Shown piece by piece: positions 1 to 64,000 of a stretch of 64,000 nucleotides of DNA; position 1 is the stretch's first letter; each line of letters opens with the position of its first letter. This DNA comes from Paracoccus seriniphilus (GTDB lineage: Bacteria > Pseudomonadota > Alphaproteobacteria > Rhodobacterales > Rhodobacteraceae). The position numbers and the translations under genes are program-made. The stretch is taken from positions 2,524,501 through 2,588,500 of the forward strand of contig NZ_CP067129.1 of assembly GCF_028553745.1 (NCBI RefSeq), written 5' to 3'. The notes below the pieces were generated by a model. That model searched no databases. It was not told where the DNA came from and saw only the letters and a program-made list of their open reading frames with translations.

Positions 1-458
1 TCTTCCGCTTTACTCCGCCACTGCGCACCGAAGAGGACCGTCAGGCAATGGTGCAGGCGGTGGCCGACGGGGTGATCGACGTGCTTGCCAGTTTCCACAC
101 CCCGCAGGACGAAGAATCAAAACGCCTGCCCTTTGAAGAAGCCGCGCCGGGTGCTGTCGGGCTGCAGACGCTGTTGCCGGCGTCTCTGCGCCTGTATCAT
201 CAGGGCGGGCTGAGCCTGCCGCAATTGTGGCGGGCGCTGTCGCTCAATCCGGCGCGCCGGCTGGGCCTTGAGGCAGGCCGTCTGTCGCGGGGTGCCCCTG
301 CCGATCTGGTGCTGTTCGACCCGGATACCCCCTTCGTTCTGGATCGCTTCAAGCTGCTGTCGAAATCCAAGAACACCCCATTTGACGGGGCCCGCATGCA
401 GGGTCGCGTGCTGGGCACCTGGGTGGGCGGAGCGCGCGTTTACGGAGATCCGGCATGA
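1..458 (+). CDS. pyrC: Dihydroorotase (PyrC-like), C-terminal part, cut by window start
   Basis: The frame is open from base 3, so the gene starts upstream of the window. The visible 151 residues are the C-terminal part of a class I dihydroorotase-type amidohydrolase, with the family motifs KRLPF, the ADLVLFDP sheet and SKSKNTPF. Family role: reversible cyclisation of carbamoyl-aspartate to dihydroorotate in pyrimidine synthesis. Where active dihydroorotases carry a TDH/SDH motif with the catalytic Asp, this protein reads SFH. It may therefore be a non-catalytic or diverged paralogue. The last codon overlaps plsY (ATGA), an arrangement I recall from related genomes. Confidence 0.8.
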   Translation, partial: FRFTPPLRTEEDRQAMVQAVADGVIDVLASFHTPQDEESKRLPFEEAAPGAVGLQTLLPASLRLYHQGGLSLPQLWRALSLNPARRLGLEAGRLSRGAPADLVLFDPDTPFVLDRFKLLSKSKNTPFDGARMQGRVLGTWVGGARVYGDPA

Positions 459-1039
459 GCATGATCCTCTGGAGCATTCTGGGCTATCTGCTGGGTTCCA
501 TCCCCTTCGGCATTGCCATCACCCGCCTGCTGGGGCTGGGCGATCTGCGCCAGATCGGGTCGGGCAATATCGGCGCGACCAATGTGCTGCGCACCGGCAA
601 CAAGCCCGCCGCCCTGGCCACATTGCTGCTGGATTCCGGCAAGGGTGCCATCGCGGTTCTGCTGGCGCGCCATTTCGCGGGGGAAAGCGCGGCAATCCTT
701 GCCGGTTGCGCCGCCTTTCTGGGGCATTGCTTTCCCGTCTGGCTGGGCTTTCGCGGCGGCAAGGGCGTGGCGACCTTTCTGGGCACACTGATCGCCTTTC
801 ACTGGCCACTGGGTCTGGCGGCCTGCGCCGTCTGGCTGCTGACCGCGGTGATCAGCCGGATCAGCAGTCTTTCGGCTTTGCTGGCAGCCATTGCCTCACC
901 GCTTCTGGCATGGGGAATGGGACGCAATGACCTGATCCTTGCATGCCTGTTCATGGTGGCGCTGATCCTGCTGCGCCACAAGGCCAATATCTCCCGCCTT
1001 CTGGACGGGTCCGAACCGCGCATCGGCCGCAAGGATTGA
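455..1039 (+). CDS. plsY: Glycerol-3-phosphate acyltransferase PlsY
   Basis: The 194-residue integral membrane protein has PlsY hallmarks: an N-terminal GSIPFG motif, the GSGNIGATN glycine-rich loop, and FRGGKGVAT in the third conserved segment. PlsY transfers the acyl group from acyl-phosphate to sn-glycerol-3-phosphate, the first step of phospholipid synthesis, in the inner membrane. The length is normal for the family. The ATG overlaps the pyrC stop by four bases, so translation is probably coupled. A second ATG two codons downstream is an alternative start. Confidence 0.95.
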   Translation: MSMILWSILGYLLGSIPFGIAITRLLGLGDLRQIGSGNIGATNVLRTGNKPAALATLLLDSGKGAIAVLLARHFAGESAAILAGCAAFLGHCFPVWLGFRGGKGVATFLGTLIAFHWPLGLAACAVWLLTAVISRISSLSALLAAIASPLLAWGMGRNDLILACLFMVALILLRHKANISRLLDGSEPRIGRKD

Positions 1040-1059
1040 GGGCCGCTCGGATCAAGATG

Positions 1060-1461
1060 CTATCGCTCGGCCACCAGCTTGCGCCCCGTCGGCCGGGGCG
1101 GCAGGCTTGAACCCGCCGCAGCTGGCTGCACGGCCGCCTTCTGGACCAGATCGCGAAACGGCGGTGACGAGAACGGCCTGACCGGCGCGACAGGGGAGAC
1201 AGCCTTGCCGCCCTGCGCGGCGATCTCTTGCAGGACATCGGCGCTGCGCGCGGCCGTCAGTGCAAGCGAGATCAGCGCCATGCAGGCACCGGTCAGCAAA
1301 AGCAGAACCACAAGCCCAAGCAGCCCCAGAAAAACCGGCAGGGGCGGGATCCCCTCGGCCTGATATGTGACCGAGACAACCGCTGCTCCCAAGGCAACCA
1401 GCCCCATCAGAAAGACCAGACCGACCAGCCGCTGCACCCATTTCATCGGTTCCGCCCGCAT
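1060..1461 (-). CDS. Small two-helix membrane protein (paralogue of next gene)
   Basis: The product is 133 residues. I chose the MRAEPMKWVQ start because GAGGTG lies seven bases before it; an upstream in-frame ATG at 1515 lacks such a site. Two hydrophobic segments (about residues 10-35 and 40-65) are followed by a polar, Pro/Ala-rich cytoplasmic-type tail ending in basic residues. I do not recognise a family. The N-terminal 80 residues resemble the protein at 1557-1817: a W(V/M)-(Q/E)-R-L opening, two helices, then a segment with alternating Ala/Glu/Leu. It converges on plsY. Confidence 0.65.
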   Translation of the reverse strand: MRAEPMKWVQRLVGLVFLMGLVALGAAVVSVTYQAEGIPPLPVFLGLLGLVVLLLLTGACMALISLALTAARSADVLQEIAAQGGKAVSPVAPVRPFSSPPFRDLVQKAAVQPAAAGSSLPPRPTGRKLVAER

Positions 1462-1556
1462 CGCTTGCACCTCACAGTTTTTCTTTCCGGTGCCATTGTG
1501 GCCGGGTCTTTTCAAGCACCGAGCGGTGATTTCCCCTCACCTTGTCGTGCAACGGG

Positions 1557-1817
1557 TCAGCTTCTGGCGACCAGTTGCTCGACAGCTTCAGCGGTCCTGC
1601 GGGTATTATTGTAGATTCCCAGACCCAGATAGATCAGCCCGGCCACCAGGAACAGATACAACGCGCCCACCAACCAGACCACAAGCGCCATCAGAAGTCC
1701 TTCCCCTCCGGGAGCTTCCAGAAAGACGGTGCCGCCCGCAAGAAAAACCCCGATCGCACCCAGGATGACAGCGACATTGATCAGTCGCTCCATCCAGCGA
1801 ATGAAGAAATCACGCAT
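1557..1817 (-). CDS. Small two-helix membrane protein
   Basis: The product is 86 residues: a short amphipathic start (RDFFIRWMERL), two membrane segments (about 12-32 and 40-65) and a charged tail ending RTAEAVEQLVARS. No known domain is recognised. It lies upstream of the related gene at 1060-1461 in the same direction, about 95 bases apart, which suggests a tandem duplication. The upstream gap to gshA is 68 bases and may hold a promoter. No strong ribosome site is seen close to the ATG, so the start is less certain than the frame. Confidence 0.65.
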   Translation of the reverse strand: MRDFFIRWMERLINVAVILGAIGVFLAGGTVFLEAPGGEGLLMALVVWLVGALYLFLVAGLIYLGLGIYNNTRRTAEAVEQLVARS

Positions 1818-1885
1818 GATGAGCCACTTGCTCCACGACCGAACTGCAATGATAGCGTCTTGATGCTACGAGGCAGACAAATCAA

Positions 1886-3256
1886 TCAATAAGAATATTC
1901 GGCATAGATCCGCGACAGATCGCCCTGCCATTCTCCGTGATAGGCTTCCAGCAGTTCATCGGCGGGCACCTTGCCGGAATCGACGCTTTCCTTCAGCGCA
2001 TTGAGGAAATGCGTCTCGTCGGGAACCAGACCGCCAGCACCGGCGCGAGCACGGTTTTTCAGGCCCTGATCCGCAATCGCCAGCACCTCCCGCGCCAGAT
2101 CATGCAGCTTCACGCCGCCAGCCTCGCCCTGCAGGGCCGAACGACCCGCAGCGCGGCGCAGCCCCTCGCGGGTCTCGTGGTCCCAGCCCTTGACCAGATC
2201 CCAGGCAGCATCCAGCGCCTCCTGATCGTAGGTCAGCCCCACCCAGAGCGCCGGCAGCGCGCAGAGACGACGCCACGGGCCGCCATCGGCACCGCGCATT
2301 TCAATGAATTTCTTGACCCGGGCTTCGGGGAAAACCGTTGTCAGGTGATCGGCCCAATCCGACAGGGTAGGAATTTCCCCGGGCAGCGCGGGCAGTTGCC
2401 CCTTGAGGAAGTCGCGGAAGGATTGCCCCAGCGCATTGATGTATTTGCCGTCGCGATAGACGAAATACATCGGCACATCCAGAACGTAGTCAACCCAGGC
2501 CTCATAGCCGAAGCCATCCTCGAACACGAAGGGCAGCATGCCGGTGCGGGCATCATCGAGGTTCTGCCAGATATGGGCACGCCAGCTTTTCATGCCGTTG
2601 GGCTTGCCGTCCAGAAACGGTGAATTGGCGAAAAGCGCCGTCGCCACCGGCTGCAGGGCCAGCGCGACGCGCAGTTTCTGCACCATGTCGGCTTCGCTGG
2701 AGAAATCCAGGTTCACCTGTACCGTGCAGGTGCGATACATCATCTGTTTTCCAAGGGTGCCGACGTCGTCCATATAGTCGGTCATCAGTCGGTAACGGCC
2801 CTTGGGCATCATCGGCATCTGATCCTGCGACCAGATCGGCGCCGCCCCCAGACCAATGAACCCCGCGCCGATCTCGTCGGCGACGGTCTTCACCTCGGCC
2901 AGATGCTGGTTCACCTCGTCGCAGGTCTGGTGAATGGTCTCCAGCGGCGCGCCCGACAGTTCCAGCTGTCCGCCCGGTTCAAGGCTGATGTTTGCGCCGT
3001 CGCGCTCGAGCCCGATGATATTGTCCTGCTCCAGCACAGGCGTCCAACCAAAACGCTGCTGCATGCCGGTCAGCATCGCCTTGATCGAACAATCGCCCTC
3101 ATAGGGCAGCGGCAGATTGCGAGATTTGCAATATCCGAATTTCTCGTGCTCGGTCCCGATCCGCCATGCCTCGCGGGGCTTTTCGCCCTCGGCAAGATAG
3201 GCTGCCAGTTGATCGCGGCTTTCAATCGGGCCACCGCCCTGTTGAGGAATGGACAT
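1886..3256 (-). CDS. gshA: Glutamate-cysteine ligase (plant/alphaproteobacterial type)
   Basis: The 456-residue protein makes gamma-glutamylcysteine from Glu, Cys and ATP, the first step of glutathione synthesis. Recognisable parts are RIGTEHEKFG near residue 36, an EPGGQLELSG active-site segment near 92, a TCTVQVNLDF strand, the KSWRAHIW motif and EMRGADGG. These belong to the plant/alphaproteobacterial GCS family, not to E. coli-type GshA. The length is usual. It is transcribed alone, 68 bases from its upstream neighbour, with AAAGG about ten bases before the ATG. Confidence 0.93.
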   Translation of the reverse strand: MSIPQQGGGPIESRDQLAAYLAEGEKPREAWRIGTEHEKFGYCKSRNLPLPYEGDCSIKAMLTGMQQRFGWTPVLEQDNIIGLERDGANISLEPGGQLELSGAPLETIHQTCDEVNQHLAEVKTVADEIGAGFIGLGAAPIWSQDQMPMMPKGRYRLMTDYMDDVGTLGKQMMYRTCTVQVNLDFSSEADMVQKLRVALALQPVATALFANSPFLDGKPNGMKSWRAHIWQNLDDARTGMLPFVFEDGFGYEAWVDYVLDVPMYFVYRDGKYINALGQSFRDFLKGQLPALPGEIPTLSDWADHLTTVFPEARVKKFIEMRGADGGPWRRLCALPALWVGLTYDQEALDAAWDLVKGWDHETREGLRRAAGRSALQGEAGGVKLHDLAREVLAIADQGLKNRARAGAGGLVPDETHFLNALKESVDSGKVPADELLEAYHGEWQGDLSRIYAEYSY

Positions 3257-3324
3257 GCGACGGGGCCTTTCTGGGTTTCCGGTCGCTCACAGGTGGCAAT
3301 GGTCGCGGCGCAAGTCAACCCGCC

Positions 3325-3831
3325 TCAGGCATCTCTGCGCCAAACGGTGTGTATCGCATCACTCTGTTCGGCCACATGAGCCAGCGCAGAAGAGACTGCG
3401 CCCATCTGCAACCCCGGCAAGGCCGTGAAGGCATGGGCCAGCATGTCCGCGCCCGCGGCATCCACGGGAATCAGCAGGGCCTCGCCGCCAATGCTGCGCA
3501 AACGCCAATGTCCCTGACCGTTCAGCCGGATCAGGCGGATTTCCACCAGATCGCGCAGCGCGATCTCTCCGCCCAGTTCATTCGCACCGAAATAGCGCAC
3601 GGCGCCTTCGACGACCTCGACCACGCCCGGCGCGGCGATCTGGCGACGAAAGGGAATGCGCCGCCAGGCCCCGATCAGCAGGACCAGCCCGACCATCGCC
3701 ACCATGCCGCCCAATGCCAGAAAGAACCAGCCGCCCAGCCAGATCAGCCAGAGCCCGCCAAGGGTGACGCAGGCAGCGGCAATGGCTTCGCCCCAGCGCG
3801 ACAGCAGTTGGCGCACGGGTTCACGAATCAT
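3325..3831 (-). CDS. Membrane-anchored hypothetical protein
   Basis: The product is 168 residues, starting at MIREPVRQL. A GGGGG stretch precedes this ATG; an in-frame ATG five codons upstream (3846) is possible. Two adjacent hydrophobic segments lie at about residues 18-60, followed by a soluble domain rich in beta strands with a PH-like rhythm (GVVEVVEGAVRYFG, then ALRDLVEIRLIRL). The layout resembles small bPH-type membrane proteins, but I cannot name the family. It follows moaE by 48 bases in the same direction and may be the last gene of the pgsA-moaD-moaE unit. Confidence 0.65.
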   Translation of the reverse strand: MIREPVRQLLSRWGEAIAAACVTLGGLWLIWLGGWFFLALGGMVAMVGLVLLIGAWRRIPFRRQIAAPGVVEVVEGAVRYFGANELGGEIALRDLVEIRLIRLNGQGHWRLRSIGGEALLIPVDAAGADMLAHAFTALPGLQMGAVSSALAHVAEQSDAIHTVWRRDA

Positions 3832-3879
3832 TTCGCCCCCGGCCATATGCCGGATCCGGCATCAGTCCGCAGCCGGCCG

Positions 3880-4314
3880 TCACCAACGGGAAAGGGAATC
3901 TTCATCGCTGCTCTTGGCCTCTACCCAGCGGGCCGAGCCATCCGTGCCGATTTCACGTTTCCAGAAGGGTGCACGCGATTTCAGCCAGTCCATCAGGTAT
4001 TCGGCCCCCTGAAAGGCCGCCTTGCGGTGACGCGCGGCAGTGGCGACCATCATGATCTGCTCGCCGACTTTCAGACGCCCGTAGCGGTGCACGATGCACC
4101 AATCCAGCAATTCGAAGCGTTCCGCCGCCTGTTGTCCATAGGCCATCAGCGCCGATTGCGTCATCGCGGGATAATGCTCGATTTCGAGTGCGTCCAGTTC
4201 TCCGCCATCGTCGCGCACGATGCCGGTGAAAGTGACCAACGCCCCTGCCCCCGGACCAAAGCCACGCAGGATGTCTTCGGCGTCAAAAGGTTCGGACTGG
4301 ACCCGTGCCGACAT
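3880..4314 (-). CDS. moaE: Molybdopterin synthase catalytic subunit MoaE
   Basis: The 144-residue protein forms the MoaD-MoaE heterotetramer that inserts two dithiolene sulfurs into precursor Z to make molybdopterin. Visible motifs are FTGIVRD near residue 30, EIEHYP, and the HRYGRLKVGE strand. The conserved lysine and arginine-rich active-site region reads DWLKSRAPFWKRE. It begins two bases after the moaD stop, so the two subunits are co-translated. Confidence 0.95.
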   Translation of the reverse strand: MSARVQSEPFDAEDILRGFGPGAGALVTFTGIVRDDGGELDALEIEHYPAMTQSALMAYGQQAAERFELLDWCIVHRYGRLKVGEQIMMVATAARHRKAAFQGAEYLMDWLKSRAPFWKREIGTDGSARWVEAKSSDEDSLSRW

Positions 4315-4316
4315 GA

Positions 4317-4568
4317 TCAGCCACCGGTCATCGGAGGGAAAAAGGCAATCTCGCGGGCGCCTTCGATCGGGGTCTCCATCTCGGCAAGTTGCTGGTCTAC
4401 CGCGCAGCGCACTGCTGACATGTCCGCAAAGGCCGCCGCATGCCAGTCATCCTTGGCCGCAAGCTCGGTGACAAGTTCGCCAACCGTGCGCGCCGAACTT
4501 TCGATCCGTTCCGAGGGCTGGCCGATACGTTCGCGCAGCCAGGCAAAATACAGGACGTCAAAGCTCAT
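4317..4568 (-). CDS. moaD: Molybdopterin synthase sulfur-carrier subunit MoaD
   Basis: The 83-residue ubiquitin-fold protein ends in FFPPMTGG. The C-terminal Gly-Gly is adenylated and converted to a thiocarboxylate by MoeB and a sulfurtransferase, then donates sulfur to MoaE-bound precursor Z. The start overlaps the end of pgsA by 11 bases. Length and C-terminus are standard. Confidence 0.95.
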   Translation of the reverse strand: MSFDVLYFAWLRERIGQPSERIESSARTVGELVTELAAKDDWHAAAFADMSAVRCAVDQQLAEMETPIEGAREIAFFPPMTGG

Positions 4569-5190
4569 TCTTCGGCTCTTTCAAATAGGGCAATGCCTTC
4601 ACAAAGTAATCCCATCCGGTCCAGCCTGTCAGCGCCGCCGCGATCCAGATCAGCGCCAGACCGATCTGATTGGCCAGATCCGACCAGCTGTCAGACCAGG
4701 GCAGGCGCGCCTCACCGACCAGCGGCGCCTTGCCATGTTCGACAAAGGCCAGCCCCGTCCCCAGAAACAGCGTGGCGATGGCGACCATCTGAAAGGTCGT
4801 TTTCCACTTGGCCAGCTTGGTGACCTTCAGCAGCTTGGCATTCGATCCCAGGAATTCACGCAGGCCCGACACGAAGACTTCGCGAAACAGAATCACCGAA
4901 ACCGGCAGGATCAGCCAGGGGTTCATTCCCGAATAGCCGGTGATCACAACCAGCGCGATCACCACCATCGCCTTGTCGGCAATGGGATCCATGGCGGCAC
5001 CGAATTTGCTTTCCTGCTGCCACGCGCGGGCAAGATATCCATCGAACCAGTCGGTGATGGCCGCCAGCATGAACAGCGCCAGCGCCGCCCAGTCAGCCCA
5101 AGGTCTTTGAAAATAAAGGAACATCAACGGCACGGCAGGGGCCGCGATCAGCCGTATCAGGGTCAGGATATTGGGAATGGTCCAGCGCAT
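4558..5190 (-). CDS. pgsA: CDP-diacylglycerol-glycerol-3-phosphate 3-phosphatidyltransferase
   Basis: The 210-residue inner-membrane enzyme makes phosphatidylglycerol phosphate from CDP-diacylglycerol and glycerol-3-phosphate. The CDP-alcohol phosphotransferase signature is complete: D47, D50-G51, A54-R55, G64, D68 and D72 at the expected spacing. Several further hydrophobic helices follow. It is the first gene of a minus-strand unit with moaD and moaE, with an 11-base overlap into moaD. Confidence 0.95.
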   Translation of the reverse strand: MRWTIPNILTLIRLIAAPAVPLMFLYFQRPWADWAALALFMLAAITDWFDGYLARAWQQESKFGAAMDPIADKAMVVIALVVITGYSGMNPWLILPVSVILFREVFVSGLREFLGSNAKLLKVTKLAKWKTTFQMVAIATLFLGTGLAFVEHGKAPLVGEARLPWSDSWSDLANQIGLALIWIAAALTGWTGWDYFVKALPYLKEPKNEL

Positions 5191-5246
5191 GGGGGCAAGC
5201 TAGTCCCTGTATGCGCGCTTGGAAAGAGTTCTTGCAGATCAAAGGC

Positions 5247-5272
5247 AAAAAACGGGCACGCCATGCCCGTTT
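5247..5272 (-). terminator. Rho-independent terminator after the gene at 5301-5684
   Basis: A nine-base perfect stem (AAACGGGCA / TGCCCGTTT) encloses the five-base loop CGCCA. Read on the minus strand it ends in a run of six T. It sits 29 bases after the stop of the upstream minus-strand gene and before pgsA, so it separates the two transcripts. Confidence 0.75.
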
Positions 5273-5300
5273 ATCACCAAGTTGTCATGCTGGCCGGTCT

Positions 5301-5684
5301 CTAGGCGGGGACAGGCTGATCGGGAAACAGGTCGAAGATCCGATCCCCATGTCCGATTTTCAGCGCCTTGATGCGGGTTTCCCCGAAATGATGCGACTGA
5401 CGACCCCAGATGATCACCGCATCCCCAAGACACGCGCCGGAATCCTCCAATCCGACCTCGCGATTGCGGACATGTCCGGCCAGTTCGACCGTCCAGTTGA
5501 TGCCATCTTCGGCCCGCACCTGCAGCGTGGGGTCGGTTCCGGTGATGTAGATATCGGTGATCACGGCCTCCAGCCGGGTCACGTCAGATTCGTATTCCGC
5601 CCAATGATCGCCAGAGATCACGTCGTCGCGGGCAAAGACCGGTCCGCGATATGCGAACAGGCCGGTATTGGCGAAACGGGGCAT
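5301..5684 (-). CDS. Conserved hypothetical protein, OB-fold-like
   Basis: The product is 127 residues from MPRFANTG. This start is fixed by the strong ribosome site GGAGGAGGAGG five to six bases before it; the in-frame ATG six codons upstream lies inside that site. There is no signal peptide or membrane segment. The body alternates short strands (VTRLEAVITDIYI, TLQVRAEDG, WTVELAG) and a G-D-A-V-I-I-W-G turn, resembling small OB-fold domains such as DUF6152. That assignment is a guess from pattern. It is probably a single-gene transcript, closed by the hairpin at 5247-5272. Confidence 0.6.
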   Translation of the reverse strand: MPRFANTGLFAYRGPVFARDDVISGDHWAEYESDVTRLEAVITDIYITGTDPTLQVRAEDGINWTVELAGHVRNREVGLEDSGACLGDAVIIWGRQSHHFGETRIKALKIGHGDRIFDLFPDQPVPA

Positions 5685-5794
5685 GGCAGCCTCCTCCTCC
5701 ATGTTGCGAGCAGGTCACAACCATAACGCGATTCTGCCCGTTTCGCGCGGTAGCACCTTACCTAACGTAAGGTTCGGCGGCGAACCGCAGAGGC

Positions 5795-7645
5795 TCACCC
5801 CTTGCTGTGGAAGTGGTCATAGATCTTCTGCGCCATGGCCGCCGAAATCCCCTCCACTGCTTGCAGATCCGCCAGTCCGGCACGGCTGGCGGCCTTGGCG
5901 CTGCCGAAATGGGCCAGCAGGGCACGTTTGCGCGCCGCGCCGATGCCGGCGATCTCGTCCAGAGGATTGGCCATGACCGATTTCGCCCGCTTGGCGCGAT
6001 GCGTGCCAATGGCCCATCTGTGCGCCTCGTCGCGCAGGCGCTGCACGAAATACAGCACCGGATCATTCATTCGCAGCGCAAAGGGACGCCTGCCGATCCG
6101 GTGGAACTCCTCCTTGCCCTGATCACGATCCACCCCCTTGGCGACACCGATCATGGGAATATCCTCGACCCCCAGATCAGCCATGATCTCATGCACGGCC
6201 GAGACCTGCCCTGCCCCACCATCGATCAGCAACAGATCGGGCCATGCCTCGGTCTGCCGGTCGGGGTCATCCTTCAGCAAGCGCTGAAACCGGCGGGTCA
6301 GCACCTCTTTCATCATCCCGAAGTCATCGCCGGGCGTGATCTCGGTGCCCTTGATGTTGAACTTGCGATACTGGTTCTTGATGAAACCTTCGGGACCGGC
6401 CACGATCATGCCGCCAACGGCATTGGTGCCCATGATATGGCTGTTGTCATAAACCTCGATCCGGCGCGGCGGTGCCGGCAGATCGAAGGCATCGGCTAGC
6501 CCTTGCAGCAATTTCGCCTGCGCGGCGCTTTCCGACATCCGCCGGGCCAGGCTTTCGCGGGCATTGCGCAACGCATTGGTCACAAGCTCGAATTTCTCGC
6601 CACGCTGGGGGACCAGGATTTCAACCTTGCGGCCCGCGCGTTCAGACATGACATCGGCCGCCAGTTCAGGATCTTCCAGACCATGGGACAACAGGATCTG
6701 ACGCGGCGGCGGCTTGCCGTCATAGAATTGCAGCAGAAAGGCCTGCATCACCTCGTCGGGGGATTCCGCCCCACCCAGGCGCGGATAGAAATCACGGTTT
6801 CCCCATACCTGATTGCCGCGAATGAAGAAGACCTGCACGCAGGCCTGCCCATGTTCCATATGCAGGGCAACAATATCCGCCTCGGACACGCCACGCGGAT
6901 TGATGGCCTGCACCGATTGCACTGCGGTCAGCGCCTTGATCCGGTCGCGCAGGGCGGCAGCGCGTTCATATTCCATTGCCTCGGACGCCTCGGCCATCTC
7001 TTGCGCCAGCGAGGCCTGGATCGAGGTGGTCTTGCCCTGCAGGAAGCGTTCGGCATCGCTGACCAGCTTGGCATAGTCGGACTGCGAGATCCGCCCAACG
7101 CAGGGGGCGCTGCACCGCTTGATCTGATACAGCAGACAGGGCCGCGTCCGGCTTTCGAATACGGAATCGGTGCAGTTGCGCAGCAGAAAGACCCGCTGCA
7201 ACTGTGTCAGGGTCCTGTTGACCGCCCCGGCACTGGCAAAAGGACCATAGTAGTCACCCTTTTCCGATTTCGCGCCGCGATGCTTCTTGATCTGCGGAAA
7301 CTCGTGGGACTTGGCGACCAGAATATTGGGAAAGGATTTGTCATCGCGCAGCAGCACGTTGTAGCGCGGCTTGAGCTGCTTGATCAGGTTCTGTTCCAGC
7401 AGCAGCGCTTCGGTCTCGGTCCGCGTGGTCAGGAACATCATCGAGGCGGTCTCGCGGATCATCCGGGCGATCCGCGCCGTATGCCCCAGCGGTCGGGCAT
7501 AATTGGACACCCGCACCCGCAGTTCGCGCGCCTTGCCGACGTAAAGCACCGCCCCCTGTGCATCCAGCATACGGTAAACCCCCGGGCTGGTATCCAGCGT
7601 CCGGACATAGTCCTGAATAAGTGCGTGGCCTGTTTTCTGGGTCAT
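5795..7645 (-). CDS. uvrC: Excinuclease ABC subunit C
   Basis: The 616-residue nuclease makes both incisions in nucleotide excision repair with UvrA-UvrB bound at a lesion. The N-terminal GIY-YIG domain is seen as [19 protein letters not shown] UvrB-binding UVR motif lies near residue 210 ([13 protein letters not shown]). The RNase H-like endonuclease half contains [10 protein letters not shown] and [11 protein letters not shown]. The C-terminus has tandem helix-hairpin-helix motifs ([16 protein letters not shown]). The length is normal. Confidence 0.96.
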
Positions 7646-8003
7646 GACGTCAAGAAAGTGATTCCTTCACCCGGCTGCAAGTTCCCGGCGTCGAGCGCAA
7701 GATTGAACATGTCCACCGCTCCTGTGGATAACTCTGTGGGTCTCCTGTGAGGCAAGCGTTTCCAGTCCAGCAATCGTTACAGTTTCATGACTTTGCCTCA
7801 ATTTTAGGCAGCAATTCAGGGCACTGAAAACAAAGGCTTTTTTTATTTTTCAGAACGCCATCGCCAAAAAAACGTTACGATTCAGTCCGGTTAGGAAGGT
7901 CGGCCTGCCGGGGTGGACAGATGGTGTGGCATGGCTGCATCCACCCTCTCAATATTGATCGATATGCCTAGGCAAGGGGTGCGACGGCTGACAGGTGATT
8001 CGT
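7646..8003. other. 358-bp intergenic region upstream of uvrC
   Basis: No convincing gene is found. Bases about 7780-7880 are clearly more AT-rich than the surroundings. They contain the inverted pair CTGAAAA / TTTTCAG flanking a T-run near 7823-7851, and a small GCCT / AGGC hairpin at 7795-7810. The stretch probably carries the uvrC promoter and the 3' untranslated part of the antiporter transcript. No protein frame here has the codon usage of its neighbours. Confidence 0.5.
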
Positions 8004-8933
8004 CTAGAACAAGGCCCAGAGATAAGCGCCATAAAGCGCCAGAAAAACCGCTCCGACAGCTCGCGAGACCGCAATTCCGCGAAACAGAAAGGGCGCCAGC
8101 AGCAGCGAGCTGCCCAGCATCACCCACATATCCAGCCTCAGCATCTGTTCCGGCACCGGCAACGGCTGGACCAGCGCGGTCCCCCCCAGGATCGCCAGCA
8201 GATTGAACAGATTCGAGCCGACGACATTCCCCAGAGCCATATCGGCCCTGCCCCGCAGGGCCGAGGCAATCGAGGCCGCCATTTCCGGCAGGGATGTGCC
8301 GATCGCCACCAGGGTCAGCCCGATGACAGCTTCGCTGATTCCAAAGAGCCTTGCGATATCCGACGCGCCACTGACCAGCAGATTGGCGCCAAGCGGCAGC
8401 CCGATCAGCCCGCCCGCCAACCAGAACATGATCTTCAGCCATCTTGCTCCCAGCACAACGGCTTCCAGGTCTTCGGCTCCGGCATCATCCTCGCCAGAGG
8501 TCAATTGCCGCCACAGCACGACGAACAGTGCCACCAGCAGCACCACGCCCTGAACGCGCCCGATCACCCCCATGAAGCCCAGCAGGATCACCAGCGCCGT
8601 GGCCGCGATCATCATGGTCCAGCTTTCGCGCAGGTCATGGCCCTTTGTAGGGATGACCGCCACTATTGCGGTGGTGCCGACGATCAACAGGACATTGGCA
8701 ATATTCGATCCGACCACATTGCCGATGGCAATATCGGATGATCCCTTCAATGCCGCCGACAGCGACACCATAAGCTCGGGTGCCGATGTGCCAAAGGCAA
8801 CCACGGTCAATCCGACCACCAAAGGCGACAACCCGATACGCAGGGACAGGTTTACCGCGCCCTTGACCAGCAGGTCCCCACCAAAGACCAGCAGGGCAAG
8901 CCCCGCCAGAACCAGCACAAGATCAACGATCAC
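8004..8933 (-). CDS. Calcium/sodium antiporter (CaCA family, YrbG-like)
   Basis: The 309-residue inner-membrane protein is made of two homologous halves of about five helices. Each carries an alpha-repeat: GTSAPELMVS with GNVVGSNIAN near residues 48-80, and GTSLPEMAAS with GNVVGSNLFN near 213-245. The acidic Glu residues in these repeats bind the cation. Prokaryotic members exchange Ca2+ or K+ for Na+ or H+. The start is GTG at 8933, inside the 3' end of the small gene at 8923-9042, so its translation probably depends on that gene. Confidence 0.9.
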   Translation of the reverse strand: MIVDLVLVLAGLALLVFGGDLLVKGAVNLSLRIGLSPLVVGLTVVAFGTSAPELMVSLSAALKGSSDIAIGNVVGSNIANVLLIVGTTAIVAVIPTKGHDLRESWTMMIAATALVILLGFMGVIGRVQGVVLLVALFVVLWRQLTSGEDDAGAEDLEAVVLGARWLKIMFWLAGGLIGLPLGANLLVSGASDIARLFGISEAVIGLTLVAIGTSLPEMAASIASALRGRADMALGNVVGSNLFNLLAILGGTALVQPLPVPEQMLRLDMWVMLGSSLLLAPFLFRGIAVSRAVGAVFLALYGAYLWALF

Positions 8934-9042
8934 GTCGCGACAACCCCAGCAGTTTCAGCATGAACTTCCGAACGCCCGGACCGCTGAACAGGGCAATCGC
9001 GACCATGACCAACAGAAACAGGATGACGAAACGAACGCTCAC
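8923..9042 (-). CDS. 39-residue small membrane protein between peptidase and antiporter
   Basis: This reading frame is easily missed because of its size. It starts with GTG at 9042, overlapping the stop of the S49 peptidase gene by four bases (GTGA). It ends with TGA at 8925-8923, inside the antiporter start region (11-base overlap). The product begins MSVRFVILFLLVMVAIALF, one membrane helix, followed by a basic tail GVRKFMLKLLGLSRRDR. Overlap with both neighbours and codon usage like theirs argue that it is translated. Its function is unknown; a helper of the antiporter or peptidase is possible. Confidence 0.6.
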   Translation of the reverse strand: MSVRFVILFLLVMVAIALFSGPGVRKFMLKLLGLSRRDR

Positions 9043-9848
9043 GATCCGGCACCGAAACGGGCAAAGGCCACCCGCTCCTGTGCATTGTCCAGCACGGCAT
9101 CGGCCGACAGGCCCAGGCGGCGAAACAGGGACTGGCGCGGGCTATGCGTCATGAAACGGACCTTGTCGCCATAGCGGCGCTTCATTTCGGGGACCAGATG
9201 TCCGATCCCGTCCGCCAATCCCAGGCGCACGGCTTCGCGACCAGCCCAGAACTCTCCGGTGAACAGATCGCGCTCTGAGGCCAGACGGTTGCCCCGGCGC
9301 GTGCTGACATGTCGTTTGAACGCCTCGTGAATAGGTTCAAGCACGTTTCGCAGCCTTTCTACATCCTCGGGGTTTTCAGGTCGGAATGGGTCCAGCGTGG
9401 ATTTGGACCGGCCCGCCGTATGAACGCGCCGCTCGATCCCCCAGCGCGCGATCAGATCCTGAAAGCCGAAACCGGCAGAGATCACGCCGATCGAACCCAG
9501 AACCGAACTGTCATCCGCCCAGATGTCATCTGCGGCACAGGCCAGCCAATAGCCCCCCGATGCGGCGACATCCTCGACGAAGGCATGCACGGGCACGCCG
9601 GTTTCATCCGCCAGCCGCCGGATCCTTGCGGCAATCAGCGATGACTGGACGGGGGATCCACCCGGGGAATTGATGGCCAGCGCCACGGCGACCGGTTTGC
9701 CACGCCGGAAGGCGCGTTCGATCATCGAGGCAAGCGCCACATCACTCAGGCCGCCACCGCGCCCCGACATACCGATTGCGCCACTCAGCCGAATGACGGA
9801 AACCCGCGGGCCGCGCCGCAGGAGCCGCTGAACAAATGGAATTTTCAT
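9039..9848 (-). CDS. S49 family serine peptidase (SppA/SohB-like)
   Basis: The product is 269 residues with a ClpP-type fold. The nucleophile Ser97 sits in AASGGYW and the general base Lys149 in AGRSKSTLDPF, the Ser-Lys pair of SppA/SohB. INSPGGS near residue 60 forms the oxyanion loop. There is no N-terminal membrane anchor, unlike many SppA proteins, so it is a short single-domain form. Family role: cleavage of signal-peptide remnants or membrane-associated substrates. It heads a coupled unit with the 39-residue protein and the antiporter. Confidence 0.88.
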   Translation of the reverse strand: MKIPFVQRLLRRGPRVSVIRLSGAIGMSGRGGGLSDVALASMIERAFRRGKPVAVALAINSPGGSPVQSSLIAARIRRLADETGVPVHAFVEDVAASGGYWLACAADDIWADDSSVLGSIGVISAGFGFQDLIARWGIERRVHTAGRSKSTLDPFRPENPEDVERLRNVLEPIHEAFKRHVSTRRGNRLASERDLFTGEFWAGREAVRLGLADGIGHLVPEMKRRYGDKVRFMTHSPRQSLFRRLGLSADAVLDNAQERVAFARFGAGS

Positions 9849-9894
9849 ACCGCCAGAGATAGTGGCGCAACCACCCCGTCACAAGGCGCAGAAG

Positions 9895-10920
9895 TCACGA
9901 GGAGACCGCCCGGATCGTATCGCCCGGCATGAATGTCGGCGTCAGGGCGATAATCCGGTCCTCGGGCGTTGCATCCTTGCCTGCGACCAGCCGCGCAGCG
10001 CGGCGACCGATATCGACACGGCGGGCATCCGTGGTCGTCAGACGCACGGGCAGCCCGTCCAGAAGATCGACACCATTGAAACCCGCCAAACCGATCCGGT
10101 TGGGAATGTCATAGCCCTTGTCGAGACAGTAGAGCAGCCCCCCTGCACCAATCATGTCATTGGAATAATACAGGAAATCCAGATCAGGCGCGCGTGTCAG
10201 AATCCGTTCGGTCAGCTCTCGCCCCTTCAGCAGGGACGAACCGCCCTGATAATATTCCCGCGCTTCCAGTTGAACGCCGGATTCGGCCAGCCCCTCTTCA
10301 AAGCCGACCAGCCTTTTGCGGGCGCGATGGTCTTCGGGCATATGCGTGCCCACAAATCCGATGCGGCGATATCCGGCCGCCACGATCCGCGCCGCCATTT
10401 CGCGACCGGCGCGCATATGCGAAATGCCGACAAGCGTATCAATGCCCTCGCCATCCGTATCCATGATCTCGACCACCGGGATCCCGGCATTCGCCAGCAT
10501 CGCACGCGAGGCATTGCTGTGTTCGACTCCGGCCAGGATGACGCCCGAGGGCCGCCATGACAGCATGTCATAGAGCACCATCTCTTCGCGCGCGGGCGAA
10601 TAATGGGTAACGCCGATCACGGGCTGCAACCCGGTATCGTCAAGTTCGGCCGACACCCCGCTGAGCACATCGGGGAAAACCAGATTCGACAGCGAGGGAA
10701 TCACCACGGCGACCAGATTGACCCGCTGGCTGGCCAGCCCGCCGGCGATCTTGTTGGGCACATAGCCAAGTGTCTTCGCCGCGGTCAGTACCTTTTCGCG
10801 CGTGGCGGCAGAAACATCGCCGCGGTTGCGCAAGACCCGGCTGACCGTCATTTCCGACACCCCCGAAGCCTCGGAAACGTCACGCAGGGTGAGGGGGCGG
10901 CGGGGGCGAGGAATTGTCAT
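9895..10920 (-). CDS. LacI-family transcriptional regulator (GntR/gluconate-repressor type)
   Basis: The product is 341 residues. The N-terminal helix-turn-helix (LTLRDVSEASGVSEMTVSRVLRN, about residues 10-32, broken here by numbering only) and the hinge motif YVPNKIAGGLAS are typical LacI. The periplasmic-binding-like effector domain follows (VVIPSLSNLVFPDVLSG, then MLSWRPSGVILAG). The SLSNLVF and MLSW stretches resemble the E. coli gluconate repressor, so a sugar acid effector is plausible. No sugar transport or catabolic genes lie nearby, so the target is elsewhere or it is an orphan regulator. A possible operator is at 10952-10963. Confidence 0.9.
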   Translation of the reverse strand: MTIPRPRRPLTLRDVSEASGVSEMTVSRVLRNRGDVSAATREKVLTAAKTLGYVPNKIAGGLASQRVNLVAVVIPSLSNLVFPDVLSGVSAELDDTGLQPVIGVTHYSPAREEMVLYDMLSWRPSGVILAGVEHSNASRAMLANAGIPVVEIMDTDGEGIDTLVGISHMRAGREMAARIVAAGYRRIGFVGTHMPEDHRARKRLVGFEEGLAESGVQLEAREYYQGGSSLLKGRELTERILTRAPDLDFLYYSNDMIGAGGLLYCLDKGYDIPNRIGLAGFNGVDLLDGLPVRLTTTDARRVDIGRRAARLVAGKDATPEDRIIALTPTFMPGDTIRAVSS

Positions 10921-10951
10921 GTGATGCCAAATATAAGAACGACCTGCTGAA

Positions 10952-10963
10952 TGTTAGCGGACA
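10952..10963. promoter_or_regulatory. Possible LacI-type operator upstream of the repressor gene
   Basis: TGTTAGCGGACA is an imperfect dyad with a central CG, the usual shape of LacI-family sites, and lies 32 bases upstream of the repressor start. Four of six arm positions are symmetric. It is weak evidence for autoregulation. Confidence 0.25.
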
Positions 10964-11021
10964 GCAACCGGCACGACAAGCTTGCCAAATCGGCCCGATG
11001 ACGGCAAAAGGTGAAGCAGGC

Positions 11022-11098
11022 GGCCCCGTGGCTCAACTGGATAGAGCAGCCCCCTCCTAAGGGGCAGGTTAGTGGTTCGAATCCACTCGGGGTCACCA
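11022..11098 (+). tRNA. tRNA-Arg (anticodon CCU)
   Basis: A full cloverleaf can be drawn. The acceptor stem GGCCCCG / CGGGGTC contains one G-U pair. The D arm is GCTC / GAGC. The anticodon arm GCCCC / GGGGC has loop CTCCTAA, giving anticodon CCT at 11056-11058. The T arm is AGTGG / CCACT with loop TTCGAAT. The 3' CCA is encoded. It reads AGG codons. The insertion-sequence relic starts 62 bases downstream. Confidence 0.96.
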
Positions 11099-11160
11099 GC
11101 ATCTTCCTGATGCCTGCGTGAGAGAAACCGCCTGTCCGACATTCTCGGGGAATACCCTAT

Positions 11161-11178
11161 CAGGTTTCTGAATTGGTC
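11161..11178 (+). repeat. Left terminal inverted repeat of the IS relic
   Basis: It reads CAGGTTTCTGAATTGGTC, matching the complement of the right end (CAGGTTGCTGAATTAGCC) at 15 of 18 positions, with mismatches at 7, 15 and 17. Confidence 0.65.
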
Positions 11179-11275
11179 GCTGATCCGGAACGCTGTCCCT
11201 TCACCGGTGCCGGTTCGGGCGATCTTCACAGCTGTCGACGGGTCGGTGGCGCGCAGCCGGCGGCGTGCTTGCGCC

Positions 11276-11857
11276 TCATGCTCGCAGCAATCTGGGCAGT
11301 CGGGCCAGGTTATTGGCGGCCATCGTCAGAATAAAGCGGGATCGCACCCGTTCGACACCGCGATAGACGGCTTGCGCCATACCGCCGACGGTTTTGGCCC
11401 GGCCGAATGCCTTTTCGATCTTCTTTCGGTGCTTCTGGGACAAGATAAAGCCTTCATGTCGGGCGGTTCTATCGCGATTTCCGGGCGACATGTGGCGTGA
11501 CACAGGCCCTGCGCAGCTCGGACACGAACCCGCCCGCGTCATGGCCGTCGCCATTGTCGCTCAGACCAATGGCGCTCTCAATAGCAACTCTGCTCCAGAC
11601 GTCAGTCGCCGGGTCGATCCTGGGGCATGGCGATGCACCATGTCCAATGCCGCGCGCCTTTCCGCATGACCGTCGGCCTGGGTCAGGTCGCCCTGCACGA
11701 TCAAGCCGTTGCGGTTCTCCATCAGCGCATGGCCGATGAAACACGGCATGGCCCCGGTGTCGGGAGATTTCTCGTAAAGCTGCGCGGCGGGATCAATGCG
11801 CGAGACATGAGTGGCATTCGAGCGCTTCTCGCCTTTACCGCGCCGAGGGCTCATCAT
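11276..11857 (-). pseudogene. IS5-family transposase remnant, three frames
   Basis: Three consecutive minus-strand frames together give the C-terminal half of a DDE transposase. 11857 to about 11590 carries SNATHVSRID, CFIGHALMENRNGL and HAERRAALDMVHRH. About 11545-11469 carries GGFVSELRRACVTPHVA. About 11500-11276 carries TARHEGFILSQKHRKKIEKAFG, the segment with the last catalytic Glu region, then RGVERVRSRFILTMAANNLARLP. At least two frameshifts, a stop and a missing N-terminus make it inactive. Confidence 0.85.
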
Positions 11858-11881
11858 GTTCTCAATCCGCTGTAGAGGTAG

Positions 11882-11899
11882 GGCTAATTCAGCAACCTG
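11882..11899 (-). repeat. Right terminal inverted repeat of the IS relic
   Basis: Read on the minus strand it begins CAGGTTGCTGAATTAG directly after the CTAG that contains the Anbu stop codon. The ending resembles IS5-group terminal sequences. Confidence 0.65.
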
Positions 11900-12631
11900 C
11901 TAGACCTTGTAGCTGGGCAGTTTCTGGAAAGCGTCCCGCAATGCATCCCCCCAGCCCGTGGCGATGGCCTGATAAATGGGATCGTCCGCCTGGATGCGCT
12001 TGCTGCGATCCGAGGTGAAGGAATCGGTCTCATAGATCTGAAGGTCAAAGGGCAGACCAACGGACAGGTTCGATTTCACCGTTGAATCGAAGGAAACCAG
12101 CAACAGCTTGATGGCATCGGCGAAATCCATCTTGGGATCATAGGCACGCACGATGATGGGCTTGCCGTATTTGGTCTCACCAATCTGGAAATAGGGCGTA
12201 TCTTCCGTGATCTCGATGAAATTGCCCTCGGGATAGACCAGAAAGACCGTCGGTTTTCCGCCCTTGATCTGCCCCCCCACGATGATGGAAGCGCCGAACT
12301 GGTCGGCAGAGGTCTGCCCTGTTTCAGAGGCTCCGATGATGATTTCGCGCAGCGTCGCCCCGACCAGTCGCGCCACCTGGAACATGGTGGGTTGATGGAG
12401 GATGCTGGGGTCGCGTTCCTCACCCGAAACCGAACGTTCGTCCAGAAGGCTGATCAGCGATTGCGTCGTGGCCAGATTCCCGGCGGTCAGGATCGTGATG
12501 CTGCGTTCGCCCTCGACCTGCCAGGTAAACATCTTCTTGCTGACGGCAAAATTGTCCACGCCCGCGCTGGTGCGCGTGTCGGACATGAACACCAGTCCCC
12601 GGTCAAGTCGCATACCAACGCAATAGGTCAT
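11900..12631 (-). CDS. Anbu peptidase (proteasome-like, ancestral beta subunit)
   Basis: The 243-residue protein has a proteasome beta fold. After Met removal the N-terminal nucleophile is Thr (MTYCVGMRLDRG). Asp18 (mature 17) in MSDTRT and Lys32/33 (mature 31/32) match the Thr1-Asp17-Lys33 centre of proteasomes. Later motifs are ITILTAGNLATTQ and QIGETKYGKPI. Anbu assembles into open ring or helical particles in the cytoplasm; its substrate is not established. It is the last gene of a four-gene operon, 33 bases after the transglutaminase gene. An IS relic ends exactly at its TAG stop without altering the protein. Confidence 0.92.
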   Translation of the reverse strand: MTYCVGMRLDRGLVFMSDTRTSAGVDNFAVSKKMFTWQVEGERSITILTAGNLATTQSLISLLDERSVSGEERDPSILHQPTMFQVARLVGATLREIIIGASETGQTSADQFGASIIVGGQIKGGKPTVFLVYPEGNFIEITEDTPYFQIGETKYGKPIIVRAYDPKMDFADAIKLLLVSFDSTVKSNLSVGLPFDLQIYETDSFTSDRSKRIQADDPIYQAIATGWGDALRDAFQKLPSYKV

Positions 12632-12664
12632 GTCATTTTACCCGAAAGGAATCACCACAGTGTT

Positions 12665-13462
12665 CTACTGCTGGACCTGCAAAGATACCATGAGCGTTTC
12701 ATCGGCACTGCCCATGCGCAGCCCTTCGATGGGTGCCGCATCGCGGGCATCGCGCCCCACGGCGATGCGGACATATTTCCTGTCCGGCGAAACGCCGTTC
12801 GAAACATCAAAGCCAACCCAGCCCAAACCGGCAAGATGAACCTCGGCCCAGGCATGGGTCGCATCCTGTGCAATCTGGTCATTGATCATCAGGTATCCGC
12901 TGACATAGCGCGCCGGCAGCCCGGACAGGCGGGCCGCAGAAATGAAGATCTGCGCGTGATCCTGACAGACGCCGTGATCGCCCTGCATGGCCGTTTCCGC
13001 AGGCGTATCGACGGCGGTGCCACCGGATTGATAGGGCAGCGCATCAAGGATTGCAGCGGACAGGTCATGCAGCCCGGCAAGCTGCGTCTCGGGATTGTCG
13101 GATACCCGCGGCAGCGCCCTGATGGCCTCTCCTGCGGCAGTCAGCGGGGTTTCCTGACAGAACAGCCACAATGGCGTGCGGCCGTTCACCGTTCCCAGAA
13201 CACCCGTGTCGTTCAGGGTCGTCACATGTCCGCCGGCATGAATGCGCAACACCTGGGCACCGGGCGTGATGCTGACCAGATCAACATGATTGCCATATTG
13301 ATCGGTATAGCTTGTCTCGACCTTGCCGCCACTCACCTCGACGGACCAGTCATGCACCGTCTGGACCGGCGAGTTCATCGGCCTGAGACGGACCTTCTGC
13401 AACGCATAATCCACGGGCGCGCTATAGGCGTATTCGGTTGTATGGCTGATGCTGAGTTTCAT
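12665..13462 (-). CDS. Transglutaminase-like cysteine protease family protein of the Anbu operon
   Basis: The product is 265 residues. The N-terminal domain (SISHTTEYAYSAPV, then LRPM) is the bacterial transglutaminase N-terminal region. The catalytic core has Cys166 in GVCQDHAQ, His203 in ATHAWAEVHL and Asp219 in WVGFDVSNG, the papain-like triad. There is no signal peptide, so it is cytoplasmic. Such proteins can hydrolyse or form amide bonds. The gene starts immediately after the alpha-E stop with no gap. Together with the ATP-grasp protein it suggests making and removing a peptide or amide tag, which is inference. Confidence 0.9.
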   Translation of the reverse strand: MKLSISHTTEYAYSAPVDYALQKVRLRPMNSPVQTVHDWSVEVSGGKVETSYTDQYGNHVDLVSITPGAQVLRIHAGGHVTTLNDTGVLGTVNGRTPLWLFCQETPLTAAGEAIRALPRVSDNPETQLAGLHDLSAAILDALPYQSGGTAVDTPAETAMQGDHGVCQDHAQIFISAARLSGLPARYVSGYLMINDQIAQDATHAWAEVHLAGLGWVGFDVSNGVSPDRKYVRIAVGRDARDAAPIEGLRMGSADETLMVSLQVQQ

Positions 13463-14404
13463 CTAGCTGGTAAACCTGTAATCGAGTTCCACCTGACGGG
13501 CGATCTGCGCCGTGCTGTCCAGCACGGAGTTGACGAACTCATGCAGGCCTTCGTCGAAGATCGAGTTGATGTCGCGGTCCATCAGTTGTGCGCAAAGCGT
13601 TTTCGCCATCTGATATCCCTTCCCCTGAGTTCCGCAATCCTCGACCAGATTCGCCAGGCTACGCACGATCTGCTCGGCGCAAAACGCCAGTGATCGCGGC
13701 ATCCGGCGATCGAGGATCAGGAATTCCGCAATGGCCGGCGCGGTGAAATCATCTTCGACCGCCCAACGGAAGGACCGATGGGCCGAGACCGAACGCAGGA
13801 TCGTCTCCCACTGGATATTGTCCAACCGGCTACCGACAAAAGAGGGCGAAGGCAGCAGCGAATAATATTTGACGTCGATGATGCGGGCCGTGTTGTCCAT
13901 CCGCTCGATAAAAGTGCCCAGGCGGCAGAAGTCATAGGTGTCATTGCGCAACATGGTGCCGTGAAGCGCCCCGCGCACCAGCCCCGACTGCTGGCGGATG
14001 GTGGCCAGAACAGAGGGCAGCTCGGTCTCGGAAACCGGCTCCTTCAGCAGCTCGGTGAAGAGCATCCAGGTCTCGTTCACGGCCAGCCAGACCTCGGTGG
14101 TCAATGCGGTGCGCACCATGCGTGCATTGTCACGGGCAGATTTGATGATCGACAGCACCGAGCTGGGATTCGTCCCGTCGCGCAAGAGAAAATCGACCAC
14201 CTGTCTGCTGTCATAGCCGGAGTGTGACGCCTCATAGGCGGACTGCGCCGCCAATGTTGCGATCACCGAGCGCCATTCCGTTTCGGCATTCGTCGAACGG
14301 GTCAGGGCAATGCGGAACCCTGCCTCGATCAGGCGTGCCGTATTTTCGGCGCGCTCAAGCGAGCGAAACATCCAGTAAAGACCACCTGCAGTTTTTCCCA
14401 GCAT
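13463..14404 (-). CDS. Alpha-E domain protein of the Anbu operon
   Basis: The 313-residue, almost all-helical protein opens with LGKTAGGLYWMFRSLERAENTARLIE, the signature of the alpha-E (DUF403) family (broken pattern: YWM..R..ERAEN.AR). It is found next to circularly permuted ATP-grasp and transglutaminase genes in many bacteria. Its biochemical role is unknown; the family has been proposed to work with peptide-ligase or transglutaminase partners. It starts one base after the ATP-grasp stop and abuts the next gene, so the operon is tightly coupled. Confidence 0.9.
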   Translation of the reverse strand: MLGKTAGGLYWMFRSLERAENTARLIEAGFRIALTRSTNAETEWRSVIATLAAQSAYEASHSGYDSRQVVDFLLRDGTNPSSVLSIIKSARDNARMVRTALTTEVWLAVNETWMLFTELLKEPVSETELPSVLATIRQQSGLVRGALHGTMLRNDTYDFCRLGTFIERMDNTARIIDVKYYSLLPSPSFVGSRLDNIQWETILRSVSAHRSFRWAVEDDFTAPAIAEFLILDRRMPRSLAFCAEQIVRSLANLVEDCGTQGKGYQMAKTLCAQLMDRDINSIFDEGLHEFVNSVLDSTAQIARQVELDYRFTS

Positions 14405-14405
14405 A

Positions 14406-15830
14406 TCAGTCTTCCAGCACCCATGTGTCCTTGGTGCCGCCGCCCTGGCTTGAATTCACCACCAGCGACCCCTCCTGCAGGGCAACGCGCGTCAGCCCGC
14501 CCGGCGTGATATTGATCCCTTTCGGCGAAACCAGCGCGAAGGGCCGAAGATCCACATGTCGCGGCGCCAGACCGCTTTCTGTAAAGATCGGCACGGTAGA
14601 CAGCGCCAATGTCGGCTGCGCGATGTAATTCGCGGGTCGGGCACGCAGCTTGGCCGCGAAATCCGCCAATTCCTGCTTGCTGGCCGTGGGCCCGACAAGC
14701 ATCCCGTATCCCCCCGAGCCATGCACCTCTTTCACGACCAGTTCCGAAAGGTTGTCCAGCACGTATTTCAGGCTGTCCGCCTCGGAGCAACGATAGGTTT
14801 CGACGTTCTTCAAGATCGCAGGTTCGCCCGTATAGAACCGCACGATATCCGGCAGATAGCTATAGACAGCCTTGTCATCGGCCACACCCGTTCCGGGGGC
14901 GTTGGCAATGGTGATATTACCTGCCCGATAGACGTCCATGATTCCCGGAATGCCCAGCATGGAAACCGGATTGAAGGTCAGGGGGTCAAGATATTCATCG
15001 TCGACCCGCCGATAGATCACATCGATGGTCTTGTAGCCCTTGGTGGTGCGCATCGCGATTCGGCCATCCACGACCTTCAGATCGTGGCCTTCGACCAGTT
15101 CGACGCCCATCTGGTCGGCCAGGAAGCTGTGTTCGAAATAGGCCGAATTGTGGATCCCGGGTGTCAGGATGACAACGCATGGCCGCCCCGAACAGGAGGA
15201 GGGGGCGCTGGCCTCCAGCGAGCGACGCAGGTTCTTGGGATAGTCGCTGACGGGCTGCACCTTGATCGCGCTGAACAGCTCGGGGAACATCTGCAGCATC
15301 GTCTCGCGGTTTTCCAGCATGTAGCTGACACCTGAGGGCGTGCGCGCATTGTCCTCCAGCACGAAGAAATCATCCTCGCCGGTGCGGACGATATCGGTGC
15401 CGACAATATGCGTGTAGACATCTCCGGGCGGGCTGAACCCCATCATCTGCGGCAGAAAGGCATCATTGCGGGCAATCAGATCCACCGGAATGACGCCCGC
15501 GCGCAGGATTTCCTGCCGATTATAGATATCATGCAGAAAGGCATTGATGGCATAGACGCGCTGCTCGATGCCCTTGGACAATCTCGTCCATTCCCGCGAA
15601 CTGAGGATACGGGGCACCAGGTCAAAGGGGATCAGGCGCTCTTCGGCATCCGTCTGACCATAGACATTGAAGGTAATACCGGTGCGGCGGAAGAAGGCCT
15701 CGGCCTCTTGCGATTTCTTGGCGAGACGTGCGTTGTTCTGCCCGGAAAACCATTCATCATAGGTCTTATAGGGCGGGCGTGCTGTCCCGGCGTCATACAT
15801 TTCGCTGTAGAAGGACGGTTTTTCGTTCAT
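14406..15830 (-). CDS. Circularly permuted type 2 ATP-grasp protein of the Anbu operon
   Basis: The 474-residue protein belongs to the CP_ATPgrasp_2 family, predicted amide or peptide ligases. Motifs include FLPQMMGFSPPG, FFVLEDNARTPSGVSYMLENR (about residues 175-195), YRRVDDEYLDP, NAPGTGVADDKAVY (nucleotide-binding loop) and VVKEVHGSGGYGML. There is no signal peptide. It is first in the operon, which continues with alpha-E, transglutaminase and Anbu. A perfect 8-bp inverted repeat lies 113-134 bases upstream of its start. Confidence 0.9.
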   Translation of the reverse strand: MNEKPSFYSEMYDAGTARPPYKTYDEWFSGQNNARLAKKSQEAEAFFRRTGITFNVYGQTDAEERLIPFDLVPRILSSREWTRLSKGIEQRVYAINAFLHDIYNRQEILRAGVIPVDLIARNDAFLPQMMGFSPPGDVYTHIVGTDIVRTGEDDFFVLEDNARTPSGVSYMLENRETMLQMFPELFSAIKVQPVSDYPKNLRRSLEASAPSSCSGRPCVVILTPGIHNSAYFEHSFLADQMGVELVEGHDLKVVDGRIAMRTTKGYKTIDVIYRRVDDEYLDPLTFNPVSMLGIPGIMDVYRAGNITIANAPGTGVADDKAVYSYLPDIVRFYTGEPAILKNVETYRCSEADSLKYVLDNLSELVVKEVHGSGGYGMLVGPTASKQELADFAAKLRARPANYIAQPTLALSTVPIFTESGLAPRHVDLRPFALVSPKGINITPGGLTRVALQEGSLVVNSSQGGGTKDTWVLED

Positions 15831-16251
15831 GACCTCAAGACTACGCCTCCCCCCGAACCATACAAGCTGGCCGCTGCAGCGGTGCGCCCTGCCTCTGATG
15901 ATTGCACGAAAAAGGGCAGATTTCCTGATTTATGCTCATGATTTCATCAAAAAAGCTTGATGAATGCCCGAATCCGTTCAGCTGTCCATTCGCGTTCACG
16001 GGCAATATCCAAGGAAAGTGGCATCGGTGATCCTCACGGCGCGACCTCACGACATGATGAACATTCTTCTTCGGCTTTCATCTGGACGGCATGTGTCTGC
16101 CGATCCCGCAGCAGAAAAAATGCCGATCTCGGCGGGTATCCGCGCCGTTCCGCCCCGGTCTGTTTCACGGTGAACCGCAGTGCAAATGAACGGTTGCTCT
16201 CCGGGCGCTGCAGAAGACCGCGCCCGACTGCGAAAGAAATAGGAGAACCAC
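15831..16251. other. 421-bp divergent intergenic region
   Basis: It separates the Anbu operon (minus) from the secreted-protein gene at 16252 (plus). No gene is seen: the open frames here have poor codon usage and no family match. It contains the inverted repeat at 15943-15964 within a locally AT-rich patch (about 15905-15965), a likely control region. Confidence 0.5.
15943..15964. promoter_or_regulatory. Perfect 8-bp inverted repeat upstream of the Anbu operon
   Basis: TTCATCAA and TTGATGAA are separated by AAAAGC. There is no T-run suited to termination on either strand. Its position 113-134 bases upstream of the ATP-grasp start and the AT-rich setting suggest a repressor or activator operator. 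Confidence 0.4.
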
Positions 16252-16656
16252 ATGTTTCGCCAAACCGCATTTGCCCTGGGTCTCGGCCTTGTCGCAACCG
16301 CTTCGGTCGCTCAGCAATCCGACGCCCCTGCCCCGGCACCCAACCGTCTGGATGCAGCCCAGACCTATGAGGCGGCACGCAACCAGCTGGGCATCCTGAA
16401 ATATTGCCAGGCACAGGGCCATTCCGGCGGCGAAGCCGTCGCGGCTCAGGAGAAGATGGTGTCGATGCTGCCCCAGGGCGACGAAAGCAAGGGCATGGCG
16501 GCCGAGGAAAAAGGCGCAAACGGCACCGTATCCATTGCGGGGGCGGAAATTTCGCTGAAGGATGCCTCGGAACGTGATGGCATTTCGATCCAGGATCAAT
16601 GCAAGCAGATCGAATCCGCGGTCAATGAGGTTGCCAAGCAGTTGCCCGCAGGCTGA
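16252..16656 (+). CDS. Small secreted protein (annotated in relatives as ESAT-6-like pore-forming)
   Basis: The product is 134 residues with a signal peptide (about residues 1-20, cleavage after SVA). The mature part starts acidic and Pro/Ala-rich, then has YEAARNQLGILKYCQAQGH and, near the end, ISIQDQCKQIES. The two cysteines may form a disulfide linking two helices. My recollection is that similar alphaproteobacterial proteins carry the label pore-forming ESAT-6 family; I see no WXG motif, so that label should be used with care. The ribosome site AGGAGA lies six bases before the ATG. It is divergent from the Anbu operon. Confidence 0.7.
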   Translation: MFRQTAFALGLGLVATASVAQQSDAPAPAPNRLDAAQTYEAARNQLGILKYCQAQGHSGGEAVAAQEKMVSMLPQGDESKGMAAEEKGANGTVSIAGAEISLKDASERDGISIQDQCKQIESAVNEVAKQLPAG

Positions 16657-16711
16657 CCCGGGCAATCCGTGTGAACGGATCGGGGCGGCGCGTGACGTCG
16701 CCCCTTGCAGG

Positions 16712-17965
16712 TCACGCGTGGCGGGGTGGCTCCTCATCGTCATCGACCATTGGCGCCGTCGCCATCCGCGCCGCATCTTCGTCCTCGGCGAATGCACCCG
16801 CCTGCACGATATCGCGGGCATCGGATTCATCTTCGTCCTCAAGCCGTGGAGGATCCTCTCCACCAAGGAAGTTGCCGAATTTCTCCCAGCCGGGAACATG
16901 CTCGGTCAGGACGCTGATCACCACCAGGACCGGCACCGCGATGACCATGCCGATCACCGACCACAGCCAGGCCCACAGGGCCACGGCCAGGAACACCACG
17001 ACAGCATTCATCTGTAGCCGGCGTGACACGAAGTAGGGTGTGATCAACTGCCCCTCAAGCGAGGTCAGCCCCAGATAGGTCAGCGCCACCATGGCCGGCC
17101 AGAACAGCCCCGGCATGACCACCAGCGCCACGATCGACGCGATGCAGACGCCCGCTATCGCGCCCAGATAGGGAATGAAATTCAGCAGGAAAGCCCCAAG
17201 ACCGAACAGCAGCGGCCCCGGCATCCCCCATGCCCACATGGCCACACCTACCGTCACCCCAAGGCAGGCATTGATGACGGTGATGGCGCCGAAATAGCTG
17301 CCAAGCGAATCCTCGATCTCACGCAGTGCCAGATAGGCCGCGCGCTTGTCTCGCATGGTGTCAAAGCTCTGAACGATCTTCAGATAAAGAAGATCGCCCG
17401 AGGCCATCATGAAGAACATCAGGATCAGCGTGAACACCACCTGTCCCAGAAGCTGGGGCGTCAGCTTGATGACCGTTTCAAAGGTGGATTGTTCGTTTTC
17501 TTCGACCTTGATGGTCGCGGCCGGGCTTTCACCTTCATCGACATCCACCTCTTGCGCATCGTCGATCTTTTGCGCAGCCTGTCGGAAATCATGCAACGAG
17601 GCCTGCACGCGCTGGAATTTCTGCTCCAGCTGCGTCGATATGGTGGGAATGTTTTCCGCCGCGCGATTGATCGGCCCGCTGGCAGCATAGGCGATCACGG
17701 CAACCATGATCAGGATGCCCGTGGTCACGATGGCTGCCGTCACCACATCGGCGATACCGCGACGACGCGCGAAACGACGCAGCGGTGTAAAGACAAAGAA
17801 CAGCAGCAGGGACATTGTGACCGGCATCAGAAAGTCACGACCTGCGGCGATGGCAGAAAAACCCATGATCACGAAAATGCCGATGATGGCCCAATTGGCC
17901 ATGCGCGCCGACATGTCGCTGCCTTGAAGCGTTCGGGGAAAGTGATGCCCGCCCGGTCTTGCCAT
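16712..17965 (-). CDS. AI-2E family transporter (UPF0118)
   Basis: The 417-residue membrane protein has about eight helices, ending with the family motif region GLTSLEGQLITPYFVSRR. Between helix 3 and the next helix is a long polar loop (about residues 110-165) rich in Gln and acidic residues. The C-terminus (about 375-417) is strongly acidic (DEDESDAR, DEDAAR, DDDEEP). Family members export small molecules or exchange Na+/H+; the substrate here cannot be told. An alternative start at 17914 (MSARMANW) has AAGG seven bases upstream. Confidence 0.85.
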   Translation of the reverse strand: MARPGGHHFPRTLQGSDMSARMANWAIIGIFVIMGFSAIAAGRDFLMPVTMSLLLFFVFTPLRRFARRRGIADVVTAAIVTTGILIMVAVIAYAASGPINRAAENIPTISTQLEQKFQRVQASLHDFRQAAQKIDDAQEVDVDEGESPAATIKVEENEQSTFETVIKLTPQLLGQVVFTLILMFFMMASGDLLYLKIVQSFDTMRDKRAAYLALREIEDSLGSYFGAITVINACLGVTVGVAMWAWGMPGPLLFGLGAFLLNFIPYLGAIAGVCIASIVALVVMPGLFWPAMVALTYLGLTSLEGQLITPYFVSRRLQMNAVVVFLAVALWAWLWSVIGMVIAVPVLVVISVLTEHVPGWEKFGNFLGGEDPPRLEDEDESDARDIVQAGAFAEDEDAARMATAPMVDDDEEPPRHA

Positions 17966-18012
17966 GATTGCCCCCCGTCAATGCGGCTGCATTCCCCGCG
18001 TGCAATCAACGC

Positions 18013-18041
18013 AAAAGGCGGACCGAACGTTCCGGCCCGCC
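18013..18041 (-). terminator. Terminator after the carboxynorspermidine dehydrogenase gene
   Basis: On the minus strand a GC-rich stem (GGCGGGCCGG paired with CGGTCCGCC, small mismatches) closes on AACGTT and is followed by TTTTGC. It sits 41 bases after the stop of the gene at 18082-19308. Confidence 0.6.
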
Positions 18042-18081
18042 CCATTGCAGTTGTCCTGTCCGGCCCATCCGGGCCAGCCAG

Positions 18082-19308
18082 CTAGATCGGATGATCGCCA
18101 TTCGCGTCGATGACGCGGGTCGGCAGGCCCATTTCGCCCAGCAGTTCAAGGAAAGGCCGTGCAGGAAGTTCCTCGACATTGACCATTTTCTTGACGTCCC
18201 AGATGCCACGCGCGATCAGCACGGCCGCAGCGACAGGCGGCACACCGGCGGTATAGCTGATGCCCTGACTGCCGACCTCTTCATAGGCTTCCTTGTGATC
18301 GGCGACATTGTAGACGAAGACCTCGCCTTCCTTGCCATTGATGCTGCCCTTGACCAGATCACCGATGCAGGTCTTGCCCTCGTAATCGGGCGCAAGGCTG
18401 GCCGGATCGGGCAACACGGCCTTGACGACCTTGAGGGGCACGACCTCCAGACCTTCGGCAGTCTTGACGGGCTGTTCCGACAGCAGCCCGAGGTTCTGCA
18501 GCACGGTGAAGACATTGATGTAGTGATCACCAAAGCCCATCCAGAAACGGACATCGCTGTCCTTGTAGCGGGCCGAGAGGCTGTGCACCTCGTCATGTCC
18601 GGACAAATAGGCGGTTCGCTTGCCGACAACGGGCAGATCCCATTCGCGGCCAACCTCGAACATCTTGTTGGTTTTCCATTCACCGCCCTGCCAGGAATAG
18701 ACAGTGCCGGTGAATTCACGGAAGTTGATCTCGGGGTCGAAATTGGTGGCGAACCAGCGACCATGGCTGCCGGCATTGATGTCGACGATATCGATGCTGT
18801 CGATCTTGTCGAAATACTCATCCTCGGCAAAACGGGCATAGGCGTTCACAACCCCGGGGTCGAAGCCGGCCCCCAGAATCGCCGTGATCCCGGCCTTTTT
18901 CACGTCTTCGCGACGCTTCCATTCATAGTTTGCGTACCAGGGCGGCGTTTCGCAGATCTTGGTGGGATCTTCGTGAATGGCCGTGTCGATATAGGCGGCA
19001 CCGGCACGGATACAGCCTTCCAGAACCGTCATGTTGATGAAGGCGGTGCCGACATTGATGACGATCTTCGCGTCGATCTTGCGGATCAAAGCCTCGACCG
19101 CATCAGGGTCCATCGCGTCCAGCGCATGGCTGGTAAAGGGCATCTTGTGGCCCTTGTCGCGCAGCGAAGCAATGATCGCATCGGCCTTGGCCTGGGTGCG
19201 GTTGGCGATATGCAGATCGCCAAATTCCGCGGCCCGTTGCGCGACCTTATGTGCGGATACTTGCGCGACACCGCCGGCACCAATGATGAGGACGTTCTGT
19301 TTGGCCAA
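18082..19308 (-). CDS. Carboxynorspermidine dehydrogenase (saccharopine dehydrogenase family)
   Basis: The 408-residue enzyme has an N-terminal Rossmann loop (VLIIGAGGVAQVSAHK) and motifs GAAYIDTAIHED, GAGFDPGVVNAYA and WMGFGDHYINV. The reaction is condensation of aspartate semialdehyde with putrescine or diaminopropane, with NADPH reduction, to carboxyspermidine or carboxynorspermidine. I place the start at TTG (19308), because AAAGGAGA lies eight bases before it and homologous sequence begins AKQNVLIIG. The frame is open upstream, but that part overlaps nspC and looks non-coding. It lies downstream of nspC in the same direction. Confidence 0.9.
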   Translation of the reverse strand: MAKQNVLIIGAGGVAQVSAHKVAQRAAEFGDLHIANRTQAKADAIIASLRDKGHKMPFTSHALDAMDPDAVEALIRKIDAKIVINVGTAFINMTVLEGCIRAGAAYIDTAIHEDPTKICETPPWYANYEWKRREDVKKAGITAILGAGFDPGVVNAYARFAEDEYFDKIDSIDIVDINAGSHGRWFATNFDPEINFREFTGTVYSWQGGEWKTNKMFEVGREWDLPVVGKRTAYLSGHDEVHSLSARYKDSDVRFWMGFGDHYINVFTVLQNLGLLSEQPVKTAEGLEVVPLKVVKAVLPDPASLAPDYEGKTCIGDLVKGSINGKEGEVFVYNVADHKEAYEEVGSQGISYTAGVPPVAAAVLIARGIWDVKKMVNVEELPARPFLELLGEMGLPTRVIDANGDHPI

Positions 19309-19345
19309 GTCTGTCTCCTTTCGGGGTGGCAGAGGTTGGAGAGCC

Positions 19346-20446
19346 TTAGGAAAGGCTGTCTTTGTAATCGTCGTAACCGAAGCTGCGCACCATGCGGATG
19401 GCGCCGTCTTCCTCGCGGATGGCGATGGCCGGCATGGCCACGCCGTTGAACCAGTTCTTCTTGACCATGGTATAGCCCGCCGCATCGGTGATGCTGATGC
19501 GGTCACCGATATTCAGCGGCGCTTCGAACCGCCCGTCACCAAAGATATCGCCGGCCAGACAGGTCTTGCCCGCGATCTGGTATTCATGCGCACCCTGCTG
19601 CGGCAGCTTGGCCGTTTCGCGATAGATCAGCAGGTCCAGCATATGCGCCTCGATGCTGGAATCAACGATGGCGATCTTCTTGCCATTGTCGATCACATCC
19701 AGAACCGAGACCTCAAGCATGGTCGATCCGGTGATGCTGGCCTCGCCCGGTTCAAGATAGACCTGCACGCTGAACTTGCGGCTGAATGCGGCCAGACGGT
19801 CGGCCAGACGGTCCAGCGGATAGTCATCGCCGGTAAAATGGATGCCGCCCCCCAGGCTGACCCAGTCAAGCCGGTGCAGGATCTCGCCGAATTCGGATTC
19901 GATCCGCGTCAACTGCTGGTCGAACAGCTCGAAATCATCGTTTTCGCAGTTGTAATGGATCATCACGCCGCTGATGCGATCCATCGCCGCTTCCAGGCGC
20001 GACAGATCCCATTCGCCCAGGCGGCTGAAAGGCCGCGCGGGATCGGCCAGATCGAAGCCGCTGGTCGAAAAGCGCGGATTCAGCCGCAGGCCGATCTGGA
20101 TGCCGCTGGCCTTGTCGGCAAAGCGGTCCAGCTGCCCCAGGCTGTTGAAGATGATCTTGTCGGCATAGGAAATCGCCTCGTCGATTTCATGATCGGCCCA
20201 GGCGACCGAATAGGCATGGGTTTCCTTGCCGAATTCCTCGCGGCCCAGACGCAATTCATACAGGGATGACGAGGTCGTTCCATCCATGAAGTCGCGCATG
20301 AAGTCAAAGACCGACCATGTCGCAAAACATTTGAGCGCCAACAGCGCCCTGGCCCCCGACCGCTCGCGCAGGCGGGCAATCTTTTCCATATTGCCCCGCA
20401 GCCTGGCCTTGTCGATCAGATAATAGGGCGTCTGAAGCTGGGTCAT
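19346..20446 (-). CDS. nspC: Carboxynorspermidine/carboxyspermidine decarboxylase
   Basis: The 366-residue PLP enzyme of the alanine-racemase fold decarboxylates carboxy(nor)spermidine to (nor)spermidine. The PLP lysine is Lys39 in LLALKCFATW. SLGGGIHFTGDDYP binds the cofactor phosphate, YLEPGEA is the conserved glutamate/glycine loop, and the C-terminal CLAGDIFGD carries the second-subunit Cys-Asp. It is first of the two-gene polyamine unit; 37 bases separate it from the dehydrogenase. Confidence 0.95.
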   Translation of the reverse strand: MTQLQTPYYLIDKARLRGNMEKIARLRERSGARALLALKCFATWSVFDFMRDFMDGTTSSSLYELRLGREEFGKETHAYSVAWADHEIDEAISYADKIIFNSLGQLDRFADKASGIQIGLRLNPRFSTSGFDLADPARPFSRLGEWDLSRLEAAMDRISGVMIHYNCENDDFELFDQQLTRIESEFGEILHRLDWVSLGGGIHFTGDDYPLDRLADRLAAFSRKFSVQVYLEPGEASITGSTMLEVSVLDVIDNGKKIAIVDSSIEAHMLDLLIYRETAKLPQQGAHEYQIAGKTCLAGDIFGDGRFEAPLNIGDRISITDAAGYTMVKKNWFNGVAMPAIAIREEDGAIRMVRSFGYDDYKDSLS

Positions 20447-20542
20447 GGCTGTCCTGCGGCGAAAAAGTTAATGGCTGGGTATAGGCGAATGGGCCGCTTT
20501 TCGCAAGAAAGCGTAACAGCAAGATGAAACCGAAATGACATC

Positions 20543-20920
20543 TCAGTCGCGCGCGCAGCAGCGCCGGAACTCTCGCTTCAGCAATTCAAGTTCGGCCCGG
20601 ATCTCGGCGATCTCGGCCGCGATGTCGTGATCCAACGCCTTGCCCGCAACCAGGTTCAGCCGCCCCAGATGAAAGGACGCGTCATCGGGAAAGGCGTCGC
20701 TGTCACAGGCAACCAGGATCAGGCTGGTGACACCATCGCACAGGACCGATCCCGGAACCTCGATCCGCAGGCTCCAGCCGTCCTCTTCCCGTTCGCCCAG
20801 CACCGCCTCGGCCACGATATCGCCGTGACATACGGCACAAACGCGTCCCGGACGCTCGGCCCCGCGCAGATGGCCCGACCAGACCCCTTCATGAATTCCG
20901 TAGTCTTCGAACTCGAGCAT
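20543..20920 (-). CDS. Hypothetical protein with C-terminal coiled coil
   Basis: The product is 125 residues. AAGGA lies eight bases before the ATG. The first 90 residues are beta-rich (VWSGHLRG, RVCAVCHGD, WSLRIEVPGSVL, SLILVACDSD), and the last 30 form a heptad-like helix (AAEIAEIRAELELLKREF). It is probably cytoplasmic. It follows the DUF6478 gene by nine bases, so the two are co-transcribed. I do not recognise a named family; a carbohydrate-binding-like or glycosyltransferase-associated fold is possible but unproven. Confidence 0.65.
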   Translation of the reverse strand: MLEFEDYGIHEGVWSGHLRGAERPGRVCAVCHGDIVAEAVLGEREEDGWSLRIEVPGSVLCDGVTSLILVACDSDAFPDDASFHLGRLNLVAGKALDHDIAAEIAEIRAELELLKREFRRCCARD

Positions 20921-20929
20921 CGAAAATCC

Positions 20930-21715
20930 TTACATCTCGGCGCGGACATGGCGCGACAGCAGCGCATCTGACAGGGTGACGGCATTCATGTAGGGAGCCT
21001 CGAAGATCAGGTCCAGCCAAACCTTGTCCACGGGCCGTCGGTTCAGATCGACATAGCCCAGATCGAATTCCGCAACGCGCTGACAGTTCTGGCCCGAAAT
21101 CGGCTCACCCAATTGTCTCAGCACGGTTTCGGTATTGGGGCCCTGGGCGATGTTCAGTCGACCATAGACGGTAATGTCGCGCTCGGCCCCCAGTTGCGCG
21201 TCCAGACGCAGAACGTTGTGTTTGCCCAATCCCTGCCCGACCTCCGAAGGCAGATCCAGCGACAGGGACAGATAGCTGCCCGAAAAGCCCATCACCTCCA
21301 GCGCCAGCCCATAGGCGGCAACATCGGTCGCGCGCCGGTTGCGAATCTGCCGCAGGATCAGGGCGCGATGACTGCAGTCGTGATAGATGGCCAGCTCGTC
21401 ACCCAGCCGCCGCGCCGTTTTCGGCGCGGCCAGGGCCGTCGGGGTCAAGCGCCCGCGCAGGCAAAGCGGTCGCCAGTGCCAGTCGGTGCCCGAAGGCAGA
21501 TCCAGCAGATCGGCCCGGCTGCCCGCACGCGAAACGCGGGAATCGGACAGCTGCAGGAACCGGCTCAGGGTCCGATGCAAATCGGCCGCCTCATCCATCA
21601 GTTCGGGGGCAGGCCTGCGCTGCGACCTGCTCAGCTTCTCGGTCTGCCTGGCCCACTCGGTTGCCGCACGGTCGCGAACCATCTGCGAGAGACGTTTCAA
21701 TCCAAGTTCGGCCAT
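20930..21715 (-). CDS. DUF6478 family protein
   Basis: The 261-residue soluble protein opens with a basic helical segment (about residues 1-60). A beta-rich part follows with G-T-D-W-x-W-R-P near residue 77, AIYHDCSH, LRQIRNRRATDVA, FSGSYLSLSLDLP, NIAQGPNTE, and WLDLIFEAPYMNAV near the end. I recall this pattern as DUF6478, a family of unknown function in Rhodobacteraceae. It is first in a two-gene unit with the coiled-coil protein. No canonical ribosome site is visible before the ATG. Confidence 0.75.
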   Translation of the reverse strand: MAELGLKRLSQMVRDRAATEWARQTEKLSRSQRRPAPELMDEAADLHRTLSRFLQLSDSRVSRAGSRADLLDLPSGTDWHWRPLCLRGRLTPTALAAPKTARRLGDELAIYHDCSHRALILRQIRNRRATDVAAYGLALEVMGFSGSYLSLSLDLPSEVGQGLGKHNVLRLDAQLGAERDITVYGRLNIAQGPNTETVLRQLGEPISGQNCQRVAEFDLGYVDLNRRPVDKVWLDLIFEAPYMNAVTLSDALLSRHVRAEM

Positions 21716-21839
21716 GTGCTACGCAGCCCCCCAAAGCAATCCGGAAGGCCGCAACTTTTCAGGATCATGCGTCATCATGTCGTCCCCGGAAAGCGGTCAT
21801 CTCTCACCCGATAAACCGCTGGCCGCGCGGGAACAAGCA

Positions 21840-22178
21840 TCAGGCGACCAATGCGTCCAGTCTTGCGGCACAAATGAAGTCGTTTTCCGTCAGGCCACCG
21901 GCCTCATGGGTCGTGAAAGTCACCTCGCAATATCCCCAGCCAAAGGCGATATCGGGATGATGGCCCTGCTTGTTGCCCAGCCAGGCGGCCAGATTCGCCA
22001 TTTCGACCGCCTTGAGAAAGCCCTTGAATGCAAAGCGCCGTCTCAGGCTGGTCTTGTCGTCAGACAGGGTCCAGCCCTGAAGGCGCGGCATCATCAAGTC
22101 GATTTCCTCGGGCGTCATGGGGGCAATGCCGCCCTTGCAGGGTTCGCATTCCTTGCTGGCAAGATCGCAACTGCTCAT
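21840..22178 (-). CDS. phhB: Pterin-4a-carbinolamine dehydratase
   Basis: The 112-residue enzyme regenerates the pterin cofactor used by PhhA by dehydrating 4a-hydroxytetrahydropterin. The core signature is intact (HHPDIAFGWGYCEVTFTTH). The N-terminus carries a short Cys-rich extension (SSCDLASKECEPCKGG). I chose the second of two adjacent ATGs, six bases from AGGAG; that ribosome site overlaps the phhA stop. It sits ten bases downstream of phhA, as expected for a coupled phhAB pair. Confidence 0.93.
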   Translation of the reverse strand: MSSCDLASKECEPCKGGIAPMTPEEIDLMMPRLQGWTLSDDKTSLRRRFAFKGFLKAVEMANLAAWLGNKQGHHPDIAFGWGYCEVTFTTHEAGGLTENDFICAARLDALVA

Positions 22179-22188
22179 CATCTTCTCC

Positions 22189-22980
22189 TCATGCGGCATG
22201 TTTGGGCGGATATTTCGGCGCATGCAGCCCCAGTTTGCGCGCCTCGGCCACATCGGACAACAGGTCACGTTCGGCTGCGGCGAACAGGTCGTCCAGGTGG
22301 TCGATCACGAAATAGACCGGCTGATGAATGTCGATCCGATAGGGGGTGCGCAGGATATCCAGGACATCGAAGGCGCGATGTTCGGGGCGGTCGGAAATCG
22401 ACCAGGGCAATTCCGTCACCGAACTGGCCAGCCCCGAGCCCAGAGCCTTCAACTGCCCGTCCTCGCGCATCAGTCCGAACTCGATGGAAAACCAGTAAAG
22501 TCTAATCAGCCAGCTGTAGTCCGCCTTGTCGCATCTTGTCCCGGCCTCGCCGATGGCCTGCGAAAATGCCGCAAAGGCCGGATCGGTCAACAGGGGCGTA
22601 TGGCCGAAAATCTCGTGAAAGATATCCGGCTCTTCGATATAGTCGAAATGCTTGCGCTTGCGGATGAAGCTGGCTGCGGGGAATGTCCGGTCGGCCAGCA
22701 TCCCGAAAAAGCGCCCGAAGCCGATCAGCGCGGGCACCGGCTCGACCCGCCACCCCGTCAAGCTGCCCAGCTTCTGCGAGATTTCCGGACATTGCGGCAC
22801 GCGATCCCGCGGCATGTCCAGCAGATCCAGCCCTTGCAGATAGGGGCGTGCCATATGTTGGCGCACCGCGGGCATCTGCCGCGCAATCAGATCGCGCCAA
22901 ACCGCGTCTTCCTCGGCGTCATATGAAATATGGCCCTCGGCATCGGCAACCTTGGCTTCGTATTCCGTCGATTTTGGCAT
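22189..22980 (-). CDS. phhA: Phenylalanine 4-monooxygenase
   Basis: The 263-residue iron enzyme converts phenylalanine to tyrosine using O2 and a tetrahydropterin. The facial triad is present: His122 and His127 in DIFHEIFGHTPL, and Glu167 in FSIEFGLM. I placed the start at the ATG at 22980, eight bases from GGAGG; a TTG two codons upstream is too close to that site. It is divergent from an Lrp/AsnC-type regulator and followed by phhB. Confidence 0.95.
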   Translation of the reverse strand: MPKSTEYEAKVADAEGHISYDAEEDAVWRDLIARQMPAVRQHMARPYLQGLDLLDMPRDRVPQCPEISQKLGSLTGWRVEPVPALIGFGRFFGMLADRTFPAASFIRKRKHFDYIEEPDIFHEIFGHTPLLTDPAFAAFSQAIGEAGTRCDKADYSWLIRLYWFSIEFGLMREDGQLKALGSGLASSVTELPWSISDRPEHRAFDVLDILRTPYRIDIHQPVYFVIDHLDDLFAAAERDLLSDVAEARKLGLHAPKYPPKHAA

Positions 22981-23060
22981 GATCAATTCCTCCTCGATGT
23001 AATTATACCCCGAAAGACGAAAAATTCTTGCCTATAGCCGTCACCAACGCCCTAAATCAG

Positions 23061-23086
23061 AAATCATAATTCGCGAAATTTCATGA
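23061..23086. promoter_or_regulatory. AT-rich dyad between phhA and the Lrp/AsnC gene
   Basis: ATCAT and ATGAT form the outer arms around a central TTCGCGAA palindrome (23070-23077), with an AT-rich interior. It lies in the 118-bp divergent control region just before the regulator's start. Lrp/AsnC proteins bind AT-rich dyads, so this is a candidate operator. Confidence 0.4.
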
Positions 23087-23098
23087 TAGAGGAATCTC

Positions 23099-23560
23099 AT
23101 GCCTGAACTTGAAGACGCAGATCTTCGCCTTTTGCGCCTGATGCAGGCAGATGCCACGCTGTCGACTCAGGCGCTGGCCGAACGGTCCGGCCTGTCCACC
23201 TCGCCGGCCTGGCGCAGGGTCAAGCGGATGACGGAGGAAGGGATTATCGAAAAGCAGGTCGCGCTGGTCTCGCGCAGCCGGGCCGGTTGGCACGCCATGG
23301 CCTATGTGCAGGTCTCGCTGCTGGATCATCGCGAAGAATCCCTGATGCGCTTTGACCGTTTCGTGCAGACCGAGGACCAGATCCTGGAATGCGCGACGAT
23401 CACCGGCACATCCGATTACCAGCTCAAGATCGTGGCGCGCGACCCCGAGGGGCTGGAGCATTTCATCATGCGGCGCATGCTGGCATTGGGAATCGTGCGC
23501 TCGACGGTGACGAATTTCGTGCTGCGCCAGACCAAGTTCACCACCGCACTGCCGCTATAG
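23099..23560 (+). CDS. Lrp/AsnC-family transcriptional regulator
   Basis: The product is 153 residues. The N-terminal winged helix (DLRLLRLMQADATLSTQALAE, then GLSTSPAWRRVKRM; about residues 6-50) is followed by the RAM ligand-binding domain (AYVQVSLLDH, ECATITGTSDYQLKIVARD). Because it is divergent from phhAB it most likely controls phenylalanine hydroxylation in response to an amino acid. Its stop codon abuts the stop of the converging cls gene: together they read CTATAG. Confidence 0.92.
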   Translation: MPELEDADLRLLRLMQADATLSTQALAERSGLSTSPAWRRVKRMTEEGIIEKQVALVSRSRAGWHAMAYVQVSLLDHREESLMRFDRFVQTEDQILECATITGTSDYQLKIVARDPEGLEHFIMRRMLALGIVRSTVTNFVLRQTKFTTALPL

Positions 23561-24982
23561 CAGCGGTGACGCCAGTGCCAGAAGGTTGTTGCGCAACCGG
23601 CGCAATGCGCCCCAGTTCTGCACGTCCTCAAGGGTCAGCTCGTCGGAACGCTCAAGATAACTGGCCTGGCGCGCGTCAATCCCTGCGATCAGTTCGTCGC
23701 CGAACAGGGCCATATTGACCTCGTAGTTGAGTTCGAAACTGCGCCGGTCCAGATTCGCGCTGCCGATCAGGGCCATGCGCCCGTCCACCGTCATGATCTT
23801 GGAATGCAACAGACCATCCCTGAACAGATGCAGCTTCACGCCCGCCGACAGAAGATCGGCATAAAAGCCCTGACTGGTCGCGCCGACCACCAGCGAATCA
23901 TTCCGTTCGGGCAAAATCATCGTCACATCGACACCACGGCGCGCAGCGGCCCGGACCGCTGCATCCAGCGAGGCGTCAGGCACGTAATAGGGCGTCGTGA
24001 TCAGCACATGCTCCCGTGCGGCATAGAGCATGCCCATCATGCAATCGGCGATGCTGCCTGCACGCAGATCGGGACCGGTCGCGACCACCTGGGCCGCACA
24101 GCCGGGGGTGTCGACGACGTTGACCAGTTGCAACATCCCGCCCAGATCCTCGCCGGTATAGCTCATCCAGTCGCCCAGAAAGACCGATTGCAACTGCCGG
24201 ATGGCAGGGCCTTCGACGCTGAACAGCACATCCACCCATGGCGCGTAGCGTGGCTTGATCGCAAAGGCCATATCCGCGCAATTGCGGCTGCCAGTAAAGG
24301 CGATCCGGTTGTCCACGATCAGGATCTTGCGGTGATTGCGCAGATCCAGACGCCGGAACAGCATGCTGAAAAGGGGCACCCCCAGCGGAAAGGCCGTCAC
24401 GCATTCCACGCCGGACCGTTTCATGTCCTGCCAATGTTGCGATCGCACCATGCTGCGCGAGCCGAGGGCATCAACGATCACCCGGCATGAGACGCCACGC
24501 AGCGCAGCCCGAATCACCGCTTCCTTGACCTTCAGCCCGCTGGCGTCGGACAGCCAGATATAGAACAGGATATGGACATGATCCTCTGCGCCGTCGATGG
24601 CCTCGACCAGCCGGTCGATGGCACCATCCGATTCCTCCAGCAGGTTGATGCGATTGCCCGTCAGAACCGGCATCCCCCCCACGGCCTCATTGGCCGCGAT
24701 GACCGGGCGCGCGAAATTGGGTGGCTCCCATAGAATATCCGGGCTGGGAATGCGCAGCCCGGTCAGCCGGTCGCGCACATCGGCCATGCGCAGCACATCG
24801 GCCTGGTTCATCCGCACTTCACCAATCAGCAGATAGGCCAGGATGCCCAGAACCGGGACAGCCTCGATGACCATGATCCATGCAAATCGGGTAGAAGGGT
24901 CCAGCCGCGGACGCAGCAAAATCCGGACAATCAGCGCCCAGCCTATGAAGGTGTGAATGAAAACGCTAATAGAGGCCCACAT
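23555..24982 (-). CDS. cls: Cardiolipin synthase (phospholipase D superfamily)
   Basis: The product is 475 residues. Two N-terminal membrane helices (about 5-23 and 33-55) are followed by two HKD motifs. The first is His217-Lys219-Asp224 ([11 protein letters not shown]), the second His393-Lys395-Asp400 ([11 protein letters not shown]) with GSANLDRRS. It condenses two phosphatidylglycerols to cardiolipin, or uses a related donor. The length fits the ClsA group. It is divergent from accD and its last six bases converge on the Lrp/AsnC gene. Confidence 0.92.
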
Positions 24983-25069
24983 GCTGGCATCTTCCCTTGT
25001 GGTTCGGGCAATTGCAATTCCTTCGCGTCCGGCCTATCTGATGCCCTGAAACAGCCAAGGTCGCCCGCG

Positions 25070-26035
25070 ATGAACTGGATCACCAACTATGTCCGCCCGC
25101 GCATCAATTCGCTGTTCTCGCGGCGAGAGATGCCCGAGAACCTGTGGACCAAATGCCCCGAATGCGGAACCATGCTGTTCCATCGGGAACTGGCAGACAA
25201 TCTGAATGTCTGCACGAACTGCGATCATCATCTGGCGATCACGCCGCGTGAACGCTTTCGCGCCCTGTTCGATGGCGGCGTATTCGTCGAGGTCAAGGTG
25301 CCCGAGCCGGTCGCCGACCCGCTGCAGTTCCGCGATCAGAAGAAATACCCCGACCGCATGAAGGCGGCGCAGAAAGCCACTGGCGAACGCGACGCCATGC
25401 TGGTGGCCGAAGGCGAGATCCTGCGCACGCCGATTGTCGCTGCCGCGCAGGATTTCAGCTTCATGGGCGGATCGATGGGCATGTATGTCGGCAATGCCAT
25501 CATTGCCGCCGCCGAACGCGCGGTAAAGCTGAAGCGCCCGCTGGTGCTGTTCTCGGCCGCTGGCGGCGCACGCATGCAGGAAGGCATCCTGTCGCTGATG
25601 CAGATGCCCCGCACCACCGTTGCGGTGGAAATGCTGCGCGAGGCCGGACTGCCCTATATCGTTGTCCTGACCCATCCGACCACCGGTGGCGTCACCGCCA
25701 GCTATGCCATGCTGGGCGATGTGCAGATTGCCGAACCCAATGCGCTGATCTGCTTTGCAGGGCCGCGTGTGATCGAACAGACCATTCGCGAGAAACTGCC
25801 CGAAGGTTTCCAGCGCGCCGAATATCTGCTGGAACACGGGATGCTCGATCGTGTGACCCATCGCAAGGATTTGCGCGACGAACTGGTCTCGATCCTGCGC
25901 ATGCTGGGCGGCATGCCGGCACCGACCAAGGGCGATCTGCCAGCCCCGGCACCCGCCCGGATCGAGCCCTCGGCCGAAGCACCGGCACAGGTCGAAACGG
26001 CCGAGCCGGCCACCAAGGGCAAGACGGACAAGTAA
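25070..26035 (+). CDS. accD: Acetyl-CoA carboxylase carboxyltransferase subunit beta
   Basis: The 321-residue subunit starts at [10 protein letters not shown]. The N-terminal zinc ribbon is seen as Cys29-Cys32 and Cys48-Cys51. The carboxyltransferase domain contains [23 protein letters not shown] and [15 protein letters not shown]. With AccA it transfers CO2 from biotin to acetyl-CoA to make malonyl-CoA. The last 45 residues are a Pro/Ala/Glu tail typical of variation in this family. It is followed by folC after 48 bases. Confidence 0.96.
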
Positions 26036-26083
26036 TCCGCCCCACATCACATCCATCCAGCCATCAAGGCGTAGTCAGCTTCC

Positions 26084-27355
26084 ATGACCCATTCCGACGC
26101 GATACTGGCTCGCCTGATGGCGCTGCACCCGAAGGTCATCGACCTGTCACTGGACAGGATGCACCGCATTCTGGCGGCGCTGGACAATCCGCAGGACAGG
26201 CTGCCAGCGGTCATCCATATCGCGGGAACCAATGGCAAGGGCTCGACTCAGGCGATGATCCGTGCCGGGCTCGAGGCTGGCGGAGCGCGCGTTCACGCCT
26301 ATACCTCGCCGCATCTGGCGCGGTTTCATGAAAGGATCCGCCTTGCGGGAGAGTTGATCCCCGAGGCCGATCTGGCCGCGACACTGGAAGAATGCGAAGC
26401 CGCCAATGACGGCGCGCCGATCACCTATTTCGAGATCACCACCGCCGCGGCCTTGCTGGCCTTTTCACGCGTTCCGGCTGATTACACGCTGCTGGAGGTC
26501 GGACTGGGCGGACGTCTGGACGCGACGAATGTGATATCCGACCCGGCCCTGACGGTGATCACCCCGGTCAGCATCGACCATACACAGTTTCTGGGCGACA
26601 CGCTGGAACAGATTGCCGGCGAAAAGGCCGGCATCATCAAGCCCCGCGTGCCCTGCGTCGTTGCCGACCAGCAGGATGGCGCGCTGCGCGTGATCGAAGC
26701 ACGCGCGGCAGGTCTGACCGCCCCGCTATCGATCAGCGGACAGCATTGGCATGTCGCGCAGGAACGTGACGGCATCCTGTTCCAGGACGATCATGGCGTC
26801 TGGGATCTGCCCCGTCCGGTTCTTGCCGGCGCGCATCAGATCCGCAATGCCGGCACCGCGCTGGCCGCCCTGCGCCAGTTGGGGGCAAGCCATGCCCAGG
26901 CGCGCGCGGCCGTGACCCGCGCCGAATGGCCCGCGCGGATGCAGCGCCTGACACATGGTCCGCTGGCCGAGACCGCAGGTCCGCAGGCCGAACTATGGCT
27001 GGACGGCGGCCACAATCCCGCCGGCGCCGCCGCACTGGCGGCCACATTGGCCGATCTGCCTGAGCGTCCGACGCATCTGATCTGCGGGATGCTGAACACC
27101 AAGGATGTCAAAGGCTATCTGGACCTGCTGCGACCTGTCGGCGAAAGCCTGACCGCCGTCAGCATTCCGGGTGAGGCCAATACGCTGCCCGCCGCGGAAA
27201 CCGCCGAACTTGCCGCCTCGGTCGGCATGAAGGCCTCGGTCGCGGATGACGTCCTCGACGCGGTCAGGAAACTGGTTTCCGAGGAACCGCGCGCCCGGAT
27301 CATGATTTGCGGCTCGCTCTATCTGGCCGGTCAGATCCTGCGCGACAACGGCTGA
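26084..27355 (+). CDS. folC: Dihydrofolate/folylpolyglutamate synthase
   Basis: The 423-residue Mur-ligase-fold enzyme adds glutamate to dihydropteroate and to folates, using ATP. Motifs are the P-loop HIAGTNGKGST near residue 45, YTSPHLARFHERIR, EVGLGGRLDATNV, SIDHTQFLGDT and EKAGIIK with the carbamylated-lysine region, and the C-terminal LDGGHNPAGA. It is downstream of accD, a common pairing. Confidence 0.95.
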   Translation: MTHSDAILARLMALHPKVIDLSLDRMHRILAALDNPQDRLPAVIHIAGTNGKGSTQAMIRAGLEAGGARVHAYTSPHLARFHERIRLAGELIPEADLAATLEECEAANDGAPITYFEITTAAALLAFSRVPADYTLLEVGLGGRLDATNVISDPALTVITPVSIDHTQFLGDTLEQIAGEKAGIIKPRVPCVVADQQDGALRVIEARAAGLTAPLSISGQHWHVAQERDGILFQDDHGVWDLPRPVLAGAHQIRNAGTALAALRQLGASHAQARAAVTRAEWPARMQRLTHGPLAETAGPQAELWLDGGHNPAGAAALAATLADLPERPTHLICGMLNTKDVKGYLDLLRPVGESLTAVSIPGEANTLPAAETAELAASVGMKASVADDVLDAVRKLVSEEPRARIMICGSLYLAGQILRDNG

Positions 27356-27374
27356 TCCGCGTTCCGGCCTGAAC

Positions 27375-28487
27375 TCAGGCCGCGCCCCATGTGGCGTCCT
27401 GCATCTCGCGCAAGCGGCTGGCGGTGCGTTCGAATTCAAAACTGCCCTCGCCTTCGTTGTACAACTGTTCAGGCTCATCTGCCGCCGAGGCAATCAGGCG
27501 CACCTCCGCCTCGTAGAGAGCATCGATCAGCGTCACGAAACGCTTGGCCTCGTTGTAATTCGTCATGGACAGCCGCGGGATGCCGTCGATCAGCAGGACG
27601 TCGACGGCCTGGGCCAGCGCCAGATAATCCGCCGGACCCAACGGCTTGCCGCACAGATCCCAGAAGCCGGCGCGCCCGATCCTGCCCGCAAAGGCCGGAA
27701 TTTCGACCTTGCGCCCCTTGACCGTCAGTTCCAGCGGCTGAACCTCGCTGCCCTGTGTCAGCTCGGACCAGATCGCATCCATTGACGCGCGTGCATCGGC
27801 ATTGGCAGGAGAAAACCAGACCTGTCCACCACCCTGACGCCCCTGCCGGTGATCGACTTCGCTGTCCAGACAGACGACCTGCATCCGCTGGCGGATCAGA
27901 TCAATGAAGGGCAGGAACAGCTGCCGGTTCAGCCCGTGCTTGTAGAGGTCTTCGGGAACGCGGTTCGAGGTGGTCACGATCACCACGCCCTGTTCGAACA
28001 GGACCTGAAACAGACGACCGACAATCATCGCATCAGCGATATCGGTGATCTGCATCTCGTCAAAACACAGCAATCGGGTGGTGCGGGCGACCTCCATCGC
28101 GACGGGCCGCACGGCATCCTGATCGCCACGCTTGCGGGCCTGTTCCAGCCCGGCCTGGATTTCCTGCATGAACTCGTGGAAATGCACGCGGCGGCTGCTC
28201 TGATCCGGTGCTGCATCGGCCATCAGGTCCATCAGCATGGATTTCCCGCGACCGACACCACCCCAAAGATACAACCCCTTGACCGGTGGCGCGGGCTCCG
28301 GTGCCGGATTGCCCACACCCAGCAGCGCGCGCCACGCCGATCGCGGCTTGGTTGCGGCGGGTGCAGGCGCGGCCTCCATATCGGCCAGAACCCGGTCCAG
28401 TTCCGGCAGCACCGATTGCTGCGCCGGATCGGGTTTGATGCGGCCTTCCTCGGCGCGCTGGCGATATAATTCACTGACCTTGCCCAT
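27375..28487 (-). CDS. zapE: Cell division protein ZapE (AFG1-like ATPase)
   Basis: The 370-residue AAA-type ATPase starts at MGKVSELYRQR; the open frame upstream overlaps the divergent nucleosidase gene and is not homologous. Walker A is GGVGRGKSMLMD near residue 128, Walker B LLCFDEMQITD, then TTSNRVPEDLY as the arginine-finger region and LSMTNYNEAKRF near the C-terminus. ZapE acts at the division ring and in protein quality control. It converges on folC with 19 bases between stops. Confidence 0.93.
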   Translation of the reverse strand: MGKVSELYRQRAEEGRIKPDPAQQSVLPELDRVLADMEAAPAPAATKPRSAWRALLGVGNPAPEPAPPVKGLYLWGGVGRGKSMLMDLMADAAPDQSSRRVHFHEFMQEIQAGLEQARKRGDQDAVRPVAMEVARTTRLLCFDEMQITDIADAMIVGRLFQVLFEQGVVIVTTSNRVPEDLYKHGLNRQLFLPFIDLIRQRMQVVCLDSEVDHRQGRQGGGQVWFSPANADARASMDAIWSELTQGSEVQPLELTVKGRKVEIPAFAGRIGRAGFWDLCGKPLGPADYLALAQAVDVLLIDGIPRLSMTNYNEAKRFVTLIDALYEAEVRLIASAADEPEQLYNEGEGSFEFERTASRLREMQDATWGAA

Positions 28488-28593
28488 GTTTCGCAAGTGC
28501 CACAGACCGGCGACCAACAGCAAGAGGCATTGGCGCCTGTCCTGAAAACATAGTAGCCAACGGTCGATGCCTTCCTTTCCATGACAGGACAAG

Positions 28594-29229
28594 ATGATCT
28601 CAGCCCCCCAAATCGAACAGATCGCAGGACGGACCGTACTGTTCGTCATGGCCGCCAAGCCGGAATACGGCCCCGCCCTGCAATCGCGCATCAAGCCCGT
28701 GATGACCGGCATCGGCCCCGTCGAGGCCGCAATCAAGCTGACAGCCGCACTGACCGCCCTGCCAAAGTCACCGGATCTGGTGGTGTCGCTGGGTTCTGCT
28801 GGGTCGAATCGACTGGAACATGCGCAGGTCTATCAGGCCACAGCTGTCGCCTATCGCGACATGGATGCCTCGGCGCTTGGCTTTGAACGGGGCTGCACGC
28901 CATTGCTGGACCTGCCCGCACGGGTCCCCCTGCCCCATCGCATTCCCGGCATCGCGCAGGCCACGCTGTCCACCGGCGCCAATATCGTCAGCGGTGCCGC
29001 CTATGCGGATATCGCCGAAGACATGGTCGATATGGAAACATTTTCCCATCTGCGAGTCTGTCAGCATTTCGGCACCGAACTGATCGGCCTGCGCGGCATT
29101 TCGGATGGCAAGACCGAGCTGCGCGGCATGTCGGACTGGACCGAATATCTGCATGTCATCGATGAACGGCTTGCGCAGGCGCTGGACCGGCTGAATGCGG
29201 CGATGGAGGACGGCAGCCTGCCAATCTAG
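28594..29229 (+). CDS. 5'-methylthioadenosine/S-adenosylhomocysteine nucleosidase-type protein
   Basis: The 211-residue protein of the PNP_UDP family is expected to cleave the glycosidic bond of MTA or SAH. Seen are VSLGSAGSN near residue 65, substrate-ribose Glu148 in VDMETF, and catalytic Asp171 in RGISDGKTEL. It is slightly shorter than E. coli Pfs. MTA is the by-product of classical spermidine synthesis, but this genome region uses the carboxyspermidine route, so SAH recycling is the likelier need. AGGA lies four bases before the ATG. Confidence 0.85.
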   Translation: MISAPQIEQIAGRTVLFVMAAKPEYGPALQSRIKPVMTGIGPVEAAIKLTAALTALPKSPDLVVSLGSAGSNRLEHAQVYQATAVAYRDMDASALGFERGCTPLLDLPARVPLPHRIPGIAQATLSTGANIVSGAAYADIAEDMVDMETFSHLRVCQHFGTELIGLRGISDGKTELRGMSDWTEYLHVIDERLAQALDRLNAAMEDGSLPI

Positions 29230-29300
29230 GCCCCATGCTTGTTCTTGCCGCAGCAAGTGCCTAAACCCGACAGCGCGAAACCAGACAGGCACAGGCGAAA

Positions 29301-31121
29301 ATGGCACGCGGCACAACCACCCTCGAAGACCGACCCCGCAGCAAGAAGGTCGGCGCATTGCGAGCGCTGGGACCATTCATGCGCCCCTATCGTGGACAGG
29401 CCATCCTGGCGCTGATCGCATTGACCCTGACCTCGGGGATCAGCCTGATCCTGCCGCTGGCCGTGCGGCGCGTCATTGACAATTTCGATGATGGCGCGGG
29501 CCTTCTGGACAAATATTTCACGGCAGCGCTGGTCATCGTGGCCGCATTGGCGATCGGCACCGCGATGCGCTACTTCCTGATCACCCGTCTGGGAGAGCGT
29601 GTCGTCGCCGACATCCGCAAGGCCGTGTTTGCCCGCGTCATCACGCTGAGCCCCGGCTTTTTCGAACGCGTCATGACGGGCGAGATCCTGTCACGCATCA
29701 CCACCGACACAACGCTGATCCAATCGGTGATCGGCTCGTCACTGTCCATCGCGCTGCGCAACATGATCATTCTTGCGGGCGGCATGGCAATGCTGGCCTA
29801 TACCTCGGTCAAGCTGACGGGGCTGGTGCTGCTGATCGTGCCGGCAATTCTGGTTCCGATCATCGTGCTGGGACGCCGCCTGCGCAAACTGTCGCGCCAA
29901 AATCAGGAATGGATCGCGACATCCTCGGGCAAGGCATCCGAGGATTTGCTGTCGGCGCAAACCGTGCAGGCCTATACGTATGAACATCGCAGCATCGCGC
30001 AGTTCGACAAGGTCACCGAGCAATCCTACGAGGTGGCGCGCACCCGCATCACGACCCGCGCGGTGATGACCGCCATCGTCATTTTCCTGATCTTCGCGGG
30101 CGTCATCGGCGTCCTGTGGATCGGTGCGCGTGATGTCAGCGCGGGCCTCATGACGCCGGGCCAATTGGTGCAATTCGTCATCTATGCCATCCTTGTCGCC
30201 GGCTCGACCGGGGCCTTGTCCGAAATCTGGGGCGAACTGCAACGCGCCGCCGGAGCGACAGAGCGTCTGGCCGAGTTGCTGAGCGCACGCGACGATCTCC
30301 GCGACCCGGAAAACCCGGTCGTGCTGCCCCGGCCCGTGCGTGGCGAAATCGCGCTGGAAGATGTCAGCTTCCACTATCCCAGTCGGCCAGACACTTCGGC
30401 ACTTGAGGGCGTGACGCTGCATATTCAACCCGGTGAAACGATTGCGCTGGTCGGCCCCTCGGGCGCGGGCAAGACCACCGTCATCCAGATGATCCAGCGT
30501 TTCTGGGACCCGAATTCGGGCCGCGTGACGCTGGACGGGATCGATCTGCGCGACATGCGGCGCGATGATTTCCGACAGGCAACTGCGCTGGTCTCGCAGG
30601 ACCCGGTTATCTTTGCCGAAAGCGCCAGCGACAATATCCGCCTTGGCCGGCCAGATGCTTCGGATGCCGAAGTGCAGGCGGCGGCACGCGCGGCCCATGC
30701 TGATGACTTCATTCAGGCGCTTCCCATGGGTTATGACACCCAGCTGGGCGAACGCGGCGTCATGCTGTCAGGCGGACAACGCCAGCGGATCGCCATAGCC
30801 CGCGCGATCCTGCGCGATGCCCCGGTGCTGTTGCTGGACGAGGCCACCAGCGCCCTGGATGCCGAGTCCGAGGCATTGGTTCAGGCCGCCGTCAACCGGC
30901 TGTCCGAGGGCCGCACCACCATCGTCATCGCCCACCGTCTGGCGACGGTGAAAAAGGCCGACAGGATCGTGGTCTTCGATCATGGCCGCATCGTCGCGCA
31001 GGGCAATCACGCCACGCTGGTTGCCGAGGGCGGCCTGTATGCGCGTCTGGCCCGGATGCAATTCACCGACGGCACCCTGTCCGAACAACCTGCCAAACAG
31101 ACCGAAGTCGCGACGGGTTGA
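29301..31121 (+). CDS. ABC exporter, fused membrane and ATPase domains
   Basis: The 606-residue half-transporter works as a dimer. The six-helix exporter domain spans about residues 30-325; the nucleotide-binding domain follows with Walker A GPSGAGKTTV, signature LSGGQRQRIAIARA, Walker B VLLLDEATSALD and switch IAHRLATV. The layout is that of MsbA/LmrA-type lipid or drug exporters; the substrate cannot be told. It stands alone on the plus strand and converges on the CAP gene six bases away. Confidence 0.92.
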   Translation: MARGTTTLEDRPRSKKVGALRALGPFMRPYRGQAILALIALTLTSGISLILPLAVRRVIDNFDDGAGLLDKYFTAALVIVAALAIGTAMRYFLITRLGERVVADIRKAVFARVITLSPGFFERVMTGEILSRITTDTTLIQSVIGSSLSIALRNMIILAGGMAMLAYTSVKLTGLVLLIVPAILVPIIVLGRRLRKLSRQNQEWIATSSGKASEDLLSAQTVQAYTYEHRSIAQFDKVTEQSYEVARTRITTRAVMTAIVIFLIFAGVIGVLWIGARDVSAGLMTPGQLVQFVIYAILVAGSTGALSEIWGELQRAAGATERLAELLSARDDLRDPENPVVLPRPVRGEIALEDVSFHYPSRPDTSALEGVTLHIQPGETIALVGPSGAGKTTVIQMIQRFWDPNSGRVTLDGIDLRDMRRDDFRQATALVSQDPVIFAESASDNIRLGRPDASDAEVQAAARAAHADDFIQALPMGYDTQLGERGVMLSGGQRQRIAIARAILRDAPVLLLDEATSALDAESEALVQAAVNRLSEGRTTIVIAHRLATVKKADRIVVFDHGRIVAQGNHATLVAEGGLYARLARMQFTDGTLSEQPAKQTEVATG

Positions 31122-31127
31122 GCCGGC

Positions 31128-31673
31128 CTATCCTGGTGCCGCGTAGATCGCGGCCCAGAACCGGGTCCGCCCATCCGAGCCGACGGCATGGCCGATCCCG
31201 AAATCACGCACCTGCGGGATGGTGATATTGTCCAGATGCCCCGACGAGACATTCCATTCATGCAGCACGCGCTGCAGGTCGAATGGCCCCGCCGCGATGT
31301 TCTCGGCCGTCAGCCTGGGGGCGTATCCTCTGGCCTTGACCCTCGCCCCCGGACCGCTTGTCCTGCTGCCCCGATGGCTCATCAGCCCCCGGCGCGCCAT
31401 GTCACAGGCATGTTGAGCCGCCACCTCGGCCAACAGCATGTTGGCACGGACCGGGGGCAATCCCCGGCTCAGCCGTGACGCATTGGTCGCCTGTGCCGCA
31501 GCCTGCACCTCGGCAGCGCTGGGGCTGGCACAGGCCGCGCGCCCCGGAGGAGCCGCCTGAACATCATGGGGATCGCGAGCGCCCTTTTGAGCCGGGGCGG
31601 ATGCGCAGGCCGTCACCAGAACTGCCGTCGCCAGAATGCCTGTCCATTGCCCGAAATCGATCATGCGCGCCAT
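31128..31673 (-). CDS. CAP-domain (SCP/PR1) lipoprotein
   Basis: The product is 181 residues, starting at MARMIDFGQW with AGG six bases upstream. Residues 1-25 form a lipoprotein signal with lipobox LVTAC, so it is probably lipid-anchored. The CAP domain has NASRLSRGLPPV, AAQHACDMARRGLMSHRG (conserved His), TAENIAAGP (conserved Glu), then HEWNVSSGHLDNI (second His). Family members occur in the bacterial envelope with unclear functions. Confidence 0.88.
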   Translation of the reverse strand: MARMIDFGQWTGILATAVLVTACASAPAQKGARDPHDVQAAPPGRAACASPSAAEVQAAAQATNASRLSRGLPPVRANMLLAEVAAQHACDMARRGLMSHRGSRTSGPGARVKARGYAPRLTAENIAAGPFDLQRVLHEWNVSSGHLDNITIPQVRDFGIGHAVGSDGRTRFWAAIYAAPG

Positions 31674-31843
31674 CTGCAACCTATCGTTGAACTGAACTGG
31701 ACAGTTAAGAACCCGGCGCGATTCCGGCAAGCGCCGTTTACCGCACATTTTAATGATCGGCGGCAAGACGCCGGATTGAGGCTTGACCTCGGGCCGCGCA
31801 TTTGTGTCCCTATGAAGCATGTTCAGCCGAAAGGAATACCGAT

Positions 31844-32308
31844 ATGGCTATCTGGGACTTTGCGAAGAACGCAGGAAAATCGATTTTTGGAAAGGCCGAG
31901 GCCGCAACGCCCGCCCAGCCCACGGCTGCCGAGGACAGCGCCCGCAAGGTCGAGGCGCTCAAGAACGAATTGCGGGCGCTTGATCTGGATTCCAGCGATG
32001 TGCACCTGACCCTCAGGGGCGATACGGTCAAGGTTGAATCCCGCGGCGCCGATCGCGAAACCATGGAAAAACTGGTGCTGGCCGTCGGCAATATCGACGG
32101 CATCGCCAAGGTCGAGGCCGAAATGCCCGATGCGGTGACGCCGGTTTTCCACACCGTCCAGAAGGGTGAAACCCTGTCGGCCATTGCCAGCAAATACCTG
32201 GGCAGCGCAAACAAATACCCGGTGATCTTCGAGGCGAACCGTCCCATGCTCAGCGACCCTGACAAGATCTATCCGGGCCAGACGCTGCGGATTCCCCAGG
32301 AGGGCTAA
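31844..32308 (+). CDS. BON and LysM domain protein (YgaU/Kbp-like)
   Basis: The product is 154 residues, starting at MAIWDFAKNAG with AAAGGA eight bases upstream; an earlier in-frame ATG lacks a site. A BON domain covers about residues 35-90 (LTLRGDTVKVESRG), and a C-terminal LysM motif covers about 100-150 (HTVQKGETLSAIASKYLG, then IYPGQTLRIP). There is no signal peptide. The combination matches E. coli YgaU/Kbp, a cytoplasmic K+ sensor. It is divergent from the CAP gene; TTGACC at 31783 may be part of its promoter. Confidence 0.9.
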   Translation: MAIWDFAKNAGKSIFGKAEAATPAQPTAAEDSARKVEALKNELRALDLDSSDVHLTLRGDTVKVESRGADRETMEKLVLAVGNIDGIAKVEAEMPDAVTPVFHTVQKGETLSAIASKYLGSANKYPVIFEANRPMLSDPDKIYPGQTLRIPQEG

Positions 32309-32432
32309 GTCCGGGATCTGACGCTGCGTTTCGGGGCAGGCGGCGGCATCGCCCCTTGCTCCAATTCTTTGCTTTACCGCATTGTGACGGCCGGGGGAGA
32401 AGGCATCGCGTAGAGATGCCCGGGGAGGAAGA

Positions 32433-34316
32433 ATGGGAAATTTCCGACATTATCAGGACCGTGACGACATCGAAGCCGAAGGTCCTTATGAAGACCGCGA
32501 CCTGCCGAAAACCATCTATGCCATGCTGTCGCGCACGGCGGATCGCTTCGGGGATCGCCCGGCCATCAGCTTTCAGCTTCTGTCCGGCCCCAAGGATCCG
32601 GCGACGACGCTGACCTGGAATGAGCTGCGCGAAAGGGTCACGGAAACGGCCAATCTGTTCCGCAGTCTTGGCGTCGGCCCCTCTGATACAGTGGCCTATC
32701 TGCTGCCCAACAGCATCGAGACACCGGTGGTTCTGCTGGCCGGGGCCACGGCGGGCATCGTCAATCCGATCAACCCGCTGCTGGACCCCGAACATATCGC
32801 CGGCATCCTGCGCGAAACCAATGCCAAGGTTCTGGTCACGCTGAAATCCTTTCCCAAGACGGATGTCGCCCAAAAGGCCGCCAAGGCGGTTTCGCTGGCA
32901 CCGAATGTCACCCATGTTCTGGAAATCGACCTCAACCGGCATCTGCGCGGTTTCAAGAAGCTGCTGGTGCCCCTGCTGCGCCCCAAGGTCAAGACCCGCC
33001 ATCATGCGCGCGTCATGGATTTCGAGGCGGCGACCAGCAGCCAGAAACACACGCGGCTCGATTTCGACGACCCGCAGCAGGACCGCGTTGCCACTTATTT
33101 CCATACCGGTGGCACCACCGGCACCCCCAAGGTCGCGCAGCACAAATATTCGGGGATGATCTACAACGGCTGGCTGGGGGGCACGCTGCTGTTTGACGAG
33201 ACCGATGTGCTGATGTGCCCGCTGCCGATGTTCCACGTCTTTGCGGCCTATCCGATCCTCATGTCCTGTCTGGCTTCGGGGGCACATGTCGTCATGCCGA
33301 CCCCTGCAGGCTATCGCGGCGACGGGGTCTTCGAGAATTTCTGGAAACTGATCGAACGCTGGCAATGCACCTTCCTGATCACGGTGCCGACGGCGATTGC
33401 CGCGCTGATGCAGCGGCCCGTCGATGCCGATGTATCCTCGCTGCGCACGGCGATTTCCGGCTCGGCCCCGCTGCCGGTCGAACTGTACAACCGCTTCAAA
33501 TCTGCCACCGGTGTCGAGATCGCCGAAGGCTACGGCCTGACCGAGGCCACCTGCCTTGTCAGCTGCAATCCCATCGACGGCGTCAAGAAGGTCGGCTCGG
33601 TCGGCATCCCCCTGCCCTATACCCATGTCCGGATTCTGCGTCACGATGATGCGGGCCGGATCCATGCCTGCGACACCGATGAAATCGGAGAGATCTGCGT
33701 CGCCAACCCCGGCGTCTTTCCCGGCTCGACCTATACCGAGGCCGACAAGAACCACAATCTCTTTGCCGAGGACATCTACCTGCGCACTGGCGATCTGGGG
33801 CGTATCGACGAGGATGGCTATCTCTGGATCACGGGGCGCGCCAAGGATCTGATCATTCGCGGTGGCCACAATATCGACCCCGCCGAGATCGAAGACGCCC
33901 TGCTGGGCCATCCGGCCGTCGCCTTCGCCGGCGCAATCGGTCAGCCCGACAGCTTTGCCGGTGAATTGCCCTGCGTCTATGTCGAGTTGGTCGATGATGC
34001 CAAGGCCACGGTCAAGGAGTTGATGGAGCACGCCCGCAACCATATCCACGAACGGGCCGCGATCCCCAAGCATCTGGAAATTCTGCCCGAGTTGCCCAAG
34101 ACGGCAGTAGGCAAGATCTTCAAACCCGATCTGCGCCGTCTGGCGATCACCCGCGTCTACAACGCCGCGCTGGAAGGCACCGGCGCGCGCGTGGTGGAAG
34201 TCGTTGATGACAAGAAACGTGGGCTGGTCGCGCGGCTGGAACGGGGCGAGGGTCTGGACGAAGAGGCCGTCTGCAAGAGGCTGGGCGAATTCACCCGCCC
34301 CTGGGAATGGGCCTGA
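32433..34316 (+). CDS. Acyl-CoA synthetase (AMP-forming)
   Basis: The 627-residue ANL-superfamily ligase has P-loop HTGGTTGTPKVAQ near residue 225, EGYGLTEATCLVS, YLRTGDLGRIDEDGY, the hinge GRAKDLIIRGGHNI and catalytic Lys in PKTAVGK. It activates a carboxylic acid to acyl-AMP, then acyl-CoA. The substrate is unknown; a fatty or aromatic acid is plausible. A strong GGGGAGGA site lies four bases before the ATG. The C-terminus runs about 50 residues past the catalytic lysine region, longer than average. It stands as a single gene. Confidence 0.85.
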   Translation: MGNFRHYQDRDDIEAEGPYEDRDLPKTIYAMLSRTADRFGDRPAISFQLLSGPKDPATTLTWNELRERVTETANLFRSLGVGPSDTVAYLLPNSIETPVVLLAGATAGIVNPINPLLDPEHIAGILRETNAKVLVTLKSFPKTDVAQKAAKAVSLAPNVTHVLEIDLNRHLRGFKKLLVPLLRPKVKTRHHARVMDFEAATSSQKHTRLDFDDPQQDRVATYFHTGGTTGTPKVAQHKYSGMIYNGWLGGTLLFDETDVLMCPLPMFHVFAAYPILMSCLASGAHVVMPTPAGYRGDGVFENFWKLIERWQCTFLITVPTAIAALMQRPVDADVSSLRTAISGSAPLPVELYNRFKSATGVEIAEGYGLTEATCLVSCNPIDGVKKVGSVGIPLPYTHVRILRHDDAGRIHACDTDEIGEICVANPGVFPGSTYTEADKNHNLFAEDIYLRTGDLGRIDEDGYLWITGRAKDLIIRGGHNIDPAEIEDALLGHPAVAFAGAIGQPDSFAGELPCVYVELVDDAKATVKELMEHARNHIHERAAIPKHLEILPELPKTAVGKIFKPDLRRLAITRVYNAALEGTGARVVEVVDDKKRGLVARLERGEGLDEEAVCKRLGEFTRPWEWA

Positions 34317-34346
34317 CAGGCCCCCTCCCGCCGCGCGACGCTGCGG

Positions 34347-34976
34347 TCAGCCCAGTGTCGCGCGCGCCCGCGCGACAAGTTCCCGTGTCTCCGTCAGGCT
34401 CATTTCCCCGAAGACGCCTTCGTCGCCCGCGATAAAGGTCGGTGTGCCCATCAGCCCCATGTGATCGGCCAGCGCAAAGGATGTCGCGATATGTTCCTCG
34501 ATATGGGGGGCCTCCATATCCTTGCGCAGCTTGTCTTCATCCAGCCCGACCTCGCGGGCGATCCGCATCACCGTGGCCTCGACCGCCTGCCCCTTCATTC
34601 CCAACAGCGCCGCGTGGAACTGCCAATAGCTGCCCTGCTCCAGCGAAGCCAGCGAGGCGCGGCTGGCAAATTCCGATCCCTCGCCGAAAACCGGCCATTC
34701 GCGATAGACCACGCGCAACTGCGGATCGCTTGTCACCAGCGCCTGTATCGTGCCCAGCATCTTGCGACAGAACCGGCAGTTATAATCAAAGAATTCGGTC
34801 AGCGTGACATCACCCTGCGGATTGCCCAGCACCGGCGCATTCGGGCTGCGCTCCAGCACCTTGCGCAGTTCCGGCGGCATCGGGTTGGGCCTGTCGGCCG
34901 ATTGCGAGAATGCGGGCAGCGCAGCAGAGGCACCAAATGCCGTGGCGCTGATCAAGAGATGACGACGAGTGGTCAT
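34347..34976 (-). CDS. DsbA-family thiol oxidoreductase, periplasmic
   Basis: The product is 209 residues. The signal peptide has an Arg-Arg pair (MTTRRHLLISATAFG), cleaved near residue 24. The redox motif is Cys67-R-F-Cys70 in FFDYNCRFCRK, with a helical insertion and cis-proline loop MGTPTFIAG near residue 185. It resembles Com1/BdbD/ScsC-like DsbA proteins that oxidise or isomerise envelope disulfides. It converges on the acyl-CoA synthetase gene. Confidence 0.9.
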   Translation of the reverse strand: MTTRRHLLISATAFGASAALPAFSQSADRPNPMPPELRKVLERSPNAPVLGNPQGDVTLTEFFDYNCRFCRKMLGTIQALVTSDPQLRVVYREWPVFGEGSEFASRASLASLEQGSYWQFHAALLGMKGQAVEATVMRIAREVGLDEDKLRKDMEAPHIEEHIATSFALADHMGLMGTPTFIAGDEGVFGEMSLTETRELVARARATLG

Positions 34977-35428
34977 GACGCGTCCTTCCGCTGTCTGGGT
35001 TCAGACAAGGATTTCATATTCCAGCCCCGCGATACAGCCCTGATCCTGCACGATCACGTGGGCATCGACCATGTCCCGGACCGCGTCGCCCCACAGCTGT
35101 GCAGGACCGCCGGCCGCTAGGCATTCAGGCGCAGCTGTGCAAATTCCGAAGGTGGGAAAATTTCCGCATTTTCGCCCCAATCCGGCCATCTCCTCGCCAT
35201 TCGAGAGCCTTCGTGAACGGTCTGTGAGCAGATCACCATGCGCCCGACCAACAATGCCTGAACGCCTCCCGGGCTCAATGGCAGAATATCGTGTCAACCC
35301 CTCACGGATATTCAATGATACGTGGTTGCACAAAAGGCACAATCCAACCTCTGCAGGCGGTGACAGCGCTTCATTCCCTCCGCCTCCGGGCCTAATTCAG
35401 CCGAACAACAAAGGACCAGGAGGTCATC
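34977..35428. other. 452-bp intergenic region with a coding-like fragment
   Basis: There is no complete gene. On the minus strand about 35001-35120 reads as GC-rich codons giving QLWGDAVRDMVDAHVIVQDQ and then GCIAGLEYEILV before TGA. The same open frame further upstream (to 35342) looks random, so this may be the tail of a decayed gene. CACAGCTGTG (35092-35101) is a perfect palindrome, and CAGCTGTGCA occurs twice (35094 and 35132). The right part should carry the promoter of the outer-membrane protein gene. Confidence 0.4.
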
Positions 35429-36022
35429 ATGAAACTTGTTATCGCAGCAGTTACCAGTTCCCTGATTGCAGGTTCGGCCTATGCCGGCGGCTATACTGCC
35501 CCCGTCGTTGAACCTTCGCCCGAGCCCATCACGGTCTCGCCCGTCGTCAACGACGTGTCGAACTGGACCGGTTTCTATGCGGGTGCGCAATACGGTCAGG
35601 GCAGCGCCGATTTCAACAACGGCTTGGGCGACAGTGACGCAGACGCCTATGGTGTGCATGCCGGTTACAACTATGACCTGGGCAACTGGGTCGTCGGTGG
35701 TGAACTGGACTACAACAAGGTCGATGCCGATGATCTGGACGACAAGGGCGACATGACCCGCCTGCGCGCCCGTGCCGGCTATGACATGGGCAAATTCATG
35801 CCCTATGTCACCCTTGGCGCCGCGCATCTGTCGCAGGACATCCCCGGTGGCGATATTTCGGAAACCGACGTGACCTATGGTATCGGTGCCGAATACAAGG
35901 TTACCGAGCAATTCACCGTCGGCGCAGAATACACCAAGCAGGACTTCAGCGACGTCGCGGATGTGGACGGCCTGGATCTGGACACCGACATGGTGCAGAT
36001 GCGCGCTTCGTTCCGCTTCTGA
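35429..36022 (+). CDS. Outer-membrane beta-barrel protein (Omp25/opacity type)
   Basis: The product is 197 residues. The signal peptide is cleaved after AYA (about residue 19). A Pro-rich linker leads into WTGFYAGAQYGQGS, the typical first strand, then paired amphipathic strands (AYGVHAGYNYD, WVVGGELDYN, RLRARAGYDMG, ADYK-type hairpins). The C-terminal strand ends MRASFRF, with the terminal Phe recognised by the Bam machinery. It probably forms an eight-stranded barrel. The ribosome site AGGAGGT (35418-35424) is one of the strongest in the window, implying high expression. Confidence 0.92.
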   Translation: MKLVIAAVTSSLIAGSAYAGGYTAPVVEPSPEPITVSPVVNDVSNWTGFYAGAQYGQGSADFNNGLGDSDADAYGVHAGYNYDLGNWVVGGELDYNKVDADDLDDKGDMTRLRARAGYDMGKFMPYVTLGAAHLSQDIPGGDISETDVTYGIGAEYKVTEQFTVGAEYTKQDFSDVADVDGLDLDTDMVQMRASFRF

Positions 36023-36049
36023 TCATTCCGCCCTTCAGGGCATGAACGC

Positions 36050-36076
36050 AAAAGCGGCCCCGAGGGGCCGCTTTTT
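36050..36076. terminator. Bidirectional rho-independent terminator
   Basis: AAAAGCGGCCC and GGGCCGCTTTT form an eleven-base perfect stem around CGAG, with A- and T-runs on both sides. It lies between the converging outer-membrane protein and ettA genes and can end both transcripts. Confidence 0.88.
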
Positions 36077-36142
36077 CATTTGGGAAACCGCAGGTTCAAC
36101 TATGCGGCCGGCGGGACGCCGACCTCGGGGCCATAGCGTCCC

Positions 36143-37798
36143 TTACCGCGAGAATTTCTTGTATTTCACACGTTTGGGCTCGATGGAATCTGCACCCAGG
36201 CGGCGGACCTTGTCTTCCTCGTAGGCCTCGAAGTTGCCTTCGAACCATTCGACATGGGCATCGCCCTCGAAGGCCAGAATATGCGTGCAGAGACGGTCAA
36301 GGAAGAAGCGATCGTGCGAGATGATCACCGCGCAGCCCGCGAAATCTTCCAGCGCCGCTTCCAGCGCCTGCAGGGTTTCGACATCCAGATCGTTGGTCGG
36401 TTCGTCCAGAAGCAGAACATTGCCGCCAGATTTCAACAGCTTGGCCATATGGACGCGATTGCGTTCCCCGCCCGAAAGCTGGCCGACCTTCTTCTGCTGA
36501 TCGCCGCCCTTGAAATTGAAGGCGCTGCAATAGGCGCGGCTGTTCATCTGCGCGTCGCCAAGCACGATCTGCTCGGCACCACCGCTGACTTCCTCCCAGA
36601 CGGTCGCATTGGGATCCAGCGCGTCGCGTGACTGGTCCACATAGGACAGATGCACCGTGTCGCCATAGGAAATCTCGCCCTCGTCGGGCTGCTCCTGGCC
36701 GGTCAACATGCGGAACAACGTCGATTTACCCGCGCCGTTGGGGCCGATCACGCCAACGATGCCACCGGGAGGCAGGCTGAAATCCAGATCTTCGATCAAC
36801 AGCTTGTCGCCCATGGCCTTCTTCAGACCGTTGACTTCGATCACCTTGCTGCCCAGGCGTTCGCCATTGGGGATGATGATCTGGGCGCGCGACAGCTTTT
36901 CACGCTCGGACTGGCCGGCCATTTCGTTATAGGCGTTGATCCGGGCCTTGGATTTGGCCTGACGTGCCTTGGCGCCGGCGCGGATCCATTCCAATTCGCG
37001 CTCCAGCGTTTTCTGCTTGGATTTGTCTTCGCGCGCTTCCTGCGCAAGACGCTTGGCCTTTTGTTCCAGCCAAGCCGAATAATTGCCCTCATAGGGAATT
37101 CCCCGACCGCGATCCAGTTCGAGGATCCAGCTGGTGATATCGTCGAGGAAATAACGGTCGTGGGTCACGCAGAGGATCGTGCCCTTGTATTCGATCAGGT
37201 GCTTTTGCAGCCAGGCGATGGTTTCCGCGTCCAGGTGGTTGGTCGGTTCGTCCAGCAGCAGCATGTCGGGCGCTTCCAGCAACAGCTTGCACAGCGCCAC
37301 CCGGCGACGTTCACCGCCTGACAATGTGTCCACATCGGCGTCATCGGGCGGGCAGCGCAGGGCCTCCATCGCGACGTCGATCTGGCTGTCCAGATCCCAA
37401 AGGTTCTCGGCGTCGATCTCGTCCTGCAGGGCCGCCATTTCATCGGCGGTCTCGTCGGAATAGTTCATCGCCAGTTCGTTATAGCGCTCCAGCTTGGCCT
37501 TTTTCGCGGCGACACCCAGCATGACGTTCTCACGCACGTTCAACGAGCTGTCCAGCTGCGGTTCCTGCGGCAGATAGCCCACGGTCGCGCCCTTGGCGGC
37601 CCAGGCTTCGCCGGTGAAATCCTTGTCCAGACCGGCCATGACCCGCAGCAGCGTGGATTTACCGGCGCCGTTGACCCCAACGACACCGATCTTCACGCCG
37701 GGAAGAAAGTTCAGACGGATATTTTCAAAGACCTTCTTGCCGCCGGGATAGGTCTTGGACACGCCGTCCATGTGATAGACAAACTGATAGGACGCCAT
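36143..37798 (-). CDS. ettA: Energy-dependent translational throttle protein EttA (ABC-F)
   Basis: The product is 551 residues, starting at MASYQFVYHM, with AGGAGA six bases before the ATG; a start five codons earlier overlaps that site. It has two ABC domains and no membrane part: Walker A GVNGAGKST and GPNGAGKST, signatures LSGGERRRVAL and LSGGERNRVHM. A charged linker rich in Arg/Lys lies between them (about 245-320). EttA binds the ribosomal E site and gates elongation by ATP/ADP ratio. Confidence 0.95.
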   Translation of the reverse strand: MASYQFVYHMDGVSKTYPGGKKVFENIRLNFLPGVKIGVVGVNGAGKSTLLRVMAGLDKDFTGEAWAAKGATVGYLPQEPQLDSSLNVRENVMLGVAAKKAKLERYNELAMNYSDETADEMAALQDEIDAENLWDLDSQIDVAMEALRCPPDDADVDTLSGGERRRVALCKLLLEAPDMLLLDEPTNHLDAETIAWLQKHLIEYKGTILCVTHDRYFLDDITSWILELDRGRGIPYEGNYSAWLEQKAKRLAQEAREDKSKQKTLERELEWIRAGAKARQAKSKARINAYNEMAGQSEREKLSRAQIIIPNGERLGSKVIEVNGLKKAMGDKLLIEDLDFSLPPGGIVGVIGPNGAGKSTLFRMLTGQEQPDEGEISYGDTVHLSYVDQSRDALDPNATVWEEVSGGAEQIVLGDAQMNSRAYCSAFNFKGGDQQKKVGQLSGGERNRVHMAKLLKSGGNVLLLDEPTNDLDVETLQALEAALEDFAGCAVIISHDRFFLDRLCTHILAFEGDAHVEWFEGNFEAYEEDKVRRLGADSIEPKRVKYKKFSR

Positions 37799-37855
37799 CG
37801 GAATCTCCTGCAAAGCTTTGGCGCTATGTAGGCGAAAGCGGCGGCAGGGAAAAGG

Positions 37856-38728
37856 TCAGCGTATGTCCGCGTTGAAATCGGCAGACATATGGTGTTCCAG
37901 AAACTCGAATTGCGGTTCCAGTTTGGCGCGCAGGGCGGCGCGAGCCTCGTCGGGGACGGAAATATCGCCCGGTGCCGCGAAGACCTTCTTGTGCAATCCG
38001 CTGTAATTTGCGGCAGGCAGGCCCAGGAATTCCTCGACCTCGCGGATCAGCCCTGCGGGATCGCGCGCGATCCGGCCAAAGGGCAGAACCAGCAGCCGGT
38101 CCGGGGGAAAACGCGCCTGCCAGCGCGGCAGATAGGCGGCGTAATCGCCACGGTCCATCAGAACCGGGTCTTCGATTTCGGCCAGCCAGTCCTCCAGCGA
38201 GGCCGGTGTGCGTTTCTTGCGCCGCAGGTTCATCTTCAGTTGCGAGATCGCGCGATCAACGGGATGGCGGATGATATAGATGAACTTTGCATGGGGCAGG
38301 AAATCACGAATGTAATCCACGCCTTCATCGGGCAGCGTCGAATATTCCGGCGTGATGTCGATGGGGCGCGTCCCCGCCGGCGCAGGGGCGAAGATGCTGC
38401 GATACCAGCGTTCGGTGAACATCTTGCCGCTGGTCACCTCGGACAGATAGGTGGCCTTTTCGGGCGACAGCGGAACGCCGCGATCCAGATGCCGCTTGAC
38501 GATGTTTTCCTTGCTGCGCCGGAAATGCCAGGGCAGCCATTCGCGATGTTCAGGCACGAAGCGGTGATTGAAGAACTGCACTTCCTTGAAGGGCGGGGTC
38601 CAGATCTTCGGGTGCTGGGCCAGAATGGTGCTCAGCCAGCTGGTGCCGGCCTTCTGCGCGCCAATCCCGACAATGCGCGGCTTGCGCGGCTTGCCTTCCG
38701 GATCCCAGCGCGACACCGCATCATTCAT
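37856..38728 (-). CDS. Sulfotransferase family protein
   Basis: The product is 290 residues from the ATG at 38728, which overlaps the rimO stop (ATGA); an ATG four codons earlier is possible. The 5'-phosphosulfate loop is [12 protein letters not shown] near residue 20, and the 3'-phosphate motif [12 protein letters not shown] near 170. It probably transfers sulfate from PAPS to a carbohydrate, lipid or peptide. There are no membrane segments. Translational coupling to rimO is unexpected for a carbohydrate sulfotransferase. Confidence 0.85.
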
Positions 38729-40089
38729 AGCCGTCCCCACAGATCATATTCGCCTGCCTCATCCACTGTCACGCTGACGATATCGCCGGGCTTGAGTGAT
38801 TCGAAGCCCTCATCGATGAACAGATTGCCATCGATTTCGGGGGCATCGGCCTTGGTGCGGCAGGTCGCGCCTTCATCATCGACGGCATCCACGATGACCT
38901 CGACCACCGTTCCGACCTTGTCGGCCAGTTTCGCCTCGCTGATCGCCTGAGCCTTCTGCATGAAGCGTTCGAAGCGTTCCTGCTTGATTTCATCGGGGAC
39001 GTGGTCGGGCAGATCATTGGCTCGTGCCCCGGCCACGTTCTCATATTGGAACGCCCCGACACGATCCAGCTGCGCCTCGTCCAGCCAGTCCAGCAGGGTC
39101 TGGAACTCCTGTTCGGTTTCGCCCGGATAGCCGACGATAAAGGTCGAGCGCAGGGTGATCTCGGGGCAAATGCTGCGCCAAGCGGCGATTTCATCCAGAG
39201 TCCTGGCCGCCGCGGCCGGACGCGCCATGCGCCTGAGCGTATCCGGATGGGCATGCTGGAAGGGGATGTCCAGATAGGGCAGAACCAGCCCCTCGGCCAT
39301 CAGCGGGATGAGGTCGCGCACATGCGGATAGGGATAGACATAGTGCAGCCGCAGCCAGGCACCCAGGCTGCCCAGATCACGGGCGAGATCGGTGATATGG
39401 GCTCGATGACCGCGCTCCTCGGCAAACTTGCGGTCCACGCCATAGGCCGAGGTATCCTGGCTGATGACCAGCAACTCCCTGACCCCGGCCTCGACCAGCT
39501 TTTCGGCCTCACGCATGATGGCATGGGCCGGGCGGCTGACCAGCTTGCCGCGCATGTCGGGGATGATGCAGAATTTGCATTTGTGGTTACAGCCCTCTGA
39601 AATCTTCAGATAGCTGTAATGGCGCGGAGTCAGGCTGACACCCGAGGCCGGCAGCAGATCGATATAGGGATCGGGACGGGGCGGCACCGCGCCATGCACG
39701 GCATCCAGCACATCCTCATATTGATGGGGGCCGGTCACCGCCAGCACCTTGGGGTGCGTGCCGGTGATATATTCGGGTTCGGCACCCAGGCAGCCGGTCA
39801 CGATCACCCGCCCGTTTTCCTGCAGCGCCTCACCAATGGCTTCAAGGCTTTCCGCCTTGGCGCTGTCCAGAAAACCGCAGGTGTTCACGATCACCGCATC
39901 CGCACCCTGATATTCGGGGCTGATGGCATAGCCCTCGGCGCGCAGGCGCGTCAGGATGCGTTCGCTATCCACCAGCGCCTTGGGGCAGCCAAGGCTGACC
40001 ATGCCGATGGTCGGCTGTCCATCGCGCCGCTCCTGGGGGATGCGGGCGCGGGCGAGGTCGGGGCGCAGATCGGGCGGGTTCGTTTGCAT
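38725..40089 (-). CDS. rimO: Ribosomal protein S12 methylthiotransferase RimO
   Basis: The 454-residue radical SAM enzyme adds a methylthio group to the conserved Asp of ribosomal protein S12. The N-terminal MTTase domain has [25 protein letters not shown] and VTGCLGAE (three cluster cysteines). The radical SAM motif is CNHKCKFC with KISEG before it. A TRAM domain ends the protein (VVEVIVDAV...GDIVSVTVD). I chose the [11 protein letters not shown] start from memory of relatives; ATGs at 40107 and 40137 are alternatives and none has a strong ribosome site. Confidence 0.94.
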
Positions 40090-40200
40090 CCGCTGCAGAT
40101 AATCCATTCCGTTGCGTGGGAAAAGCACGCAGTGCACATATTCTTGCGACCTGTCGCATCGTCACGATGCTTGCGACAGGCATTGTCATCCCGGCACGGT

Positions 40201-40716
40201 TCAATCCGCTGCGGCGCGCGTGCCCGCCAGGGCGATCATCGACACGCCACTGGAAATCAGCTCTACCGCCAGCAACAGCCCCAGGATCGTGGCCGCCGCA
40301 GCGGGAAAATTGCCAAGGATCATCACCGCCAGCAAGACCGAAACAGCCCCGCTGATCAGCAACAGCCAGAAGGCGACCGTGCCGCGCAGGGCAAATGATA
40401 TCAATATCTTGAACAGGCCCGAGACAAGAAAAACAAGGGCCACCATCAACGTCAGCGATATGATCCCCGCCATGGGTCTGGCCAACAGCCACACGCCCAG
40501 CACTGCGAATGCCAGCCCCAGCATCATCACCCAGGCCCGGCCGTCCCAACCCGGCGCACGAAAGGCGGCCCAGAGCAGCAACACGCCAAGGAACAAGAAG
40601 GACCAGCCGGTCAGCTGTTCAACCGTCAGTGTTGCAGCCAGCGGGTTCATCAACGCGAAGATTCCGGCAATGATCGACAGCCCTCCCAGGGCGACCCAAA
40701 GAAATCTGCTGTTCAT
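40201..40716 (-). CDS. HdeD-family membrane protein (DUF308)
   Basis: The 171-residue protein has six predicted membrane helices arranged as repeated pairs, with GGLSIIAGIFALMNP at the start, typical of HdeD/DUF308. The start MNSRFLWVAL is set by AGGAG eight bases upstream; the longer open frame runs across the divergent gene. E. coli HdeD is linked to acid resistance; the mechanism is not known. It lies between rimO and the divergent ClpP-like gene. Confidence 0.88.
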   Translation of the reverse strand: MNSRFLWVALGGLSIIAGIFALMNPLAATLTVEQLTGWSFLFLGVLLLWAAFRAPGWDGRAWVMMLGLAFAVLGVWLLARPMAGIISLTLMVALVFLVSGLFKILISFALRGTVAFWLLLISGAVSVLLAVMILGNFPAAAATILGLLLAVELISSGVSMIALAGTRAAAD

Positions 40717-40888
40717 CGGTGCAACTCCTGCCTGACAATCCGCCGCGATGATCGCATATGGTGCCGAATCTGGCGAAAAAAACTTTACCGATGGTTTCTT
40801 TTGGCGCCGCCCTGTCACAAAAATGCGGCGAGGCCTGATCACGCAGCCGTGGCTTTCATGGCAGGTCCGGCTATTGCAGATTGACCGA

Positions 40889-41365
40889 ATGACCAATTGC
40901 CTGCGCCCGCTCCTGTCCGTGATCGCCATGCTTGTCCTGACCCTTGCCGCATCTGCGGCAAATGCAGAGATACGCGCACACGGGCCATATATCGACATCA
41001 TCAACGACAAGGGGGGCAATGTCATGGCCATGGCGCAACGGCGGGGCCAACTGGCGCGCTCGGGCAAGCAGGTGCGGATCCGGGGCTATTGCCGCTCGGC
41101 CTGCACCATGCTGGTCACGCTGCCCAATGCCTGCATCGGCCCCAAGGCACGCATCGGCTTTCACGCCCCGCGCCTGCCGAACACGAATATCATTCCGCCG
41201 ATGGTGGATCAGATCATGGGAAACTTTTATCGCAACGGCATCCGCGAACGCTGGTTCGGCGGCTGGAACCGGTCACTGGAGATGACGGTCATCTCGGCCC
41301 GCGATTATGTCAGACTTGACCCCCAGACCCGCATTTGTTCCAGCCTGGGGGGCAAGAAAAAGTAA
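40889..41365 (+). CDS. Periplasmic ClpP-like protein
   Basis: The 158-residue protein starts at MTNCLRPLLS with a signal peptide cleaved after ANA (about residue 26). The mature sequence follows the ClpP/crotonase core: INDKGGNVMAMAQRRG (glycine loop), GKQVRIRGYCRSACTML with Ser70 at the nucleophile position, and GPKARIGFHAP with His92. Three cysteines (68, 72, 82) surround the site and could form disulfides in the periplasm. It resembles COG3904-type predicted periplasmic proteins. Whether it is an active protease is unknown. Confidence 0.7.
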   Translation: MTNCLRPLLSVIAMLVLTLAASAANAEIRAHGPYIDIINDKGGNVMAMAQRRGQLARSGKQVRIRGYCRSACTMLVTLPNACIGPKARIGFHAPRLPNTNIIPPMVDQIMGNFYRNGIRERWFGGWNRSLEMTVISARDYVRLDPQTRICSSLGGKKK

Positions 41366-41376
41366 GCTGGTCAGGG

Positions 41377-42150
41377 TTATTCCCGCAGACGCCAGCCAGT
41401 GGCGAATATCCAGCGGATGATTGCGAAGCAGACGGCAACCATCAGCGCCACGGCCAGCAGGGACACGCCGACCGGCACATCGGCCAGACCGAAAAACGAC
41501 CAGCGGAAGCCCGAGATCAGGTAGAGAACCGGGTTCAGCTTGGCCACGGCCTCCCAGAAGGGGGGCAGCATGCTTGCCGAATAGAAAGCCCCGCCCAGAA
41601 AGACCAGCGGCGTGATGACCATCATCGGAATAATCTGCAGTTGCTCAAAGGATTTGGCCCACAGGCCGATGATGAAGCCCAGCAGGCTGAAGCCGATCGC
41701 GGTCAGGAACAGGAAGGCCAGCATCCAGAACGGATGCAGGATATGCACCCCGACAAAGAAGAAGCTGGTCCCCAGAATGATCAGTGCGATCAGCATGGCC
41801 TTGGCGGCAGCAGCACCGACAAAACCCATCGTCACCTCGACCCAGCCAACGGGCGAAACCAGATATTCATAGATCGTGCCGCTGAATTTCGGGAAATAGA
41901 TCCCGAAGCTGGCATTGCTGACCGATTGCTGCAGCACAGTCAGCATCATCAGGCCTGGCACGATAAAGGCCCCATAGGGCACCCCGTCCACGGACTGGAT
42001 CCGCCCGCCGATCGCCGCGCCGAAGACGACGAAATACAGCACCGTGGAAACCACCGGAGAGGCCATCGACTGCCAGATGGTGCGGAAGAACCGCATCATT
42101 TCATGATGAAAGATGGCCCAGACACCGGGCCAGTTGATCGACGCATTCAT
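41377..42150 (-). CDS. ABC-2 type permease (YadH-like)
   Basis: The 257-residue membrane protein has six helices and the ABC-2 signature region ([20 protein letters not shown], then [17 protein letters not shown]). It pairs with the ATPase gene just upstream, which overlaps it by four bases. The pair resembles E. coli YadG/YadH, exporters of unknown substrate. Confidence 0.9.
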
Positions 42151-43088
42151 GCCCTGTTCTCCGATTTGTCGTTCTCAAGCAACGAAATGAACACCTCTTC
42201 CAGACTGGACTGCCGGGTCGAAACGTCCCTGACGGTGATGCCCTGTTCGGCCAGATCACCCAGCAGTCGGGCGATACCGGTGCGCTCGGCGCGCGTGTCA
42301 TATTCATAACTGATGCAGCTTCCGTCCCTGGCCAGTTCCAGGCCGCGACCGGCCAGATCTTCCGGGATTTCCTGCAGGGGCGTATCGACCTCTATGGTCA
42401 GGGTCTTCTTGCCGAACTCGCCCATCAGTTCATCCTTGGACTTCACCAACAGCAGCTGTCCGTGATTGATCACGCCGATACGGTCGGCCATTTCCTCGGC
42501 CTCTTCCAGATAATGGGTCGTCAGAATGATGGTGACGCCATCGCGACGCAGCTGTTCGACGACCTCCCACATTTCACGACGCAGCGCGACATCGACCCCG
42601 GCGGTCGGTTCGTCAAGGAACAGAACCTTGGGCCGATGCGAAAGTGCCTTGGCAATCAGCACCCGCCGCTTCATGCCCCCCGACAATTCGCGCGTCGCCG
42701 CGTTGCGCTTGTCCCACAGCGCCAGACTGCGCAAAACCTTCTCGATATAGGCCTCGTCAGGCCCTTCGCCATAAAGGCCACGGGTAAAGCGGACGCAGTT
42801 GATGACCTTTTCAAAGGGTTCCAGCGCGATTTCCTGGGGCACCAGCCCGATCATCTTGCGCGCGGCGCGCCAGTCGGTGCGCAGGTCATGCCCGCCCACC
42901 TTGACCGAGCCGCTGCTGGCTTCGACCAGCCCGCAGATGATGGAAATCAGCGTTGTCTTGCCCGCGCCGTTGGGCCCCAGAAGGGCAATGATCTCGCCCT
43001 CTTCGATGGACATGCTGACATTGTTCAGGGCCTTCGTGCCACTGCCATATTGTTTCGACAGATTGTCGATTTCGATGATTCCGGCCAT
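42147..43088 (-). CDS. ABC transporter ATP-binding protein (YadG-like)
   Basis: The 313-residue ATPase starts at [10 protein letters not shown] (GAGGAACCGGAAAC upstream; a start seven codons earlier is possible). Walker A is [11 protein letters not shown], signature [14 protein letters not shown], Walker [13 protein letters not shown], switch [13 protein letters not shown]. The C-terminal 80 residues are the regulatory extension of drug/antibiotic-type ABC ATPases. It is co-translated with the permease. Confidence 0.92.
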
Positions 43089-43360
43089 GTTTCCGGTTCC
43101 TCGTTTCATTCCTGATGCGCCGGACGCTTCGTGGCATGCAGCGGATTATTCGTGGATTTCGGTCGTTGCCGCAATGTGACGGCCAGCAGAGAGCCAAGCA
43201 GCCCAAGGGCCATTGCCCGACACCGAACGCGCACAATTACCCCAGATGGGAAAGCAATCGCCAAGATGCCAGAGGTGAAAGATGCAGATCCTGAAAAAAG
43301 ACGCGCGCGAGGTGAACACGGCCCGTTTCCTGCAAAGGTCCCGCCGCGGGCAGCGAACTC

Positions 43361-43957
43361 TCAGACCTCGAAGTCCCCGGCCTCGGGTCGGTCATAGGGG
43401 CGCGCAATGCGCGCATCGGCAAGGGAGTCGGTCCACCAGCGCAGCCGGTGGGCAAAGACCGCCATGGCAGCCTCGGCCGCGGCGCGGTCATCGGCGTCCA
43501 GAATCCGGCCCAATTCGTCAAAGCGTCGCCAGGGAGATGCGAAACTCAGCGTGTCGCGGATCGTCACCGTATGCAGTTCGGCCAGGATGACCCGCAGGGC
43601 CTCGATCGCGCGCAGCCCGCCCGAGATGCCGCCATAGCCGATCAGCCCCACGGGGCGCGCCCACCATTCGGCGGTGACGGAATCGATCAGCGTCTTCAGA
43701 TGTCCCGGTTCGGCATGATTGTATTCCGGTGTCACGATGACGAAGCCATCGGCCCCCTTCATGCGTTCCTGCAGGCGCTTTATGGCCTGTTTGTCGCCGA
43801 TCTGGACCGGCAGGATTTCGGGATCGGCCGGATCGAGGATTTCGGGCGCGAAGCCGTGATCCGACAGCTGCGCGGACACCCAGGCCGCCACGCGATCATT
43901 GATCCGGCCTTCGCGGATCGAACCCAGGATCACCACGATCCGATTTCCCTGCGTCAT
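43361..43957 (-). CDS. NAD(P)H-dependent FMN reductase family protein
   Basis: The 198-residue flavodoxin-fold protein has VILGSIREGRINDRVA as FMN phosphate loop near residue 8, VIVTPEYNHAEPGHLKTLID, and GYGGISGGLRAIEALR, the standard NADPH_FMN_red motifs. It reduces FMN, quinones, azo compounds or metal ions depending on the member. I chose MTQGNRIVV, eight bases after AAGGATG; an ATG at 43981 is also open. It is a single gene; the 270-bp stretch on its downstream side up to 43088 holds no convincing gene. Confidence 0.88.
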   Translation of the reverse strand: MTQGNRIVVILGSIREGRINDRVAAWVSAQLSDHGFAPEILDPADPEILPVQIGDKQAIKRLQERMKGADGFVIVTPEYNHAEPGHLKTLIDSVTAEWWARPVGLIGYGGISGGLRAIEALRVILAELHTVTIRDTLSFASPWRRFDELGRILDADDRAAAEAAMAVFAHRLRWWTDSLADARIARPYDRPEAGDFEV

Positions 43958-44234
43958 GCAAACATCCTTGCCCATCGTCACGGAACGCCACCAGCATTCC
44001 CTTAATCACGCCTCATATTCCATCCCGGACAGCTACCCCGATCAGGAACCGACACCAGTCACCCTCGCGCCAAGGCAGCCATATAGCCACTTTGCCAGAG
44101 CTTTGCCATGAAAGCCGCACATGCTTTGCAAATCGTTGTTTCACAGCCTTGTGCAGCCCCCTAGGACCAAGGACTCTGTCCGTGTATCCTTGCGAGACAG
44201 GCTCCTTGCCCCGTTTTCGCAGATACAGGCCGAT

Positions 44235-44960
44235 ATGTTTCCCATTCGCGATCACAATCCCTCGCTGCGCAAGCCATATGTGACATGGCTGCTGATCGCC
44301 GCCAATATCGTCATGTATCTCTTGACCCTGCCCGACACCGGGGGCGGGCAGACCCTCTGGGCCCATCTGGCGCTTTACCCGGTGGCGATCATGCATGGGG
44401 AATATCTGTGGGGTCTTGTCAGCCATATGTTCCTGCACGCCGGTTTGCTGCATCTGGGCGGCAACATGCTGTTCCTGTGGATTTTCGGCGACAACCTGGA
44501 AGACCAGATGGGGCATGGCGGCTTTCTGGTCTTCTATCTGCTGGCCGGGTTGCTGGCCGCCGCCGCACAGATCGCGACCGCGCCCATGTCATCGGTCCCG
44601 ATGGTCGGGGCCTCGGGCGCAATTGCCGGGGTGATGGGGGGCTATCTTCTGATGTTTCCCCGTGCGCGGGTCGATGTGGTGGCGATCTTCCTTGTATTCT
44701 TCAAGGTTTTTTCCCTGCCCGCATGGCTTACGCTGGGGCTGTGGCTGGCGCTGCAGCTATTTGGCGGATTCAGCATGACCGGATCGGAAGGTGGTGTCGC
44801 ATATTGGGCCCATGCCGGGGGCTTCCTTGCCGGAGCACTGCTGTGCCTGCCGTTGTTCCTGAAGCGGGGCGGCACGCATTTCTGGGCCGTGACCCACGGA
44901 CATCCGCCCCATGCCGCCGCGACCTATGCCCCCACGCGCATTCCTCGCGTCAGGCGCTAG
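44235..44960 (+). CDS. Rhomboid family intramembrane serine protease
   Basis: The 241-residue membrane protein has about six helices. The catalytic Ser127 lies in GASGAIAGVMG and His193 in AYWAHAGGF. HLGGNMLFLWIFGD (Asn78) supplies the oxyanion helix. The start MFPIRDHNPSLRKPY is preferred over the longer frame, which begins in non-homologous sequence. It cleaves membrane-spanning substrates; the targets are unknown. Its last 11 bases overlap the converging mnmD gene. Confidence 0.93.
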   Translation: MFPIRDHNPSLRKPYVTWLLIAANIVMYLLTLPDTGGGQTLWAHLALYPVAIMHGEYLWGLVSHMFLHAGLLHLGGNMLFLWIFGDNLEDQMGHGGFLVFYLLAGLLAAAAQIATAPMSSVPMVGASGAIAGVMGGYLLMFPRARVDVVAIFLVFFKVFSLPAWLTLGLWLALQLFGGFSMTGSEGGVAYWAHAGGFLAGALLCLPLFLKRGGTHFWAVTHGHPPHAAATYAPTRIPRVRR

Positions 44961-45642
44961 GCGAGCCGAGAGGTTCGAAACGCCCCACCGACATATGCCG
45001 TTTGGAGCCGAAACCGGGCCTGCGCTCGACCTGGAATCCGGCATCGGCCAAGGCACGACGGACATGGCCTGCCGCGGTATAGGTGGCGAATGTGGCCTGT
45101 GGCGCACTATGGGCGCCGACCTGCGCCATGACCTCGGGCGCCCACATCTCGGGGTTCTTGGCAGGCGAAAACCCGTCCAGAAACCACGCATCGGCGCGCC
45201 CGTCCCAGGCTGGCAAGGTCTGGCGCACATCGCCGATCTGCAGGTGCAGTTCAACCTGCCCCACCTGAATGACCGAGCCACCCCAGCCCTGCTGCAGCTG
45301 CGTCGCCAGCGGCGCAAGCTGGGGAAAGGCCTCATGCGCCTGCGCCAGTTGTGCCGGATCCATGGGAAAGGCCTCGAAGCTTGTCATGATCACCGGCATT
45401 TCCGCGACAGCCGCAAGTGCAAGACAGTTCAGCCCGGTGCCAAAGCCCAGTTCCGCCACGTGGAAACCGGGGCGCAGACGAGCAGGCAGGTCATTGCCCT
45501 GCAGGAAGACATGCCGCGTTTCCGCCAATCCCCCCGCCAGGCTGAAATACGGATCGTCAAAACGGACCGACACCGGCACGCCGCCGTCGCGCCATGTCAG
45601 CTGCGGCTGGTCCGCCTGCGTGATATCGGTTAGATCGCCCAT
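44950..45642 (-). CDS. mnmD: tRNA U34 methyltransferase MnmD
   Basis: The 230-residue SAM-dependent methyltransferase (DUF752) has AELGFGTGLNCLAL as motif I, SFEAFPMD, then DAWFLDGFSPAKNPEMW and a C-terminal RPGFGSKRHM. It methylates 5-aminomethyl-2-thiouridine at tRNA position 34 in the last step of mnm5s2U formation. In E. coli this activity is fused to the FAD domain in MnmC; here the methyltransferase stands alone and the FAD partner is the divergent neighbour. Confidence 0.9.
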   Translation of the reverse strand: MGDLTDITQADQPQLTWRDGGVPVSVRFDDPYFSLAGGLAETRHVFLQGNDLPARLRPGFHVAELGFGTGLNCLALAAVAEMPVIMTSFEAFPMDPAQLAQAHEAFPQLAPLATQLQQGWGGSVIQVGQVELHLQIGDVRQTLPAWDGRADAWFLDGFSPAKNPEMWAPEVMAQVGAHSAPQATFATYTAAGHVRRALADAGFQVERRPGFGSKRHMSVGRFEPLGSPSA

Positions 45643-45653
45643 TCGGTTCTGCT

Positions 45654-46706
45654 ATGGGAAAGGCATCCTGCTTGGCAAGTGTAACCATCATCGGCGCAGG
45701 CATCTTCGGATTGACCTGCGCATGGGAAATCGCGCGGCGCGGCCACAGGGTCCGCGTCATCGAGGCAAGACATGTCGGTGCCGGTTCATCAGGCGGACAT
45801 GTCGGTGCGCTGGCCCCGCATGTGCCCGACAACTGGAACCCCAAGAAAGCCTTTCAGCTGGACAGCCTGCTGATGGCACCCGAATTCTGGCAACAGATCG
45901 AGGAAGCCTCGGGCCTGCCCTCGGGCTATGCACGAACCGGACGGCTGCAGCCCCTGCCCGATCAGGCTGCTGCCGACAGGTTGCAGGACCGCATACAGGC
46001 CGCCAAGACCCGCTGGCCTGCAAGCATGGGCATGCATGTGACGGATGCACCGGCGACGGCGCTGCGACCGCTCAGCCCATCGGGCCTTTGGCTGCAGGAT
46101 GGCTTGACCGCCCGCATCGCTCCGCGCCCGGCCCTGCGCGCCCTGGCCGAGGCCATCAGCCGAAAGGGCGGCGAGATCGTCGAGAACAGCCCCGTCCGGC
46201 CCGAAGATGTGACCGGACTCACGATATGGGCGACCGGATCGGCCGGGCTGGACGATCTGAGCGCCCGGCTGGAGCGCCCGCTAGGCAAGGGCATCAAGGG
46301 GCAGTCCGCCTTGCTGGATTTTGCCGCCCCCGACGCACCTCAGGTCTTTGCCGACAGCCTGCACATCGTGCCCCATGCCGATGGCACGACGGCAATCGGT
46401 TCGACATCGGAAAACAGCTTTGAGCATGATCAGCCCGATTCGCAGCTGGACGACATCATTGCCCGCGCGGTCGAAATCTGTCCGCAACTGCAAGAGGCGC
46501 GCGTGATCGACCGTTGGGCCGGGCTGCGCCCGCGCGCGAAATCCCGTGCGCCGCTTCTGGGTCACTGGCCAGACAAGCCGGATCACTTCATCGCCAATGG
46601 CGGTTTCAAGATCGGCTTTGGCATGGCCCCCAAGATCGCGATCATCATGGCCGATCTGATCCTGCAGGGGCGCGACCAGATCCCCGAGGCATTCCGGCTG
46701 ACCTGA
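45654..46706 (+). CDS. FAD-dependent oxidoreductase (DAO family), MnmC oxidase-like
   Basis: The product is 350 residues. The FAD loop is VTIIGAGIFGLTCAWEIA at about residues 10-27, followed by HVGAGSSGGHVGALAPH; the substrate domain ends WAGLRPRAKSRAPLLG and NGGFKIGFGMAPK. It resembles the oxidase half of MnmC, which removes carboxymethyl from cmnm5U34. It begins 11 bases from the mnmD start, facing away, which supports that role. A TTG at 45672, eight bases after AAAGG, may be the true start. Glycine-oxidase-like function is an alternative. Confidence 0.75.
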   Translation: MGKASCLASVTIIGAGIFGLTCAWEIARRGHRVRVIEARHVGAGSSGGHVGALAPHVPDNWNPKKAFQLDSLLMAPEFWQQIEEASGLPSGYARTGRLQPLPDQAAADRLQDRIQAAKTRWPASMGMHVTDAPATALRPLSPSGLWLQDGLTARIAPRPALRALAEAISRKGGEIVENSPVRPEDVTGLTIWATGSAGLDDLSARLERPLGKGIKGQSALLDFAAPDAPQVFADSLHIVPHADGTTAIGSTSENSFEHDQPDSQLDDIIARAVEICPQLQEARVIDRWAGLRPRAKSRAPLLGHWPDKPDHFIANGGFKIGFGMAPKIAIIMADLILQGRDQIPEAFRLT

Positions 46707-46714
46707 TCACACGC

Positions 46715-47230
46715 CTATGGCAGCGGCGAAAAACCGGTCACCAACGGATGCAGCAGGATCAGCCCCGCCCATGTCCCGATCGCCAGAAACAGGCGCCGCG
46801 CAGTGAACTGCAGGTGCCTTGGCAAGCCGGCGCGGGCCAATCCGCCAAGGGCAAAGACCAGCATGCCGCCGAACAGCAGCACATGCGCGACATCGCCATT
46901 GGCGATCAGATGGGCACTGGCCCAGATGGCGAAAGCAGCGACCAACCCCGACAGGCCCGCCGCGACCGCAGCCAGCAGAATCGCCAACGGCATGGCCAGA
47001 TTGACCAGCCAGCGCCCCGCATCGCCAAAATCCCACAGCGGCAGGTAATCCACCGCTCCGGCGGCCCGAATCAGCCAGAACAGCAGCAGCAGGGACAGCA
47101 GGCTGAAACCGGCGATATAGCCGCGCCGGCCCAGCCGCGCGATCAGCCAGCCCCGCATCGCAGGACGCATGGGCAGGATATGTGCGCCCAGAAAGCACAG
47201 CCATGCCAGAAGATATGTGAACCACGCCAT
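46715..47230 (-). CDS. NnrU-like membrane protein
   Basis: The 171-residue membrane protein has five to six helices, with LCFLGAHILPMRPAMRGWLIARLG at the start (broken motif GAH..P..P..R) and LPLWDFGDAGRWLVNLAMP in the middle, as in NnrU/MAPEG-like proteins. NnrU was found in nitrogen-oxide metabolism gene sets, with unknown chemistry. The start is the second of two adjacent ATGs after AGGGG. It converges on the FAD oxidoreductase gene, eight bases apart. Confidence 0.8.
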   Translation of the reverse strand: MAWFTYLLAWLCFLGAHILPMRPAMRGWLIARLGRRGYIAGFSLLSLLLLFWLIRAAGAVDYLPLWDFGDAGRWLVNLAMPLAILLAAVAAGLSGLVAAFAIWASAHLIANGDVAHVLLFGGMLVFALGGLARAGLPRHLQFTARRLFLAIGTWAGLILLHPLVTGFSPLP

Positions 47231-47303
47231 CATTCCCCTGCGATACCCGCTTGCGGGCGGACATGCCAACAGGTGACACTGTGACAAAACCCGGAGAACG
47301 CGC

Positions 47304-47873
47304 ATGACCACCCGCCTAGACACCGCCTTCGCCGCCATAGATGCGGCAAATGCCAAGGACCCCCGACAGGAAGACGGCCAGCCTGCGAACTTGCTCTATG
47401 GCCAACGCATGACCGCCGAACAGCAGCGCCTGTTCCCCGATGCCAGCGATCCGCTGCGAATCGCCTGTCGCGGACAGCATGTCGAACGCTGGCTTCTGCC
47501 GCGCGACAGTTTTCCCATGGATCGCGCCGGATATCTACAGTGGCGCCAGGAACAGGGGCGCCGCCACGCCAATCGCATTGCCGGAATCATGGAAGAAGCC
47601 GGATATGACGGCGAAGAGATCGACCGCGCCCGCAAGATGCTGACCAAACAGGGGTTGAAACGTGACCCCGAGGTTCAGGCACTCGAGGATGTGATCTGCT
47701 TTACCTTCATCCGCTGGTATCTGGGTGATTTCATGGCCGAGCAACCGGACGAGAAAATGCCGCGCATCATCGAAAAGACCGCGCGCAAGATGTCGGCCGA
47801 GGGTCGCGCCAAGGCCCTGGCCGAATTCGACATGCCCGCGCATTTCGCGCAATACTTCCGCGATCCGGCCTGA
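47304..47873 (+). CDS. DUF4202 family protein
   Basis: The 189-residue soluble, mostly helical protein has NLLYGQRMTAEQQRLFP near residue 28, ACRGQHVERW, YLQWRQEQGRRHA and DVICFTFIRWYLGDFM. The conserved His/Arg/Asp pattern resembles an HD-type or metal-binding helical domain. The DUF4202 label is from recognition of these motifs; the function is unknown. It is coupled to the chelatase gene by a TGATG one-base overlap, suggesting a link to tetrapyrrole or metal metabolism. Confidence 0.8.
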   Translation: MTTRLDTAFAAIDAANAKDPRQEDGQPANLLYGQRMTAEQQRLFPDASDPLRIACRGQHVERWLLPRDSFPMDRAGYLQWRQEQGRRHANRIAGIMEEAGYDGEEIDRARKMLTKQGLKRDPEVQALEDVICFTFIRWYLGDFMAEQPDEKMPRIIEKTARKMSAEGRAKALAEFDMPAHFAQYFRDPA

Positions 47874-48562
47874 TGCGGGCCGTCATCGTCTCGCATGGTC
47901 AGCCGGGCGATCCCGCCCCGCAGGAACAGGCGATCCGCGCACTGGCCGCGCGGGTTGCCGCCCATGATCCGGGCTGTGAGGTTCTGGGCGCGACATTGGC
48001 GATGCCCGGCGCATTGGCCGCCGCCTGCGACGATGACAGCCTGATCTATCCGATGTTCATGGCCGAAGGCTGGTTCACCGGCAAGCAATTGCCAGGAAGA
48101 CTGGCCGAGGCAGGGGCTGCCAAGGCGCGGATCATGCGCCCCTTTGGCACTGATCCGGCGCTGCCCGCGTTGATCACCACCAAGGCAAGTGCCGCCGCCA
48201 TCGGACAGGGCTGGGCCCCGCGCGACACGACCCTGCTTCTGGGCGCCCATGGCTCGCAACGTTCGCAGGCCAGTTTCGAGATCACCACCGCGCTGGCGAA
48301 CAGGATCGCGCCGCATTTCGCCCGCGTCGTCACCGGCTTTGTCGAACAGGAACCCTTTATCGCCACGGCCGCGCGCGACCTGACACAGGCCGTCAGCCTG
48401 CCGTTGTTTGCGCTGGCAGCCGAACATGTGCTGCTGGATCTGCCGCAGGCGCTGGACAAGGCTGGATTCACCGGCCCCCGACTTGACCCGATCGGACTGG
48501 CACCCGAAGTTCCGCCCCTGATCGCGGCCGCGATCCGCAGAGAACTTTTAAACTTGAAATAA
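47873..48562 (+). CDS. CbiX/SirB-type chelatase family protein
   Basis: The 229-residue protein has two chelatase-like repeats: VIVSHGQPGDPAPQE at the start and LLLGAHGSQRSQASFE near residue 122, with metal-ligand His in each. GFVEQEPFIATAARDL follows the second. Family members insert Fe, Co or Ni into sirohydrochlorin. It starts within the DUF4202 stop codon. The anthraniloyl-CoA cluster begins 45 bases later, so part of that cluster's promoter may lie inside this gene. Confidence 0.8.
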   Translation: MRAVIVSHGQPGDPAPQEQAIRALAARVAAHDPGCEVLGATLAMPGALAAACDDDSLIYPMFMAEGWFTGKQLPGRLAEAGAAKARIMRPFGTDPALPALITTKASAAAIGQGWAPRDTTLLLGAHGSQRSQASFEITTALANRIAPHFARVVTGFVEQEPFIATAARDLTQAVSLPLFALAAEHVLLDLPQALDKAGFTGPRLDPIGLAPEVPPLIAAAIRRELLNLK

Positions 48563-48607
48563 TAATCGACCCGTGCCAGCTTCTTTCGGAACAGGAGGTG
48601 ACACGAC

Positions 48608-50893
48608 ATGAAGGTTCTATGCCTCGGCGGCGGTCCCGCAGGTCTGTATTTCGCGATTTCCATGAAGTTGCGCGATCCGTCCCATCAGGTGACGGTGATC
48701 GAACGCAACCGCGCCAATGACACCTTCGGCTGGGGCGTCGTTCTCTCCGATGATGCACTGGAGCGCATGCAGAAGAATGATCCGCAATCCACGCAGGCCA
48801 TTCGGGACAATTTCATCTATTGGGACGACATCGCGGTTGTCCGCGAAGGCCGGCGCGATGTTTCGGGCGGTCACGGTTTCGCCGGCATCGGTCGCAAGAA
48901 GATGCTGACCCTGCTGCAGGATCGTGCCCGCGAGCTGGGCGTCGACATGCAGTTCGAAACCGAATTCGCCAGTGCGGAAAGCTATTGCGGCGATTACGAC
49001 CTTGTCGTGGCGTCGGACGGGCTGAACAGCAGGGTCCGCAGCGAATACAGCGATGTTTTCAAGCCCGATATCGACACCCGCCTGTGCAAGTTCATCTGGT
49101 TGGGAACGCATCAGAAGTTCAACGACGCCTTCACCTTCATCTTCGAAAAGACCGAACATGGCTGGTTGTGGGCGCATGTCTATCAGTTCGACGATGACAC
49201 CGCGACATTCATCGTGGAATGCTCGCAAGAGACCTGGGACAGCTTCGGCTTCGAGGGCATGACCAAGGAAGAGATCGTCGAGACCTGCCGCGCTGCTTTT
49301 GCCGATCATCTTGATGGCCATGAACTGATGTCGAATGCCGCCCATCTGCGCGGTTCGGCAGTCTGGATGAATTTCCCGCGCGTGATCTGCGACCGCTGGT
49401 ACAACGGCAATGTCGTGCTGATGGGGGACGCCGCGGCCACGGGGCATTTTTCCATCGGCTCGGGCACGCGGCTGGCCATCGACAGCGCCATTGCGCTGGC
49501 CGATTACCTGCATGCCGAGCCGACGCTGGAAGGCGCCTTCGAACGTTATCAGGAAGAAAGGCGGCTGGAGGTCCTGCGCCTGCAATCGGCCGCCCGCAAC
49601 AGCCTGGAATGGTTCGAAGAGGTCGAACGCTATTTCGACCTGCACCCGATCCAGTTCACCTATTCGCTGCTGACCCGCAGCCAGCGCATCAGCCATGAAA
49701 ACCTGCGCCTGCGCGACCCCGACTGGGTGGCCCGAGCCGAAAACTGGTTTCAGGAACAGGCCGGCGGTCAGCCGGGCCGTGCACCGATGTTCGCGCCCTA
49801 TCGCCTGCGCGACATGGAACTGAAAAACCGCATCGTCGTGTCGCCCATGGCGCAATACAAGGCCGTGGATGGATGCCCGACAAACTGGCATCTGGTGCAT
49901 TACGGCGAACGGGCCAAGGGTGGCGCCGCACTGGTCTATACCGAAATGACCTGCGTTTCTCCCGAAGGGCGGATCACGCCGGGCTGTCCCGGCCTCTATG
50001 CGCCCGAACATGAAGCCGCCTGGCGCGAGATCACCGATTTCGTGCATCAGGAAACCGACGCCAAGATCTGCTGCCAGATCGGTCATTCCGGCCGCAAGGG
50101 CAGCACGAAGATCGGCTGGGAAGGCATGGACCAGCCCCTGGATGAAGGCAATTGGCCGCTGATCTCGGCCTCGGCGATCCCGTGGTCCGCGAAGAACGCC
50201 GTGCCTGGGGAAATGACCCGGGCACAGATGGACGAGGTGACCGCAGAATTCGTCGCCGCGACCGAAATGGCCGAGCGTGCTGGCTTTGACATGGTCGAAC
50301 TGCATGCAGCCCATGGCTATCTGATCAGCAGCTTCATCTCTCCGGTCTCGAACCAGCGTCAGGATGATTATGGCGGCAGTCTGGAAAACCGGATGCGCTG
50401 GCCTCTGGAAGTGCTGGCCGCGATGCGCGCAGCCTGGCCCGAAGGCAAGCCGCTTTCGGTGCGGATCAGCGCCAATGACTGGGTCGGCGATGACGGCGTG
50501 ACCCCGCAGGAAGCTGTGCAGATCGCCCGTCTGTTCCGCGAAACCGGCGCAGATATCATCGATGTCTCGGCCGGGCAGACGACACCCGAGGCCCGCCCCG
50601 TCTATGGCCGGATGTTCCAGACGCCCTTCTCCGACCGGATCCGCAACGAAGCCGGCATCGCCACCATGGCCGTCGGCAATATCTATGAACCTGACCATGT
50701 GAACTCGATCCTGATGGCGGGTCGCGCCGATCTGGTCTGTCTGGCACGGCCGCATCTGGCCGATCCCTACTGGACCCTGCATGCAGCGGTGGCACTGGGG
50801 GATCAGGCGACTGAATGGCCCCTGCCCTATCTGGCAGGTCGCGATCAGGCCCGCAGGCTGGCCGAACGCCAGACCGAGGAAATCCGGGCATGA
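48608..50893 (+). CDS. 2-aminobenzoyl-CoA (or salicylyl-CoA) monooxygenase/reductase, bifunctional
   Basis: The 761-residue protein fuses two flavoenzymes. Residues 1 to about 380 form a group A flavin monooxygenase (FAD loop [26 protein letters not shown] for the second FAD motif). Residues about 395-740 form an old-yellow-enzyme reductase ([51 protein letters not shown]). This architecture matches 2-aminobenzoyl-CoA monooxygenase/reductase of Azoarcus and its relative salicylyl-CoA 5-hydroxylase. Neighbouring aminobenzoate-CoA ligase and tryptophan dioxygenase favour the aminobenzoyl substrate: hydroxylation at C5 and ring reduction to a non-aromatic enamine-ketone CoA ester. The ribosome site GGAGGTG lies eight bases before the ATG. 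Confidence 0.88.
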
Positions 50894-51615
50894 CCCGCGT
50901 TCTGATCACCGGTGGCGGCAGCGGCACGGGCGCCGATATGGCCCGCGCCTTTGCCTCGGCAGGACATGAGGTGGTCATCACCGGACGCAGTCTGGACAAG
51001 CTGTCCCGGCTGCAGGGCGACAGGATCAGCGCCGTGGCGGGTGATGTCAGCGACCCCGATCAGGTGCGCGCCATGTTTGAACGCGCCGGTCCCTGCCAGA
51101 TCGTGATCGCCAATGCCGGAGTGGCCGATGCGGCCCCTTTCGGCAAGGTTGATCTGGATCACTGGCAGCGCATGATCGCGACCAATCTGACCGGCACCTT
51201 CCTGACCTTCCAGCAGGGCCTGGCACAGATGCAGGATGGCGGGCGACTGATTGCCATTTCCTCGATTGCCGGATTGCGCGGTGCGGCCTATGCCGCGCCC
51301 TATGCCGCCAGCAAACATGGGGTGATGGGGCTGGTCCGCTCACTGGCGCATGAGGTCGCAGGCAAGGGAATCACCGTGAATGCGATCTGTCCCGGCTTTC
51401 TGGACACCGAGATGACCCGGCGCAGCGTCGCCAATATCATGGAAAAGACCGGTCGGAGCAAGGCGGAGGCATTGGCCTCATTGACGGCAAGGAACCCGCA
51501 GGGTCGGCTTGTCGCGCCATCGGAAGTGACGGCCGCGGCGCAATGGCTGGCCTCATCCGCGGCGGCCAGCGTCAACGGTCAGGCCATCATGCTGGACGGG
51601 GGGGAAAGCGCATGA
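50890..51615 (+). CDS. Short-chain dehydrogenase/reductase of the anthraniloyl-CoA cluster
   Basis: The 241-residue protein starts at [12 protein letters not shown], overlapping the previous stop by ATGA. The nucleotide loop [20 protein letters not shown], catalytic Ser in ISSIAG and Tyr-Lys in YAASKHG are intact, as is the C-terminal GQAIMLDGG. It probably oxidises a hydroxyacyl-CoA or reduces a ring keto group in the pathway. It is coupled to the MarR gene by another ATGA overlap. Confidence 0.88.
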
Positions 51616-52046
51616 GCGACCTGTCCAAACGCAGACTGAAGACATGGGTCCGCCTGCTGGGCGTGACGCGGGCGGCCGAGAACCGGTTGCGTGACTATCT
51701 GCGGCGCGAACATGCCACCACCCTGCCGCGCTTCGATGTGATGGCGGCCTTGTGGCGGCGCCGCGATGGCGTGACCATGTCGGAACTGTCTCGGATGCTG
51801 CTGGTCTCGAACGGGAACGCAACTGCGGTCGTGGACCGACTGGAAAAGGACGGGCTGGTCCGGCGCGAGGCCGAGGATGGCGATCGCCGCCGCATCCGTG
51901 TGCGCCTGACTCCCGAAGGATTGACCGCCTTTGAATCCATGGCCGAAGGCCATGAAGCCGCGGTCGATTCGATCTTTGGAAACCTGACCGAAACCGATCT
52001 GGACATGATGCGCGACATTCTGGCGCGCGCAGGGAGACACGAATGA
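51612..52046 (+). CDS. MarR-family regulator of the cluster
   Basis: The product is 144 residues with a winged helix (about 45-100): [35 protein letters not shown], then [20 protein letters not shown] as wing. MarR regulators in aromatic degradation gene sets usually repress and respond to the aryl-CoA ester. It lies inside the operon between the SDR and crotonase genes, with ATGA overlaps on both sides, so it is co-produced with the enzymes and may autoregulate them. I found no clear operator in the 45 bases before the first gene. Confidence 0.9.
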
Positions 52047-52855
52047 AGCCGATCCGGATGGCGAATCTGACGCCCGAACATTTTCAATGGCAGGTCATCG
52101 ACCGTATCGCGGTCATTCGCCTGAACCGCCCCGAGCGCAAGAACCCGCTGACCTTTGAAAGCTATGCCGAACTAGGCCGGACCTTTCGCGACCTGGCCCA
52201 TGCCGAAGATGTTGATGTGGTGGTTCTGGCAAGCAATGGCGGCAATTTCTGTTCGGGCGGCGATGTGCATGAAATCATCGGGCCGCTGGTCGGAATGGAC
52301 ATGCCGGAACTGCTGGCCTTTACCCGCATGACCGGCGAGTTGGTCAAGGCCATGATCCACTGCAACAAGCCGATCATTGCAGCGGTCGAGGGAATCTGTG
52401 TCGGAGCCGGGGCGATCATGGCCATGGCCAGCGACATGCGGCTGGCTGCGCCTTCAGCCAAGGCAGCCTTCCTGTTCACACGCGTCGGACTTGCCGGTTG
52501 CGACATGGGGGCCTGCGCGATGTTGCCACGCATTGTCGGACAGGGTCGCGCGGCCGAGCTGCTGTACACGGGCCGCGTATTGCGCGCCGAACAGGGCGAA
52601 AGCTGGGGCTTTTGGAACAGCCTGCATGAGGATGTCGAGGCCGCCGCGATGGAGATGGCGCGCCAGATCGCCGCCGGTCCCGTCTGGGCCCATGGCATCA
52701 CCAAGACGCAGCTGGATCAGGAATGGAACATGGGTCTGGACCAGGCCATCGAATCCGAGGCGCAGGCGCAGGCGATCTGCATGCAGACCCGCGATTTCGA
52801 ACGGGCCTATCGGGCCTTTGTCGCGAAAGAGCAGCCGGTCTTTGAAGGCAACTGA
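52043..52855 (+). CDS. Crotonase-superfamily protein, probable ring-opening hydrolase
   Basis: The 270-residue protein has a crotonase fold: [25 protein letters not shown] (CoA oxyanion hole), and [14 protein letters not shown]. The two glutamates that act in enoyl-CoA hydratase (rat Glu144 and Glu164) are replaced by Ile125 and Arg147. Asp154 in [10 protein letters not shown] lies near the Asp used by MenB and BadI. It is therefore unlikely to be an ordinary hydratase and may hydrolyse a beta-diketo ring C-C bond, as BadI does. That role is inference from residues and context. Confidence 0.8.
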
Positions 52856-52886
52856 CGGCTATGTGGGTATTTGGGCGAAGAAGAAG

Positions 52887-54020
52887 ATGACGGATCGAAG
52901 TTTCCTGGATTGGCCGTTCTTCGAAGAGCGACATCGCGAATTGGCGGGCGCGCTGGACGAATGGGTAGCCACGGCGCTGCCAGCGGATCACGGTGATGTG
53001 GATGCGGCCTGTCGCGATCTGGTTCGTGATCTGGGCAAGGGCGGCTGGCTGCGCCATTCGGGCGGAGACTCGCTGGATATCCGCAGCCTTTGCCTGATCC
53101 GGGAAACCTTGGCGCGCCATGATGGTCTGGCCGATTTCGCCTTTGCCATGCAGGGGCTGGGCATGGGAGCCGTGACCCTGTTCGGAAGCCCGGAACAGCG
53201 GTCGTGGCTGGACAGGACGCGGGCGGGAGAGGCCATTTCGGCCTTTGCCCTGACCGAACCCGGATCGGGATCGGATGTGGCGCGCACCGCGACATCTGCG
53301 CGGCGCGAGGGAGACCACTGGGTTCTGGACGGCGAAAAGACCTATATTTCCAACGGCGGAATCGCGGATATCTATGTGATCTTTGCCCGCACCGGCGAAG
53401 CCCCCGGAGCAAAAGGGCTGTCGGCCTTTCTGTTGCCCGCTGACACGCCCGGATTGAGCGTCGTCGAACGGATCGAGGTGATCGCGCCTCATCCCCTGGC
53501 GCATCTGCGGCTTGAGGGGGTTCGGTTGCCCGAAGCCGCGCTGATCGGGACGGCAGGTTCGGGCTTTCGCATTGCCATGACGGTATTGGATCATTTCCGT
53601 CCGACGGTCGGTGCCGCGGCGCTGGGATTTGCGCGTCGCGCGCTGCAGGAAGGTGTCAGCCGCGTGCGCGACAGGCAGCTGTTTGGCGCACCCATGGCGG
53701 AATTGCAGATAGTTCAGGGGCATATTGCGGATATGGCGCTGAAGATCGATGCGGCGGCCTTGCTGGTCTATCGGGCGGCCTGGACCAAGGACATGGGGGC
53801 GGCCCGCATCACCCGCGAAGCCGCGATGGCCAAGCTCTATGCGACAGAAGCCGCGCAGCAGGTCATTGATCAGGCCGTGCAACTTTGGGGCGGTGATGGC
53901 GTGCGCAGCGGCACGATGGTCGAGAGCCTGTATCGCGAGATACGCGCCCTGCGGATCTATGAAGGCGCAAGCGACGTGCAGAAGCTGATCATCGCCCGCA
54001 GCGTATTGGAGGCCTCATGA
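52887..54020 (+). CDS. Acyl-CoA dehydrogenase of the cluster
   Basis: The product is 377 residues, starting at MTDRSFLDW; the long open frame upstream overlaps the crotonase gene and is not homologous. FAD/substrate motifs are [14 protein letters not shown] near residue 125 and [15 protein letters not shown]. The catalytic-base region [16 protein letters not shown] is near the C-terminus. It probably introduces a double bond into the ring-derived CoA thioester. A 31-base gap separates it from the crotonase gene, and ATGA couples it to the thioesterase. Confidence 0.88.
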
Positions 54021-54406
54021 GCTATCACCGGGTCATTCCGATCGAATTTGCCCATTGCGACCCGGCGGGGATCGTCTTTTATCCGCGCTATGCCGAGATG
54101 GTAAACTCGATGGTCGAGAATTTCTTCCTCGACGAGGTGCGCTATTCCTTTGCCCGGATCATGGCCGATGGTTTCGGCATTCCGACCGTCCGGCTGGAGG
54201 TGGATTTCCACAAGCCCTCGCGCCTTGGGGAACGGCTGGAGTGGATCCTGCGCGTCGCCGGTCTGGGTCGCACAAGCGCAGGTTTCCATCTGACCGCGCA
54301 GGACCGGGTCGAGGCATCCGTGACGGTGGTCTGGATCGACAGGAACTTCGCCCCCGCCCCATGGCCCGACCAAATCCGCAATACGCTGGAGGCCCATCAT
54401 GCATGA
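54017..54406 (+). CDS. 4-hydroxybenzoyl-CoA thioesterase-like protein
   Basis: The 129-residue hot-dog-fold protein has Asp15 in [13 protein letters not shown], the catalytic signature of 4-hydroxybenzoyl-CoA thioesterase. [15 protein letters not shown] follows. In this cluster it may release a dead-end CoA ester or the ring-opened acid, sparing CoA. Its start overlaps the previous gene by four bases and its end overlaps the RidA gene by eight. Confidence 0.88.
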
Positions 54407-54794
54407 GCAACTTCACCCGTCAAACTGGAAGCGCGCCATCGGCTATGCCAACGGGATCTCGGCCCGCGGGCGGATGATCTTTACCGGCGGTCTGGTCGGC
54501 TGGGACGCGGATCAGCAGTTCCGGACCGATGATTTTGCCGGGCAGGTCCGGCAGGTTCTGGAAAACATCGTCGACGTTCTGGCCGAGGGAGGCGCCGGAC
54601 CGGAACATCTGGTCCGGCTGACCTGGTATGTGACCGACAAGCAGGAATATCTGGCGGCCCTGCGCGATGTCGGCGCAGCCTATCGCGATGTGATCGGACG
54701 CAATTTCCCGGCGATGGCCCTGGTCCAGGTCGCCGGACTGGTCGAGGACCGCGCCAAGGTCGAGATCGAAGCAACAGCAGTCGTTCCGGACTGA
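54399..54794 (+). CDS. RidA-family enamine/imine deaminase
   Basis: The 131-residue trimeric-fold protein has GRMIFTGGLVGWDAD near the start, a central helix (QVRQVLENIVDVLAEGGAG) and C-terminal PAMALVQVAGLVEDRAKVEIEA with the family's Ala-Leu-Val core. RidA proteins hydrolyse enamines to ketones. The product expected from the monooxygenase/reductase is an amino-cyclohexenone CoA, i.e. an enamine, so this is a natural candidate for removing the amino group as ammonia. The usual conserved Arg of active RidA is not in its normal context, so activity is not certain. Confidence 0.82.
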   Translation: MHEQLHPSNWKRAIGYANGISARGRMIFTGGLVGWDADQQFRTDDFAGQVRQVLENIVDVLAEGGAGPEHLVRLTWYVTDKQEYLAALRDVGAAYRDVIGRNFPAMALVQVAGLVEDRAKVEIEATAVVPD

Positions 54795-54815
54795 ATTCAG
54801 CAACAGGAGGACAAG

Positions 54816-56435
54816 ATGATTCAATTGGGACCAAGCGGGCACATTGACAGCTTTACCCGGGATCATCTGCCCCCGGTTCAGGAATGGCCCGAAATGGATC
54901 TGACAGGATTCGACTATCCCGAATGGCTGAATGTCGGGGTCGAACTGACCGACCGCATGGTTGAACGCGGCCTTGGCGACCGGATCGCGCTGGTCGGCAA
55001 CGGGCGGGCACGCACCTACAAGGAACTGTCCGACTGGACCAACCGGCTGGCCCATGCGCTGGTCGAGGATTACGGGATCAGGCCGGGCAACCGTATCCTG
55101 ATCCGTTCGGCCAACAATCCGGCGATGGTTGCCTGCTGGCTGGCGGCGACCAAGGCCGGGGCCGTTGTCGTCAACTCGATGCCCATGCTGCGGGTCAAGG
55201 AACTGGCGCAGATCGTCGACAAGGCCGAAATCACCCATGCCCTGTGCGATTCACGACTGATGGATGAACTTGTCACGACAGCCAAGGAATCCGCCCATCT
55301 GAAAACCGTGGTCAGCTTTGACGGCACCGCCAATCACGATGCCGAACTGGACCGCGCCGCGCTGACCAAATCGGTGACATTTCAGGCGGCAAGGACCGGG
55401 CGGGATGATGTTGCCCTGTTGGGTTTCACCAGCGGCAGCACCGGCATGCCCAAGGCCACGATGCATTTTCATCGCGACCTGCTGATCATCGCCGATGGCT
55501 ATGCCAAAGAGGTGCTGGGCGTGACGCCCGATGACATCTTTGTTGGCAGCCCGCCGCTGGCCTTTACCTTTGGCCTGGGCGGGTTGGCGGTGTTTCCGCT
55601 GCGTTTCGGGGCCTCGGCCGTGCTGCTGGAGAATGCCTCTCCGCCGAACATGATCGAGATCATCCAGCGCCACCGCGCCACAATCTGCTTTACCGCGCCC
55701 ACTGCCTATCGGGTCATGCTGCGCGCCATGGACGAGGGCGCCGACCTGTCCAGCCTGCGCGCCGCTGTCAGTGCCGGAGAGACCCTGCCCGGCCCGGTCT
55801 GGGAGGAATGGCGCGACAAGACCGGCAAGCCGCTGCTGGACGGTATCGGCGCGACGGAAATGCTGCATATCTTCATATCCAACCGCCTGAATGACAGCCT
55901 GCCGGCCTGCACCGGCCGCCCGGTGTCCGGCTATCGCACCCGCATTGTCGATGAGAATGGCGATGAACTGCCCCGGGGCGAATTGGGTCATCTGGCGGTG
56001 ATCGGGCCAACCGGCTGTCGCTATCTGAGCGATCCGCGCCAGGCTGAATATGTCCGCGATGGCTGGAACCTGACTGGCGATACCTTCTGGCAGGACGAAG
56101 ATGACCGCTTTCACTTCGCCGCGCGATCGGACGACATCATCCTGTCCGCAGGCTATAATATCGCCGGACCGGATGTCGAGGCTGCCCTGCTGGCCCATCC
56201 CGATGTGATCGAATGCGCCGTCATTGGTGTGCCGGACGAAGCGCGCGGGCAAATCGTTCAGGCACATGTCGTTCTGGCTGCCGAGGTCGAGGCCGATCAG
56301 GTCATGATCGAACGACTGCAAAACCACGTCAAATCGCTGATCGCGCCCTATAAATATCCTCGCCAGGTCATTTTCTGCACCGAATTGCCAAAAACCCAGA
56401 CCGGCAAGATCCAGCGGTTCCGGCTGAAGGAGTGA
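54816..56435 (+). CDS. 2-aminobenzoate/benzoate-CoA ligase
   Basis: The 539-residue AMP-forming ligase has P-loop LLGFTSGSTGMPKATMH near residue 205, LAFTFGLGG, LDGIGATEMLHIF for the aryl-binding and adenylate motif, NLTGDTFW, the hinge RSDDIILSAGYNI and catalytic Lys in PKTQTGK. These are the features of benzoate/2-aminobenzoate-CoA ligases. It would activate anthranilate for the monooxygenase encoded first in the cluster. The ribosome site CAGGAGGA lies five bases before the ATG. Confidence 0.88.
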   Translation: MIQLGPSGHIDSFTRDHLPPVQEWPEMDLTGFDYPEWLNVGVELTDRMVERGLGDRIALVGNGRARTYKELSDWTNRLAHALVEDYGIRPGNRILIRSANNPAMVACWLAATKAGAVVVNSMPMLRVKELAQIVDKAEITHALCDSRLMDELVTTAKESAHLKTVVSFDGTANHDAELDRAALTKSVTFQAARTGRDDVALLGFTSGSTGMPKATMHFHRDLLIIADGYAKEVLGVTPDDIFVGSPPLAFTFGLGGLAVFPLRFGASAVLLENASPPNMIEIIQRHRATICFTAPTAYRVMLRAMDEGADLSSLRAAVSAGETLPGPVWEEWRDKTGKPLLDGIGATEMLHIFISNRLNDSLPACTGRPVSGYRTRIVDENGDELPRGELGHLAVIGPTGCRYLSDPRQAEYVRDGWNLTGDTFWQDEDDRFHFAARSDDIILSAGYNIAGPDVEAALLAHPDVIECAVIGVPDEARGQIVQAHVVLAAEVEADQVMIERLQNHVKSLIAPYKYPRQVIFCTELPKTQTGKIQRFRLKE

Positions 56436-56495
56436 TTGCCGCCTTGATCAGGATCGCGAATGAATTTTCAACATCGACAGAAGACCGGGTAAGAG

Positions 56496-57323
56496 ATGTC
56501 AAAAGCATATGACCCCTCGACAGAAGGCGCACGCATGTCCTTTGCGGGCCGGATGTCCTATGGCGACTATCTGGGGCTGGACAAGATCCTCGGCGCTCAG
56601 CATCCGAAATCGGATGCCCATGATGAGATGCTGTTCATCATTCAGCATCAGACCGCCGAACTGTGGATGAAGCTTGCCCTGCATGAAATGTCGGCAGCAC
56701 GCGACGCCATTGCAGCGGGCCGACTGCAACCGGCCTTCAAGATGCTGAGCCGCGTGGCGCGGATCATGGAACAACTGAATTCTGCCTGGGATGTCCTGCG
56801 CACCATGACCCCCAGCGAATATACCCAGTTCCGCGAAGCTCTGGGCGAAAGCAGCGGCTTTCAGTCCTATCAGTATCGGATGATCGAATTCGTCGCCGGC
56901 AACCGCAACACCGCGATGCTGGGCCCGCATGAGCATCGCCCCGATCTGGTCGAGATGCTGCGGGCCGAACTGACCCGACCGTCGCTGTATGACGTGGTCC
57001 TGACACGGCTGCGCAATGCCGGTTTCGACGTGCCCGCCCGCAGCCAGCTGGACCAGCCGCATCAGCCTGACCCCAAGGCCAGTGCCGCATGGGCCAGCGT
57101 CTATCGCGAGCCCGAACGCTATTGGGAGTTGTATGAACTGGCCGAAAAGCTGGTCGATTTCGAAGACTATTTCCGCCGCTGGCGTTTCAACCACGTGACC
57201 ACCGTGGAACGTGTCATCGGGTTCAAGCGTGGATCAGGCGGCACCTCTGGCGTCAGCTATCTGCGCCGGATGCTGGAGGTCGTGCTGTTCCCCGACCTTT
57301 GGGAAATGCGAACCGAACTGTAA
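56496..57323 (+). CDS. kynA: Tryptophan 2,3-dioxygenase
   Basis: The 275-residue heme enzyme opens the indole ring of tryptophan to N-formylkynurenine. The signatures are [15 protein letters not shown] with His51 near the distal site, [31 protein letters not shown] with the proximal heme His, and [11 protein letters not shown]. The length fits bacterial TDO. It follows the ligase by 60 bases on the same strand, linking tryptophan breakdown to anthranilate use. Kynurenine formamidase and kynureninase are not in the window. Confidence 0.95.
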
Positions 57324-57337
57324 CCAAGGAGACAACC

Positions 57338-57787
57338 ATGACCCAGCCCGACCCCGGCATCACCCTCAGCGATCAGGCCTATGGTGGCACATCGTGGAAT
57401 GTCGTCGGACATACCTATACGCCCAAGCTGCACACCGAAAATGCCATGATCTGGCATGCGGTGATCCCCGCGGACACCTTTGTGCCGCCCCATATCCACC
57501 CCACCCAGGACGAATGGATCGTCATGCTGGAGGGCAACCTCGAAGTCGAAATCGACGGTGAACTGCACAAGGCCGGGCCCGGTGACACCGTCCGCATGCC
57601 GCGTGGCATCGTGCATGGCATCTTCAACCGTTCGGGACAAACCGCGACCTGCGTGTTCGGCGTTGCCCCGTCGCGCAAGATCTTCGCCCTGTTCGGGGCA
57701 CTTGATCGCGTGACCGATCCGGCGGAACTGGCCCGAATCTCGGCCGAGCACGAGGTTGACTTCCTGCCGCCGCCCGACGCCGGCTAG
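57338..57787 (+). CDS. Cupin-domain protein next to tryptophan dioxygenase
   Basis: The 149-residue single cupin starts at MTQPDPGITL, with AAGGAGA six bases before the ATG. The metal motifs are complete: PPHIHPTQDEWIVMLEG (His, His, Glu) and MPRGIVHGIFN (His). It is shorter than 3-hydroxyanthranilate 3,4-dioxygenase and lacks its other motifs. It lies 14 bases after kynA, so it is part of the same transcript. The function is unknown; an enzyme or ligand sensor acting on a kynurenine-pathway compound is possible. Its stop interlocks with the converging GNAT gene (CTAG). Confidence 0.85.
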   Translation: MTQPDPGITLSDQAYGGTSWNVVGHTYTPKLHTENAMIWHAVIPADTFVPPHIHPTQDEWIVMLEGNLEVEIDGELHKAGPGDTVRMPRGIVHGIFNRSGQTATCVFGVAPSRKIFALFGALDRVTDPAELARISAEHEVDFLPPPDAG

Positions 57788-58500
57788 GCGGACGGCTGGG
57801 TGAAATATCGATAGCCCGAGGCTTCGGCAAAACCCATGGTCTGGTAAAGGCTCAGCGCCGGTTTGTTCGAACGCAGAACCGCCAATGCCAGGCGACTGGC
57901 ACCGTTCTCTGCCGCCCAAAGGGCCGCCCGCCGCATCATCCAGCCCGCCAGCCCCTTGCGGCGCAATTCTGCCTGAACCTCGACCGCATGAACCATGGCG
58001 ACCCCGCCATGGATGGCGACAAAGGCGGCACCGGCAGCCCGATCATCCACCCGCCCCAGGATCGAGGTTCTGGGGCGGGCCGCACGTTCCATCACCGCCA
58101 GCCGGTCAGCTCCGATTCCGCCCGCCTGCCAGATATCCTTCTGGATCGCCAGGGCAGGCCAGAGGTCAAAGGCCGTGACCGGTGGAATCTCCAGTCCGGT
58201 CAGCCGCGCAGTCTCGATCTGCAGGATCGCAGTCGCGCGCGCGGGCTGGAACCCCAGCGCGGTCAGGGTCGCGGCCAGCGGCTCATCCTCGTCGAGAACC
58301 AGAAAGCGGGAGGGCTGCTGCCAGTCGCGCTGCAATCCGATGACCCCGGCGATATCGGCGTCACGCCAGCCCCCGACCACATAGGCCGAATTGACCCGAT
58401 CGCCCCCGCCATGGCCATGCGCCACGTGAAATCCGCCGACTTCACGCACCGATTCCGCCGGCCATGTCGCGTGAAATGCCGCCGCCAGCGCCGGATCCAT
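57784..58500 (-). CDS. GNAT-family N-acetyltransferase
   Basis: The product is 238 residues from the ATG at 58500, which shares a base with the preceding stop (TGATG); a GTG one codon earlier is possible. The C-terminal half is a GNAT domain: acetyl-CoA loop RRKGLAGWMMRRAALWA near residue 185, then LAVLRSNKPALSLYQTMGF. The N-terminal half is a diverged repeat-like region. The substrate is unknown. It is coupled to the CinA-like gene. Confidence 0.88.
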   Translation of the reverse strand: MDPALAAAFHATWPAESVREVGGFHVAHGHGGGDRVNSAYVVGGWRDADIAGVIGLQRDWQQPSRFLVLDEDEPLAATLTALGFQPARATAILQIETARLTGLEIPPVTAFDLWPALAIQKDIWQAGGIGADRLAVMERAARPRTSILGRVDDRAAGAAFVAIHGGVAMVHAVEVQAELRRKGLAGWMMRRAALWAAENGASRLALAVLRSNKPALSLYQTMGFAEASGYRYFTQPSA

Positions 58501-59243
58501 CACAGATCAAGGCGTTGTTTCAACGCCGCCACGGCCTCATCAACGCGGGCCTCGTCCAATCCGCGAACGACCAGATTGGTGCCCCAGCCCGTTTCATCGT
58601 GAAACGGATAGGACCCCAGCGACAGATCGGGGAATTCAGCCGCCAGTTGCTTCAGGTCTTCGGCAACTTCGCTTTCGCCGCGCCGAACCTCGATGGACCT
58701 CGACTGCACGGGCCGTCCTGCCTGCAATCGTGGAAGCAACCAGGCGACCATGGCGCGAAATACTTCGGGAACGCCTGCCATGACATGGGTATTGCCGATC
58801 GAGAACCCCGGCGCGCCGGATACGGCATTTTCGATCAGGCTTGCCCCGATCGGAATCCGTGCCATCCGCAACCGGCCTGGTGTCAATTCGGTCCCCATCC
58901 GGTCGCACCGCGCCTGCAGGATGGCACGGGCCACGTCATTCACCACGACCGTCGTGCCATGCGCCACGGCCACCGCATCGGCGGTGATGTCGTCATGCGT
59001 GGGACCGATACCGCCCGAGGTGAACAGCAGGTCATATTTGCCGCCAAGGCTGGAATCCAGGGCACGAATGGCCTCGACGATATCGTCCTGCTCGTCGCGG
59101 ACCACCCTGATCTCGCACAGATTGATCCCGCTGGCGGTCAGAACCTGCGCCAGATGATGGGCGTTTCCCTCGCGGGTACGCCCCGACAGGATCTCGTCGC
59201 CGATTACCAGAATCGCGGCAGTGGGATTGTCTGATTGCATCAT
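58500..59243 (-). CDS. CinA-like molybdopterin-binding domain protein
   Basis: The 247-residue protein has a MoCF_biosynth (MogA/MoaB-like) domain: ILVIGDEILSGRTREGN near residue 12, LLFTSGGIGPTHDDITADAVA and GNTHVMAGVPEVFRAM. It lacks the C-terminal nicotinamide-mononucleotide deamidase domain of full CinA. Related stand-alone proteins act on ADP-ribose-like nucleotides; the exact role is unknown. Two ATGs occur in a row at the start. Confidence 0.87.
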   Translation of the reverse strand: MMQSDNPTAAILVIGDEILSGRTREGNAHHLAQVLTASGINLCEIRVVRDEQDDIVEAIRALDSSLGGKYDLLFTSGGIGPTHDDITADAVAVAHGTTVVVNDVARAILQARCDRMGTELTPGRLRMARIPIGASLIENAVSGAPGFSIGNTHVMAGVPEVFRAMVAWLLPRLQAGRPVQSRSIEVRRGESEVAEDLKQLAAEFPDLSLGSYPFHDETGWGTNLVVRGLDEARVDEAVAALKQRLDL

Positions 59244-59343
59244 TTTCGGCCCCCGATCATATCAGTTTCTTCTATGCTGTCGCGTGGCACTGGAACAAGG
59301 GGCCGGTCGGGTCTATCTATGCGACCAGATGAAAGGATCAGCC

Positions 59344-60144
59344 ATGGACGATGAAAGCCGCATAACCAAGGAAGGTATCCGGATCCATAACCCGCAGGAT
59401 TATGCGGGCATGCGAACTGCTGGAGCAGTGGCCGCGCAGATACTGGACGAGGTCGGCCCGATGGTCGAACCGGGTATCAGCACGGGGGACCTTGATGCCT
59501 TCATAACCCGCAGGGTCGAGGAACTCGGCGCAACCTCGGCGACGATCGGCTATCGCGGCTATCAGCACGCCAGCTGCATCAGCGTCAACCATGTCGTCTG
59601 CCATGGCATTCCCGGCAGCAAGCTGCTTCAGAACGGCGACATCCTGAATATCGACGTGACCGTCATCGTCGATGGCTGGTTCGGAGATACCAGCCGCATG
59701 TATGTGGCGGGCAAGGCGTCGATCAAGTCGCAACGGCTGATCCAGGTCACGCATGATTGCCTGATGAAGGGGATCGAGGCTGTGCGCCCCGGCGCAACCT
59801 TCGGCGATATCGGCCATGCCATCCAGCAATACGCCGAGAAACACCGGATGTCCGTGGTTCGCGATTTCTGCGGTCACGGCCTTGGCCAGGTCTTCCATGC
59901 CCCGCCCAATGTCCTGCATTTCGGTCGTCCGGGCAAAGGCCCCGTGCTCGAAGAGGGCATGTTCTTTACAATCGAGCCGATGATCAATCTGGGCCGCCCG
60001 GAAACCAAGGTGCTGGCCGATGACTGGACCGCCGTGACCCGTGACAAATCCCTCTCGGCGCAATTCGAACATTCCATCGGCGTCACCGCAGATGGCTTTG
60101 AGATCTTCACGCCCTCGGACAAGTTCATGACCGTCTTTGGCTAG
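59344..60144 (+). CDS. map: Methionine aminopeptidase, type I
   Basis: The 266-residue enzyme removes the initiator Met from new proteins. The metal ligands are in NIDVTVIVDGWFGDTSRMY (two Asp), GHGLGQVFH (His), FFTIEPMI (Glu) and AQFEHSIGV (Glu). The start MDDESRITK has AAAGGA upstream; an open frame to 59221 overlaps the divergent CinA-like gene and is not homologous. Confidence 0.95.
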   Translation: MDDESRITKEGIRIHNPQDYAGMRTAGAVAAQILDEVGPMVEPGISTGDLDAFITRRVEELGATSATIGYRGYQHASCISVNHVVCHGIPGSKLLQNGDILNIDVTVIVDGWFGDTSRMYVAGKASIKSQRLIQVTHDCLMKGIEAVRPGATFGDIGHAIQQYAEKHRMSVVRDFCGHGLGQVFHAPPNVLHFGRPGKGPVLEEGMFFTIEPMINLGRPETKVLADDWTAVTRDKSLSAQFEHSIGVTADGFEIFTPSDKFMTVFG

Positions 60145-60152
60145 AAGCCCCT

Positions 60153-60173
60153 GTCAGGGGCCATGCCCCTGAC
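60153..60173. terminator. Hairpin after map, possible terminator
   Basis: GTCAGGGG and CCCCTGAC form an eight-base stem around CCATG, nine bases after the map stop. There is no T-run on either strand, so it may be only a transcript-stabilising hairpin. It lies between the converging map and yqgE-like genes. Confidence 0.4.
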
Positions 60174-60242
60174 CGCTATCTCTTGCGGACGGGCCACCGG
60201 CCCGGACGCGCCGCCAGGTTCCGGGTGACGGGGTGACGGAGG

Positions 60243-60833
60243 TCAGGCGCGGCCTGCAGCGGCTGACAAGAGCGACGGGTCAATGCCCTGCGCACGCAAG
60301 GCAAGCTGCCATTTCTCCTCATGCGCGGCCCCGAAGATCAGTTCCTCGACGCCATCACCGGTCAGCCAGCCGTTCTGCAGCATTTCCGCCTCGATCTGCC
60401 CCGGCCCCCAGCCGGCATAGCCCAGTGCCAGAACCGCGTCCTCGGGGCCCTGCCCGCGCGCCAGATCCTCAAGGATGTCCCGGGTCGATGTCATCGCCAG
60501 GGCCGAGCCAATGCGCAGTCGGCCCTCGGGATCATCGCCATGTTCGGGCACGCTGTGCAGGACGAAACCGCGCGCCGGTTCGACCGGCCCCCCGAATCGT
60601 ACCTCGATATGGCGGGCGGTATCCTCGACATCGATCCCCAGCTGTTCCAGCAATTCCGTGAACTTGATCTCGGGCAACGGATGATTCAGCACCAGCCCCA
60701 TCGCCCCCTCTTCCGAATGGGCGCATATCAGCACAACGGACCGTTGAAATCGCGGATCGGCCATGCCCGGCATGGCGATCAGGACCTTGCCGGTCAGATT
60801 CTGTGTTTCGTCCTTTTGATCGGGGCTGCTCAT
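60243..60833 (-). CDS. YqgE/AlgH family protein (UPF0301)
   Basis: The 196-residue protein has GKVLIAMPGMADPRFQRSVVLICAHSEEGAMGLVLN at its start (seen as MPG..D..F..SV...C.H...GA.G...N), RFGGPVEPARGFVLH and LALGYAGWGPGQIEAEM. It is a widely conserved family of uncertain function; AlgH affects alginate regulation in Pseudomonas. It is divergent from the DsbD-N-like gene. Confidence 0.92.
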   Translation of the reverse strand: MSSPDQKDETQNLTGKVLIAMPGMADPRFQRSVVLICAHSEEGAMGLVLNHPLPEIKFTELLEQLGIDVEDTARHIEVRFGGPVEPARGFVLHSVPEHGDDPEGRLRIGSALAMTSTRDILEDLARGQGPEDAVLALGYAGWGPGQIEAEMLQNGWLTGDGVEELIFGAAHEEKWQLALRAQGIDPSLLSAAAGRA

Positions 60834-60934
60834 CGTGCCTCCTTTTCCCTCAAGATTGGCTTTCCACGACCGTGATGCAAGCCCCCGCGTGAATGTGACT
60901 TCTGCGCAGGCGGTCGGCGGGTTAAGGATTGGTC

Positions 60935-61720
60935 ATGAAATTCCTGATCCCTTCGACCCTCTTCCTGGGCCTGTCTGCCCTATCGGCCCTGGCGTCCGAT
61001 CTGCCACCCGGAGTTGTCTCTGCGCGGCTGCTGCCGGGCTGGGTAGACCAGGCCGGAAACCGCATGTCCGCAATCGAGTTGCAATTGGAACCGGGCTGGA
61101 AAACCTACTGGCGCCAGCCGGGTGATTCAGGGTTTCCGCCCAGTTTCGACTGGCAGGGTTCGACCAATCTCGAAAGCGTCACCCTGCATTGGCCCGCACC
61201 CGAGGCGATATGGTCGGGAGATGAGCTGACCCTCGGATATCACGACCGGCTGGTGCTGCCATTTACCGCCAGTCCGCAGATGGCCGAGGCAGGATCGGAA
61301 CTGCAGCTCGCCATGGATTTCGGCGTCTGCGAGAAGATCTGTGTTCCGGCCCATGTGGTGATGCGGGCCGATCAGCCCGACGTCCGACCCGACCCGCAGA
61401 TCCTGACGGCACTGAAGCGCGTGCCGGTGCCTTCGGATGTCGTTCCAGGCTGTCACATGACCCCGATCGAGGACGGTCTGCGTCTTGTGGTCGAACTGCC
61501 CCAAAGCAACGTCGATGTCGCCGCCATGGAGGTGATCGGTCAGCCCGATATCTGGGTCTCGACACCGGCCCTGCATTCCGGAACACAGGGCACCTCGGCC
61601 ACCGTCGAACTGGTGCCTCCGTCCGCCAGCCCCTTCGATCTGGACACGGAAGATTTGCTGATCACGCTGATCGATGACGCCGGTGCGATCGAGATGCAGG
61701 GCTGTTCGACCGCAGGCTGA
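60935..61720 (+). CDS. Periplasmic DsbD N-terminal-like protein
   Basis: The product is 261 residues, starting at MKFLIPSTLF (AAGGA six bases upstream; a TTG two codons earlier is possible). The signal peptide is cleaved near residue 20 (ALAS). The domain matches the DsbD alpha-type fold: PGWKTYWRQPGDSGFPPSFDW near residue 52 and a Cys pair in CEKICVPAH near 130. There is no membrane or thioredoxin part, so it is a stand-alone thiol-disulfide partner, perhaps for a CcdA-like protein elsewhere. Its last 59 bases overlap the converging RND gene. Confidence 0.82.
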   Translation: MKFLIPSTLFLGLSALSALASDLPPGVVSARLLPGWVDQAGNRMSAIELQLEPGWKTYWRQPGDSGFPPSFDWQGSTNLESVTLHWPAPEAIWSGDELTLGYHDRLVLPFTASPQMAEAGSELQLAMDFGVCEKICVPAHVVMRADQPDVRPDPQILTALKRVPVPSDVVPGCHMTPIEDGLRLVVELPQSNVDVAAMEVIGQPDIWVSTPALHSGTQGTSATVELVPPSASPFDLDTEDLLITLIDDAGAIEMQGCSTAG

Positions 61721-64000
61721 GCACGGCCACGATGGCCAGCACGCCCAGCAATCCCAGCGCATAAGAGAGCAGCGCCATGGCGATCGAGGGCGCCGTGGGC
61801 CACCACTGCGGCAGGCCAGCGCCATCAGGAAACAGCGCCACGGGCACCAGCGTCACCGTGAATACGGCCAGCGCCAGCACGACGCCGATGCGCGTGGGCC
61901 GCGCCAGGGCCGGACTGCGCAGGCTGCGCCGAAATCCCTTGCGCAGCGATGCGATATCGGCCCCGATGCCCATCACCGCCGGCACCACCACCAGCACGAC
62001 CAGCATGCCAAAGCCCAGCCCATAGGCCAGCGTCACGACGGTCGGCTTAAGAAACAGCGCCTGAGAGGACCGCTCATACAACAGCGGAGCCAGCCCCAGA
62101 ACCGTTGTTGCCGTCGTCAGCAGAACAGGTCGAAAACGGTTGCAGACCGCATCCACGATGGCCGGGCGCAAACCGCGATCTCGGGCGTATTCGTCAACCG
62201 TGGAAATCAGCACGATGGAATCATTGATGACGATGCCGGACATGCCGATCAGGCCGACGACCGAAAACATCGACATCGGCAGGTTCCACAGATGATGCCC
62301 CCAGACCGCGCCGATCAGACCGAAGGGAATGACCGACATCACCACGATCGGGCGGCTCCAGCTGGCAAAGATGAAGGCCAGCACCATGTAGATACCGCTC
62401 AGCGCCAGCCCGAATCCGGTCATGGCGTCATTCAGGAAATCGCGTTCCTGCTCGGCCAGCCCGGTCGTTTCGAAGTTGATGCCATATTCGGCGGCGATCT
62501 CGGGCAGAATACGGGTCTCCAATAGGTCCGAAATCTGCGCCGCGCGGGCAGGATCATCCTCGGAGATATCGCCGGTAACGGAAATCATCCTCTCACCATT
62601 TTCCCGCCGCACGACGGAAAATCCGACATCACTGTCCACCGTGACAATATCGATCAGCGGCACCCATTGCCCATTCGCGGTCCGCATCCGCATCCGTTCC
62701 AGAAAGTCCCCGCGACGTTCGCTTTCGGGAAGTTCGACACGAATCGCCCCGGTGCGCGTGCCGACCGGGAATGTGGCCGCCTCGATCCCGCCCAGACGCT
62801 GACGCAGATCGCGGGCCAGACCTTCGGTCGTAAAGCCCAGGGCCTTGCCCTGCGGGGTCAGTTGCAGCGCCAGTTCGTCCTTGTCATAGGACATGCTGTC
62901 TTCCAGCGCCGATACCTCGGGGAATGCGGCCAACCTTGCCTTCAGCGCCTCGGCCGCATCCTTCAGCCTTTGCGCCCCGGCACCGGTCATGCGCACCGAG
63001 ATCGAGTCGCCCCCCGGTCCGGACAGGAACCCGCGAAAGCTGATGGTCTCCAGCCAGGGATCCTGTGGCATGGCGCGCTGCAGCGAGGCGACGAAATCAA
63101 AGCTGGAATAGGGCCGGAAATCGGGGTCGATCAGCTCAAGCTGCACCGCGCCCAACAGGTCGCTGTCCTTGGTGTCCGCTCCCGGCAAGGGTCGCCCCGA
63201 ATTGCTGCCCACCATGGTCATGGCATGGGTGACGGGATTGACGCCGTATTCTTCCTCATATTGCGCGGTCACGCTGTCCACCGCCCCCTGCACCAGCCCC
63301 ATGACCCGCAGGGTATCCTGACGCGTCGCTCCCGGCAGCATCGCGAAATTTCCCGCGACGCTGCCCTGTTCGGGCGCATTGAAGAACCGCCACGGCACCT
63401 GCCCCGACATCAGCGACCCGACCGCCCAGGCCAGCATGGCAATCGTCAGCGCCAGCACCGGATAGCGCAGCTTCAGCACCCATTCGGTCAGCGGGCGCAG
63501 CAAATGCAGGACCAGCCAGTCGAGACCGCTGTTCACCAGTTTCGAGGGCCGGTCATACCAGTGACGCCGCGCCGCCCGCGTCAGCGCATGGGACATGTGA
63601 TTGGGCAGAACCAGAAAGCACTCGATCAGCGAGGCGATCAGCACGATGATCACCGTCAGCGGGATATCGGCAATCAGATTGCCGAAACGTCCGCCGATCA
63701 CGACCAGCCCGGCAAAGGCGATGATCGTCGTCAGCGAGGATGAAATCACCGGGGCCGCCATGCGCCGCGCCGCGCGCTCTGCCGCGATGGCAGCGGCTTC
63801 GCCCAGCTTGCGCGCCCGATAGTCGGCATGCTCTCCAACCACGATGGCATCATCGACGATGATCCCCAACGTCAGGATCAGCGCGAACAATGAAATCATG
63901 TTCAGCGTCATGCCCGTGGCATACATCAGCCCCGCCGCAGCCAGCAGCGAAGCCGGGATTCCCATTGCAACCCACAGGGCGGTGCGGGCATTCAGGAACA
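61662..64000 (-). CDS. RND efflux permease, C-terminal part, cut by window end
   Basis: The frame is open to the window edge, giving about 778 residues of a roughly 1050-residue pump, so the N-terminal part is missing. The helix 4 proton-relay motif GIIVDDAIVVGEHADY is visible near its start, followed by a full periplasmic porter domain and the second helix bundle (GLIGMSGIVINDSIVLIS, TTATTVLGLAPLLYERS). It exports drugs or metals with a membrane-fusion protein encoded outside the window. The C-terminus has extra helices and a basic tail (SHRRHRSA), and overlaps the DsbD-N-like gene by 59 bases. Confidence 0.92.
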   Translation of the reverse strand, partial: FLNARTALWVAMGIPASLLAAAGLMYATGMTLNMISLFALILTLGIIVDDAIVVGEHADYRARKLGEAAAIAAERAARRMAAPVISSSLTTIIAFAGLVVIGGRFGNLIADIPLTVIIVLIASLIECFLVLPNHMSHALTRAARRHWYDRPSKLVNSGLDWLVLHLLRPLTEWVLKLRYPVLALTIAMLAWAVGSLMSGQVPWRFFNAPEQGSVAGNFAMLPGATRQDTLRVMGLVQGAVDSVTAQYEEEYGVNPVTHAMTMVGSNSGRPLPGADTKDSDLLGAVQLELIDPDFRPYSSFDFVASLQRAMPQDPWLETISFRGFLSGPGGDSISVRMTGAGAQRLKDAAEALKARLAAFPEVSALEDSMSYDKDELALQLTPQGKALGFTTEGLARDLRQRLGGIEAATFPVGTRTGAIRVELPESERRGDFLERMRMRTANGQWVPLIDIVTVDSDVGFSVVRRENGERMISVTGDISEDDPARAAQISDLLETRILPEIAAEYGINFETTGLAEQERDFLNDAMTGFGLALSGIYMVLAFIFASWSRPIVVMSVIPFGLIGAVWGHHLWNLPMSMFSVVGLIGMSGIVINDSIVLISTVDEYARDRGLRPAIVDAVCNRFRPVLLTTATTVLGLAPLLYERSSQALFLKPTVVTLAYGLGFGMLVVLVVVPAVMGIGADIASLRKGFRRSLRSPALARPTRIGVVLALAVFTVTLVPVALFPDGAGLPQWWPTAPSIAMALLSYALGLLGVLAIVAVLSLRSNSPASRSHRRHRSA

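Follow-up and report, generated by a model that had tools for sequence, protein, structure and literature searches.

The four-gene Anbu operon raises the question of what its enzymes act on: a substrate is still lacking in the available literature, in whose accessible text Anbu is inactive on the substrates tried. We pursued this question in a window of Paracoccus seriniphilus DNA (the whole stretch analysed, 64,000 nucleotides), where the genes for an ATP-grasp ligase, an alpha-E protein, a transglutaminase-fold protein (TG) and Anbu adjoin on the minus strand, in that order. The original prediction, made from the DNA letters, had described four contiguous genes with gaps of 1, 0 and 33 bases, and the ORF coordinates bear this out; from the spacing we infer that the four genes are co-transcribed. 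Scoring of the minus-strand region upstream of the operon (15831..16251) for sigma-54 sites revealed none that was convincing in the 300 bases upstream, where the best score was 12.5 of 16 against a shuffle mean of 11.2.

All four proteins score above their own Pfam cut-offs. The first gene (14406..15830, minus strand) encodes a circularly permuted ATP-grasp ligase of 474 residues (PF14403/PF04174) that matches PF14403 over profile positions 1-374 of 374 (E 6e-164; 545.8 bits against a cut-off of 32). Its closest solved relative is 3n6x (E 1e-192), for which the depositors' name, glutathionylspermidine synthase, is a name by similarity. Across 68 loci, 130 of its positions show the window residue in 95% or more of the sequences, the C-terminal motif NSSQGGGxKDxW among them. 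The alpha-E protein (13463..14404, minus strand; 313 residues) matches PF04168 with E 1e-86; Glu17 and Arg18 are invariant in a 70-sequence alignment, and its AlphaFold2 model is all-helical (pLDDT 89.6). The TG (12665..13462, minus strand; 265 residues; PF08379 and PF01841) has the Cys166-His203-Asp219 triad and fold of the transglutaminase/papain-like enzymes, the best fold match of its AlphaFold2 model (pLDDT 93.4) being 3isr from Cytophaga hutchinsonii. Taking one TG per locus, position 166 is Cys in 62 of 67 sequences; for His203 and Asp219 the figure is 66 of 67, the exception being a gap. Anbu (11900..12631, minus strand; 243 residues; PF00227) is a proteasome-like N-terminal Thr hydrolase with five solved relatives (5loy, 5nyj, 5nyf, 5nyw and 5lox), named Anbu structures among them. 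With one sequence per locus (66 loci and the window), Thr2 is conserved in 66 of 67 and both Asp18 and Lys33 in all 67; in mature numbering these three are residues 1, 17 and 32, so that the window protein carries the N-terminal Thr (after Met removal), Asp17 and Lys32/33 that define Anbu. The family alignments thus confirm that the key residues are intact, as the original prediction had stated. In mature numbering, the S1 pocket reads T20-S30-T48-L52-T55 and is of the Anbu-1 type, with Ser at position 30 where Phe or Tyr is common (in Pa-Anbu, the pocket is T20, F30, T48, L52 and S55).

The locus is an ordinary member of the standard Anbu operon. The genes, their order and the catalytic residues are those described by Valas and Bourne (2008) and Iyer et al. 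(2009), as cited in PMC5666114 and PMC6376114, and the window locus shows no difference from them. The available text of these two papers describes the same operon and discusses peptide synthesis, tagging and degradation; the association of these families was accordingly already known, as the original prediction acknowledged, and its ligation and tagging scheme is in substance the published hypothesis.

In a sample of 200 genomes of the phylum, the same set for both families, alpha-E occurs in 112 and Anbu in 69. By this comparison ATP-grasp and alpha-E are the core, and Anbu behaves as an add-on found almost only with it, because alpha-E is present in 68 of the 69 Anbu genomes (hypergeometric 5e-22, a value that ignores kinship) and Anbu is absent from 44 of the 112 alpha-E genomes. 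In nine Anbu genomes, the Anbu and alpha-E genes are on different contigs or separated by more than 10 kb, or alpha-E is missing; ATP-grasp occurs elsewhere in eight of these nine, and the remaining one (G094) has neither an ATP-grasp nor an alpha-E match. Among 12 genomes tested for PF08379, five that have Anbu, ATP-grasp and alpha-E lack a match over the cut-off (none in G082, G196, G031 and G102; below the cut-off in G186). Across 81 clustered loci, no fifth gene travels with the operon: the widest other ORF clusters nearby cover 18, 17 and 9 loci at median distances of 1.1-4 kb, and have motifs that look like those of ABC ATPases, response regulators and short-chain dehydrogenases. The ligation and hydrolysis module of the original prediction is therefore plausible, with the dependence of Anbu on the core fitting the co-occurrence, but its scheme of four equal parts that build, edit and degrade is not supported, given the genomes with a core and no Anbu and those lacking a PF08379 match over the cut-off. 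The comparison instead places ATP-grasp and alpha-E first, with TG and Anbu as partners that may be missing.

What distinguishes the operon TG is its C-terminus. The window TG ends in VSLQVQQ, the last four residues being encoded by CAG GTC CAG CAG right before the stop codon (12668..12679, minus strand), and in the AlphaFold2 model the last strand comprises residues 255-264, which would leave Gln265 as a free end. This ending is a family-wide tendency. In set A (the window and 80 stretches picked by Anbu or alpha-E content, with tails not a criterion), Gln is the terminal residue of 34/47 operon TGs and lies within the last three residues of 44/47, compared to 25/576 and 74/576 background ORFs (greedily called, at least 250 residues, gene status unconfirmed). 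Set B consists of at least 118 loci selected by an ATP-grasp C-terminus pattern using one Gln and one Lys codon, which favours low-GC genomes. Pooling both sets by script gave 88 operon TGs that are complete, with 45 contributed by set A and, among the matches listed, 43 by set B: 56 end in Gln (background 39/776), 33 have at least four Gln in the last 15 residues (background 4/776), and 64 have one or the other (background 42/776). These tail counts are not phylogenetically independent; after thinning to below 50% domain identity, Gln is the last residue of 17 of 33 TGs (binomial test against 39/776: 4e-14). In the thinned set, the Gln frequency at positions -1 to -5 is 0.52, 0.42, 0.27, 0.24 and 0.18, and 0.00-0.18 from -6 inward, and the end sits 14-63 residues beyond the last conserved motif. 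Paralogous TGs beside fused ATP-grasp–alpha-E genes have a terminal Gln in 0/20 and a Gln within the last three residues in 1/20; one locus (L073) has both kinds, the operon TG ending in SDQ and the paralog in FAV. The comparisons thus show a genuine enrichment that peaks at the terminal residue and is specific to the operon TG versus its paralogs.

Closer to the window, 120 genomes of its own taxonomic family gave 87 with a match, and in 28 of the best-scoring 30 the TG ends in Gln, the last codon being CAA in 15 and CAG in 13; the query for this search included the tail, and the best 30 contain the window itself and one genome shared with set A. With a tail-trimmed profile, 117 of the best 120 proteins end in Gln, and the named genera are largely Erythrobacter-like. 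Among tails with at least three Gln, both Gln codons are used in 40/48, which points to selection on the amino acid and argues against simple slippage. In many lineages, the comparison shows, the operon TG has a C-terminus under selection, either a Gln or a Gln-rich stretch. We found no earlier report of this tail in the open-licence PMC literature; Iyer et al. (2009) or PMC2747892 may mention it.

The Gln end extends beyond Pseudomonadota, judging by sequence titles, to Maribacter (L149), Chryseobacterium (L185), Nubsella (L200), Acidobacteria (L203), Anaerolineae (L223) and Ktedonobacter (L253). It is lacking in all six actinobacterial and Bacillota TGs examined (L146, L153, L196, L186, L198 and L214), and in Prochlorococcus (L245), Zobellia (L206) and several Burkholderiales TGs. 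Its presence does not follow that of Anbu. Among the set-B matches listed, many of them MAGs, 29 genomes have the Gln end on TG or on a different subunit, and of these 15 gave an Anbu match and 14 gave none; of the 14 genomes without a Gln end, 5 gave a match, two of these partial. Moreover, four Anbu-less three-gene operons (L137-L140), from genomes rated 100% complete, keep the Gln end. At the level of the sequences compared, the Gln end is thus shown to be independent of Anbu.

We tentatively propose, with a probability of roughly one in three (about 0.35), that the operon encodes a substrate for its ATP-grasp/alpha-E ligase in the form of this Gln end and that Anbu is an optional hydrolase; the conserved end points to the operon's own proteins as carriers of the substrate. 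Partnered by alpha-E, the ATP-grasp ligase would activate the C-terminal carboxylate of the tail, or the side chain once deamidated, and the activated tail would be joined to an amine, an amino acid or a peptide. The role of the TG fold would be to handle the side chains of Gln; in operons that have Anbu, this enzyme would trim or remove the added group by cutting at or near Gln. There may be a link between the modification and nitrogen or glutamine status, since related operons of Pseudomonas putida and Burkholderia cenocepacia react to nitrogen limitation. Nitrogen limitation raises the P. putida genes for ATP-grasp, alpha-E and TG 11-15-fold, whereas Anbu itself rises 1.1-fold in the wild type, and the induction is kept in an rpoN mutant (PMC7801951, available text). 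The B. cenocepacia cluster depends on NtrC and sigma-54 (PMC5491218, available text); as far as the text of PMC8050072 extends, Anbu and ATP-grasp are both up on nitrate, and the ATP-grasp promoter is nitrogen-responsive whereas the promoter preceding Anbu is not. A Gln-directed Anbu is a prediction with which the pocket residues of the window protein and the narrow, amphiphilic S1 pocket of Anbu-1 (PMC5666114, in part) are compatible without being specific. In its favour, Gln at P1 is absent from all of the short peptide substrates named in the available text of PMC5666114. A general cut after Gln is unlikely, because BODIPY-casein and a peptide library are among the substrates on which that text records no Anbu activity. 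The Gln end offers a sequence-defined candidate substrate, as a tail peptide or the native TG for the ligase, and as Gln at P1 or the ligase product for Anbu.

Observations counting against the substrate reading come from both experiment and comparison. In the available text of PMC6376114, phosphate release by the Yersinia ATP-grasp protein is not stimulated by free glutamine or glutamate, and pull-downs using Anbu as bait yield no specific partner; the Gln end is missing from several lineages and from 16 of the 33 thinned TGs.

Two known systems resemble the proposed modification. Pup has a G[EQ] end and is conjugated via its terminal Glu or deamidated Gln (PMC2588565, available text); the Pup-proteasome system shares with the Anbu operon an amidoligase and a proteasome homologue, and the operon TG likewise ends in Gln. 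However, the ligase of the Anbu operon is of the ATP-grasp type and not of the PafA type; the gaps between its genes leave no room inside the operon for a gene encoding a free small tag; the operon has no AAA ATPase gene; and Anbu is optional. The distinctness from Pup asserted in the original prediction holds for the enzymes, but the terminal Gln is a Pup-like feature. RimK, also an ATP-grasp ligase, extends RpsF with Glu at its C-terminal end (PMC12239564, available text), and here too a ligase acting on a protein C-terminus has a peptidase partner, although tailing in the Anbu operon is inferred only. RpsF has a Glu end and RimB is an aspartic peptidase, in contrast to the circularly permuted ATP-grasp protein, Gln end and proteasome-fold peptidase of the Anbu operon. 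A stricter form of our proposal, which we regard as possible but improbable, is a hard-wired system, made up of the Anbu operon and its Anbu-less relatives, in which one of the operon's own subunits bears the Gln-ended tail, ATP-grasp/alpha-E lengthens or conjugates the tail at its C-terminus, and Anbu reverses this as a Gln-directed enzyme; if true, unrelated ligases would here use a terminal Gln in the manner of Pup but without a free tag.

According to the published view, ATP-grasp/alpha-E and TG would attach tags to other proteins of the cell or synthesize a free peptide, and either product would be degraded by Anbu; the original prediction is a variant of this view. Operon composition and the company of Anbu with the core in 68/69 genomes agree with it, as do the release of phosphate from ATP by Yersinia ATP-grasp (PMC6376114, available text) and the binding of epoxomicin by Thr1 of Pa-Anbu (PMC5666114, available text). 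However, the operon contains no internal tag gene and is joined by no fifth gene in the 81 loci clustered, the core occurs without Anbu, and Anbu peptidase activity is unreported in the available text of both papers. We consider this view somewhat less likely than our proposal, and about as likely as its hard-wired form.

Alternatively, the Gln tail might not be a substrate at all, and could serve as a guard against C-terminal-degron proteases, as a docking or solubility tail, or as codons sensing glutamine supply during translation. The shortness of the tail in many lineages and the nitrogen response of related operons (PMC7801951, PMC8050072 and PMC5491218, each in its available text) agree with such roles. 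Nevertheless, the Gln end is specific to the operon TG as against same-fold paralogs, one terminal Gln is a poor stalling signal, and the tail is found both with and without Anbu, making these roles unlikely.

Less likely still is that the tail is the TG's own acyl-donor site, through which the enzyme would cross-link or deamidate itself or its partners and so regulate assembly. Gln is the classic transglutaminase donor, and the operon TG has a transglutaminase-type fold. The available text of PMC6376114 also names Gln as the transglutaminase donor. However, three of the 88 pooled TGs lack Cys166, and two of these (L137 and L139) keep the Gln end while the third (L141) does not; outside the 88, L120 has Gly in place of the catalytic Cys and a Gln-rich end. 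These tails therefore disfavour a purely cis-catalytic role, though another TG could act in trans, and the preferred position of Gln at the extreme C-terminus also speaks against an acyl donor. Finally, the proposal that Anbu alone is a general peptidase in nitrogen starvation, with the other three genes as a separate neighbouring pathway (PMC5666114, available text), is highly improbable: G094, with Anbu and no core match, fits it, but alpha-E accompanies Anbu in all other Anbu genomes, including eight in which the two genes are over 10 kb apart or on separate contigs.

Gln-rich ends (at least four Gln in the last 15 residues) also occur on other subunits, in 9/161 alpha-E proteins (e.g. L209, L215, L224 and L255), 5/178 ATP-grasp proteins (two doubtful; e.g. 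L176, L218 and L079) and 3/77 Anbu proteins, against 4/776 in the background. The ATP-grasp protein of L079, from the window's own genus, has a long QGQSQ-type tail ending in GQQ. A Gln-rich end on another subunit accompanies 5/24 loci whose TG lacks a tail and 4/64 others (p 0.058; the four include one spurious ORF), which is only suggestive of a shift of the tail to another subunit where TG lacks one. Clusters of fused ATP-grasp–alpha-E and large TG genes, which have homologous ligase, alpha-E and TG domains and adjoin the Anbu set at some loci, differ in that their stand-alone TG is without a Gln end, and the only alpha-E of the window genome (4.26 Mb) is unfused. That genome has a second PF08379 TG gene, remote from the operon and ending in ADIALA, and one further PF00227 gene besides Anbu, beside which lies an ORF that we take to encode HslU from the way it reads. 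The named genera among the best alpha-E and Anbu matches to the window are Roseovarius, Lentibacter and similar marine genera, which belong to the Rhodobacterales.

Near-perfect sigma-54 sites, each scoring 15.5 out of 16, occur upstream of the ATP-grasp ligase gene at four of the loci compared from other genomes (L093, L094, L128 and L078), and one of these, CTGGCACGGGCCTTGCG, lies about 60 bases 5′ of the called ATP-grasp start. In the window, inspection by eye of the operon upstream region revealed an inverted repeat, TTCATCAA-N6-TTGATGAA, at positions 15943-15964, which is a possible operator. The divergent neighbour of the operon (16252-16656, forward strand) matches the NCBIfam model 'pore-forming ESAT-6 family protein'. 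Downstream of Anbu, a tRNA-Arg(CCT) gene is located at 11022-11098, and the intervening sequence at 11276-11860 resembles, by eye, decayed insertion-sequence ORFs.

Among the transglutaminase-fold proteins, a C-terminal TLDLR motif is common to the large forms of approximately 1,100 aa (e.g. L134, L136, L192 and L205). The catalytic Cys has been lost from the operon-encoded transglutaminase-fold proteins of L120, L137, L139 and L141, the last three of which retain both the His and the Asp. In the Anbu-bearing genome G094 of the phylum survey (locus L062), profile searches for ATP-grasp (PF14403), alpha-E and PF08379 returned no match, and the S1-pocket residues of its Anbu are T-H-A-L-T. In three genomes (L069, L070 and L071), the operon-unlinked Anbu gene is adjoined by mutS.
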